Source: a virus
Virus record (IMG/VR): IMGVR_UViG_3300045241_000142
Coordinates: 1 to 36,479 of that record
Length of the DNA stretch: 36,479 bases
Direction: 5' to 3' (one strand)
A model generated the notes under the pieces. That model was not told where the DNA came from. It ran no database searches and saw only the letters and a list, made by a program, of their open reading frames with translations. The translations under genes were made by a program, and so were the position numbers. This document shows positions 1 to 36,479 of this stretch, piece by piece; position 1 is the first letter of the stretch; the number at the start of each line of letters is the position of its first letter.

Positions 1-1
1 T

Positions 2-262
2 CAAGTTCGAACCCAAGCTCAGGAGCTGTCGGCATTGACGAACACAGTGCCGATTACCGCTGCAGCCTCCTATGGTCATGCTACCAGTATCTCTTCTTCG
101 ACACCCACCACTCAAGCCGATGAAACGAATGTTGCCACACCTGCAGCATCGGTGACATTCGAACAGAATAACTATTCCCCGGAAGCTTTGAGTGAAGTAG
201 AGATCTATAGACAGACCAAGAACCAGCTGTCGCAGCTCAGAATGGCGCTCGCTCTCAACTAA
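2..262 (+). CDS. Tail tape measure protein, C-terminal end (5' truncated)
   Basis: The reading frame is open from the left edge of the window, so this is the last 86 codons of a longer gene. The visible part is Ser/Thr/Ala-rich and then carries FEQNNYSPEALS and EIYRQTKNQLS, an ending typical of tape measure proteins of siphoviruses. Such proteins set tail length and sit inside the tail tube. The position directly before a distal tail protein gene fits the usual siphovirus order. A TTG at 35 could be read as a start, but the frame continues upstream of it and nothing there looks like a ribosome binding site. The call would be weaker without the neighbours. Confidence 0.75.
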   Translation, partial: QVRTQAQELSALTNTVPITAAASYGHATSISSSTPTTQADETNVATPAASVTFEQNNYSPEALSEVEIYRQTKNQLSQLRMALALN

Positions 263-269
263 CTCTACG

Positions 270-287
270 GGCCCTCTCCGGAGGGCC
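270..287 (+). other. Intergenic hairpin before the distal tail gene
   Basis: GGCCCTC and GAGGGCC form a perfect 7-bp stem with a 4-base loop between the tape measure stop codon and the AAGGAGG ribosome binding site of the next gene. There is no T-tract, so it is more likely an RNA-stability or processing hairpin than a terminator. Confidence 0.55.
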
Positions 288-300
288 TAAGGAGGTTTAA

Positions 301-1143
301 GTGTTAACCGAGGTCAAGGCATACAGCTCGTGGGCTTCTGCTCCTACTCTGCTTCTCGACCAGGATGGAAGACCTGAAACCGATCTGGTGCAGATTCGCA
401 ACATCGATGGACTGGAACCGGTAAAGGCTTCGGTAAATACCTCCTTATTCGGATCCGTTGACGGAGCAGCTTTTACAGGCGCCAGTGTCTCAAGTCGGAA
501 CATCGTCCTTACGATTCATCCGAATCCTGATTGGCATTTTTGGAAATACGAGGATCTTCGAAAGCTTATCTACTCTTATTTTATGACCAAGAGACCAATA
601 CGCCTGGTTTTCTACAGCGACGAGAGTTTTCCTGTAGAGATCTTTGGAATCGTCGAGAGTGTAGACAATAACATGTTTAGCAAGGACCAGGAATTCAATA
701 TTTCAGTTATTTGTCCTGATCCATACTTTACTTCGGTAGATCCAAAGGTTATTACCGGTCAATCAACAAGTCCTGGAGGTACTCCGACAATAGTCACCTA
801 CGACGGAAGTGTTGAAACCGGTTTTAGAGTCAAAGTCTCCTCTTCTTCTGGACCAGCTCCTACTATTATCGGTATTCAAGTCGGGTCTCCAGCGATAAGT
901 TACTTCAATGTGGCAGCTACAGTTGGTTCTACTCTTTACTTCGATATGAGCTCGGTAGCAATGCAGAAGTACGTTCAAAATGTGAGTATTGGAAGTGGTG
1001 TGATCACGAATCTTCTCTCCAAGATGCAAGAAGGGTCGCAATGGCCTCTTTTTCAACCGGGAGAAAATGATTTCTCTGTGATTACCGATCAAGGCCTTCA
1101 GGATTGGGAGCTCACGTTCTATGAACGCTTCGGCGGTCTATGA
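301..1143 (+). CDS. Distal tail protein (Dit-like, phage tail family)
   Basis: A 280-residue protein starting at GTG behind a strong AAGGAGG site. The middle section (roughly residues 78-140, with PNPDWHFWKYEDLRKLI and a following FPVEIFGIVESVDNN) resembles the N-terminal barrel region of siphovirus distal tail proteins, which form the hub joining tail tube and tip. The C-terminal half looks like a beta-sandwich (galectin-like) domain. It lies between the tape measure gene and a Gp37-like gene and overlaps the latter by four bases (ATGA-type overlap). This gene order is the usual siphovirus tail-tip order, which supports the call. The exact family is assigned by eye. Confidence 0.8.
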   Translation: MLTEVKAYSSWASAPTLLLDQDGRPETDLVQIRNIDGLEPVKASVNTSLFGSVDGAAFTGASVSSRNIVLTIHPNPDWHFWKYEDLRKLIYSYFMTKRPIRLVFYSDESFPVEIFGIVESVDNNMFSKDQEFNISVICPDPYFTSVDPKVITGQSTSPGGTPTIVTYDGSVETGFRVKVSSSSGPAPTIIGIQVGSPAISYFNVAATVGSTLYFDMSSVAMQKYVQNVSIGSGVITNLLSKMQEGSQWPLFQPGENDFSVITDQGLQDWELTFYERFGGL

Positions 1144-2279
1144 TGCAGCCCTATACTCTGGACCGAGGATTTCACAAACAAGACATGATCGACGAATTCT
1201 ATTCGATCATCTGGACCGAACGGTATTACGGTGACAGTGAAGTCGAGATGGTAGTCGAGCCGACAAACGAGATGATCAAAAAATTGGTTCCAGGGACGTT
1301 TCTTGGTCTTGAAGGAGCCAAGAAGACGATGATGCTCGAGACGTATGACATCCAGCCGGATACTCTGAAAGTGACGGGTATCTCTCTTCTCAAATGGCTC
1401 AATAACCGATTCATTCGAGTCTCGGCGTCACATGAGGATAAGTATTGGTACATTTCCGGCCAACCCCCCGGGCAAGTACTTTGGACGATCGTCTTCAACA
1501 TGTGCTGTCAGGGAAGTCCATATCTGAGTGGTGTAAATCCTATCGGAGTTCCCAATCCTCAACAATTCGTCATTCCAGGACTAGGTTTGAAGGAGTATGA
1601 CGCTGCTGGTGTGAACATTAGCGTGGGAGTACCGTATGGGCCTGTCTATGATGCTCTTCGAGAAATCGCCACCACTTATCAAGTCGGAATGGAGATTACA
1701 CTGGAATCGGTGAGTGATACATCATACACTCTCGGCTTCAGAAGTTTTCGAGGATTGGATCGCACCAGCGGACAAAGCACGAATTCTATCGTTCGTTTCT
1801 CTCCGCAAATGGATTCGTTCACGAACATCAAAGAGCTTCAATCAATCTCGGGTTTCAAGTCTTTGGTCTATTCGTTTGCACCTTCATTCACGCCACAAGA
1901 AGGTCAACCAGATCTAAGAACTGCAGCGGGTGTAAGCGCCATGTCTGATACCAGTTACAACGGATTCGACTTGCGCGCGCTCATGGTGTTCGCAGAAGAC
2001 ATTACAACCGATATGGTGCAAGGGAGCTCGGCAAATCTTCTCAACATCTTGAACAGTCGGGCATATGATGCTCGTACGGACCATCGATTTGTCAAGGCTG
2101 TCGATGGAGAGATCGTCCCGCAAAACCAGTTCAAGTATGGAATTCACTATAACCTCGGGGACATTATCGAGGTGCAAGGAAACAGCGGCGTTGTTCAAAG
2201 CTCGAGAGTCACTGAGTATATTCGAGCACAGGATTCAGCCGGAGAAAGAGCGTATCCTACAGTGGCAGTGCTTGCTTAA
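1140..2279 (+). CDS. Minor tail protein, Siphovirus ReqiPepy6 Gp37-like family
   Basis: A 379-residue protein. The N-terminus (LDRGFHKQDMIDEFYSIIWT, then PGTFLGL, ISLLKWLNNR) matches the pattern I know from the ReqiPepy6 Gp37-like minor tail proteins, in which a short strand-rich region is followed by a conserved LL.WL..R.I segment. The later part (SVGVPYGPVYDALREIATTYQVG) also fits. It is translationally coupled to the distal tail gene by an overlapping start. The likely place of action is the tail tip or baseplate hub. Such proteins are common in phages of actinobacteria and other Gram-positive bacteria. Confidence 0.8.
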   Translation: MMQPYTLDRGFHKQDMIDEFYSIIWTERYYGDSEVEMVVEPTNEMIKKLVPGTFLGLEGAKKTMMLETYDIQPDTLKVTGISLLKWLNNRFIRVSASHEDKYWYISGQPPGQVLWTIVFNMCCQGSPYLSGVNPIGVPNPQQFVIPGLGLKEYDAAGVNISVGVPYGPVYDALREIATTYQVGMEITLESVSDTSYTLGFRSFRGLDRTSGQSTNSIVRFSPQMDSFTNIKELQSISGFKSLVYSFAPSFTPQEGQPDLRTAAGVSAMSDTSYNGFDLRALMVFAEDITTDMVQGSSANLLNILNSRAYDARTDHRFVKAVDGEIVPQNQFKYGIHYNLGDIIEVQGNSGVVQSSRVTEYIRAQDSAGERAYPTVAVLA

Positions 2280-2288
2280 GGGGGCGAG

Positions 2289-2522
2289 TTGACGGCATTT
2301 CAATGGGCCTTGATTGCTTTTATCGTTGGGTTCATGGTTGGATTTGCTGTACAAAGATGGCTCACTCATCGTAAGGGTTATGTCGGTACTATTCTCATAA
2401 GTCACGAAGACCAGAAGACGTTATATTCTCTGGAACTCGACGACTACCCCGAAACGATCGCGTTGAAGAAGGAAGTAGTCTTCAAGGTCGATACGACTCC
2501 TGATACTCTCGATCGCGGTTGA
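2289..2522 (+). CDS. Small single-span membrane protein
   Basis: 77 residues, with a TTG start behind GGGGGCGAG; no ATG is available in frame near the N-terminus. Residues 5-25 (WALIAFIVGFMVGFAVQRW) form one membrane segment, followed by a basic stretch and a soluble tail with YSLELDDYPE and KKEVVFKVD. Small proteins with this membrane anchor plus a LELDD...KKxVxxKVD tail are frequent in actinophage genomes, with no known function. The last codons overlap the CGCGG element of the next promoter. Confidence 0.75.
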   Translation: MTAFQWALIAFIVGFMVGFAVQRWLTHRKGYVGTILISHEDQKTLYSLELDDYPETIALKKEVVFKVDTTPDTLDRG

Positions 2523-2537
2523 AACATTGCGTATAAT
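2514..2537 (+). promoter_or_regulatory. Promoter P1 (CGCGG-N13-TATAAT)
   Basis: CGCGG at 2514-2518, AC at positions 6-7 of the 13-base spacer (reading AAACA) and TATAAT at 2532-2537, followed by AAAGGAG and the ATG of the gene at 2561. First member of a repeated promoter family, CGCAG-N5-AC-N6-TATAAT. Its upstream element overlaps the end of the preceding gene. Confidence 0.75.
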
Positions 2538-2560
2538 AGAAACTCTAATAAAGGAGCGTA

Positions 2561-2842
2561 ATGTTCTTACGGCCGAAAGTAAGTAGTCCGGTCGAACTGG
2601 AACTCGGCAGCTTGTTTCGTGAATTGAAGCATCATGCTGTAGATTCCAAGGAATATGCCACGATTCTTGACCGTATCGTGATCTTGCATAACCTGCGTAA
2701 GGATGAAGAAAGCGCAGGTGTGAACAAGAACACGTTGGCACTGATCGGAGGCAATCTCCTGGGGATCTTCATGATCATCAGACACGAGAACGTGAATGTC
2801 GTGACATCCAGGGCGATCAGCCTGTTGACAACGCCGAAGTAA
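2561..2842 (+). CDS. Small membrane-associated protein, unrecognised
   Basis: 93 residues, ATG start six bases after AAAGGAG and driven by its own promoter. The first 55 residues are charged and helical (SPVELELGSLFRELKHH, EYATILDRIVILHNLRKDEE). A moderately hydrophobic segment follows (NTLALIGGNLLGIFMIIRHE), and the end reads VVTSRAISLLTTPK. This plan (soluble helix pair, one membrane segment, short tail) recurs in actinophage small proteins, but I cannot name a function. A rho-independent terminator follows. Confidence 0.75.
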   Translation: MFLRPKVSSPVELELGSLFRELKHHAVDSKEYATILDRIVILHNLRKDEESAGVNKNTLALIGGNLLGIFMIIRHENVNVVTSRAISLLTTPK

Positions 2843-2872
2843 CAGAAGTTTCTTGAAGAGATCTGATATGGG

Positions 2873-2901
2873 GGGCCGCAAACGTGGCCCTTCATATTTT
2901 T
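2873..2901 (+). terminator. Rho-independent terminator after the gene at 2561
   Basis: GGGCCGC and GTGGCCC pair around AAAC (7 bp with one G-T), followed by a T-rich tail TTCATATTTTT. Confidence 0.8.
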
Positions 2902-2905
2902 CTGT

Positions 2906-2929
2906 CGCGGGAAAAACATGCCTTATAAT
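2906..2929 (+). promoter_or_regulatory. Promoter P2 (CGCGG-N13-TATAAT)
   Basis: CGCGG at 2906-2910 and TATAAT at 2924-2929, with the family spacing of 13 and AC in the spacer. No clear gene follows; see the short RNA at 2936. It is nearly identical to P13 (5575-5598) around the core. Confidence 0.75.
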
Positions 2930-2935
2930 GAGAAG

Positions 2936-3061
2936 GACAGAGGTAGAGTCCGCACCCCTATTAAGGAAACTAACGGGGATCTAACACAACTTCACTATTT
3001 AAACGTAACCTTATTAAGGGGTCGGGTGGAGTTGATTCCGGCGGGCTCCTTCTTTTTTTTT
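2936..3061 (+). ncRNA. Candidate short non-coding RNA with its own promoter and terminator
   Basis: A transcript from P2 would start near 2936 and end at the T-tract 3052-3060, about 125 nt. No reading frame inside has a ribosome binding site placed like those of the neighbouring cassettes. The frame from the ATG at 2918 overlaps the -10 box, so its start would not be transcribed, and it runs through the terminator. ACCCCT near 2955 can pair with AGGGGT near 3016, with TAAGG/CCTTA extending the stem. GGAG...CTCC before the T-tract may act as the terminator stem. Function unknown. Confidence 0.5.
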
Positions 3062-3085
3062 CGCACAATAAACAAGGGTTATAAT
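3062..3085 (+). promoter_or_regulatory. Promoter P3 (CGCAC-N13-TATAAT)
   Basis: CGCAC 3062-3066 and TATAAT 3080-3085, with AC in the spacer, then GAAACCTATCGAAAGGA before the ATG at 3108. It begins within the T-tract region of the preceding terminator, so terminator and promoter are fused. Confidence 0.8.
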
Positions 3086-3107
3086 GAAACCTATCGAAAG
3101 GATTAAA

Positions 3108-3257
3108 ATGTGGCCAAACAAAACCATGCGTAACCTTGATCTTGCTCTTGCCTCGATCATCCTCGGTGTCATGATTTACTCATTCACCAAGGACTATATC
3201 AAGGATCGCAGACTCAAGAACGCATGCGCAGTTAACCACTCAGAATCCCCCAGTTAG
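3108..3257 (+). CDS. Small membrane protein, cassette gene 1
   Basis: 49 residues (MWPNKTMRNLDLALASIILG...), ATG after AAAGGATTAAA. Residues 9-27 form one membrane helix (LDLALASIILGVMIYSF). The tail is short and charged, with a single Cys. It has a private promoter (P3) and terminator. Function unknown; a role at the host envelope such as superinfection exclusion is only a guess from its size and topology. Confidence 0.7.
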   Translation: MWPNKTMRNLDLALASIILGVMIYSFTKDYIKDRRLKNACAVNHSESPS

Positions 3258-3263
3258 TTCAAA

Positions 3264-3295
3264 AAAGAGAGTCCTGACACGGATTCTCTTTTTTC
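3264..3295 (+). terminator. Terminator of cassette 1
   Basis: AGAGAGTCC, loop TGACAC, GGATTCTCT and a T-tract. Near-identical copies of this stem end at least five other cassettes (3540, 3831, 4036, 4324, 5170). Confidence 0.9.
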
Positions 3296-3301
3296 ACCCT
3301 G

Positions 3302-3323
3302 AAAAAACCCCGGGGGAAAAATT
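3302..3323 (+). repeat. Isolated ACCCCGGGGGA motif in an A-rich context
   Basis: AAAAAACCCCGGGGGAAAAA lies between terminator and promoter P4. A closely similar sequence (AAAAACCCCGGGGGATAAA) occurs at 20152-20170 as one arm of a long inverted repeat. Role unknown. Confidence 0.4.
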
Positions 3324-3333
3324 CGGATCAAGT

Positions 3334-3357
3334 CGCAGTTATTACTTCGCTTATAAT
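3334..3357 (+). promoter_or_regulatory. Promoter P4 (CGCAG-N13-TATAAT)
   Basis: CGCAG 3334-3338 and TATAAT 3352-3357, then GAAACCTATAAAGGAGG and the ATG at 3378. Spacer TTATTACTTCGCT keeps only the AC of the family consensus. Confidence 0.8.
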
Positions 3358-3377
3358 GAAACCTATAAAGGAGGATT

Positions 3378-3530
3378 ATGTCTACTCGTATTCTCTTCAA
3401 ACAAGCCTTTGTTTGGGGATTTGGAGCATCACTTGGTCAGTTGTGTTTTAACGCACTTGCCAAGACGTTTACTCCAGTCGTCAAGAAGGCTACTGAAAAA
3501 CTCGAGAAGAAACGATCTACCGAAAAATAG
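3378..3530 (+). CDS. Small membrane protein, cassette gene 2
   Basis: 50 residues, ATG seven bases after AAAGGAGG. Residues 8-27 are moderately hydrophobic (QAFVWGFGASLGQLCFNALA), followed by a strongly basic helix ending KKATEKLEKKRSTEK. One amphipathic or membrane helix plus a Lys-rich cytoplasmic tail is a common phage small-protein plan. It has its own promoter and terminator. Function unknown. Confidence 0.7.
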   Translation: MSTRILFKQAFVWGFGASLGQLCFNALAKTFTPVVKKATEKLEKKRSTEK

Positions 3531-3539
3531 TTCAAGAAG

Positions 3540-3571
3540 AGAGAGTCCGAACAAGGATTCTCTTTTTTTTT
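3540..3571 (+). terminator. Terminator of cassette 2
   Basis: AGAGAGTCC, loop GAACAA, GGATTCTCT, then nine T. Same stem as the terminator at 3264. Confidence 0.9.
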
Positions 3572-3595
3572 CGCAGGATAAACGGGGTGTATAAT
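3572..3595 (+). promoter_or_regulatory. Promoter P5 (CGCAG-N13-TATAAT)
   Basis: CGCAG 3572-3576 directly abuts the T-tract of the previous terminator; TATAAT 3590-3595; then GAAACCTATTTAAAGGAG and the ATG at 3619. Confidence 0.85.
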
Positions 3596-3618
3596 GAAAC
3601 CTATTTAAAGGAGTACTT

Positions 3619-3819
3619 ATGCTTTTTCGTAAGAAGAAGGAACCGGCACCTGTTAAGTTTCTTAGAGAGAATCCGAATGAAATGATTATCGCACCCACCT
3701 ATATGGCCGCCTGGTCAAAAAAGGCAAAGACGATCGTCATGAAGTTCGGAGACTTCAGAGAGCTCAGCAAGGAAGAAGCGTTCCTCATTCTCAAGGAAGA
3801 GAACAAAGGCTATCTGTAG
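3619..3819 (+). CDS. Small soluble protein, cassette gene 3
   Basis: 66 residues. A basic start (MLFRKKKEPAPVKFL) leads into FGDFRELSKEEAFLILKEENKGYL, likely a helix. No membrane segment, cysteines or recognised domain. Ribosome binding site AAAGGAG, ATG start, private promoter P5 and terminator at 3831. Function unknown. Confidence 0.7.
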   Translation: MLFRKKKEPAPVKFLRENPNEMIIAPTYMAAWSKKAKTIVMKFGDFRELSKEEAFLILKEENKGYL

Positions 3820-3830
3820 GAATTCAAGAA

Positions 3831-3859
3831 GGAGAGTCCACATGGATTCTCTTTTTTTC
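3831..3859 (+). terminator. Terminator of cassette 3
   Basis: GGAGAGTCC, loop ACAT, GGATTCTCT and a T-tract. Confidence 0.88.
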
Positions 3860-3860
3860 T

Positions 3861-3884
3861 CGCAGGATTTACAGGGCATATAAT
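3861..3884 (+). promoter_or_regulatory. Promoter P6 (CGCAG-N13-TATAAT)
   Basis: CGCAG 3861-3865 with spacer GATTTACAGGGCA and TATAAT 3879-3884, followed by GAAAACTAACAAAGGAG and the ATG at 3907. Confidence 0.85.
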
Positions 3885-3906
3885 GAAAACTAACAAAGGA
3901 GTAATT

Positions 3907-4026
3907 ATGAATTACGGCTTCGGAAAGTTCATCATCGATTGTACCCTGACCTTCTTCACAGGAGGGTTCTGGCTGATCTGGGTGTTCGTTCGCGAGATGC
4001 GTAAGCGTAATACCAGCTTTGCCTAG
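3907..4026 (+). CDS. Very small membrane protein, FWLIWVFVREMR type, cassette gene 4
   Basis: 39 residues: a short polar start, then one membrane helix (TLTFFTGGFWLIWVFV), then a basic REMRKRN tail. The block GFWLIWVFVREMR is repeated almost exactly in the protein at 7081, so the two are paralogues. Small proteins with this pattern occur in actinophages and some bacterial genomes. It has its own promoter (P6) and terminator (4036). Confidence 0.78.
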   Translation: MNYGFGKFIIDCTLTFFTGGFWLIWVFVREMRKRNTSFA

Positions 4027-4035
4027 TTTCAAGAA

Positions 4036-4066
4036 GGAGAGTCCTGACACGGATTCTCTTTTTTTT
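4036..4066 (+). terminator. Terminator of cassette 4
   Basis: GGAGAGTCC, loop TGACAC, GGATTCTCT, eight T. Loop identical to the one at 3264. Confidence 0.9.
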
Positions 4067-4090
4067 CGCAGGATTTACTAGGCATATAAT
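4067..4090 (+). promoter_or_regulatory. Promoter P7 (CGCAG-N13-TATAAT)
   Basis: CGCAG 4067-4071, spacer GATTTACTAGGCA, TATAAT 4085-4090, followed by GAAACCTAAACTAAGGAG and the ATG at 4114. Confidence 0.85.
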
Positions 4091-4113
4091 GAAACCTAAA
4101 CTAAGGAGATTTA

Positions 4114-4335
4114 ATGTTCAAGCTTCGGAAAAAGCGCGAAATCACTAAACTCGAAAAGAATGAGATCATCATCGATTATCTCAATTCCATGATCGAAATG
4201 TACAATCACACGTACCTGGAGAGAGATGGTCTTGAGATGATCAAGGAGATGCTTCTTTTCGAGGAAACAAAGCGCAAGTTCCTGCTGCCGAGAACCATGA
4301 AAGAATTGGATGAAGTTTTAGAAAGGGAGTCCTAA
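4114..4335 (+). CDS. Small helical protein, cassette gene 5
   Basis: 73 residues, charged and predicted helical, no membrane segment. It starts with a basic MFKLRKKREITKLEK and ends ELDEVLERES. The last codons (AGG GAG TCC) form the left arm of the terminator stem, and the stop codon TAA (4333-4335) lies in its loop. The coding end and terminator are therefore fused, which fits boundaries that are copied or exchanged as units. Function unknown. Confidence 0.72.
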   Translation: MFKLRKKREITKLEKNEIIIDYLNSMIEMYNHTYLERDGLEMIKEMLLFEETKRKFLLPRTMKELDEVLERES

Positions 4336-4353
4336 CATGGATTCTCTTTTTTC
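4324..4353 (+). terminator. Terminator of cassette 5, overlapping the coding end
   Basis: AGGGAGTCC, loop TAACAT (contains the stop codon), GGATTCTCT and a T-tract. Confidence 0.85.
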
Positions 4354-4361
4354 CTGCAAAT

Positions 4362-4385
4362 CGCAAGATTTACGGGGTCTATAAT
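4362..4385 (+). promoter_or_regulatory. Promoter P8 (CGCAA-N13-TATAAT)
   Basis: CGCAA 4362-4366, spacer GATTTACGGGGTC, TATAAT 4380-4385, then GAAACCCACTACAAGGAG and a GTG start at 4409. Confidence 0.82.
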
Positions 4386-4408
4386 GAAACCCACTACAAG
4401 GAGTAATT

Positions 4409-4558
4409 GTGTTCAAGAAGTTGAAAAGGATTAAGCGTCGTGAGCGTGTTTGGCAAATTCTGAAAGAAAGAAACCCGGAATTGACCAAGGAACGCTTCGA
4501 CGCCGCTTACGACAACATCAACTACACGATGCAAATCGTAGCAGAGATTCAGAAGTAA
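4409..4558 (+). CDS. Small basic helical protein, cassette gene 6
   Basis: 49 residues. GTG start six bases after AAGGAG; a TTG one base earlier is out of frame. The N-terminus is very basic (MFKKLKRIKRRERVW), followed by QILKERNPELTKERFDAAYDN. The size and basic start suggest nucleic acid or membrane-surface contact, but nothing specific is visible. The stop codon lies in the left arm of the terminator. Confidence 0.68.
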   Translation: MFKKLKRIKRRERVWQILKERNPELTKERFDAAYDNINYTMQIVAEIQK

Positions 4559-4583
4559 GGCCCACACGGGCTTTACTTTTTTC
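4554..4583 (+). terminator. Terminator of cassette 6
   Basis: AGTAAGGCCC and GGGCTTTACT pair around ACAC, followed by six T. The stem differs in sequence from the GAGTCC/GGATTC type but serves the same position. Confidence 0.88.
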
Positions 4584-4589
4584 TTTCCT

Positions 4590-4613
4590 CGCAGAATTTA
4601 CGGGGTCTATAAT
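4590..4613 (+). promoter_or_regulatory. Promoter P9 (CGCAG-N13-TATAAT)
   Basis: CGCAG 4590-4594, spacer AATTTACGGGGTC, TATAAT 4608-4613, then GAGAAGAAAGGAGCC and an ATG at 4629. Confidence 0.82.
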
Positions 4614-4619
4614 GAGAAG

Positions 4620-4717
4620 AAAGGAGCCATGCTCCCAATCCTGCGGGAAAGGGATCAAGTGTGGCTAATCGACCTGGGACAGAAAACTATACCAGCGGAC
4701 TTTCTTTTTTTTTGTCT
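4620..4717 (+). other. Cassette 7: short transcript with a start site but no stop codon before its T-tract
   Basis: From P9 a transcript would carry AAAGGAG and ATG at 4629 in the same position as the other cassettes. The frame (MLPILRERDQVWLIDLGQ...) stays open through the T-tract at 4702-4713 and runs in frame into the next gene, ending at 4895. Either this is a decayed cassette, a non-stop message, a regulatory RNA, or a fusion made only on read-through. CTGG/CCAG pairing before the T-tract is a weak terminator stem. Confidence 0.4.
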
Positions 4718-4724
4718 AAAAACT

Positions 4725-4748
4725 CGCAGGATTTACGGGGCATATAAT
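4725..4748 (+). promoter_or_regulatory. Promoter P10 (CGCAG-N13-TATAAT)
   Basis: CGCAG 4725-4729, spacer GATTTACGGGGCA, TATAAT 4743-4748, then GAAACCTATTTAAGGAG. This copy is close to the family consensus. Confidence 0.87.
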
Positions 4749-4772
4749 GAAACCTATTTAAGGAGATTTGTA

Positions 4773-4895
4773 ATGAAGAAGTTTATGCGTCTGCTTGGTG
4801 CAATCACCGTCGGTCTCATCAAGGGTCTTATTCTTGGTGCGATCCTGATCGTGATCACCGAAGCACTTGCAGCACTATTCAGCAGGTCGAACTAA
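4773..4895 (+). CDS. Small membrane protein, cassette gene 8
   Basis: 40 residues (MKKFMRLLGAITVGLIKGLI...), nearly all one hydrophobic helix with Lys/Arg at the N-terminus and SRSN at the end. ATG lies ten bases after AAGGAG. Own promoter P10 and terminator at 4903. The frame is also open upstream through cassette 7, but the promoter and ribosome site place the start here. Function unknown. Confidence 0.75.
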   Translation: MKKFMRLLGAITVGLIKGLILGAILIVITEALAALFSRSN

Positions 4896-4902
4896 GGTTC
4901 GG

Positions 4903-4933
4903 AAACTAGAGTCTACCCAGACTTTAGTTTTTT
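4903..4933 (+). terminator. Terminator of cassette 8
   Basis: AAACTAGAGTC and GACTTTAGTTT pair around TACCCA, followed by a T-tract that runs into promoter P11. Confidence 0.87.
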
Positions 4934-4957
4934 CGCAGGATAAACAGGGACTATAAT
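4934..4957 (+). promoter_or_regulatory. Promoter P11 (CGCAG-N13-TATAAT)
   Basis: CGCAG 4934-4938, spacer GATAAACAGGGAC, TATAAT 4952-4957, then GAAACCTACTTTAAGGAG and the ATG at 4982. Confidence 0.86.
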
Positions 4958-4981
4958 GAAACCTACTTTAAGGAGTACACA

Positions 4982-5158
4982 ATGTATTTCAGAATCGGTC
5001 TTGTATTGATCCGCTTGATCAACGCGACGATCGTGAGCTTGGGTTGGTGGATGATTGCTACTGTCCTCTGGAACAAGCTCATCGGACCGTTCGTGTTGAC
5101 CGTCAAGCTGACCATCAAGTCCCGGCTCGGAACACTCGTGCAACTGCTGAAGAGCTGA
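4982..5158 (+). CDS. Small membrane protein, cassette gene 9
   Basis: 58 residues. Hydrophobic from the start (MYFRIGLVLIRLINATIVSL, then GWWMIATVLW) with a second, more amphipathic part (FVLTVKLTIKSRLG). One or two membrane helices. Private promoter P11 and terminator. Last gene of the compact array. Function unknown. Confidence 0.72.
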   Translation: MYFRIGLVLIRLINATIVSLGWWMIATVLWNKLIGPFVLTVKLTIKSRLGTLVQLLKS

Positions 5159-5169
5159 GGTATCAGAAG

Positions 5170-5201
5170 AGAGAGTCCCACCATGGATTCTCTTTTTTTT
5201 T
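5170..5201 (+). terminator. Terminator of cassette 9
   Basis: AGAGAGTCC, loop CCACCAT, GGATTCTCT, nine T. Same stem as cassettes 1 and 2. Confidence 0.9.
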
Positions 5202-5206
5202 CTGCT

Positions 5207-5230
5207 CGCAGAAAAAACACGCTCTATAAT
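5207..5230 (+). promoter_or_regulatory. Promoter P12 (CGCAG-N13-TATAAT)
   Basis: CGCAG 5207-5211, spacer AAAAAACACGCTC, TATAAT 5225-5230. It feeds a 230-base leader holding a hairpin and structured RNA copy A before the gene at 5468. Confidence 0.82.
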
Positions 5231-5280
5231 AGAAGAGGTGAACTATGATCCCAGTGTGGATCGACCTCTTCTATTTTCTT
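5231..5280 (+). terminator. Promoter-proximal hairpin, possible attenuator or operator
   Basis: AGAAGAGGT (5231-5239) pairs with ACCTCTTCT (5264-5272), and inside it GATCC (5247-5251) pairs with GGATC (5258-5262). ATTTTCTTT follows. The left arm begins right after the -10 box, so only part would be in the transcript. It may be a transcription attenuator or a DNA-level operator. Confidence 0.5.
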
Positions 5281-5294
5281 TGCCTAGGGGAGGT

Positions 5295-5429
5295 TTGTAG
5301 AGAGATAGCTGAATTAGAAAGAGACGACAATAGCGGGAAACGTGGAATACCCGTTACAAATCGTCTGCCTGTCCACGCAGGAACGTGGCGCTATGGCCAA
5401 AGTGCTGCGCTCGAGCTATCTCTCTACAA
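5295..5429 (+). ncRNA. Structured leader RNA, copy A (with pseudoknot)
   Basis: A perfect 16-bp closing stem joins TTGTAGAGAGATAGCT (5295-5310) and AGCTATCTCTCTACAA (5414-5429). Inside, GAGACGACAA and ACAAATCGT form an ACGA/TCGT stem. It is capped by a CGGG/CCCG hairpin (5334-5353) whose loop contains CGTGG (5341-5345). That loop can pair with CCACG (5373-5377) as a pseudoknot. The conserved block GGAACGTGGCG follows. The same blocks in the same order occur in copy B (5942-6110), with compensating changes in both the hairpin and the pseudoknot. It sits directly upstream of the ribosome binding site of the gene at 5468, as a cis-regulatory RNA would. I do not recognise the class. Confidence 0.75.
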
Positions 5430-5467
5430 GTCTCTCTTATATCTTAAACAAACTAGAAAGGATTAAA

Positions 5468-5920
5468 GTGCCTACTATCGAACACAAGGTAACGTTTGAC
5501 AAGGCATTTGAGGGCATTACCAATCATGTCAAACGACATAAGGTTGCATATTCCTTTGGCGCTGGAGTTGCTATCGCAGGAATAACATGCGTTATAATGA
5601 GAGGCGTTTATTCGCAACATATCGGGCGTTCCATTGGCATGCCCGCCCAGGGTTCCATTGGAGTGCTGGGAGTGAGTGATGTGAATATACGTCCTCTCTC
5701 ATTTTTCTCTAGGCAAAACGTCGTCACAGTAATTGAGGCAAATCGTCAAGGTCCTCCAAGTTGGGTAGTTCGGTGCAAAGAAACATTGGATATTTTCCCC
5801 TCACAAAACGCCGCGGCTAAAGAAATGGGATTGGCTCGATACCATCTTTCCGATCATCTGAATGGGGCAAGAGATCACGTAAATGGTTTTACGTTCGAAC
5901 GAATTTGTATGGCTGCATAA
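5468..5920 (+). CDS. Membrane-anchored protein with C-terminal NUMOD1-like DNA-binding motif
   Basis: 150 residues from GTG at 5468, seven bases after AAAGGA; the longer open frame upstream overlaps structured RNA A and is rejected. Residues 1-26 are soluble (NHVKRHK before the membrane), residues 27-46 form one membrane helix (AYSFGAGVAIAGITCVIMRG), and a linker follows. The C-terminus (about 100-150: WVVRCKETLDIF, SQNAAAKEMGL, HLSDHLNGARDHVNGFTFER) resembles the NUMOD1-type helix-turn-helix seen at the ends of HNH homing endonucleases. No nuclease motif is present. Similar membrane-plus-NUMOD proteins are known in phages and bacteria without a proven role. A second promoter (P13) lies inside the gene exactly at the end of the membrane-helix codons. 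Confidence 0.75.
   Translation: MPTIEHKVTFDKAFEGITNHVKRHKVAYSFGAGVAIAGITCVIMRGVYSQHIGRSIGMPAQGSIGVLGVSDVNIRPLSFFSRQNVVTVIEANRQGPPSWVVRCKETLDIFPSQNAAAKEMGLARYHLSDHLNGARDHVNGFTFERICMAA
5575..5598 (+). promoter_or_regulatory. Promoter P13 inside the gene at 5468
   Basis: CGCAG 5575-5579, spacer GAATAACATGCGT, TATAAT 5593-5598, followed by GAGAGG. Similarity to P2 extends beyond the core, so this is unlikely to be chance. It could drive a shorter form of the protein lacking the membrane helix (in-frame ATG at 5639, no good ribosome site), or the downstream RNA copy B and the gene at 6122. Confidence 0.65.
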
Positions 5921-5941
5921 TCACGGCAAGAAGTAACTTAA

Positions 5942-6110
5942 TTGTAGAGGTTTACGGGAGCGGGGACTGTTATTGAGAGACGACAAAAAATGAGAAGCTG
6001 GCACTCTCATTTACAAATCGTACGCCCTTCCAGCGGGGAACGTGGCGGGGGATATCTGGCATTGGACAGAATTCAATCGCTCCAGTCTCCGTTTCCGTAA
6101 GCCTCTACAA
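5942..6110 (+). ncRNA. Structured leader RNA, copy B (with pseudoknot)
   Basis: TTGTAGAGG (5942-5950) pairs with CCTCTACAA (6102-6110); TTACGG/CCGTAA and GGACTG/CAGTC extend the closing stem. The core has GAGACGACAA, an AATGAGA/TCTCATT hairpin with GCTGG (5997-6001) in its loop, ACAAATCGT, then CCAGC (6030-6034) and GGAACGTGGCG. GCTGG/CCAGC is the pseudoknot partner pair here, replacing CGTGG/CCACG of copy A, so pairing is kept while sequence differs. The right arm ends at the AAGGAG ribosome site of the gene at 6122, an arrangement suited to translational control. Confidence 0.75.
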
Positions 6111-6121
6111 GGAGTATATTC

Positions 6122-6361
6122 ATGCCCGATTTTGTTGTCTTGCGTCAAATTCCAGAGGGGTCTTGGGCTGATTGTTTCGACGTTCTCTACGTAGATGTAA
6201 CAGCTGAAACAGCTGAAGAGGCTATTCGAACAACGGCCAGAGATGATATTAAAGGAGGTGCAGGTCGTTACATCGCGATTCCGAATGAATGGTGGATTGC
6301 TCAGAACGTAACGGTGAAAAAGATCGCAGAAGTCAATATGGAGCCTCAGGAGATGATTTGA
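6122..6361 (+). CDS. Small conserved-looking protein, unrecognised
   Basis: 79 residues, ATG after AAGGAGTATATTC, immediately downstream of structured RNA B. It looks like a mixed alpha/beta fold (DFVVLRQIPEGSWADCFDVL, then ETAEEAIRTTARDD, then YIAIPNEWW). The EEAIR...D helix followed by a YIA/VP segment is common in small actinophage proteins that process or bind short ligands, but no function is known. Its stop codon overlaps the start of the next gene. Confidence 0.7.
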   Translation: MPDFVVLRQIPEGSWADCFDVLYVDVTAETAEEAIRTTARDDIKGGAGRYIAIPNEWWIAQNVTVKKIAEVNMEPQEMI

Positions 6362-6567
6362 TGGACGATAAGACGAATCCTGACCTATTTCCTCCGCTTT
6401 ACGATTGGTCCGACATGCCCAAATTCTGGCCTCAGGGACAGAAAGAAGAAAATGACAGAGATCCGGTTCAAAAAACAGCATCTAGGCCAATGGAGAAGGG
6501 ACGACGGAGAAACAAAAACTCACGTAAATTGGGAGACAATGTTTCTCGAGATCTCGAAGCTCATTGA
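6361..6567 (+). CDS. Small acidic protein overlapping the next gene
   Basis: 68 residues from an ATG overlapping the previous stop (TGATG). The N-terminal half is acidic and aromatic (DLFPPLYDWSDMPKFWPQG); the C-terminal third overlaps the gene at 6452 in another frame and looks like low-quality coding (Arg/Lys-rich). An A6 run (CAAAAAAC near 6469) lies where a +1 shift would join the good first half to the good second frame. It may therefore be one 90-residue protein made by frameshifting, or one gene split by an indel. Confidence 0.5.
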   Translation: MDDKTNPDLFPPLYDWSDMPKFWPQGQKEENDRDPVQKTASRPMEKGRRRNKNSRKLGDNVSRDLEAH

Positions 6568-6634
6568 AGATGGTTGGAAAGCTAACGTTGACGGCGTTAC
6601 CCATATTCGGACAATAACCGTTGTAAAGGAGTAA
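6452..6634 (+). CDS. Small protein, unrecognised
   Basis: 60 residues, ATG four bases after AAGAAGAA. The sequence (FKKQHLGQWRRDDGETKTH, then WETMFLEISKLIEDGWKANV, then THIRTITVVKE) looks like a genuine small alpha/beta domain, with an ISKLIEDGW helix and a closing beta-strand. It shares 116 bases with the gene at 6361 in another frame. Function unknown. Confidence 0.6.
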   Translation: MTEIRFKKQHLGQWRRDDGETKTHVNWETMFLEISKLIEDGWKANVDGVTHIRTITVVKE

Positions 6635-6638
6635 CATC

Positions 6639-6812
6639 GTGTTTTTCTTCTTTCGTGAGGACAAAAAGATCAAAGAAAATCATGATCGTCAAGTTCGTCG
6701 AGTTTTGAGGATGCACGAGTTCGGATATTCGAACACTGAGATCGCCGACATTATGGGAATCAGTAAAGACGATGTTCGCGATCTTCTGCAGGAAAAAGAG
6801 AAGGCTGCCTGA
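6639..6812 (+). CDS. Small helix-turn-helix protein
   Basis: 57 residues, GTG nine bases after AAAGGAG. After a basic lead, RRVLRMHEFGYSNTEIADIM and GISKDDVRDLL form a helix-turn-helix of the sigma-region-4 / transposase type (E-I-A...G-I-S..D-V). It resembles the HTH motifs in the large polymerase-like protein at 33343. It could be a small DNA-binding regulator of the promoter family around it, but that is inference. Confidence 0.72.
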   Translation: MFFFFREDKKIKENHDRQVRRVLRMHEFGYSNTEIADIMGISKDDVRDLLQEKEKAA

Positions 6813-6830
6813 TATTTCAAGGAGGCTTCA

Positions 6831-7001
6831 ATGAGCGGGACTCAACAAGTCGAGTTGAAGTGTGGACATTCTGTTGTCTTCACAATCGAGTCCTTGAAGC
6901 ACAATGGATATCCTTACAGGTGGTGGTGTCCTGTTTGTCGTATATCCTCAGATGTCTCTTCCGATAGGCTAGCCGGAAAAACCTATCAGGAATCGCAGTA
7001 G
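6831..7001 (+). CDS. Small zinc-ribbon-like protein
   Basis: 56 residues, ATG after AAGGAGGCTTCA. KCGH near residue 11 and WWCPVCR near residue 32 give a C-x-H...C-x2-C set that could hold one zinc ion. Small zinc ribbons are abundant in actinophages and may bind nucleic acid or act as structural adaptors. The stop codon overlaps the upstream element of promoter P14. Confidence 0.65.
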   Translation: MSGTQQVELKCGHSVVFTIESLKHNGYPYRWWCPVCRISSDVSSDRLAGKTYQESQ

Positions 7002-7017
7002 AAACATCTCGTATAAT
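6994..7017 (+). promoter_or_regulatory. Promoter P14 (CGCAG-N13-TATAAT)
   Basis: CGCAG 6994-6998, spacer TAGAAACATCTCG, TATAAT 7012-7017. The transcript would begin at a terminator-like hairpin before the gene at 7081. Confidence 0.8.
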
Positions 7018-7022
7018 AGAAG

Positions 7023-7070
7023 GAAGCACAAAAAGTCCGTAATAGGACGCTTCTTTCTTTTTAAATTTTT
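7023..7070 (+). terminator. Terminator-like hairpin at the very start of the P14 transcript
   Basis: GAAGC (7023-7027) pairs with GCTTC (7049-7053) and GTCC (7035-7038) with GGAC (7045-7048); TTTCTTTTTAAATTTTT follows. Placed between promoter and ribosome site, it looks like an attenuator controlling the gene at 7081. Confidence 0.6.
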
Positions 7071-7080
7071 CGGAGGTAAT

Positions 7081-7233
7081 ATGATCGTTTATGTTGTAGA
7101 ACGAAGGCGTTACGGTTTCTGGAAATTCGTCGGTGATTGTTTAATGACGATATTCACCTGGGGTTTTTGGCTGATCTGGGTATTCGTCCGCGAGATGCGA
7201 AATCGAAACTCCAGGTATCCGTACTCTTGTTAG
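7081..7233 (+). CDS. Small membrane protein, paralogue of the gene at 3907
   Basis: 50 residues, ATG after CGGAGGTAAT. A short basic N-terminus (MIVYVVERRRYGFWKFVGD) precedes a membrane helix and the block GFWLIWVFVREMRNRN, almost identical to the 39-residue protein at 3907. Its leader carries a terminator-like hairpin, so expression may be attenuated. Function unknown. Confidence 0.75.
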   Translation: MIVYVVERRRYGFWKFVGDCLMTIFTWGFWLIWVFVREMRNRNSRYPYSC

Positions 7234-7246
7234 AAAAGGAGGTGAT

Positions 7247-7330
7247 TTGGAGCTTTCTACCGTTCTCCTCTTTGTAGGTTTATTTCTCTGCGCAATTGTA
7301 ATAGGGGCTTTCATCGTGTTATTGCGATAA
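7247..7330 (+). CDS. Very small hydrophobic peptide
   Basis: 27 residues from TTG at 7247, six bases after AAGGAGG. Almost the whole peptide is one membrane helix (LSTVLLFVGLFLCAIVIGAF) ending in LLR. The strong ribosome site supports it despite the short length. Function unknown. Confidence 0.5.
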   Translation: MELSTVLLFVGLFLCAIVIGAFIVLLR

Positions 7331-7342
7331 AAATAAAGAGAA

Positions 7343-7504
7343 ATGATGCAGAAAAAGCTAATGTATAGAGTAACTCTTCGTGCCAAAAATGGCCTAATGT
7401 GGTCCGTATTCATTAGGGCATATTCTCGTGACGAAGCTGAAGATCGAGCACTGAAGCGTAATCCCGGTACTCGAATCGATCGTTCACCTTTTCCACAAAG
7501 TTGA
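7343..7504 (+). CDS. Small protein, unrecognised
   Basis: 53 residues from ATG 7343 after AAAGAG. A short beta-strand start (KKLMYRVTLRAKNG) leads to SVFIRAYSRDEAEDRALKRN, a strand-helix pattern (A.S.DEAE..A) widespread among small phage proteins. Ends eleven bases before the DUF6353-like gene. Confidence 0.62.
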   Translation: MMQKKLMYRVTLRAKNGLMWSVFIRAYSRDEAEDRALKRNPGTRIDRSPFPQS

Positions 7505-7514
7505 AAGGCTAATT

Positions 7515-8339
7515 ATGCTGATTGGTTTGGCTCAGAGGCTTCATTATGTGAAGTTCCTGTTGAACGAACATTCTCCAACCATTCTGACTGGTGTGGGAGT
7601 AGTCGGTACCGTCTCGACCGCATATTTGACAGGACGTGCGACCGTCAAAGCGGTGAAGATCATCGAAGAGAATAGTAAAGAATACGATCCAGAGTATAAT
7701 CCGGTCACAGCTGAGACTTATTACGAGCCTCATAAGATCGAGTTGTCGACTACACGAAAGATTCGTCTGGTCTGGAAGTCCTATATTCCGCCGGTCGGTA
7801 TGGGTGCTACGACCATTTCAGCTATTATCCTGGCCAACAAGATCTCTTCAAAGCGAATTGCTGCTCTGGGTGTTGCTGCCGGTCTCTCGGAAAGAGCTCT
7901 TCAAGAGTATAAGGACAAAGTTCTCGAGAAGATCGGTAAAAGTCAGGACACGGCTGTTCACGATGAGATCGCTCAAGATCGAGTAAATCAACATCCTGTG
8001 AACTCTCGTGAAGTTATTCTCGCTGGTACGGGCGAGGTTCTCTGTTTCGACATGTCATCTGGGCGATATTTCCAGAGCACTGTCGAGGAGATCAAGCGAG
8101 CAGAGAACAAGATTAATTTCAACCTCGTTCACTACATGCATGCCAGTCTGAGCGAGTTCTATGACGAAATCGGTCTTCCTCCGACATCATATTCTGACAC
8201 GGTCGGATGGAATCTGAACAACAAGATCGATGTAAGGATCTCAGCAGTCGTGTCCAGTGATAATCGACCATGTCTCGCGATCGACTTCGCAAATCCACCG
8301 TATACCGATTACGACAAGAAGGCCTGGGATGCTCCCTGA
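7515..8339 (+). CDS. DUF6353-like phage membrane protein, copy 1
   Basis: 274 residues. Two membrane segments near residues 20-42 (SPTILTGVGVVGTVSTAYL) and 92-112 (PPVGMGATTISAIILANKI), separated by a charged loop. Then come a helix with ALQEYKDKVLEKIG, a hydrophilic region, and a C-terminal domain ending in FANPPYTDYD. The plan, and motifs such as GVG-VG-xxT.....RAT and GLP....Y...VGW, match the protein at 10845, so these are paralogues. I recall this family as DUF6353, found in phages of Gram-positive bacteria, function unknown. It overlaps the next gene by 11 bases. Confidence 0.75.
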   Translation: MLIGLAQRLHYVKFLLNEHSPTILTGVGVVGTVSTAYLTGRATVKAVKIIEENSKEYDPEYNPVTAETYYEPHKIELSTTRKIRLVWKSYIPPVGMGATTISAIILANKISSKRIAALGVAAGLSERALQEYKDKVLEKIGKSQDTAVHDEIAQDRVNQHPVNSREVILAGTGEVLCFDMSSGRYFQSTVEEIKRAENKINFNLVHYMHASLSEFYDEIGLPPTSYSDTVGWNLNNKIDVRISAVVSSDNRPCLAIDFANPPYTDYDKKAWDAP

Positions 8340-8694
8340 AGGAACGATTGGCCCAGAGGATGCTGCGACGCCATCAATTTTCTCGAGTGATCTAAGGGCT
8401 ATCGAGGAAACCATAAAATCCGTGGCTCCATATCTTGAACAAACTTATCTGAACGATGCCCAAGCTGCCTTAATTGGTCGAGCTTTTTGGGCTGTTCTTC
8501 GACAAGAGAAACGAAAAAGACGAGACAAAGTGTTCACCATCGGAGATTCAGTGCGTTACTCACAATTTGGAGAGTGGCGCAGCGGAATCGTCGTAAATCT
8601 ACAAGTCAGAGGACTTCTTGTAGAGATCAGAGATTCCAAAAGTAATAAAACAGTATGGCGAAACATAAATTGCCACGAGATTGTTCATGCCTAA
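8329..8694 (+). CDS. Small protein with a likely SH3/Tudor-like C-terminal barrel
   Basis: 121 residues from ATG 8329, overlapping the end of the previous gene; an upstream frame extension is a shadow of that gene. The N-terminal part is helical (SDLRAIEETIKSVAPYLEQT). The C-terminal half (FTIGDSVRYSQFGEWRSGIV, then GLLVEIRDS) is a beta-rich pattern like SH3 or KOW-type barrels. No catalytic motif. Confidence 0.65.
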   Translation: MLPEGTIGPEDAATPSIFSSDLRAIEETIKSVAPYLEQTYLNDAQAALIGRAFWAVLRQEKRKRRDKVFTIGDSVRYSQFGEWRSGIVVNLQVRGLLVEIRDSKSNKTVWRNINCHEIVHA

Positions 8695-8881
8695 CATGCT
8701 TATAAAAGATCTTTTAGTCTTTCCAAAAGGTACTAGAATAACTGTAACAGAAACTTGCAATGATATAGAGAATTACGTTTATCGCTCAGATACAACTTCA
8801 GCATTACGTAAAAGATTAGAGCTCTTATCCAAGCGTGGTAAGTTTCGAATGGTCGACTTGGATACATGGGAGAGAACATAA
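8687..8881 (+). CDS. Small protein, unrecognised
   Basis: 64 residues from ATG 8687, overlapping the previous stop; a second ATG six bases downstream is possible. Mixed alpha/beta (KDLLVFPKGTRITVTETCND, then SALRKRLELLSKRGKF). More A+T-rich codons than its neighbours. Function unknown. Confidence 0.6.
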   Translation: MPNMLIKDLLVFPKGTRITVTETCNDIENYVYRSDTTSALRKRLELLSKRGKFRMVDLDTWERT

Positions 8882-9103
8882 GTGGACGAACCAACAACCC
8901 AACAGCTTGCCAATTTCGCCTGCGTTATGACGTACGGAATGATCGTTCCGTCGTATAGAGATCTTATTGAGGCAATGCTCATCGAGTCCCCCGTCATGCG
9001 TGATCAATGGATTCGCAATCACGCTGATTTTCAAGAAAGGCTAGATAACATTGCTCAAGAAGACCATAACGTACGAGGACTTCAACGGAGAGACGACGAG
9101 TGA
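8882..9103 (+). CDS. Small helical protein, unrecognised
   Basis: 73 residues, GTG directly after the previous stop, with GGGAGA upstream. Helical, with the pattern TTQQLANFACVMTYGMIVPS and RDQWIRNHADFQERL. The last 53 bases overlap the next gene in another frame. Function unknown. Confidence 0.6.
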   Translation: MDEPTTQQLANFACVMTYGMIVPSYRDLIEAMLIESPVMRDQWIRNHADFQERLDNIAQEDHNVRGLQRRDDE

Positions 9104-9575
9104 AGATCTCTTTTTTCATCTCTCGAAAGCCGAGTTAGTCGAACTCGAGATGAGTCATGAAGGAGGTCTGTCCGTCTCTCTGCAAAAGATTATCGATGCA
9201 CAAGACGGCAAGGCTATCATTGCTGAGTTCAAGAGTATTATCCTGAATTCGTACGGAAAGAGATCAGACGACGGTCGACGCTTCATCAAGAATCAAACTT
9301 TGAGAGAGGAATTCGAGTCATCCGAGGCATATTCTACTCTCTTCATGGAATTGGTGACGAATACGGACTCCGCGATCGAATTCATTAATGGAGTCATTCC
9401 TAAGGGAATGGTAGAAGAAGCAGAGAGAGTATCCCAAGCCCCTACTCTCACTGCTGTAGCAGAGAACCCCGAGAAGAAGAATGTCACCAGGCAAGAATTG
9501 ATAGAGATGTCTACAGACGACTTCGTCGACACCCAGAAAAAAATACAGTTGGGCGAAGTTACTCTAGTTGAGTAA
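9051..9575 (+). CDS. Conserved phage protein, possibly tail-assembly-chaperone-like
   Basis: 174 residues from a TTG start. The opening KKTITYEDFNGETTSEDLFF and the run QKIIDAQDGKAIIAEFKSI, followed by SYGKRSDDGRRF, are a pattern I know from phages of Gram-positive bacteria. Such proteins are sometimes listed among tail assembly chaperones, but here it lies in a non-structural region, so I keep the function open. No ATG is available in frame before the conserved start, which supports TTG. It overlaps the previous gene by 53 bases. Confidence 0.68.
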   Translation: MLKKTITYEDFNGETTSEDLFFHLSKAELVELEMSHEGGLSVSLQKIIDAQDGKAIIAEFKSIILNSYGKRSDDGRRFIKNQTLREEFESSEAYSTLFMELVTNTDSAIEFINGVIPKGMVEEAERVSQAPTLTAVAENPEKKNVTRQELIEMSTDDFVDTQKKIQLGEVTLVE

Positions 9576-9576
9576 T

Positions 9577-9600
9577 CGTAGAGAAAACACGCCATATAAT
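9577..9600 (+). promoter_or_regulatory. Promoter P15 (CGTAG-N13-TATAAT)
   Basis: CGTAG 9577-9581, spacer AGAAAACACGCCA, TATAAT 9595-9600, then AGAACCCATAGTTAGGAG and the ATG at 9624. Last member of the family in the window. Confidence 0.78.
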
Positions 9601-9623
9601 AGAACCCATAGTTAGGAGTATAA

Positions 9624-9872
9624 ATGTCTAATGTTGCTCTTCTGAAGGGTGCCGTACATATCGTAGGGGCACTTGGCGTGCAGAAGGTTGTCGGCGACAT
9701 CATCAAGAACAATACTGTGGTCGTGAGCACGGCTGACAAAGTCCTGGTCTCGGCTGGCAGTCTTGTTCTCGGATCGATGATCGGCGAGCAGGCCACCAAG
9801 CATGTCGCGCACGTCTTTACGCTCATGAAGGAATCCTTCAACGATAACAACGACGATACCCCGAACACGTAA
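9624..9872 (+). CDS. Small membrane-associated protein with its own promoter and terminator
   Basis: 82 residues, ATG after TTAGGAGTATAA. Alternating small and hydrophobic residues form two possible amphipathic or membrane helices (VALLKGAVHIVGALGVQKVV and VLVSAGSLVLGSMIGEQATK) with an acidic tail ending DNNDDTPNT. Private promoter P15 and terminator make it a stray member of the cassette group at 2510-5230. Function unknown. Confidence 0.7.
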   Translation: MSNVALLKGAVHIVGALGVQKVVGDIIKNNTVVVSTADKVLVSAGSLVLGSMIGEQATKHVAHVFTLMKESFNDNNDDTPNT

Positions 9873-9881
9873 GTTCAAAGG

Positions 9882-9912
9882 CTAAGGTCCCAACACGGAC
9901 TTTAGTCTTTTC
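9882..9912 (+). terminator. Terminator after the gene at 9624
   Basis: CTAAGGTCC and GGACTTTAG pair around CAACAC, followed by TCTTTTCT. Confidence 0.85.
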
Positions 9913-9928
9913 TATCTTAAGGGGCTAA

Positions 9929-10573
9929 ATGGAAAATCCTGAATTTCCGCCTAACAGCAATGTTAGTAAGAACGTCAACATCGAGGAAAAAGACCTCCAG
10001 AGAATTACTTCTGGACCAGCTACTCGAAGAAAGAAGTCTCTTGGAAGAAAATTCAAGGAGGTATTCATCGCTGGAGATGCAAAAGCGGCTGTTTCGTATG
10101 CTCTGGTGGATATATTGCTTCCTATGGCGAGGGATACGATCGTTGAAGCAGCACAAGCAGGCATCGAAAGATTGATTCTTGGGGATTATCGTCGGTATAG
10201 AGGAATAAATCGTCCTCCGTCAGGTCCGACTGGTGTAGTGAACTACCAACGTTACTCGACGCAGATGGGTAACAGCAGTGGATGGACACCTCTTTCCTCT
10301 CCCCAAAGATCATTGAGTCGTAGAGCACGTTCTCAGCACGATTTCGACGAACTTCTATTGGATTCAAGATCAGAAGCAGAACAAGTAATCGACCAACTAT
10401 TCGACGTGGTGAGTCGCTATGACACAGCAACAGTCGCAGATCTTTATGAACTTGTTGGCCTCGCCAGCAACCATCAAGATCATAAATGGGGTTGGACCGA
10501 TCTTCGGGGGGCTGGGGTTACGAGGACTCGTGACGGCTACCTTCTGGACCTCCCAGATCCAATCCCCCTCTGA
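9929..10573 (+). CDS. Conserved phage protein, function unknown
   Basis: 214 residues, ATG after TAAGGGG. A basic KKSLGRKFKEVFIAGDAK leads to a hydrophobic helix (VSYALVDILLPMARDTIVEA). A Ser/Tyr-rich linker follows, then a conserved C-terminal domain with DELLLDSR, DQLFDVVSRYDTATVADLYE, WGWTDLRGAGV and DGYLLDLP. I know this layout from phages of Gram-positive bacteria, where it accompanies the DUF6353-like and next genes, always with no assigned role. Confidence 0.72.
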   Translation: MENPEFPPNSNVSKNVNIEEKDLQRITSGPATRRKKSLGRKFKEVFIAGDAKAAVSYALVDILLPMARDTIVEAAQAGIERLILGDYRRYRGINRPPSGPTGVVNYQRYSTQMGNSSGWTPLSSPQRSLSRRARSQHDFDELLLDSRSEAEQVIDQLFDVVSRYDTATVADLYELVGLASNHQDHKWGWTDLRGAGVTRTRDGYLLDLPDPIPL

Positions 10574-10649
10574 GAAAGAGGTAGTAGAAGAGTTGAAGGA
10601 AGCACTTAAGGAACTTCCAGTCATCTTGGACGATGACGAAAACAGTTGA
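10419..10649 (+). CDS. Possible gene overlapping the previous one out of frame
   Basis: 76 residues. The first 155 bases lie inside the conserved C-terminal region of the gene at 9929 in another frame; only the last third is free sequence. That part (SEKEVVEELKEALKELPVIL, then DDDENS) looks like real coding, and a start at a GTG near 10530 with ACGAGGA upstream would give a shorter protein. I report the long form with low confidence. Confidence 0.45.
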   Translation: MTQQQSQIFMNLLASPATIKIINGVGPIFGGLGLRGLVTATFWTSQIQSPSEKEVVEELKEALKELPVILDDDENS

Positions 10650-10848
10650 CATAAAAGAATTTGCCATTCGTGTAGAACGCCTATGTGATTTTCTTCTGGC
10701 CAAGATGGAAAAAGATGGCTCAAACGATGTTGTGGCGCTGCAAAATTTGAAAGAAGAAGCAGCTGATATTCAGATCAATAACACAAACGTGGTCTCCGAA
10801 TCTATATCTGGTCTCTCGGAGTATATGAAGGGAGTTAATGTACCATGA
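10633..10848 (+). CDS. Small helical protein, unrecognised
   Basis: 71 residues, ATG 10633, overlapping the previous frame by 17 bases and the next gene by four (ATGA-type). All-helical, with DIKEFAIRVERLCDFLLAKM and VVALQNLKEEAADIQI. Function unknown. It sits between two members of the conserved module, which suggests co-expression. Confidence 0.65.
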   Translation: MTKTVDIKEFAIRVERLCDFLLAKMEKDGSNDVVALQNLKEEAADIQINNTNVVSESISGLSEYMKGVNVP

Positions 10849-11768
10849 GCCTCGTTCCGGAAGCGATTAATAAAGTAGTCGCCCGTAACGCTCTGCTCGC
10901 TCAAAGGAGTTCTCCTGGGGTTCTTCTTGGAGTGGGCATTGTCGGCATGGTGGGAAGCACTGTTCTAGCCTGCCGGGCAACGTTGAAAATGGACGAAGTC
11001 CTGGATGAGGCAAAGGGTAAGCTCGAGATGGCAAAGACACTCGAGCATATAGAGTATGGCGAGAAAGACCGTAAGAGGGATATCTCGCTGATCTACTTCC
11101 AGACGGGAGTAAAGGTCACCAAGCTCTATAGCCCGGCTATCCTTGTAGGCGTGATCTCGATCGCTGCCTTGACGAAGTCGCACAACATCCTGACTACACG
11201 CAACGCAGCTCTGACTGCAGCATATACCGCTCTTGACAAGGGTTTCAACACGTATCGTTCTCGTGTCATCGAGAAATATGGTGAGGATCAGGATCGTGAC
11301 TTCCGTTATGGCACGGAACAGGTAGAAGTTGTAGATCCAAAGACAAATAAGAAAAAGATCGTAAAAAGAGTGAGCTCGGATGATCCATCGATTTATGCTC
11401 GTTTCTTCGATCAAACTTCTTCGTCTTGGAGCAAAGAGCCCGAATACAACTTGCTCTTCCTCAAAGCACAACAAAATTACGCAAATGATCTACTCCATGC
11501 TCGTGGGCATGTTCTTCTGAATGATGTCTATGACATGTTAGGGATTCCAAGATCGAAAGCAGGAGCTGTAGTAGGCTGGGTGCTGTCAAGGAATGGCACG
11601 ACCGACGATTTCGTCAATTTCGGTGTATTCGAGGACAGATCGGACAAAGTTCGTGATTTCGTCAACGGTCGCGAAGGGTCTATTCTTCTCGATTTCAACG
11701 TTGACGGCATTATTTATGACAAGATTGATCATCCTGTGGAGGGTTTGTCGTGGCAGCGGAACAAGTAA
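10845..11768 (+). CDS. DUF6353-like phage membrane protein, copy 2
   Basis: 307 residues. Membrane segment near residues 24-44 (PGVLLGVGIVGMVGSTVLAC), a charged loop, a second segment near 95-113 (LYSPAILVGVISIAALTKS), then AALTAAYTALDKGFNTYRSR and VIEKYGEDQD. The hydrophilic C-terminal domain has LNDVYDMLGIPRSKAGAVVGW and ends in a LLDFNVDGI segment. Same plan and motifs as the protein at 7515. The family is common in phages of Gram-positive bacteria; I recall it as DUF6353. The membrane location suggests a role at the envelope or in anchoring replication, which is inference. Confidence 0.75.
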   Translation: MSLVPEAINKVVARNALLAQRSSPGVLLGVGIVGMVGSTVLACRATLKMDEVLDEAKGKLEMAKTLEHIEYGEKDRKRDISLIYFQTGVKVTKLYSPAILVGVISIAALTKSHNILTTRNAALTAAYTALDKGFNTYRSRVIEKYGEDQDRDFRYGTEQVEVVDPKTNKKKIVKRVSSDDPSIYARFFDQTSSSWSKEPEYNLLFLKAQQNYANDLLHARGHVLLNDVYDMLGIPRSKAGAVVGWVLSRNGTTDDFVNFGVFEDRSDKVRDFVNGREGSILLDFNVDGIIYDKIDHPVEGLSWQRNK

Positions 11769-12592
11769 CCGAGCAAGTGGCTCAGGGTCTTGAACTAGCA
11801 GCAAGAGATGTTCGTCGTATCAACGTTAAAAACGTCAGTCTTATCTCCGGAGGTCTTGCAGTCGGAGTGGTCATTGGTTTCTACTTCGGTTATCGGTGGA
11901 ACAAGGAAAAGATCCGTGCCGAAGAGTTCCGAAGAAGCGAAGAGGAAATCGCTACTATGCGCGAGGTCTACAAGGCTAGAGAAGCTCGTCATGAAGCGGC
12001 CAGATCAAGAGAAACGACAACATCTCCAGCGGAAAAGCCTCCTGTTGACGATCTTGTAAAGGAAAAAGGATACGTTCAATACTCTTCAACATCTCAGACA
12101 AATGTCGAAGAGCGTCCTCTTCCTTCGCCAGTTCCTGGAATTGTGTCTCCTCCTCGTTTTGGTGCCAGGCCTATCGACGCAGGTTCACTTCCTATGGATC
12201 AGCTTAGAGAAGAGCATTTCTCCAAGAGAACCGAGGAAGGTGAGAAGGATAAGAACGATGGATGGGTCTATGCTCAGGAATTGACTCAAAGATCCACGAG
12301 TCGTCCGTACATCATCCATCAAGACGAATTCGCTCTAAACGAGAGTGAATATCAGCAGGTAACTTATACTTATTACTCTGTGGACGATGTTCTCACAGAC
12401 GAAGACGACACGATTCTCAACAATCGAGAGAATCTGATCGGAGTGAATACTCTTCGATGGGGGCATGGAGCGGACGATATCAATCTCGTGCATATTCGTA
12501 ATCCTCAACTAGAGCTCGAGTTCGAGATCTGTCGTACGAATAGAAGTTACGAAGAAATGGTTCTAGGATTGCAGAATGAAGAACCAAATTGA
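11750..12592 (+). CDS. Conserved phage membrane protein, function unknown
   Basis: 280 residues from GTG 11750, overlapping the end of the previous gene. One membrane helix near residues 30-47 (LISGGLAVGVVIGFYFGYRW), then a charged coiled-coil-like stretch (EEFRRSEEEIATMREVYKAR). A Pro/Ser-rich linker follows, then a C-terminal domain beginning SRPYIIHQDEFALNE with QQVTYTYYSVDDVLTDED, and FGH-like WGHGADD. The linker plus conserved SRPYII.xDEF domain is a phage family I recognise by pattern but which has no known function. Always seen near DUF6353-like genes. Confidence 0.72.
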   Translation: MAAEQVTEQVAQGLELAARDVRRINVKNVSLISGGLAVGVVIGFYFGYRWNKEKIRAEEFRRSEEEIATMREVYKAREARHEAARSRETTTSPAEKPPVDDLVKEKGYVQYSSTSQTNVEERPLPSPVPGIVSPPRFGARPIDAGSLPMDQLREEHFSKRTEEGEKDKNDGWVYAQELTQRSTSRPYIIHQDEFALNESEYQQVTYTYYSVDDVLTDEDDTILNNRENLIGVNTLRWGHGADDINLVHIRNPQLELEFEICRTNRSYEEMVLGLQNEEPN

Positions 12593-13085
12593 ACAACAGT
12601 ACTTTGAATGGTTGATATCGCAAATCAATATTCGAGGTACCCGCACATTTTATGATCTGTTCGAGATGTTATTCACAATCGAATTCGTCTGGACAGTTCC
12701 GCATGACGACAATCGTCTCCAAGACGGGCTCGACTTGAGAACGGAGTTCTCGAACGAACAAAAGATCCGTTTGGAGAAAGGGGCAACTGTTCTCGAGGTT
12801 CTGATAGCTCTCAGTCGACGCCTTGCATTCACAGCAGGGGGGAGAGCAGAAGATTGGGCATGGCAATTGCTTGCAAATCTTCGATTGACCAAGATGACGG
12901 ATCCTTTCACGGAGAACAAGGCTCGAAAAGTAGCCAATATTCTTGAGACGCTCATTTGGCGTCAATACCATGCAAATGGTCTTGGAGGGTTCTTCCCTTT
13001 GAATTGGCCAGACAAAGATCAAACCCAAGTTGAGATCTGGTATCAAATGCAGAAATACGTCAACGAGATTCAACAAGTATCTTAG
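12576..13085 (+). CDS. Conserved phage protein, function unknown
   Basis: 169 residues, ATG inside the end of the previous gene (overlap 17 bases). Helical, with FYDLFEMLFTIEFVWTVPHD, a hydrophilic middle, VLEVLIALSRRLAF, and WRQYHANGLGGFFPLNWP. The final GGFFPL motif followed by QVEIWYQM is distinctive. Recognised by pattern as part of the same phage module as the preceding genes. Directly upstream of the replication fusion gene, which hints at a replication or host-takeover context. Confidence 0.7.
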   Translation: MKNQIEQQYFEWLISQINIRGTRTFYDLFEMLFTIEFVWTVPHDDNRLQDGLDLRTEFSNEQKIRLEKGATVLEVLIALSRRLAFTAGGRAEDWAWQLLANLRLTKMTDPFTENKARKVANILETLIWRQYHANGLGGFFPLNWPDKDQTQVEIWYQMQKYVNEIQQVS

Positions 13086-13112
13086 ATCTTAGGGGTTGGG
13101 AAAGGGGATCGG

Positions 13113-16100
13113 ATGGACTTTTATCAGATCCGAACCCGAGAGTTGAAAAATGGGCGTTGTGAAATGTTCCCCGATTTCGTTATCGGTCGCTCTCAGGATC
13201 TGATGGTTCAAGGACGAACCTTTTATGCTATTTGGGATGAAAAAAAGGGTCTTTGGTCTCGTGACGAGTACGATGTTCAACGGCTTGTTGATGAGGACTT
13301 GGAAGCCGAAGCGGAGAGGAGCCATAAGGAAACCGGAATAGACTACGACATACGGTATATGCGATCGTTTCAAAGTACCTCGTGGACGCAATTCCGGAAA
13401 TTCCTGGCAAACATAAGTGACAATAGCAAACCACTCGATTCCAAAATCATATTTGCCGATACACCTATCAAAAAGACCGACTATGCGAGTAGACGGTTGA
13501 GTTATGCAATCGGTGGAGATGATATTTCGGCTTGGGACGAGCTCGTCGGGACATTGTATTCAGTTGAGGAGAGAGCAAAGATAGAGTGGGCTATCGGATC
13601 CATCATTGCCGGAGATTCGAAGAAGATTCAAAAATTCTTTGTGTTCTACGGCCCTGCTGGATCCGGTAAATCCACTATTTTGAACATCATGGAGAAGCTG
13701 TTCGAGGGTTATACGACCACTTTCGACGGGAAGGCTCTTGGTCGTTCGGACGCAGCATTCTCCACGGAAGCTTTCAAGCATAATCCACTGGTCGCTATTC
13801 AACACGATGGTGACTTGTCGAAGCTTGAAGATAATACTCGGCTGAATTCAATTGTATCACATGAATATATGCTAATGAACGAAAAGTACAAGCCGAGTTA
13901 TACGGCAAGGGCGGACGCGCTCTTGTTCATAGGTTCGAACCAGCCGGTGAAGATCAGTGATGCAAAATCCGGAATCATTCGCCGACTAGTCGATATTCAT
14001 CCGACTGGAGTGCGAATTCCTGTCAGGCACTATCAAGTTCTCTTAGATCGGATAGATTTCGAACTAGGTGCAATAGCTGCTTATTGCCACATGATATATT
14101 TGAAGATGGGTAAGAATTACTACAGTGCCTATCGTCCACTCGAGATGATGCTTCAAACGGATATCTTCTTCAACTTCATTGAGGCTTACTATGATGTGTT
14201 CAAGTCTCAAAATTACACAACTTTGAAGCAGGCATATGCATACTACAAGGAATTCTGTGCAGAAAGCGGTATAGAGAGACCTCTTCCTCAATACAAGATG
14301 CGTGAAGAGCTCCGTAACTACTTTGATGAGTTCAAAGATAAAGCCGAAGTGAACGGAGAGAAAGTACGAAGTTACTACTCCGGCTTCAATGCAGAGAAAT
14401 TCAAGATGCCGGTAGACAAAGATCTTGCAGCTCCGGCTTTTTCTTTGGTAATGGACGAAACCGAATCTCTTTTAGATATTGAGTGGGCCAAGAGATCGGC
14501 TCAATATGCGAACAAGGACGAGACACCTATTCTAAAATGGACTAACGTGACGACCAACCTTGAGGATATCGACACGTCAAAGTTACATTTCGTAAAGGTA
14601 CCGAGAAAGCATATTGTCATCGACTTTGACCTGGAAGGACTAAACGGAGAGAGCAGTCTTGAAAGGAATCTGGAAGCAGCTAGTCGTTGGCCAGCTACCT
14701 ATGCCGAGATCAGCAAATCCGGAGAAGGCATACACCTTCACTATGATTATGAAGGAAATCCCTCTGAACTTGCATCGATCTACTCCGACGGTATCGAAAT
14801 TAAGGTCTTTACCGGCGATGCATCTTTACGTCGGGCACTATCGAAGTGTAATTCAGTAGCCGTAGCGACAATCAATAGTGGGCTACCTCTTAAACAGAAG
14901 AAGGAGAAGATGCTTAAGGTTCAAACTATCAAAAGTGAAAAAGGCCTTAGGCAGCTGATCGAACGAAATCTGAAGAAAGAGATACATCCAGGAACAAAGC
15001 CTTCCATCGATTTCATCTATCATATTCTCGAGGAAGCAAATACTGAAGGTTTGAAATACGACGTCACCGATTTACGTCCTCGAATCATGGCATTCGCCAA
15101 TAACAGCACCAATCAAGCATCTACCTGTCTGAAGATTGTTCAGACAATGCGTTTCCAATCCGAGCCAGAGCTTGATGCTGATACTATCTTGAATGTCGAT
15201 GACGAGCGTATGGCTATATTTGACGTCGAGGTTTATCCAAATCTTTTCGTCATCTGTTGGAAGTTTCGTGGAGACGACAAAGTTGTTCGAATGATCAATC
15301 CAAAAAGATCAGAAGTCGAAGCCTTGTCGAAGTTAAAACTGGTGGGTTTTTACAATCGACGATTCGACAATCATATTCTTTATGCCGCGATTATGGGTTA
15401 TGAAGTAAAGCAATTGTTCGAATTATCTCAAAAGATCGTCGTGGACAACAACCGCAATGCGATGTTCGCGCAGGCGTACAACTTGTCCTATGCCGATGTC
15501 TGGGACTTCAGCTCGATCAAACAGGGCTTGAAGAAATTCGAGATCGATCTCGGAATACATCATATGGAATTGGATATACCGTTGGATCAGCCCGTCGACG
15601 AGAAAGACTGGCCTCGAGTCGTCGAATACTGCGTCAACGATGTTCGAGCAACAGAAGCTGTGCTCGAAGATCGCTGGGAGGATTTCGTCGCCCGTCAAAT
15701 CTTGGCCGAATTAAGTGGACTGAGCATCAACGATACCACTCAAAGACATTCCGCGAAGATCATATTTGAAGACGAAAAGAACCCGCAGCAATACTTCGTC
15801 TATACAGACCTGAGTCAAGAGTTCCCAGGTTATACGTTCGATGCGGGTAAGAGCTCTTATAGAGGAGAAGATCCAGGAGAAGGTGGATACGTATATTCCG
15901 AACCAGGAATCTACAATAACGTAGCCTTGTTGGACATTGCTTCAATGCATCCTACCACTATCGAGATTCTAAATTTGTTTGGGAAGTACACCCAACGTTA
16001 TAGTGAGCTCAAAAAAGCTCGGATTGCAATCAAGCAGAAAGCGTTCAAAAAGGCTCGAAAGATGTTCGGCGGTCGTTTGGCTCTATATTTACAAAACGAA

Positions 16101-16862
16101 GATGGAGCAGACAAGCTGGCTTATGCTTTGAAGATTGTTATCAACATCGTCTACGGATTGACTAGTGCCTCATTTCCAAATCCATTCCGTGACAATCGTA
16201 ATAAGGATAACATCGTAGCCAAGCGTGGAGCTCTCTACATGATAGATCTCAAACATGACCTGACCGACAAAGGTATCAAAGTTGTTCATATCAAAACCGA
16301 TTCGGTGAAGCTTCCCGATGTTGACGGAGGAGCAATAGCCTTTGTTATTGCACACGGGAAACGTTACGGTTATGACTTCGAGCATGAAATCACGTACGAC
16401 AAATTCTGTCTCGTGAACGACGCTGTCTACATAGCTCGTAAAGGTAATGAATGGACTGCCGTAGGAACCCAATTCCAACACCCTTATATCTTCAAAACTC
16501 TGTTCTCCGGTGGAGAGCTGACCTTCGATGATTTTTGTGAAAGTAAGAATGTGGTTCAAGGCACTATGTATCTAGACAGAGAGGAGCATGAAGATGGTGA
16601 AGAAGTTGATTTTCATCGGATGCGGCATCTTGGGCGTACTGGCAGGTTCGTACCTGTTGAAGAAGGAGGAGGAACCCTCTATCGCGTCAAAGATCAAAAG
16701 TATTATGCCGTAGCGGGAACAAAAGGGTACAAATGGATCGAGGCTGAGATCGCTCAGTCGATGGATAACTTGAAGATCGACATGTCATATTTCGAGAAGT
16801 TAAAAGCTGATGCTATAAAGACCATCGAAGAGTTCGGATCTTACGAAGAACTTGTTGCCTAA
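13113..16862 (+). CDS. Replication fusion protein: SF3 helicase + AEP-type primase + family B DNA polymerase
   Basis: 1249 residues. (a) About 150-340: SF3/D5-like helicase, with Walker A GPAGSGKST (180-188), an acidic motif AIQHDGD (228-234) and the SF3 sensor LFIGSNQ (271-277). (b) About 490-600: AEP primase pattern, with IDFD (503-506), SGEGIH (536-541) and GIEIKVFTG (560-568), matching DxD, SxH and the third catalytic strand. (c) About 695-860: 3'-5' exonuclease, with FDVE (703-706), YNRRFDN (747-753) and YCVND (839-843). (d) About 930-1160: family B polymerase, with motif A DIASMHP (941-947), motif B K1007-N1011-YG1015 and motif C KTDS (1061-1064). The first Asp of the usual DTDS is Lys, while the catalytic second Asp is kept. 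In most known AEP-helicase proteins the primase is N-terminal, so the order here is unusual. It likely unwinds, primes and extends phage DNA. Confidence 0.85.
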   Translation: MDFYQIRTRELKNGRCEMFPDFVIGRSQDLMVQGRTFYAIWDEKKGLWSRDEYDVQRLVDEDLEAEAERSHKETGIDYDIRYMRSFQSTSWTQFRKFLANISDNSKPLDSKIIFADTPIKKTDYASRRLSYAIGGDDISAWDELVGTLYSVEERAKIEWAIGSIIAGDSKKIQKFFVFYGPAGSGKSTILNIMEKLFEGYTTTFDGKALGRSDAAFSTEAFKHNPLVAIQHDGDLSKLEDNTRLNSIVSHEYMLMNEKYKPSYTARADALLFIGSNQPVKISDAKSGIIRRLVDIHPTGVRIPVRHYQVLLDRIDFELGAIAAYCHMIYLKMGKNYYSAYRPLEMMLQTDIFFNFIEAYYDVFKSQNYTTLKQAYAYYKEFCAESGIERPLPQYKMREELRNYFDEFKDKAEVNGEKVRSYYSGFNAEKFKMPVDKDLAAPAFSLVMDETESLLDIEWAKRSAQYANKDETPILKWTNVTTNLEDIDTSKLHFVKVPRKHIVIDFDLEGLNGESSLERNLEAASRWPATYAEISKSGEGIHLHYDYEGNPSELASIYSDGIEIKVFTGDASLRRALSKCNSVAVATINSGLPLKQKKEKMLKVQTIKSEKGLRQLIERNLKKEIHPGTKPSIDFIYHILEEANTEGLKYDVTDLRPRIMAFANNSTNQASTCLKIVQTMRFQSEPELDADTILNVDDERMAIFDVEVYPNLFVICWKFRGDDKVVRMINPKRSEVEALSKLKLVGFYNRRFDNHILYAAIMGYEVKQLFELSQKIVVDNNRNAMFAQAYNLSYADVWDFSSIKQGLKKFEIDLGIHHMELDIPLDQPVDEKDWPRVVEYCVNDVRATEAVLEDRWEDFVARQILAELSGLSINDTTQRHSAKIIFEDEKNPQQYFVYTDLSQEFPGYTFDAGKSSYRGEDPGEGGYVYSEPGIYNNVALLDIASMHPTTIEILNLFGKYTQRYSELKKARIAIKQKAFKKARKMFGGRLALYLQNEDGADKLAYALKIVINIVYGLTSASFPNPFRDNRNKDNIVAKRGALYMIDLKHDLTDKGIKVVHIKTDSVKLPDVDGGAIAFVIAHGKRYGYDFEHEITYDKFCLVNDAVYIARKGNEWTAVGTQFQHPYIFKTLFSGGELTFDDFCESKNVVQGTMYLDREEHEDGEEVDFHRMRHLGRTGRFVPVEEGGGTLYRVKDQKYYAVAGTKGYKWIEAEIAQSMDNLKIDMSYFEKLKADAIKTIEEFGSYEELVA

Positions 16863-16885
16863 CAATAATATGTAAAGGAGAATTG

Positions 16886-17125
16886 ATGTTCAGCAATAAT
16901 AGGTTGAAGTTTCTCCTTACTGTAATGATTGTTTCAAACCTTGGTTTGATCAGTATAAATCAGACTTTCAGAAAGGCGTGGAAGAACCAAAAGGAAGAGA
17001 ACGAAATGATGGATGCATATTTTAGTTCTCTTCTAGAAAAGTATGGTTTGGTCCTCGATGAAAACGACCGTGCAATGATGAAAAAAATGGGGTTCCGCTT
17101 TAAGGGGACATATGCCTCAAGCTGA
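16886..17125 (+). CDS. Small membrane protein
   Basis: 79 residues. ATG at 16886 with AAAGGAG eight bases upstream; a TTG three bases earlier is less likely. Residues 8-25 are hydrophobic (FLLTVMIVSNLGLISINQ), followed by a charged tail (RKAWKNQKEENEMMD, then LVLDENDRAMMKKMGFRFKG). Overlaps the next gene by 14 bases. Function unknown. Confidence 0.68.
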   Translation: MFSNNRLKFLLTVMIVSNLGLISINQTFRKAWKNQKEENEMMDAYFSSLLEKYGLVLDENDRAMMKKMGFRFKGTYASS

Positions 17126-17579
17126 CAATACCGTCTTGATGGAAGGTGTTCGAATCATCTTCCGCAATTTCTCCGGCAAGGAAGGTCAGTATAACCGCGA
17201 GGGTGATCGCAATTTTGCTGTTCTTCTTGATGAGAAGGTCGCTACAACCATGGCCGAAGACAACTGGAATGTCAAATGGTTGAAGCCTCGCAGCGAAGAC
17301 GAGGAAGAAGCCCCGCAAGCATATCTTCCCGTCTCAGTCAATTTCAAAGGTCGCCCTCCTCGAATTGTACTTATTACATCTCGTGGGCGTACAAATCTCG
17401 ATGAAGGCACAGTCGAAATGCTCGATTGGGCTGACATCATCAATGTCGATCTGATCATTCGTCCTTACGAATGGACGGTCAACAACAAGAGCGGCGTCAA
17501 GGCATATCTTCAGAGCATTTATGCCACGATCGATGAAGATCCTCTGGAGGTAAAGTATAATCAGCTAGATCAGGCATGA
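17112..17579 (+). CDS. Single-stranded-DNA-binding-like protein
   Basis: 155 residues. The start VLMEGVRIIFRNFSGKEGQY leads to DRNFAVLLD and NWNVKWLKPR. The C-terminal part with ADIINVDLIIRPYEW and GVKAYLQSIYATIDEDPLEV is a pattern common in actinophage proteins annotated as ssDNA-binding (OB-fold) proteins. It follows the replication fusion gene, as an SSB would. The start overlaps the end of the small membrane gene at 16886. No acidic C-terminal tip of the bacterial SSB type is present. Confidence 0.75.
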   Translation: MPQADNTVLMEGVRIIFRNFSGKEGQYNREGDRNFAVLLDEKVATTMAEDNWNVKWLKPRSEDEEEAPQAYLPVSVNFKGRPPRIVLITSRGRTNLDEGTVEMLDWADIINVDLIIRPYEWTVNNKSGVKAYLQSIYATIDEDPLEVKYNQLDQA

Positions 17580-17677
17580 TCACTGTTATAGTAACGATTA
17601 TAGTAACAACTATCGTAGTTCTGATCAGTATTGCTTTTGGATATTTCCTTGGCATAACCCGAAATCGAAACGAATAG
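17576..17677 (+). CDS. Very small membrane peptide
   Basis: 33 residues from ATG 17576, overlapping the previous stop (ATGA). Almost entirely a Val/Ile/Thr-rich membrane helix (TVIVTIIVTTIVVLISIAFG), then a basic tail ending TRNRNE. Too short for any family call, but the overlap and hydrophobic pattern suggest a genuine gene. Confidence 0.5.
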   Translation: MITVIVTIIVTTIVVLISIAFGYFLGITRNRNE

Positions 17678-17682
17678 GACAC

Positions 17683-18036
17683 ATGGAAAATACAAGTATT
17701 ACCACCAAGTATGTCCGAAAGCCGTTATTCGTGGATGCTGTTCAGGTTACTGAGCAGAATTTTGCTGATATCGCAAGGTGGTGTTTTGGTGAGATCGGCA
17801 ATATCGATGAGTCTCCAGTAGACAGGTCTTTACCAGTTCAGCCGAATAAGCAGTATATCCATGTGCGTGTGCATAACCCGAAAAATCCAAGGCAAACTAA
17901 AGCGTTCGTGGGAGATTGGATTCTCTATACAGAGCGTGGCTACAAGGTCTATACAACTAAAGCATTTCAAGCAAATTTCGATCTTGTAGAAGAGGAAGAT
18001 CCTGATTTCTCGTTTGTAAATCGAAAAACAGACTGA
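17683..18036 (+). CDS. Small conserved phage protein (VGDWI type)
   Basis: 117 residues. YVRKPLFVDAVQVTEQNFAD, then IARWCFGE, a beta-rich stretch, and FVGDWILYTERGYKVYTTKA followed by F. The order K-P-[IVF]..-AVQ-[WV]-T..N, then cysteine, then G-D-W-[IL] and an F at the end recurs in a very common phage small-protein family, function unknown. Confidence 0.75.
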   Translation: MENTSITTKYVRKPLFVDAVQVTEQNFADIARWCFGEIGNIDESPVDRSLPVQPNKQYIHVRVHNPKNPRQTKAFVGDWILYTERGYKVYTTKAFQANFDLVEEEDPDFSFVNRKTD

Positions 18037-18039
18037 ATC

Positions 18040-18246
18040 ATGCCCGATCAAGAAACAACTTTCGAGTACGAACTTCTTTCAGAAGATGACGTACGGAGTC
18101 ATATTCGTTCTTGCGAAGGGCAACATGTTCAGCAGGTTATCTTCAGTACATTCATGGATACTTTGACCCAGATCTGTTTCACAGAGAAAAAAATTCGCAG
18201 TAGCATTATGTGGGAGGGGAACAGATCCTGGAAAGTTAAGCCTTGA
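18040..18246 (+). CDS. Small protein, unrecognised
   Basis: 68 residues, ATG three bases after the previous stop. Mostly hydrophilic (FEYELLSEDDVRSHIRSCEG, then FMDTLTQICFTEKKI). A weak ribosome site limits confidence. Function unknown. Confidence 0.5.
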   Translation: MPDQETTFEYELLSEDDVRSHIRSCEGQHVQQVIFSTFMDTLTQICFTEKKIRSSIMWEGNRSWKVKP

Positions 18247-18274
18247 ATAACTGAAGATAGAAGGGAGGTGTGAA

Positions 18275-18460
18275 ATGGCGGAGCAGAAGTCGTTCGTGAA
18301 GGCAGCTATCGAGTTCTTCGGTACGCCTCCCTACGGCAGAAAGGTTCAGATCTCCGAGTTCAAGGAGCTGAGCACGCAGGACAAGCTCGAGCTGAGCCAG
18401 ATGCTCAACGAAGTGCCTGGCTATGAGCACGTTCTGTACACGGGCGAGAAGGCAGCGTAG
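18275..18460 (+). CDS. Small conserved-looking protein
   Basis: 61 residues, ATG eight bases after AGGGAGGTG. The sequence (FVKAAIEFFGTPPYGRKVQI, then SEFKELSTQDKLELSQML) recalls a common actinophage small protein with a helix, a short strand and a second helix. Higher GC and cleaner codon use than its neighbours. Function unknown. Confidence 0.7.
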   Translation: MAEQKSFVKAAIEFFGTPPYGRKVQISEFKELSTQDKLELSQMLNEVPGYEHVLYTGEKAA

Positions 18461-18462
18461 TC

Positions 18463-18597
18463 ATGGATGAGGATCAGTACGTGTACGAAGGCCCTCAATT
18501 CGTCGGGCACTGTACCTGCGATCATGAACCAGATGATCATGGATGGGGTAAGTGCGACGTTGAGGGTTGCCCTTGCGAGGCAGGCTGGGAAGACTGA
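18463..18597 (+). CDS. Small zinc-binding-like protein
   Basis: 44 residues from ATG 18463, two bases after the previous stop. HCTCDHEPDDHGWGKCDVEG and then CPCEAGWED give a Cys/His-rich pattern (CxC...H...H...C...CxC) that could bind zinc. Too short for common gene finders. The stop lies ten bases before the structured region at 18608. Confidence 0.65.
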   Translation: MDEDQYVYEGPQFVGHCTCDHEPDDHGWGKCDVEGCPCEAGWED

Positions 18598-18607
18598 TCT
18601 TCGTAAA

Positions 18608-18742
18608 CTTAGTCTCCAGGTAACACTGAGCGCTTTCCTTCTAGCACGCTCAGTGCTTGTCAACGAGAGATAAGAATGCCGATAGGGGAAACCACAATAG
18701 GTAGATACCCGGTCAGGCATTGCAGTTGGACTGGAGACTAAG
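18608..18742 (+). ncRNA. Candidate structured non-coding RNA
   Basis: A perfect 12-bp closing stem joins CTTAGTCTCCAG (18608-18619) and CTGGAGACTAAG (18731-18742). Inside are a 9-bp hairpin CACTGAGCG/CGCTCAGTG (18624-18655) and an AATGCC/GGCATT stem (18675-18721). The loops hold TTTCC and GGAAA, which could form a kissing interaction. The core is about 135 nt. No promoter of the left-hand family is present, so it would be made by read-through or from an unrecognised start. Not a tRNA, and I do not recognise it. Confidence 0.65.
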
Positions 18743-18744
18743 AA

Positions 18745-18799
18745 ATGCTCACGGAGCGGGGCGGGTCCGCGGTCCTCGAAGGCAAACGTGAGAGAGCAT
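18745..18799 (+). other. Second helical domain downstream of the structured RNA
   Basis: ATGCTC (18745-18750) can pair with GAGCAT (18794-18799), or alternatively CTCACG (18748-18753) with CGTGAG (18787-18792). Two exclusive pairings in one place are a usual mark of a switching RNA, though it could also be chance. Confidence 0.45.
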
Positions 18800-18849
18800 G
18801 GTAGGTCGTCGTTAATCCCGCTAGAACGCACTCGGCTACGTGATGCTCA

Positions 18850-18893
18850 AATGTGCGGGGTAGTTCCATCCTTCTTGAGCTACTCCGCACATT
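18850..18893 (+). terminator. Strong hairpin before the gene at 18921
   Basis: AATGTGCGGGGTAG pairs with CTACTCCGCACATT (14 bp with one G-T) around a 16-base loop. The tail is A+T-rich (AATTTAAA) but not a clean T-run, so it may be a terminator or an RNA-processing hairpin. Confidence 0.6.
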
Positions 18894-18920
18894 AATTTAA
18901 ACTATAGGTAAGGAGAGTAC

Positions 18921-19169
18921 ATGCCCGACGAAGTTACCAACATCAACGAAGTTAAGACGTCGAGTGATGGGAGTGTCAAAATCTCGGTCGAGACGTACAA
19001 CGATTTGCTCGCTAAGGCAGTCGCCAAGCCTCCTGTGATCAATCGGACTACTGTCATCAAGACGGCTGAAATGGCTTCTAAGGAATATCGAATGTGGGGC
19101 GGTAGTCTCATGGGGATCGGCGCGACCATATTTGTTGTCGGCGCATCTCTCTACAGAGCGGGCATGTAA
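18921..19169 (+). CDS. Small C-terminally anchored membrane protein
   Basis: 82 residues, ATG after AAGGAGAGTAC. A soluble N-terminal part (VKISVETYNDLLAKAVAKPP) resembles short coiled or anchored peptides. Residues 59-79 form a membrane segment (WGGSLMGIGATIFVVGASLY) and the end is RAGM. Function unknown. Confidence 0.7.
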   Translation: MPDEVTNINEVKTSSDGSVKISVETYNDLLAKAVAKPPVINRTTVIKTAEMASKEYRMWGGSLMGIGATIFVVGASLYRAGM

Positions 19170-19366
19170 TTTAATAACAAGGGGACATTGACCTCATAGT
19201 CTTAGTCCCAAGATTCCATTCTATGAGGAATTAGTTATTAGGTGTCGAGGTATTATCAAGCCCTAAGTTACAACTCTCGCCACATGACCCCGCGGAAGTT
19301 GTAGCGTCCAAGACCGGACACAGGCCCGGAGCGGCACCTTCTTGCCCCTATCAGGAGGTATCGCAC
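19170..19366 (+). other. Structured leader of the Rpf-like gene
   Basis: 197 bases. TAATAAC (19172-19178) pairs with GTTATTA (19234-19240), enclosing CCTCATAG/CTATGAGG (19192-19228). A second hairpin is TACAACT/AGTTGTA (19269-19303). The right arm of the first stem contains the motif AATTAGTTATTAG. Rpf genes of actinobacteria are known to be controlled by c-di-AMP (ydaO) riboswitches; I do not see that consensus here, so this is only a structured leader. Confidence 0.5.
19229..19241 (+). repeat. AATTAGTTATTAG motif, copy 1
   Basis: 13-base motif found exactly four times to the right of 19 kb (19229, 20769, 21181, 25537), all on the + strand, mostly at gene ends. It may be a promoter element, regulator site or transcription-stop site. 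Confidence 0.6.
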
Positions 19367-19915
19367 ATGAGACTGCTCGTGACCCTCATTGCTATGCTCG
19401 TGATTGTCGCACCCTCATATTCTGCGACAGCTACACAGCTACACAAGAGAGAGCACCGGCAGATTCACTCGCTTCACCGATATGTAGGCACGGTCACTTT
19501 CTTCGAGAACCATCCTTGGTTACTCAAACACGGAGCTATGCATCATCGAAAGATCGCTCATAAAGAATTGCGTAAAGCTCATATTTGGGTTCCCATCATC
19601 AAACGTGAGCTTGCAGAAACTCGACGTGTTCTTTATCCACCTATGCAACACGTCGTGAGCGGAGTCGTATCGCATGATGCAATGTGGGAATGTATTCATA
19701 ACAAAGAGGGAGACTGGGCTACTGGCTACAATCCGGCGGGTCCATATTATGGTGGACTACAAATGACCTGGGGTTGGGGCGAGTTAAACGGCGATCCACG
19801 AAATTACTCAGCAACTGAACAAAAGCTTGCTGCTGAGCACGAATGGGCGAGAAACGGATATTCTCTCTCGTTCATGCGACATCAATGGCCGCAAACATCC
19901 TATGGATGTATTTAA
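19367..19915 (+). CDS. Secreted Rpf/transglycosylase-like cell-wall lytic protein
   Basis: 182 residues, ATG after AGGAGGTATCGCAC. Residues 1-19 look like a signal peptide (MRLLVTLIAMLVIVAPSYSA). A charged helical region rich in His/Lys follows. The C-terminal domain (about 105-182) starts MWECIHNKEGDWATGYNPAG and continues PYYGGLQMTWGWG. This fits the resuscitation-promoting-factor / transglycosylase-like domain (W..I...E.GxW...xGxYYGGLQ), with E114 as likely catalytic Glu. It would cleave peptidoglycan glycan strands outside the cell, in lysis or entry. The Cys of the usual CES motif is absent at that place; C109 and C181 may pair instead. Confidence 0.78.
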   Translation: MRLLVTLIAMLVIVAPSYSATATQLHKREHRQIHSLHRYVGTVTFFENHPWLLKHGAMHHRKIAHKELRKAHIWVPIIKRELAETRRVLYPPMQHVVSGVVSHDAMWECIHNKEGDWATGYNPAGPYYGGLQMTWGWGELNGDPRNYSATEQKLAAEHEWARNGYSLSFMRHQWPQTSYGCI

Positions 19916-19928
19916 CTGGGAGAATTGA

Positions 19929-20087
19929 ATGGCTGAACCAAAATTGCAAGTTGATCAACGACTAGATCGAATCGAACTAGCTATCGCCACAATGGCGCAA
20001 TGGCTCGTACAAGCGCAGACAGGTTTCGGTGCAAAAGATGCTGAAGGAATTGAGAAGATTCTTCGAGGAGAGACGGTAGGGAAGTAA
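19929..20087 (+). CDS. Small helical protein
   Basis: 52 residues from ATG 19929, 13 bases after the Rpf-like stop, with GGGAGAATTGA upstream. A predicted helix or short coiled coil (KLQVDQRLDRIELAIATMAQ, then WLVQAQTGFGAKDAEGI). Linked to the lysin gene by position; a lysis-related or tail-peptide role is possible but not visible in sequence. Confidence 0.55.
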   Translation: MAEPKLQVDQRLDRIELAIATMAQWLVQAQTGFGAKDAEGIEKILRGETVGK

Positions 20088-20096
20088 ATTTAGAAG

Positions 20097-20154
20097 TTCT
20101 GGAGGAAATCTGCTCACCGGGTGCTGGGATATCCAGGGTAGATTAAATCCAGAA
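20097..20154 (+). other. Three-way-junction-like RNA element
   Basis: TTCTGGA (20097-20103) pairs with TCCAGAA (20148-20154), AATCT with AGATT inside, then two small hairpins (CAC/GTG and CTGG/CCAG). The order matches a folded three-way junction of about 58 nt between two genes. No known RNA class recognised. Confidence 0.45.
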
Positions 20155-20156
20155 AA

Positions 20157-20218
20157 ACCCCGGGGGATAAATCTGTCTGAACTTTCCTGAGTTGAGTGAG
20201 GATAGATCCCCCCGGGGT
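20157..20218 (+). terminator. Long inverted repeat ACCCCGGGGGAT / ATCCCCCCGGGGT
   Basis: The arms at 20157-20168 and 20206-20218 pair around a 37-base loop; the tail ATTTTAAATCATTTT follows. A large terminator or RNA-processing site. The left arm resembles the isolated motif at 3302-3323. Confidence 0.55.
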
Positions 20219-20248
20219 ATTTTAAATCATTTTCACAGGAGGAAGCGC

Positions 20249-20506
20249 TTGAAACTCTACGAGATGATTCGTGACGAAGATGTTTCCGGAGTAAGCGGAA
20301 CTGGTCCTGTTGGTGAAATCGTCGTATTCGATACTGGATGGGTCGCTGTCAGTTTTTATGGATATACAGCAGATGTTCCAAATGTGATCGTCTACTCAAA
20401 ACTTTCAGACGCCGAGAAGATCCATGGACATGAAGGGCGTACACGTCTTATGGAAAGAAAATCTCCGGAGGAATTCGTAGGTAAAGTCGATTGGAGACCA
20501 GTCTAA
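20249..20506 (+). CDS. Small conserved phage protein (RDEDVSGVSGTG type)
   Basis: 85 residues. TTG start at 20249, seven bases after AGGAGGA; the longer frame to 20192 crosses the inverted repeat and is rejected. YEMIRDEDVSGVSGTGPVGE, then VVFDTGWVAVSF and KIHGHEGRTRL match a very widespread small actinobacterial and phage protein (R.ED..G.SG.G.V...V.F..G.V.L.W, then HG..G.T), function unknown. Confidence 0.78.
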   Translation: MKLYEMIRDEDVSGVSGTGPVGEIVVFDTGWVAVSFYGYTADVPNVIVYSKLSDAEKIHGHEGRTRLMERKSPEEFVGKVDWRPV

Positions 20507-20610
20507 TGACCGCAAGTAAAGCTGCAGCGATGATTCGCATCATGACGATCAAGAACGACAGGGACCCCCGGTTCATTGCATACGTAACCGAAAGGATCAC
20601 ACGCGGGTGA
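20506..20610 (+). CDS. Very small protein
   Basis: 34 residues from ATG 20506 overlapping the previous stop (TAATG). Helical, with KAAAMIRIMTIKNDRDPRFI. The tight overlap at both ends is its main support. Function unknown. Confidence 0.5.
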   Translation: MTASKAAAMIRIMTIKNDRDPRFIAYVTERITRG

Positions 20611-20774
20611 GTACAACTGAATGGAAAAAATTTAACTATCCATCCGGACTGACCTGCTGGCAGAAAAAATGTGAGAACTGCGACAAGGGTCTATTACTAG
20701 CGCCCGTACGATTTTGCGAAGTTTGTGAAGGATCAGGTTATATCGTGGTCTGGCAAGAAGATCGTCCAAATTAG
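20607..20774 (+). CDS. Small zinc-ribbon protein
   Basis: 55 residues, GTG overlapping the previous stop (GTGA). CENCDKG and then FCEVCEGSGY make two C-x2-C pairs in the DnaJ-like CxxCxGxG spacing, so one zinc ion is likely. The stop codon lies inside the 13-base motif at 20769. Confidence 0.65.
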   Translation: MSTTEWKKFNYPSGLTCWQKKCENCDKGLLLAPVRFCEVCEGSGYIVVWQEDRPN

Positions 20775-20781
20775 TTATTAG
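20769..20781 (+). repeat. AATTAGTTATTAG motif, copy 2
   Basis: Exact copy that contains the stop codon of the zinc-ribbon gene and lies 12 bases before the next ATG at 20794. Confidence 0.6.
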
Positions 20782-20793
20782 TCAGGAGACATC

Positions 20794-21027
20794 ATGGCGA
20801 ATGAGACTGTAAGACCGTATAGAGATCCTGTTCCAGGCCGTGGGTCGATCGAGCTTCGTAGAACCGCTGCTGGAGTATATTCTTGGGTAATCACGATCTG
20901 GACAGATGCGATCGTGACCGACAACCATCTGATCGGAATGGTCGACTCGGCGCAGCGTGTGGACGACGAACTTCGTCAGAGGTATCCGGACGCCGGTGGT
21001 GAAAAGCCTACCGAGACCAAGAAGTAA
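20794..21027 (+). CDS. Small protein, unrecognised
   Basis: 77 residues, ATG after TCAGGAGACATC. Beta-rich front (SIELRRTAAGVYSWVITIWT), then a helix (MVDSAQRVDDELRQRYPDAG). The strand-helix pattern is common among small phage proteins; function unknown. It lies at the right edge of the second AATTAGTTATTAG copy. Confidence 0.65.
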   Translation: MANETVRPYRDPVPGRGSIELRRTAAGVYSWVITIWTDAIVTDNHLIGMVDSAQRVDDELRQRYPDAGGEKPTETKK

Positions 21028-21209
21028 TGGACAACGAAGAAGCCAACACCGAGTTGGGCCTTGCGTCAAGGATTTTATCTTTTGCCCTTGTAGAAGAAGT
21101 AGCTGGCACGGACTGGAGAGACAGAGATATTACAAAGCTACAGATAGCTCTCTTCGAATATGGAAAAGCGATCAAATCCGAATTAGTTATTAGTTTGAAA
21201 GGCGACTAA
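21027..21209 (+). CDS. Small helical protein
   Basis: 60 residues from ATG 21027 overlapping the previous stop. Helical (NTELGLASRILSFALVEEVA, then ITKLQIALFEYGKAIKSELV). The third exact AATTAGTTATTAG copy is inside the coding sequence and reads E-L-V-I-S. Function unknown. Confidence 0.6.
   Translation: MDNEEANTELGLASRILSFALVEEVAGTDWRDRDITKLQIALFEYGKAIKSELVISLKGD
21181..21193 (+). repeat. AATTAGTTATTAG motif, copy 3
   Basis: Exact copy inside the end of the gene at 21027, sixteen bases before the next start codon. Confidence 0.55.
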
Positions 21210-21529
21210 TGGAGATCATCATCGGTGCCAGACAAACCGGTCGTACGAACAAGTTAATAGAACTTTGCCACGAGGCAGAGAATCGTCGAGAAATCAGCTA
21301 TATCGTTGTAAGAAATCATCAAGAAGCTTATCGAGTCTCGAAGAAAGCCGAAGAGCTCGGAATGTCTATCGCTTTTCCGATCACCTATGACGAATTCTGG
21401 CATGGTCAGTATGCTGGTCATAACATCACGAATTTTTTCATCGATAACGCAGAGCTTCTTCTCCAATTCATGTGCAAAGGTAAGTCGAAGATAGCTGCCA
21501 TAACAATAACGAGAGAATCCGATATTTAG
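21209..21529 (+). CDS. P-loop NTPase-like protein with an Arg-type Walker A
   Basis: 106 residues. IIIGARQTGRTNKLIELC resembles a phage P-loop (G..xTGK[TS]) with Arg in place of the usual Lys, and ITNFFIDNAELLL looks like a Walker B strand ending in Asp. Similar small GxxxTGRT proteins exist in actinophages. Whether it binds nucleotide is open because of the Lys-to-Arg change. It may cooperate with the SNF2-type helicase at 23024. Confidence 0.6.
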   Translation: MEIIIGARQTGRTNKLIELCHEAENRREISYIVVRNHQEAYRVSKKAEELGMSIAFPITYDEFWHGQYAGHNITNFFIDNAELLLQFMCKGKSKIAAITITRESDI

Positions 21530-21536
21530 GAGAGAT

Positions 21537-21857
21537 ATGGGCCGTATCGAAGTGCAAGGAATCGTTGCTCAGACAGATGGTATGCCTTGGGTACAATTCC
21601 GGCAGCTGGACGACGAAGGGAAGCTCGAGGCACGCTTTCAACTCACCCCGGAAGAATCCCGAGAATTAGCTATTAACATCATCGGTGCCTCGATGAATGC
21701 GATCTATGACGCGGCTATCGTCACTTGGGCAAAAGAAGTGGATCCAGAGGGCTACCAGGAGATGGCTGCAAAGATGCTAACCTTGATTCGACAGCATCGT
21801 GCAGATATGTGGGGACTTCCAGACCAACCGGAAGATTGGAGGACTGAACCTGAATGA
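21537..21857 (+). CDS. Small conserved-looking protein
   Basis: 106 residues, ATG after AGGAGAGAT. The front has IEVQGIVAQTDGMPWVQFRQ, a beta-sheet pattern, and the back is helical (LAINIIGASMNAIYDAAIVT, then AAKMLTLIRQHRADMWG). This two-part plan is widespread in actinophages (Q-[IL]..E..REL....EAS.NA..DAA), function unknown. Overlaps the next gene by four bases. Confidence 0.72.
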   Translation: MGRIEVQGIVAQTDGMPWVQFRQLDDEGKLEARFQLTPEESRELAINIIGASMNAIYDAAIVTWAKEVDPEGYQEMAAKMLTLIRQHRADMWGLPDQPEDWRTEPE

Positions 21858-22126
21858 GCTTGTTCAAACGCAAACCCAGGAATTGGTCGGAGATTGCTGT
21901 CGACCCTCATACTCCTTACATGATCGGCCGTCTGTTGGGTGCGAACGAGATGGCGATAATCGTCTTGTCACAAGAAGATAATCAAGCGGCAAAGAACGTG
22001 TCTCAAGTCCTCGATAGAATTCAAGACTATTTCATCGAAGAGGGAACGATGATGGTTCCGGCAAAAGATCGTCAAGGATGGTCCTCGGAGTCGAACACGG
22101 TTGTGAAGCAGGAACAACGGGGATGA
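21854..22126 (+). CDS. Small helical protein, unrecognised
   Basis: 90 residues, ATG overlapping the previous stop (ATGA). LGANEMAIIVLSQEDNQAAK and NVSQVLDRIQDYFIEEGTMM form a helical core. A glycine and Ser/Gln-rich tail follows. Function unknown. Confidence 0.6.
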   Translation: MSLFKRKPRNWSEIAVDPHTPYMIGRLLGANEMAIIVLSQEDNQAAKNVSQVLDRIQDYFIEEGTMMVPAKDRQGWSSESNTVVKQEQRG

Positions 22127-22130
22127 GCCA

Positions 22131-22295
22131 ATGTCTAAGAAGAGTATTACAATCATAGAGTTGATTCCGAATTGGCCGAACGTACGCTGCGATAACTGCC
22201 GTAGAGTATCGACCATAGAACCGAATACTCCAATGGATCCATGGAGTTGCCCACTTTGCAAATATGATCATTTTTCGACATCGATGGGAAAATAA
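22131..22295 (+). CDS. Small zinc-ribbon protein
   Basis: 54 residues from ATG 22131. RCDNCRRV and then WSCPLCKYDH form two C-x2-C pairs, a typical zinc ribbon. The stop overlaps the next gene start (TAATG). Function unknown. Confidence 0.65.
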   Translation: MSKKSITIIELIPNWPNVRCDNCRRVSTIEPNTPMDPWSCPLCKYDHFSTSMGK

Positions 22296-22567
22296 TGGAG
22301 TGGCAGGAATACAGGCCTTCCAATCGACCACCAAAACCTGGATATTATCTGATTACTTGGGTTACTAAAGAATCAAAAGTAGTAGACAGAATTCGTATAT
22401 CTGGTAGACGTTGGGTCTCGGAGGCATGGTACAACCCAGACGCGATTGTGCCTTGGTGGTGGAGTCGGAGATATACGGGAATGCCACATCTAGGGATAGA
22501 GATGGCAATTAGACATGAAATACTCGCTTGGATGGAGTTACCCAAGCCGTACAAAGGGGACTCATGA
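22295..22567 (+). CDS. DUF551-like small protein
   Basis: 90 residues. WQEYRPSNRPPKPGYYLITW and then WYNPDAIVPWWWSRRYTGMP, with HEILAWMELPKPYK near the C-terminus, fit the DUF551 pattern (W...x-PP..G.YL[IV]T..., then [IV][ILV]AW..LP.PY). Widespread in phages; function unknown. Confidence 0.7.
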   Translation: MEWQEYRPSNRPPKPGYYLITWVTKESKVVDRIRISGRRWVSEAWYNPDAIVPWWWSRRYTGMPHLGIEMAIRHEILAWMELPKPYKGDS

Positions 22568-22803
22568 TGTTGAGTGATGCTCAGAAGATCAGAGATGGAT
22601 ATTTGTTCGGACTGGGTATCGCTCATGTCATGGCTGAAGTTGATGTCGAGGAAAAGAAAATGCTTCTCTCCAAAGCCAGGGATAAGGAAATCGATATCTC
22701 CTGGGCTCAATCCGAGCTCGATGAAGCGATTCTCACTTTGCGGGTTGTTGGTATAATTATGGAAAGAGCCGGTAAAGGTTTGACACCATACAGGGAGTCA
22801 TAG
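22564..22803 (+). CDS. Small helical protein, unrecognised
   Basis: 79 residues. ATG at 22564 (or 22567) is chosen because GGGGACTC precedes it and a longer frame upstream lies inside the DUF551-like gene. Helical with alternating charge (LFGLGIAHVMAEVDVEEKKM, then SELDEAILTLRVVGIIMERA). Function unknown. Confidence 0.62.
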   Translation: MMLSDAQKIRDGYLFGLGIAHVMAEVDVEEKKMLLSKARDKEIDISWAQSELDEAILTLRVVGIIMERAGKGLTPYRES

Positions 22804-22804
22804 C

Positions 22805-23023
22805 TTGTTCATAGCCACGTCAATGGAAGGAAAGAGAAATACTCTCGTTATAGGTCTTGAGCAAGATAACATAAAACAACTCCTCAACGACCGGCCGATA
22901 AAAAAGGATTTCAGTACGGATATTCCACCAGGGTCAGGTCTGGAAGATTGGGATCTCATAATCCTGGGCCCTGAAGATCTCGTACGTTTTGTAGCCCACT
23001 ATGGACTCAAGGTAGATACTTAA
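22805..23023 (+). CDS. Small conserved-looking protein
   Basis: 72 residues. TTG start at 22805 with GGGAG upstream. NTLVIGLEQDNIKQLLNDRP and then DWDLIILGPEDLVRFV match a small actinophage family ([LV]V[IL]GLE.xNI..L..g.pI, then [DV]LII.gp.d..) of unknown function. It ends directly before the helicase gene. Confidence 0.65.
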   Translation: MFIATSMEGKRNTLVIGLEQDNIKQLLNDRPIKKDFSTDIPPGSGLEDWDLIILGPEDLVRFVAHYGLKVDT

Positions 23024-24226
23024 ATGGAGATGATATCCCACCAGTTGAGGATGCTTAATCTTGAACCTCATCAAGAGAAAGCGTTGAGCGAACTAGCCAA
23101 CGGTAAGATATTGTGGGGTGGAGTAGGAAGTGGTAAGTCTCGAGTTGCTGTTGCTTACTATGTCCAGAATCTTCATGACATTGATATTTATGTAATAACT
23201 ACAGCGAAGAAACGAGATTCCCTCGACTGGAACAAGGAGTTCGCACGAGTCGCTGTCGGTGAGCATGCGGATGCAACTTCACGTGGTATTCTTACTGTCG
23301 ACAGCTGGAACAATATAGACAAGTACAAGGACGTAGAAGACGCCTTCTTCATCTTCGACGAGCAAAGGCTGGTAGGTAGTGGAATATGGGTGCGGTCATT
23401 TCTCCAAATCGCGAAGACGAACCACTGGATCTTGCTCAGCGCGACCCCAGGGGATACGTGGATGGACTATATTCCCGTGTTCATCGCAAACGGCTTTTAC
23501 AAGAACCGTACAGAGTTCAAGCGTGAGCATGTGGTGTACAAACCGTTCTCCAAGTTCCCCAAAGTAGATCGATATTTGGCTACTGATCGTCTGAACAAGC
23601 TGAAGAACCGGATACTGGTTCACATGCCGTACCCGAAATTGACAGTAAGACATTCTTTTACCAGATACGTCGACTACAACGAAGAGCTCGTGCAAAGCGT
23701 GATCAAGAACCGTTGGCATATTTACCAAAACAGGCCAATAAGAGATATCGCTGAGTTGTTCCAGGTCCTGAGAAAGATCATCAACAGCGATCCGAGCCGC
23801 GTCCGTACGATTCAGGAACTGCTCGAGGAACATCCGAAACAGGTCATATTCTACAACTTCGACTACGAGCTGGAAATTCTGCGCAATCTCGGTAAAGAAG
23901 TCGAGGTAGCGGAGTGGAATGGACATAAACACGAGGATATTCCCAGAAGTGGCGACAGTTGGGTCTATTTGGTTCAGTATGTCGCAGGATCCGAGAGCTG
24001 GAACTGCACAGAGACCGATACTATCCTCTTCTACTCTCTGACATATTCGTACAAGAACTGGATGCAAGCGCACGGACGAATCGACAGAATGGATACTCCG
24101 TTCACAGATCTGTACTATTACATTCTAAGAAGTAAGAGTGTAGTTGACAGGGCAATCTGGAGAAATTTGAGTGCAAAAAAGAACTTCAACGCCGCTAATT
24201 TCCCCCTCGAGATGCTCCAAAACTGA
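23024..24226 (+). CDS. SNF2/DEAD-type helicase
   Basis: 400 residues, ATG immediately after the previous stop. Motif I (Walker A) is GGVGSGKS (32-39), motif II is DEQR (112-115), motif III is SATPG (139-143), and motif VI is [10 protein letters not shown] (348-357). The layout matches SNF2-like / DEAD-type phage helicases, two RecA-like folds with a compact inter-domain insert (around 160-260). It would act as an ATP-driven DNA translocase near the putative origin. Length and motif spacing are normal for phage members; the DEQR form of motif II is less usual than DEAH. Confidence 0.82.
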
Positions 24227-24230
24227 CCAA

Positions 24231-24254
24231 CAAAAATCTTGGCAAAAATCTTGG
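24231..24254 (+). repeat. Tandem 12-bp iterons CAAAAATCTTGG
   Basis: Two exact head-to-tail copies. A third exact copy lies at 24641-24652; inverted near copies are at 24396 and 24525. Confidence 0.8.
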
Positions 24255-24602
24255 CAAATGGGGTAATAGCTGAAAAGGGGCAAAAATGAGGGTAAAAACA
24301 AGGTCGGAAAAGTGTCAAAACGTGATTTTTTAGACCGATTTCGACCATGGATTTTTTAGTCAATTTTAGGCACTTATTAGATATTAGTCAATTTGCCAAG
24401 ATTTTTCTTTGGCAAAATTTTTGGCTATTTTTTCTCTTCAAGGCGATGAAAATGAATTCTTTTTACCTGCAAATCAGCACTTTCTCAAAGTTCTCTTTTC
24501 ATCATCGATTTAGTTATTACGCGGCCAAGATTTTTTCCAAAAAGTTTTTTATATTGTGCTAATTCCTTACTGTACGCGTAACTTGTTTACAAAATAGACA
24601 AC

Positions 24603-24668
24603 ATTAGATATTAGTCGTTCTATACAAAAAAGTTTTTGCCCAAAAATCTTGGCAACTTAATATCTAAT
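24603..24668 (+). repeat. ATTAGATATTAGTC repeat and inverted partner
   Basis: ATTAGATATTAGTC at 24603-24616 (exact second copy at 24376-24389) and CTTAATATCTAAT at 24656-24668 could fold around an iteron copy. Related to the AATTAGTTATTAG motif. Confidence 0.5.
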
Positions 24669-24732
24669 CACCATCACCATCTTCCGCAAGGCCGCGCGCT
24701 TTTCCCAAGGGCTTTTTAAAGTTTGGAGAAAT

Positions 24733-25251
24733 GTGGAACAGATGACCCTTTTTGAGCATGAAGAGTGGCGAGTTATAGAACAATTCCCTGATTACAGCGT
24801 CAGCAATCATGGGAGGATTCGCTCTGACAAATTCGATAGGATCATGGTACTTTCTGAGAATCAGTTTGGGGTAGTGCAGGTAGGTCTTATGCGAGACGGT
24901 AGGCAAAAACATCGATCTGTACCACTTTTGGTCGCCAAAGCCTTTCTAGGCCCTCCTGAGCCTCCGTTTGATACACCCATTAACCTAGATGGGGATAGGC
25001 ATAACAACGCCTTAGAGAACCTTACATGGCGTCCTAGATGGTTTGCTATCCGATACAACCAGCAGTTCCGATACCCTCGTCAATACACAATCGAGGAACC
25101 AATTGTCGATCTCAAGACCGGTGATGTCAGCGAAAACTCCTTTGAGTGTGCTAAGAAATACGGTTTACTCGAGGAGGATCTTATTTTTTCTATCGAACAT
25201 CGCACTTACGTGTGGCCTACTTATCAAGAATTCGGAATTTTGGAGGACTAA
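24733..25251 (+). CDS. NUMOD4/HNH-type endonuclease-like protein, possibly inactive
   Basis: 172 residues. GTG at 24733 with TTTGGAG five bases upstream; ATG at 24742 is in frame but too far from it. EWRVIEQFPDYSVSNHGRIR is a NUMOD4 motif found in HNH homing endonucleases. The HNH region (LVAKAFLG, then PINLDGDRHNNALENLTWRP) has the usual DGD..NN.LENL.W core. The His that normally precedes it (x-NHxDGD) is Leu, so the general base is missing in this copy. It may be an inactive relative or use another residue. The gene sits alone next to the putative origin, like a homing element. Confidence 0.7.
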   Translation: MEQMTLFEHEEWRVIEQFPDYSVSNHGRIRSDKFDRIMVLSENQFGVVQVGLMRDGRQKHRSVPLLVAKAFLGPPEPPFDTPINLDGDRHNNALENLTWRPRWFAIRYNQQFRYPRQYTIEEPIVDLKTGDVSENSFECAKKYGLLEEDLIFSIEHRTYVWPTYQEFGILED

Positions 25252-25255
25252 GATA

Positions 25256-25495
25256 ATGAAATCGAATTTGAAGATGGCTGATCACGCTTTAATTGAAGAT
25301 CAGCAGGCGATCGAGGTTTGGTACGAAGGAAGATTAGTAGCCGCTGTGTACGGAGCGGATGGCCCAGGAGTCAGAGTCATTAGCAAATATCCATATGACG
25401 TCGTTCGAAGTGGGATAGACGAAATACTGAATGTCGTTGAAGTTCGGATAGAGATCGAACGTGAACCAATTGGCGAAAACCTACACGAAAGGTAG
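25256..25495 (+). CDS. Small protein, unrecognised
   Basis: 79 residues from ATG 25256. KMADHALIEDQQAIEVWYEG, then LVAAVYGADGPGVRVISKYP and a Val/Glu-rich end. The VWY.GRLV..VYGADGPGVR[VI]IS[KR] pattern is a widespread small phage and bacterial motif, function unknown. Confidence 0.62.
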   Translation: MKSNLKMADHALIEDQQAIEVWYEGRLVAAVYGADGPGVRVISKYPYDVVRSGIDEILNVVEVRIEIEREPIGENLHER

Positions 25496-25536
25496 GAAGA
25501 ACCTCGCAAAATTTAAACAATAGGGGTAGAAAAACT

Positions 25537-25549
25537 AATTAGTTATTAG
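25537..25549 (+). repeat. AATTAGTTATTAG motif, copy 4
   Basis: Exact copy in the 148-base gap between the gene at 25256 and the fibre gene cluster; the gap also contains TACAAT and TATAAC segments that could belong to a promoter. Confidence 0.6.
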
Positions 25550-25643
25550 ATAGTGCTACAATCGCGGATTATAACAGAAGGAATAGAATGCGCATCTCTT
25601 ATTTTTTTGTATTTATTGATTCGCAAGTAGTGAAAGGAGGATA

Positions 25644-26024
25644 ATGGCTAATGCGATCAACCTTCAGCCTCAAGTTTTAGACCTTGGATTATATGCTGGA
25701 GATGGGGTTGAATTTCGATTAATGTGCAACGATGGGGCAGGTAAACCCATTGATGTTACTGGGTCAGTAAAGGCACAAATACGAATAGACAGACTTGCAG
25801 CTAGTGCAGCTTTGGTCGAATTTGCATCAGATTTAGTAGATGCTTATCTAGGAATTATCGTACTTACTTTAACTGGGCAACAGACCCAAACCTTAGCCAA
25901 TGATCCTTCTAGTAAAAATGGAAAATTTGTTGGTGTATGGGATGTCCAATGGACTCCAGCAGGTAAACAACCAATTACGTTGTGTCAAGGTCAAGTAGAG
26001 TGTGTAACAGATGTTACTCGATGA
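25644..26024 (+). CDS. Minor structural protein, baseplate/fibre adaptor-like
   Basis: 126 residues, ATG after AAAGGAGGATA. The order DLGLYAGDGVEFRLMCNDGA, DVTGSVKAQIRI, ALVEFASD, then LTLTGQQTQTLAN and KFVGVWDVQWT fits the N-terminal fold of phage upper-baseplate or fibre adaptor proteins. It overlaps the following large fibre gene by 14 bases. First of a block of genes with clearly more A/T-rich third positions than the replication genes. Confidence 0.65.
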   Translation: MANAINLQPQVLDLGLYAGDGVEFRLMCNDGAGKPIDVTGSVKAQIRIDRLAASAALVEFASDLVDAYLGIIVLTLTGQQTQTLANDPSSKNGKFVGVWDVQWTPAGKQPITLCQGQVECVTDVTR

Positions 26025-28200
26025 TATAGTAATTGTAATTGAACCCCAACAAATTGATATTTCTGTAGATCAAACTATAGATGTAAATCTTAAAGTTAAG
26101 CCAGTTCAAGAGTTTAATATATTAATTTCTGATCATAATCCGATAGAAGAAGTAATTGTCGAATCTATAGAAACAAAAGTTATCGTAGAGAAACCAGAAG
26201 CATCAGTATTTTTAAATCCTTCAGACGTTGTTGTTTTAGCTGCGGGTAACATAGGAAAGACAGGACCTATAGGACCGGTAGGACCTGAAGGGCCTATAGG
26301 CCCCCTTGGACCAATGGGTCCGCAAGGGGATATGGAAATATATGAACAAGCGTCTCAACCATCTACTACAAATATTGGTGCGGTTTGGATTGACATAGAT
26401 GAAGCGCCGTATCAATGGTCACCTTATCCTTTTGTAGAAAAATGGTCGCCAATGATCTTGCGCGCTTTTGGGTTTCTACAAGATCAAATGCGTGTTTTTG
26501 ATCGAGGAACTTCTCAAGCAAAAATAAAACCTAACGCTCTTTATTCTTATGGTTATAAAGGTTCTGTTAGCGGTACTTTTGATCTTGGAGAAGATTTTGG
26601 TGGTCCAGGTATGGTTTCTCCAGAATCATGGGCGGACACTACTTACATTATGATTGATGCTCCTTTAGGTGGTGTACCTGATGCTTATCGAGGAACAGTT
26701 AGAGGGCATTTGACAATTGCCCAGAAACCTGGGGATACGATTAGCACCTATAAAAAGACACCCGACGATCCGACCTATTATATTCAGACAAGTGGTACGG
26801 TCGTTGCCGCTGATGGTACATTTTCACTTAGCTTATCGTCTGTCGCAGCTAATCATTTTGGATATTGGCTGTTTGCGTTGATTCGTAACGGAGTACAATA
26901 TGGGGACTATGCTCCATCGCAAGGTCCTGTGTACACCGATCTACAAGTAGAACATAACGTGATCGCAGATATGGCGTATCTTGTCAACAATGTGCCTGCA
27001 TTGGCAAATGGTACATTTAATTTACCAAATACATTAACGGGATATAAACAATTTCGATTGAAGCGTAAATCAACCGGAGCCTTGCTCGCCGATTCAACTA
27101 CTTTGTTTGGCTGTATTCGTTCTTATTTGCCTTATCCAGGTGAAGGCGGGTATGGTACGGTTTTCGTCAATCGTTGTTATAATTACGATTCAAGCGTTAG
27201 CATTCTTGCAGCGCTAGCAATTGGACGACAAGATGTAGCAAAAGAACTGGTTCGAGGAATGCTCCAAATGTTCACACCTCAGGGAGCTTCTATTCCAGGA
27301 GCTCACCCAGGGGGCTTCTCTTGGTCAGCAATGCAGACAGCTCCCGCCTATCCTTATTGGGATCCTGTTTATCGAACTGGTGTTCATGCTTGGTGTACTT
27401 ATGCTTTACTTTGTTATGTTGATGCTTGTCCGCTTGATACATCGCTTCCATACATAACTTATATTCAACAAGCATTGGCTTACGCGGATACATTATTAGC
27501 TAAAAGTGGTGGTAATGCAGGTCTTTATACTGGAGGAAGCGGGCGTTACGATTCCACTTCAAATTATGATCCGAATTATATACTACCTTGGTCGGGAACC
27601 GAACACCAACTTGATCTTTGGCATATGTGGGATATGGCGTATAAAGTGTTTAAGGATAATTCTTATGCAGTAAAGCGCGATTCTCTTGCTCAGAAAATGA
27701 TTAGTTTGCTTTGGTATCCAGCTAGGAATCGTCTTTTGCAAGGAATTGGATCGGATGGTGTACCTGATACAGCAGATCCTCTTGACTGCCATAGTTGGGG
27801 AGCTGTTTGGGCCCATAAAATTGGTCGCGATGATTTGGCCAGATTATTGATAACGGATGAAGCTCTTGCCCCTCTATATTTCGAGTCTCCACAAGGAGCT
27901 AAAGGTTATGGGGCATATTATGGAGGTCCTGAAGGGGGATATCCAGGAGCAGTGCCTACTGTGTGGAGTGAAGGTAGTTTTGGTGTAGCATTAGCTCACC
28001 TTGCAATCGGTAATATCGACGCGTGGCGTAAAATCATTGAAGGTCTGATCCCGATGCAAATGACTGACGGCGCATTTCGTTATGTTACTGATGAAGATGT
28101 CCGTTATGAAATGACGACAGCGCGCTCTTCGATTGGAAGTGCTTGGTCAATTCTCGCGGTTTCTGGTCTTTGGGGTACTAGTATGGTGTATGACGTATGA
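26011..28200 (+). CDS. Receptor-binding fibre with collagen-like stalk and alpha/alpha-toroid glycan-degrading domain
   Basis: 729 residues. Residues 1-80 are beta-rich (VIVIEPQQIDISVDQ). Residues 83-106 are collagen-like G-x-y triplets (TGPIGPVGPEGPIG), then EIYEQASQPSTTNIGAVWID links to a long C-terminal part. From about 370 on, the sequence has SYLPYPGEGGYGTVFVN, GGFSWSAMQ, DPVYRTGVHAW, HMWDMAYKVFKD and GSFGVALAHLAIGN. This repeated Trp/Gly-rich helix-hairpin pattern is typical of six-hairpin (alpha/alpha-toroid) glycosidases or lyases. It probably cuts a surface glycan on the host. The family is assigned by pattern only. Confidence 0.68.
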   Translation: MLLDDIVIVIEPQQIDISVDQTIDVNLKVKPVQEFNILISDHNPIEEVIVESIETKVIVEKPEASVFLNPSDVVVLAAGNIGKTGPIGPVGPEGPIGPLGPMGPQGDMEIYEQASQPSTTNIGAVWIDIDEAPYQWSPYPFVEKWSPMILRAFGFLQDQMRVFDRGTSQAKIKPNALYSYGYKGSVSGTFDLGEDFGGPGMVSPESWADTTYIMIDAPLGGVPDAYRGTVRGHLTIAQKPGDTISTYKKTPDDPTYYIQTSGTVVAADGTFSLSLSSVAANHFGYWLFALIRNGVQYGDYAPSQGPVYTDLQVEHNVIADMAYLVNNVPALANGTFNLPNTLTGYKQFRLKRKSTGALLADSTTLFGCIRSYLPYPGEGGYGTVFVNRCYNYDSSVSILAALAIGRQDVAKELVRGMLQMFTPQGASIPGAHPGGFSWSAMQTAPAYPYWDPVYRTGVHAWCTYALLCYVDACPLDTSLPYITYIQQALAYADTLLAKSGGNAGLYTGGSGRYDSTSNYDPNYILPWSGTEHQLDLWHMWDMAYKVFKDNSYAVKRDSLAQKMISLLWYPARNRLLQGIGSDGVPDTADPLDCHSWGAVWAHKIGRDDLARLLITDEALAPLYFESPQGAKGYGAYYGGPEGGYPGAVPTVWSEGSFGVALAHLAIGNIDAWRKIIEGLIPMQMTDGAFRYVTDEDVRYEMTTARSSIGSAWSILAVSGLWGTSMVYDV

Positions 28201-28619
28201 GTGTAAACAATCCAAAAGCCATTCGTATTTTCACGTCTCAAGGATGGCAGGATATAGCGATTCGGGGATCTGATGGTCCACCGGGGCCACCAGGCGTTAC
28301 GGGAGCTCCAGGATCTCCTGGTCCACCAGGTGACGTCGAAATATACGAGCAACCCAATATTCCAACCGAGCCAGTTGAAATTGGAGCTCTTTGGATAGAT
28401 ACCGATGCTGCTCCGTCAGGCTTTGTGTCTACATTCATTTTTACACAAAGTATGCCATCTGCTACTTGGACTATTGTTCATAATTTGAACAAATGGCCAT
28501 CGGTAACAATTATAGATTCTGGGGATAGCATTATTATTCCTAGTGTTCACTATGATAGCGTAAATCAAATCACGGTAACATTTGGTTCAGCGACTTCGGG
28601 GAAGGCTTATCTCAACTGA
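28197..28619 (+). CDS. Short collagen-like tail fibre protein
   Basis: 140 residues. The start NPKAIRIFTSQGWQDIAIRG is nearly the same as that of the protein at 31395. A collagen-like part (GPPGPPGVTGAPGSPGPPGD) follows, then EIYEQPNIPTEPVEIGALWI, the linker also present in the fibre at 26011. The C-terminal domain (ATWTIVHNLNKWPSVTIIDS, then ITVTFGSATSGKAYLN) is a common fibre-tip fold. Reads as a recombinant of neighbouring fibre modules. Confidence 0.7.
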   Translation: MSVNNPKAIRIFTSQGWQDIAIRGSDGPPGPPGVTGAPGSPGPPGDVEIYEQPNIPTEPVEIGALWIDTDAAPSGFVSTFIFTQSMPSATWTIVHNLNKWPSVTIIDSGDSIIIPSVHYDSVNQITVTFGSATSGKAYLN

Positions 28620-29923
28620 TGCCAACTCTTGGTAACGCACTCGACTTCTCCAAGTATGAGGCGCGAAACGTTAGAGCGCATCAGCTTGGTGCAGCACCTT
28701 CATCGCCTGTAACCGGGCAGTTGTACTATAACACCTCTGACAATACGCTTTATTGGTGGGATGGAACTACTTGGCAATCGGCCAAAGGTGGTGTGAGCTC
28801 TGTCCCCGATGCATCGACCACTACCAAAGGCATTGTCCAGCTTACTGGTGATCTTACAGGTACTGCTACGAATCCTCAGATTGCCACCGGTGTGATTACA
28901 GATGCCGATGTTAATGCTGCGAATAAAGATGGTCTTACCACTGTTCCGTCTTTACGTACTCTGGGATTTCTAGCGCAAGTAGCTATGCCGGGTAATGCGC
29001 GTCTCGATCAGATTGCGCAACCGACAGCTTCCGTTGCTCTTGGCAGCCAGAAAATCATCAATCTCGGTACTCCTACCGCGGCAACGGATGCTGCAACCAA
29101 AGGCTATGTAGATGGGTACCTTCAAGGTCTAGATTCACATCCTTCGGTCAAATCGGCTTCAACTGCAAATTTGACTCTCTCTGGTACGCAAACCGTTGAT
29201 GGAATTGCACTTGTTGCGGGTGATCGAGTTCTAGTCAAGGATCAGACAGCTCCAGCTCAGAATGGCATTTATTCTGTATCGGCAACAGCTTGGACACGTG
29301 TTACTGATATGGATACCTGGACAGAAGTTCCAAACGCGTATGTTTGGGTGGAGCAAGGAACAGCTCAAGCAGATACGGGTTGGGTGGTAACGTCGGATCA
29401 AGGCGGTACTCTTGATACCACGGCTATAACTTGGGTCCAGTTTTCAGGAGCTGGTCAGATTATTGCTGGAGCCGGTCTGACAAAAACTGCCAATACTTTG
29501 GATGTAGGTGGAACTGCTAATCGTATCACTGTAGGAGCTGATACTGTTGATATTGCCGCTAATTATATTGGTCAATCTAGTATCACAACTCTTGGTACTA
29601 TTACTTCAGGTATTTGGAATGGTACTGCCGTTCCTGTTGCCAATGGTGGTACCGGGCAAACCACTGCAAAAACCGCTCGAGAAACTGGTATGGGGGCTGC
29701 GGGAATTTATGTAAACGGTGGTAATCCTGCTACACTTACCTGGCTTATTACTGCTGCGGTGCATGGTTTACGAGCTAATAGAGGTTTGTTAGTTCAAATA
29801 GTAGATATAGCTTCAGGAAATGTAGAGTTTCCAGATGTTAATATTAGTTCTGTTGGGGATGTAACGATTACTTGGGGAGTTGCACCTTCTGCTAGTAGTA
29901 AATGGTTGACAATTGTAGGATGA
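28619..29923 (+). CDS. Tail fibre protein
   Basis: 434 residues from ATG 28619 overlapping the previous stop (TGATG). APSSPVTGQLYYNTSDNTLY marks an N-terminal module shared with the next gene, TKGIVQLTGDLTGTATNPQI a fibre shaft repeat, and LGTPTAATDAATKGYVD and NGGTGQTTAKTARE further typical phage tail-fibre repeats. The end is a small tip domain (GDVTITWGVAPSASSKW). Attaches the virion to the host surface. Confidence 0.75.
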   Translation: MPTLGNALDFSKYEARNVRAHQLGAAPSSPVTGQLYYNTSDNTLYWWDGTTWQSAKGGVSSVPDASTTTKGIVQLTGDLTGTATNPQIATGVITDADVNAANKDGLTTVPSLRTLGFLAQVAMPGNARLDQIAQPTASVALGSQKIINLGTPTAATDAATKGYVDGYLQGLDSHPSVKSASTANLTLSGTQTVDGIALVAGDRVLVKDQTAPAQNGIYSVSATAWTRVTDMDTWTEVPNAYVWVEQGTAQADTGWVVTSDQGGTLDTTAITWVQFSGAGQIIAGAGLTKTANTLDVGGTANRITVGADTVDIAANYIGQSSITTLGTITSGIWNGTAVPVANGGTGQTTAKTARETGMGAAGIYVNGGNPATLTWLITAAVHGLRANRGLLVQIVDIASGNVEFPDVNISSVGDVTITWGVAPSASSKWLTIVG

Positions 29924-29929
29924 GAAATT

Positions 29930-31378
29930 ATGCCTGAATTTACTAGTAGACTTAGAACTCCTCGACTCCCATTGGCGCCATCTTCTCCTGTTGTAGGAGA
30001 ATTGTATTACGATACGGGAACGAGCACTTTGTACTGGTGGAATGGAGTAAATTGGGTTCGCTCAGGAACCGAGTTAATTTATAATGGATCATATGTTCCT
30101 CCTCTAAATGCAAATTATGATTTCGAAACGGATCTAAGCGGTTGGAGCGTTGCTGGGAATACTGCTCTTGCACGGATTACAACCGATTTTTATTCTGGAT
30201 CAGCTTGTATGCAAATAACTCATACAGGAGCTGGTGGCGGAGCCAATTGTCTTGGCCTAAATTATGGTGGATCTTTACCTAAAATTCCATATACAACGGC
30301 GATTAGAGTAAAAGGTGTTGGAAGTACGATCGGTAAGACTGTAACTCTCCAATCAAATGAAACTGGTGGCTCGCAACCTGGCGCAGGTATGCTTTTCGGT
30401 AGTATCGTTCTTACTTCTGGTTGGCAAGTTGTACAAGCAACTGGAACTCCAGTTCAATCGGATCGAGCTGGTACAAATATCTTACTTGGATTGAATTCCG
30501 GAGTTTCTAGCGATGTTTGGTTGGTTGATGTTGCTGGAATTGTGCCACTTAGCCGTATGTACACAGATGGAGATATCGTAATTGGCTCCGATGGTGGCAC
30601 ATATATGGATGTTCGTCCAACTATTGCCTCACCAAAACCTTGGGGCAGTTCTGTTGCTGATCCTAATTTTACAGATTGGGTACCTTTAGGTTATGGATCT
30701 CCATCTCAACTTCATCGTGTAGGAACTTATTTAGCTCGTCCAGTAGCAAATGCAGTGTTCCCAGGTACTACATATTATGCAACCGATTCGCTCGGTACTT
30801 GGATTTCTGATGGAACACAATGGATATTAATTGCTCAAAGACCTGCATTTGGATTGACATCAATGCTGGGAACAGCTCCGTGGAATACGCCATATGACGG
30901 AATGGAATGTGTTCTTGTGGATAGTTTATCGGCGCCAACGTATCAATGGCATTTTCGTTATAACGCTTCCTCGTCTAGTGCATATAAATGGGAGTTTATT
31001 GGTGGCGCTGATTGGATTTCAATGGATGAAAACGATGTGACCACGACTAGTGTTAATCCAACGTATGCTTTGATTGGAACACTTGGTGTATTGATTGTAC
31101 CTAGAAACGGGGAATATATTATAGACTTTGCTACGAATTATTATAATTCAGTTGTAGGTCAATATGCTTATAGCTTTATCTTTCATGGTGGTTCTAATAC
31201 TTCACTCGGAGTCTATCATAATAATCCAACGGCAGGTGTCTGGGTTACAGTTGGTGGTCGAACAGTCAAGGCGACTTTGAATGCAGGTAATCAGGTTGAT
31301 TTACGTCATGCGGTTGGTAGTGGTACTGGTCATTTCGGTCAACGAAGTCTTTCTATTCGACCAGTGAGGGTTTCGTGA
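29930..31378 (+). CDS. Minor tail / fibre protein
   Basis: 482 residues. APSSPVVGELYYDTGTSTLY repeats the module of the preceding fibre. Residues about 65-210 have a beta-sandwich, carbohydrate-binding-like pattern (YDFETDLSGWSVAG, WQVVQATGTPV). The C-terminal part resembles TNF-like or C1q-like fibre tips (EYIIDFATNYYNSVVGQYAY). Likely binds a host glycan. Function from pattern only. Confidence 0.65.
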   Translation: MPEFTSRLRTPRLPLAPSSPVVGELYYDTGTSTLYWWNGVNWVRSGTELIYNGSYVPPLNANYDFETDLSGWSVAGNTALARITTDFYSGSACMQITHTGAGGGANCLGLNYGGSLPKIPYTTAIRVKGVGSTIGKTVTLQSNETGGSQPGAGMLFGSIVLTSGWQVVQATGTPVQSDRAGTNILLGLNSGVSSDVWLVDVAGIVPLSRMYTDGDIVIGSDGGTYMDVRPTIASPKPWGSSVADPNFTDWVPLGYGSPSQLHRVGTYLARPVANAVFPGTTYYATDSLGTWISDGTQWILIAQRPAFGLTSMLGTAPWNTPYDGMECVLVDSLSAPTYQWHFRYNASSSSAYKWEFIGGADWISMDENDVTTTSVNPTYALIGTLGVLIVPRNGEYIIDFATNYYNSVVGQYAYSFIFHGGSNTSLGVYHNNPTAGVWVTVGGRTVKATLNAGNQVDLRHAVGSGTGHFGQRSLSIRPVRVS

Positions 31379-31394
31379 AAGGAGCCGACGCTGG

Positions 31395-31616
31395 ATGAGT
31401 ATTGTCAACGCTCACCCGGTACGTGTCAAAACTTCTGATGGTTGGCAGGAATTGGCTCTTACCGGACCGCAAGGACCTCCTGGGCTACAAGGAGCTACAG
31501 GCCCAGCTGGACCTCCGGGGCCACCAGGCACAGGTGGAACTGGTGGAAATATCGATGGTGGTACACCTAGTTCAAATTATGGAGGCATTACCGCAATTGA
31601 TGGTGGAGGCGTGTAA
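31395..31616 (+). CDS. Short collagen-like protein
   Basis: 73 residues. [18 protein letters not shown] is nearly the start of the protein at 28197; then [20 protein letters not shown] (collagen-like) and a glycine-rich end. Either a small structural adaptor or the remains of a fibre gene, with the same N-terminal module re-used. Confidence 0.65.
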
Positions 31617-32506
31617 TGGCAACCCAAATTCAACTTCGGCGTGGGACCGCCTCTGCATGGACTGCATCTAACCCATTACTTGCTGCAGGCGAAATGGGAG
31701 TCGAGCTTGATACGTTGAAATACAAAGTTGGAGATGGTTCAACGTTATGGGCAGCTCTTCCCTATTCTAGCGGAGCTCCAGGTCCAACCGGTGCACAAGG
31801 ACCAAAGGGTGACCCAGGAGCACAAGGAACTCCAGGAACTCCAGGTGTTGCTGGTTCTACTGGCCCACAGGGGCCAAAAGGTGATCCAGGAGCTGACAGC
31901 ACTGTACCCGGTCCGCAAGGACCAGCTGGGGCAACAGGTCCGCAGGGGCCAAAAGGTGATACAGGAGCGCAAGGACCTCCTGGAAGTGGTGGTGGAGGTT
32001 CGATAGTTCCTCCAATTATTACAAATCTTTGGGTACCGATTTTTCCTTATGCCCAATTAGGTACGCAATCAATTGGTGCAGGAATGAATCGTATTACTCG
32101 AGGAGTACTTGGAAGTGCAGTTAAAACAGCTCAAATGGAAGTGGCAACAGCTGGAGCAACTAATATTGTTATAGTTGCTTACGCCGATACGCCAAGTGGT
32201 CCAGGCGCTTTGGCTCTGCAATCAGCTCCAATATCTGCTGCTGCTACTGGTGTTTTTACTGTTCCTTTCAGTTTGGCTGCTGGAACATGGTGGTTAGGCG
32301 TTCAGAATGTTGGATCAGTTGGTGTTACATTGAGAACTGTACTTGCTTTGAATCCATATCTACCAGGCATCGATACACCTGGAACCAATGCACTTAACAG
32401 CTGCTGGTATATAACTGGCCAAGGCGCAGTAATTCCAGATCCTTGGCCGGTAACAGGAATACTTAGAGCTGGTGCTATGCCGAACTTATATTTCCAAGGT
32501 GTTTGA
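31616..32506 (+). CDS. Fibre protein with Mtd-like N-terminus and collagen-like shaft
   Basis: 296 residues from ATG 31616 overlapping the previous stop (TAATG). [20 protein letters not shown] and [19 protein letters not shown] are the N-terminal module seen in major-tropism-determinant-like and other fibres. Collagen-like triplets follow ([20 protein letters not shown] and more, to about residue 125). The C-terminal domain is beta-rich ([20 protein letters not shown]). Likely receptor-binding. Confidence 0.72.
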
Positions 32507-32510
32507 GATT

Positions 32511-32828
32511 ATGACTGAGAATCAATATCAGTCACAATTGATCAAGAAAATCAAACGGATGTTTCCTGGTTGTATCGTCATGAAATCGGATTCATCATAT
32601 CAACAAGGTATTCCTGATCTTGTTATTCTCTATGGTGAACATTGGGCTTCTTTGGAAGTCAAACCTAAAGCCTCGGCTAGTAGACAACCTAATCAAGATT
32701 ATTATGTGGAGCAATTAGACGAGATGTCGTTCGCTGCCTATATTTATCCCGAAAACGAAGAGGAAGTTCTGAGTGCGCTTCAACAGGCATTTAAGTCTCC
32801 AAGGAGAGCATGCATTCTTAAGTCCTAG
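32511..32828 (+). CDS. VRR-NUC-type nuclease
   Basis: 105 residues. ATG at 32511 is chosen over an upstream frame inside the fibre gene. Q5 and KMFPG-like (IKRMFPG), then GIPDLVIL (33-40) and SLEVKPKAS (48-56), give the VRR-NUC pattern (E/Q...GxPD...E-x-K) with D37 and E50-x-K52 as the likely metal site. Such small enzymes act on branched DNA or in restriction and repair. The last 56 bases overlap the next gene. Confidence 0.75.
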   Translation: MTENQYQSQLIKKIKRMFPGCIVMKSDSSYQQGIPDLVILYGEHWASLEVKPKASASRQPNQDYYVEQLDEMSFAAYIYPENEEEVLSALQQAFKSPRRACILKS

Positions 32829-33330
32829 TCAGTATCATTGGATTCATTACACACCCGACAGATTACTTGAGCGTTGGACTGCTGCTCAAGCTTCGGCATA
32901 TGGCATTGCTCAACATGAGTATGCTCACAGAGAGATCTTAGCAGGGAGACGTTCTGCTCTAGTCGGTACTATCGGGTTGTATATAAATGACGCGATTCAA
33001 TTTAGGATGAATTGCGAGCAAGTTCTTTACTATTCGGAGAATTGTTTCGGAACCGCCGATACAATCAGCTTTCGTTATAATACTCTACGAATTCATGATT
33101 TGAAAACTGGAGTATATCCTGGCTCTGTTCATCAACTCGAAGTATACGCTGCACTGTTCTGTCTCGAGTATGATAAGAATCCATTCGAGATGAAGATAGA
33201 ACTACGTATCTATCAGGACAATGAGGTGATGGTTTTCGATGCCGACCCAGAGGATATTTCATTCATTATGGAGAGAATTCAACATTTCGACAAGTTGATA
33301 GGTCATCGTAAACTCGAGGAAGAAACATAG
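32773..33330 (+). CDS. Cas4/RecB-like PD-(D/E)xK nuclease
   Basis: 185 residues from GTG 32773 with GAGGAAG six bases upstream; no ATG exists in frame before the conserved part. ENCFGTADTISF (D96) and LRIHDLKTGVYPG (D109-x-K111), followed by QLEVYAALF (121-129), fit the Cas4/RecB-like exonuclease pattern (GTxD, DxKTG, QLxxY). It likely degrades or processes DNA ends together with recombination or replication. Overlaps the VRR-NUC gene by 56 bases. Confidence 0.75.
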   Translation: MRFNRHLSLQGEHAFLSPSQYHWIHYTPDRLLERWTAAQASAYGIAQHEYAHREILAGRRSALVGTIGLYINDAIQFRMNCEQVLYYSENCFGTADTISFRYNTLRIHDLKTGVYPGSVHQLEVYAALFCLEYDKNPFEMKIELRIYQDNEVMVFDADPEDISFIMERIQHFDKLIGHRKLEEET

Positions 33331-33342
33331 GGAGGTGATTTC

Positions 33343-36060
33343 ATGGTGGTAATTTCGGAAGAAAATCATTTAAAGCACTATGGAACTCCCCGACATTCCG
33401 GTCGATATCCTTGGGGTTCCGGTGATGCGAGTCCTGAAAGCACTCGTAACAGACATCTTCTGCACACAGTAAAACATCTTCGGCAACAAGGTATGTCGGA
33501 ATCTGAGATTGCCAAAGGAATGGGTGTTTCGGTAACCCAGCTTCGAGCTCAGAAGTCGATTGCTCTTGCTCAGCAGAAGCAAGACAAGATCCTTACCGCT
33601 CAACGTTTGAAAGAAAAAGGCTGGTCGAACGTCGAGATTGGTAAACGGATGAGTTTAAATGAATCTTCGGTTCGTGCTCTTCTTGTTCCTGGTGAGAAAG
33701 ACAAGGCTGATGCCATTCAGACTACGGCAAATATGCTCAAAGGTCAAGTTGCTGAGAAGAAGTATATCGATATTGGTAGTGGTGTAGAGCATCAAGTTGG
33801 CGTCACGTCGACAAGGCTCAAGACTTCTGTGGCTGTTCTGCAAGAACAAGGATATCAGGTTCATACGATCAAGGTTCAGCAAGGTGGAACGGGTAAGTTC
33901 ACAAATATGAAAGTATTGGCTCCTCCAGGTACAACTCTTTCCGACGTTCAGAGAAACAGAGCTGAAATCAGGCAGATCCAGGAATATTCTGTAGATCACG
34001 GTAGAAGTTTCTTGAAAGTTCAGCCTCCTATGAATCTCAGCTCGAGAAGAATTGCTGTGACTTATGGCCCTGAAGGTGCAAAAGCCGATGGTATGATTTA
34101 TGTCCGGCCTGGAAAGAAAGATCTTTCAATCGGTTCATCTCCCTATGGCCAGGTTCGTATTGCTGTTGATGGAACGCACTATCTGAAAGGGATGGCTGTC
34201 TATAAAGACGATCTTCCTGATGGTGTCGATGTTATGTTCAATACGAAGCAACCGGACACAGGTCGTAAGAAAGACGCTATGAAACCTATGAATGTGGATG
34301 ATCCGGATCTTCCATTCGGTGCTATCACACATCAGGTTCATGGCCCAGATGGTAAGGTTAGTTCGGTGATGAATCTTGTTGGAAGCAAAGAAGGAGCTGG
34401 GGAAGAAGGTTCCTGGGAGTCTTGGTCGAAAAACCTACCGTCTCAGATGCTTTCGAAGCAGAGTCCGAATCTTGCCAAGCAACAGCTCAATGTGACGTAT
34501 GATCGTCGTAAAAAAGAGTTCGATGAGATCAAGTCTCTTACGAACCCGACGGTAAAGAAAGATCTTCTTGTAAAGTTTGCAGATTCAACAGACGCTGCTT
34601 CAGTACATCTTAAAGCAGCTTCTCTTCCAAGACAAGCGACTAAAGTTATTCTCCCGATTTCTTCGATGAAACCAACCGAGATTTACGCTCCTACTATGAG
34701 AAACGGAGAGCGTGTAGCTCTTGTCCGATTTCCTCATGGTGGGACGTTCGAGATTCCTGAGTTGACTGTGAACAACCGGAATCGTGAAGCGCGCAAGACG
34801 TTGGGTACTACAGCAAGAGATGCTGTCGGTATTCATCATTCTGTAGCCGAACGTTTGTCTGGTGCTGACTTCGATGGAGATACAGTTCTTCTCATTCCCA
34901 ATAATAGAGGATCGGTCAAAAGTACTCCGGCTCTTGAAGGTTTGAAGGGCTTTGATCCTATGGTCTACAAGATTCCTGATCATTCACCCATCCCCCGAAT
35001 AACTAGTTCTATGAAACAGGCGGAGATGGGAAAGGTTTCCAATCTTATTACCGACATGTCCCTGCAAGGCGCTAGTACAGATCAACTCTCTCGTGCTATT
35101 CGACATTCGATGGTGGTTATTGACTCAGAGAAGCATGGGCTGGATTACCGCAAGTCTGAAAAAGATAATGGTATTCTTGCTTTGAAAGAGGAGTATCAAG
35201 GAGGAAAGAGGAGAGGCGCCAAGACTTTGATCAGCCAGGCTGGGGCAGAGGATCGTATTCCTCAAAGGAGAGTTCGCTCTGCCAGTAGAGGTGGATCTAT
35301 TGATCCGGCTACGGGAAAGAAAATCTATGAGCCCACCGGCTATATGATCAAGGAACGTAAGTCGAAGATAGATCCGGCTACGGGGAAGAGAACGTATTAC
35401 GAAACTGGAAGATTAGTACCAGCAAAGGAAAAGGTAGAGAGACTGTCGGTTACTGATGATGCATTCAAGTTGTCATCAGGTACAGTCATGGAGGGTATCT
35501 ATGCTGAGCATTCCAATAGATTGAAGGCTCTGGCTAATGAAGCTCGAAAAGAATCCCTCCCCCTCAAAGGAACACCCACCTCTCCTTCTGCGAAGAAGGT
35601 GTATGCGAATGAAGTGGCCTCTCTTGATGCAAAGATCCGCAATGCTGAAAGAAACGCCCCCTATGAAAGACAAGCCCAGCTCCTAGCAAATGCTGCCGTC
35701 GGTCAGAAGAGGCAGGCTAATCCAAACATGGAGCCTGAGGAAGTAAAGAAGATCAAGCAGCAACAGCTTAACGAGAACAGGATTAGGACAGGGGCTAAGA
35801 AAGACGACATCACTATAACCCCCAATGAGTGGAATGCTATTCAAGCTGGTGCTATCAGTACGAATAAATTGGAGAAGATTCTTAAGAATAGCGACGCCGA
35901 TACAGTTAAGATGTTGGCTATGCCAAAACAAACCTCCAAGATGACAAGCACTAAGCTGGTCCGAGCCCGGTCCATGTTGGACTCTGGGTATACTCAGGCT
36001 GAGGTAGCGGATGCACTAGGCGTTGGCGTGACCACACTCAGGCTTAACCTGAATGAGTAG
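33343..36060 (+). CDS. Single-chain RNA polymerase-like protein (DFDGD, HTH motifs at both ends)
   Basis: 905 residues, ATG after GGGAGGTGATTTC. Residues 11-26 (KHYGTPRHSGRYPWGS) are a common phage N-terminal block. Two helix-turn-helix motifs follow: about 44-70 (QGMSESEIAKGMGVSVTQLR) and 86-113 (KGWSNVEIGKRMSLNESSVR). The centre has ALVRFPHGGTFEIPEL and LSGADFDGDTVLLIP, with DFDGD at 509-513. This is the metal-binding signature of double-psi beta-barrel RNA polymerases (bacterial beta', YonO of phage SPbeta). A third helix-turn-helix (SGYTQAEVADALGVGVTTLR) ends the protein. This suggests a one-chain polymerase with built-in DNA-binding motifs; activity is not proven by sequence. Confidence 0.75.
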   Translation: MVVISEENHLKHYGTPRHSGRYPWGSGDASPESTRNRHLLHTVKHLRQQGMSESEIAKGMGVSVTQLRAQKSIALAQQKQDKILTAQRLKEKGWSNVEIGKRMSLNESSVRALLVPGEKDKADAIQTTANMLKGQVAEKKYIDIGSGVEHQVGVTSTRLKTSVAVLQEQGYQVHTIKVQQGGTGKFTNMKVLAPPGTTLSDVQRNRAEIRQIQEYSVDHGRSFLKVQPPMNLSSRRIAVTYGPEGAKADGMIYVRPGKKDLSIGSSPYGQVRIAVDGTHYLKGMAVYKDDLPDGVDVMFNTKQPDTGRKKDAMKPMNVDDPDLPFGAITHQVHGPDGKVSSVMNLVGSKEGAGEEGSWESWSKNLPSQMLSKQSPNLAKQQLNVTYDRRKKEFDEIKSLTNPTVKKDLLVKFADSTDAASVHLKAASLPRQATKVILPISSMKPTEIYAPTMRNGERVALVRFPHGGTFEIPELTVNNRNREARKTLGTTARDAVGIHHSVAERLSGADFDGDTVLLIPNNRGSVKSTPALEGLKGFDPMVYKIPDHSPIPRITSSMKQAEMGKVSNLITDMSLQGASTDQLSRAIRHSMVVIDSEKHGLDYRKSEKDNGILALKEEYQGGKRRGAKTLISQAGAEDRIPQRRVRSASRGGSIDPATGKKIYEPTGYMIKERKSKIDPATGKRTYYETGRLVPAKEKVERLSVTDDAFKLSSGTVMEGIYAEHSNRLKALANEARKESLPLKGTPTSPSAKKVYANEVASLDAKIRNAERNAPYERQAQLLANAAVGQKRQANPNMEPEEVKKIKQQQLNENRIRTGAKKDDITITPNEWNAIQAGAISTNKLEKILKNSDADTVKMLAMPKQTSKMTSTKLVRARSMLDSGYTQAEVADALGVGVTTLRLNLNE

Positions 36061-36066
36061 GTGATC

Positions 36067-36363
36067 ATGTCTAACATTGAATCAACACAACCAACTGAGT
36101 ACATGCTTACTACTGTTGACAATCCATTCAATCCTTTCACTCGTTTCGATGAGTGGTTGGAGTACGACATGCGATTGGGTTACAATACATCAGCTTTCTT
36201 AGGTAGAATTGCTAGGGTCTCACCGGACCTATCGGAGCCAGATCAGGCATTGGCTATTCAGAATGCAATAGATGAGATAGTCAGTGAGAATGTTTCTGGA
36301 ATGTGGAGAAAAGTTTCAAGAGAATCAGCAAAGGAATTCGAAGTCCAGGCTGGTATCGAATAG
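36067..36363 (+). CDS. Small conserved phage protein
   Basis: 98 residues from ATG 36067; a GTG at 36061 right after the polymerase stop is an alternative. MLTTVDNPFNPFTRFDEWLE, then TSAFLGRIARVSPDLSEPDQ and AIDEIVSENVSG match a family common in phages of Gram-positive bacteria, where it often lies next to polymerase-like or packaging genes. Function unknown. Pairing with the DFDGD gene may mean a shared role in late expression, but that is inference. Confidence 0.72.
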   Translation: MSNIESTQPTEYMLTTVDNPFNPFTRFDEWLEYDMRLGYNTSAFLGRIARVSPDLSEPDQALAIQNAIDEIVSENVSGMWRKVSRESAKEFEVQAGIE

Positions 36364-36479
36364 GGTATACGGCATGGGCATACCTACCAGGCAGCACCAT
36401 AGTGGTTGATCGGTTAATAAGTTATTAAAATTAATAATAATTAATAATAAAAAAAAATCTACGTATACCATGTACCTAC
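36364..36479 (+). other. A+T-rich intergenic end of window
   Basis: After the last gene, GGTATACG (36364-36371) and CGTATACC (near 36465) form inverted repeats. Between them is a run of TTAATAA/TTATTAA-like repeats and an A-tract, close in composition to the 24.2-24.7 kb region and to the AATTAGTTATTAG motif. No gene or clear terminator. It may hold a promoter of the next (unseen) gene. Confidence 0.4.

Follow-up and report, generated by a model that had tools for sequence, protein, structure and literature searches.

Two neighbouring stretches of one phage genome, here called copies A and B, had been proposed in an initial annotation to be copies of an unrecognised structured RNA with a covarying fold, most likely a riboswitch-like or protein-binding leader. 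The question that they raise is whether the fold is real and, if so, what kind of RNA it belongs to. The window, i.e. the whole stretch of DNA that was analysed, comprises 36,479 bases and is a virus record of IMG/VR. It is siphovirus-like and its gene content is akin to that of actinobacteriophages: it encodes ReqiPepy6 Gp37-like and Sipho_tail proteins (domain matches), an actinophage-type DNA polymerase family is present, and one membrane protein has relatives in 237 phage records, mostly of Arthrobacter, Gordonia, Streptomyces and Rhodococcus. Proteins of the structural region carry collagen-like Gly-X-Y repeats (31460-31990 and 28263-28321). Both copies lie in a region (2500-7100) made up of small genes behind repeated TCGCAG...TATAATGA promoters.

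The ordered blocks said to be shared by A and B occur exactly twice in the window (at 5323 and 5979, + strand) and in none of 100 shuffles. The shared closing ends, TTGTAGAG...CTCTACAA, are where they had been placed in both copies, and the closing helix, P1, exceeds the shared 8 bp; that of copy A comes to 26 bp, G-U pairs included, and may reach from about 5285 to 5437 with G-U pairs. The two hairpins were also found as described, AGCGGG/CCCGTT in A and AAATGAGA/TCTCATTT in B. As to the pseudoknot that was thought to join each hairpin loop to a downstream segment, its pairings are present (CGTGGA/TCCACG in A, GCTGG/CCAGC in B) but its type had to be revised: the downstream partner is the hexaloop of a second hairpin (CCTG-TCCACG-CAGG in A, CCCT-TCCAGC-GGGG in B), and the two elements are actually kissing loops. 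The resulting parsing is given in Table 1.

Table 1. Parts of RNA copies A and B, and the upstream neighbour of copy A, in window coordinates
Feature	Position	Strand	Basis
Copy A of the RNA	5295-5429	+	sequence; homologue A'
A: P1 5' strand TTGTAGAGAGATAGCT, pairs with 5414-5429	5295-5310	+	helix parsing; L007 comparison
A: P2 5' strand AGACGA, pairs with TCGTCT 5361-5366; conserved CAA next	5322-5327	+	
A: hairpin 1 AGCGGG/CCCGTT; kissing loop CGTGGA 5341-5346	5332-5355	+	
A: conserved ACAAA, 3' side of internal loop	5356-5360	+	
A: single unpaired G before P3	5367	+	
A: hairpin 2 / P3 CCTG/CAGG; hexaloop TCCACG 5372-5377 pairs with 5341-5346	5368-5381	+	
A: conserved AA, then P4 GTGGC 5385-5389 / GCTGC 5404-5408	5382-5408	+	sequence
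A: P1 3' strand AGCTATCTCTCTACAA	5414-5429	+	
Copy B of the RNA	5942-6110	+	sequence; homologues in L007 (~2439-2610) and L023 (~7800-7970)
B: P1 5' strand, 28 bp with 6083-6110, G-U included	5942-5969	+	
B: GAGACGACAA; P2 ACGA pairs with TCGT 6018-6021	5977-5986	+	
B: hairpin 1 AAATGAGA/TCTCATTT; kissing loop GCTGG 5997-6001	5988-6012	+	
B: hairpin 2 / P3 CCCT/GGGG; hexaloop TCCAGC 6029-6034	6025-6038	+	
B: AA, then P4 GGCGG 6044-6048 / TCGCT 6077-6081; weaker than in most members	6039-6081	+	sequence
B: P1 3' strand; Shine-Dalgarno of gene 6122-6361 begins at its end	6083-6110	+	
Upstream neighbour, outside the RNA: phage promoter TCGCAG..TATAATAG, hairpin AGAAGAGG..CCTCTTCT and T-rich stretch	5200-5282	+	sequence

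A relaxed pattern scan yielded one close relative of the window with both copies, L007; its other nine matches were due to chance. The L007 homologue of copy A (A', 769-904, 93% identity) differs from it in ways that preserve the helices: both the C-G to T-A double change in P1 and the change of hairpin 1 from CGGG/CCCG to CGAG/CTCG are compensatory, and a T-to-C change in P4 improves a G-U pair. The open frame running over copy A (5245-5466) is not conserved in L007: there the TAG of TTGTAG interrupts the homologous frame. Two further contigs were reached via a neighbouring protein: L023, and L019 with another two copies. A covariance model built from six sequences (R1) then confirmed at least about 24 more of the loci that a wider pattern scan had picked up, and later scans added others. 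A second model, R2, added second copies in G012 and G032, which form a third subfamily (GAGCCGACAA...CAAAGCGGCTGCC, kiss CGCAAC/GTTGCG); a further copy was found in L205 (kiss CGTAAC/GTTACG). Both models were built without a kiss term and their E-values are rough. Altogether the family comprises at least about 35 distinct copies on about 30 uncultivated phage contigs (IMG/VR) in about a dozen unrelated contexts, a lower bound that reflects pattern-limited scans of IMG/VR. The covarying homologues that the initial annotation had proposed to look for thus exist, in unrelated phages.

The claim that the class is unrecognised held against Rfam 15, where the RNA stayed below the gathering cut-off of each of the 4,227 families and the only matches were to neighbouring tRNA or tmRNA; low-stringency scans of A, B and the L118 copy gave just chance matches, far under cut-off. 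A whole-record model search of 13 cultured phages (Nithya, ReqiPoco6, ReqiPepy6, SheRa, Scap1, Bing, Secretariat, Zeina, HTVC008M, DLP_6, Syn1, DSL-LC01 and T4) returned nothing convincing, the match in HTVC008M being rejected as it lies within coding sequence. BLAST, which is insensitive to such an RNA, found no homologue among cultured phages and plasmids, one search retrieving tRNAs only. Four pattern matches, none convincing, came from 84,980 species genomes of cellular organisms, and R2 had no match in 200 genomes of one phylum, a search run without positive control. The conserved blocks were not reported as a phage RNA in the matches listed by a search of open full text, a source that leaves most subscription papers and preprints outside; the unnamed candidate sets of large phage RNA screens may contain the RNA already.

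Several look-alikes were set aside. Most pattern-scan matches, L022 4346 among them, were chance occurrences in coding DNA. An element of L018 (~8150-8300, GGCGACAA..CCAAATCACC) looked like a diverged member and was excluded, being missed by R2 and devoid of a kiss; the same blocks are found in L007 (~2300-2437) inside a 16-bp closed element, TTACTAAGACACAGGC/GCCTGTGTCTTAGTAA, which is family-like but has neither kiss nor model match. Two conserved hairpin-rich elements, GGATCAAGGTTCGCATCGACGGAGTCCTTGAT... (L007 ~905-1000, L023 ~7715-7795) and GGATCGGCTGACTACG...CGCCAACTACCGGATCGCC (L007 ~1010-1130, L023 ~7500-7590), display changes that look compensatory and are absent from the window; they are possibly other RNA families.

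All 31 members that were parsed have an identical architecture. The core begins with P2, a junction helix (GRCGA/UCGYC) in which C-G and G-C pairs are invariant, topped by a conserved internal loop (CAA/ACAAA) and hairpin 1; it continues with one invariant unpaired G, hairpin 2 (P3, 3-5 bp with a loop of 6-7 nt), and AA(A/C/G), the AA(A)-GCGG segment opening P4. In most members the core is enclosed by P1, whose length varies from 6 to 28 bp. The 6-nt loop of P3 is complementary to the loop of hairpin 1 in 31/31 members, with 14 different loop sequences. In a hand-built, structure-fitted alignment of 26 rows, 98.8% of the cells pair and 206 cells are changed on both sides (versus 56 in shuffles); the covariation score is 0.80, versus 0.19 for shuffles and at most 0.12 for slid versions. 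An independent, model-made alignment without the kiss gave 0.63 versus 0.17. Because the sequences and the alignment had been picked with the blocks in mind, the kiss was tested separately. With the 14 distinct P3 loops, own partners formed 83 contiguous pairs; permuted partners formed 56 on average and 73 at most, and none of 20,000 permutations reached the value of the own partners. Among pattern matches, the full architecture including the kiss was found in 25 of the 25 that were model-positive against 2 of the 55 that were model-negative. The loops vary among viruses yet almost always match, and therefore the fold is real. The covariation scores and the permutation test strongly support the selected, covarying fold claimed at the outset, and show that the loops of hairpin 1 and P3 were selected to pair.

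The settings of the RNA are diverse. In the window and in L007 it lies between small genes; in L019 and L085 it follows a stop codon and precedes the next gene's promoter. The L023 copy precedes another gene, as the 79-aa gene that follows copy B in the window is missing there. On marine T4-like contigs the RNA is found about 25-50 nt upstream of a gp13-like neck gene. Elsewhere the neighbours are themselves RNA genes: the RNA lies between tRNA-Leu and tRNA-Arg (L059/L105), inside a 16-tRNA array (G021, a 147-kb record), beside a phage tmRNA (G016/G019), or with a phage tmRNA and a tRNA array (G031, a 191-kb record). Phage tmRNA genes adjoin members in two different phage records (L200 1678-2064 and L199 2957-3314). 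The downstream genes all differ when window A, window B, L023, L059, L068 and the marine group are compared. The gene 3' of copy A (5468-5920) has an apparent membrane segment and a C-terminal I-HmuI-type NUMOD-like domain (PF22083), without recognised nuclease domain.

From these settings, we consider that A and B probably belong to a family of structured RNAs that tailed phages carry as stand-alone units and that had not been catalogued before. This reading rests on the tRNA and tmRNA neighbourhoods, the promoters that follow the RNA in L019 and L085, the loss of the downstream gene in L023, and the distance of about 250 nt that separates A' from its gene in L007, with two further hairpin-rich elements in between. 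The RNA would be cut out of longer phage transcripts, P1 closing its ends; closed ends are found in stable ncRNAs and in processed RNAs of tRNA arrays. Its action would then be in trans, the RNA serving as a particle, compact or self-associating, whose target is common to many bacterial hosts. Given the tRNA arrays and tmRNAs in its vicinity, a first guess at this target is the machinery of translation or of tRNA processing.

A cis-regulatory leader of the downstream gene, whether riboswitch or protein-binding element, was the favoured interpretation of the initial annotation and now appears unlikely. Both copies had been described as lying directly before a ribosome site; this is true of B, whose P1 abuts the Shine-Dalgarno sequence of the next gene, and hardly of A, where the start codon (5468) comes 39 nt further on, or of the still more distant A'. 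Settings so unrelated would not be expected of a leader that belongs to one gene. In addition, the RNA is kept in L023 though the gene after B is missing, a promoter separates it from the gene in L019 and L085, tRNA genes come next after several members, and there is neither a recurring expression platform nor a conserved terminator or partner sequestering the Shine-Dalgarno sequence. An argument for a leader comes from the marine T4-like members, where the RNA always precedes gp13 and P1 is weak; there a cis role would suit, against the stand-alone reading.

We attach a similarly low probability to processive antitermination, in which the RNA would act in cis on the transcribing RNA polymerase, independently of the downstream gene, like the putRNA of phage HK022. 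As in putRNA (PMC9378689), two hairpins lie side by side and a single G, here invariant, separates them; placement is independent of gene identity. RNA polymerase is common to actinobacteria and marine bacteria, hosts that differ widely, antitermination would help in structured tRNA/tmRNA transcripts, and small terminators abound around copy A. Yet putRNA is described without loop-loop pairing and without a closing P1, copy A lies downstream of the first hairpin-terminator of its promoter rather than ahead of it, and the next gene needs no read-through in L019 and L085, where a fresh promoter follows. A self-cleaving ribozyme or RNA-processing element trimming phage transcripts is more doubtful still: the small conserved internal loop with a tertiary contact, the intergenic location in phages and a long P1 that could serve as RNase III substrate would suit it, but the RNA matches no Rfam ribozyme, its conserved nucleotides are enclosed within helices and no cleavage site is evident, and the length of P1 is very variable. 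Chance resemblance or recent duplication without selected structure, suggested by A and B being neighbours in one genome, is refuted by the homologues in unrelated phages, with their full covariation, and by the kiss permutation test.

The kissing loops could pair within a molecule or between molecules. Tentatively, and with clearly less than even confidence, we suggest that they pair between molecules, each RNA using its two hairpins to bind those of other copies and so giving dimers or rings, and that the loops of paralogues act as different 'addresses' so that the copies do not mix. Paralogue loops differ in all five genomes with two copies, where cross-pairing amounts to 2-4 bp versus 5-6 bp for self-pairing; this would be expected if cross-pairing were avoided and is also compatible with mere divergence. 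In a coarse A-form model, a straight intramolecular kissing rod over-stretches the internal loop in several members (L059, L074, L144, and window A with stacked loop flanks) and a C2 dimer is unstrained. The intramolecular form becomes feasible in the same model once both joints of the kissing helix may be bent, by up to 60 degrees; with bending allowed, the geometric argument for an intermolecular kiss therefore disappears.

Other small transcripts may be made nearby. Minimal promoter-hairpin-terminator units (TCGCAG..TATAATAGAAG...CTTCT-Tn) are found in the window (5200-5282, 4590-4710 and 6990-7062) and in L007 (260-410 and 1575-1690), and would yield RNAs of about 45-120 nt without open frame; a set of small RNA genes thus seems to be present in the phage group of the window. 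The same promoter type is accompanied by degenerate tRNA-like RNAs in the cultured relatives ReqiPoco6 (L026 6007-6080) and Nithya (L025 6426-6481); these are annotated as tRNA-OTHER or unannotated and score as weak tRNAs in Rfam.

Phages of apparently very different hosts share a compact RNA in which a nearly invariant internal loop goes with a fast-changing, always matching loop contact. That it is conserved in phages unrelated to one another points towards a target or use met with in many infections. Being short, easily made and provided with built-in compensatory mutants, the RNA lends itself to direct tests of folding, self-association and function.

How does it compare with known systems? 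A riboswitch or other cis-leader class would differ from it by having a conserved type of regulated gene and an expression platform. The pRNA of phi29, known only from phi29-type phages, also combines an end-closing helix with two hairpins whose complementary loops pair between molecules; its sequence and junction are different, and no link to packaging was seen for the new RNA. RNAs C and D of T4 are small stable RNAs of unknown function encoded in the phage tRNA cluster; an unfiltered model search of this region (rnaC and rnaD, NC_000866 69500-73500) gave no match. The HK022 putRNA (~73 nt) has two hairpins around one unpaired G, the hairpins being bulged and forming a triplex (PMC9378689). 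The invariant G of the new RNA, between P2 and P3, recalls this arrangement, and independence of the following gene in cis would fit, whereas loop-loop pairing and a closing P1 set the new RNA apart. The best functional parallels are GOLLD and ROOL, phage and prophage ncRNAs of unknown function that are often near tRNA islands and assemble through conserved kissing loops, some of them intermolecular (PMC12286853). Phage distribution and kissing loops (predicted from sequence for the new RNA) are common to both, and some members of the new family, though neither copy in the window, are likewise close to tRNA genes. GOLLD and ROOL are many hundreds of nt long, whereas the new RNA is 110-190 nt and unrelated in sequence, and their Rfam models do not match it. 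Should the intermolecular kiss prove true, this would be a natural RNA-only multimer far smaller than GOLLD or ROOL and used by many phage lineages. To conclude, the RNA class appears to be new, and the broad kind to which it belongs, structured phage ncRNA of unknown function, is one already known.
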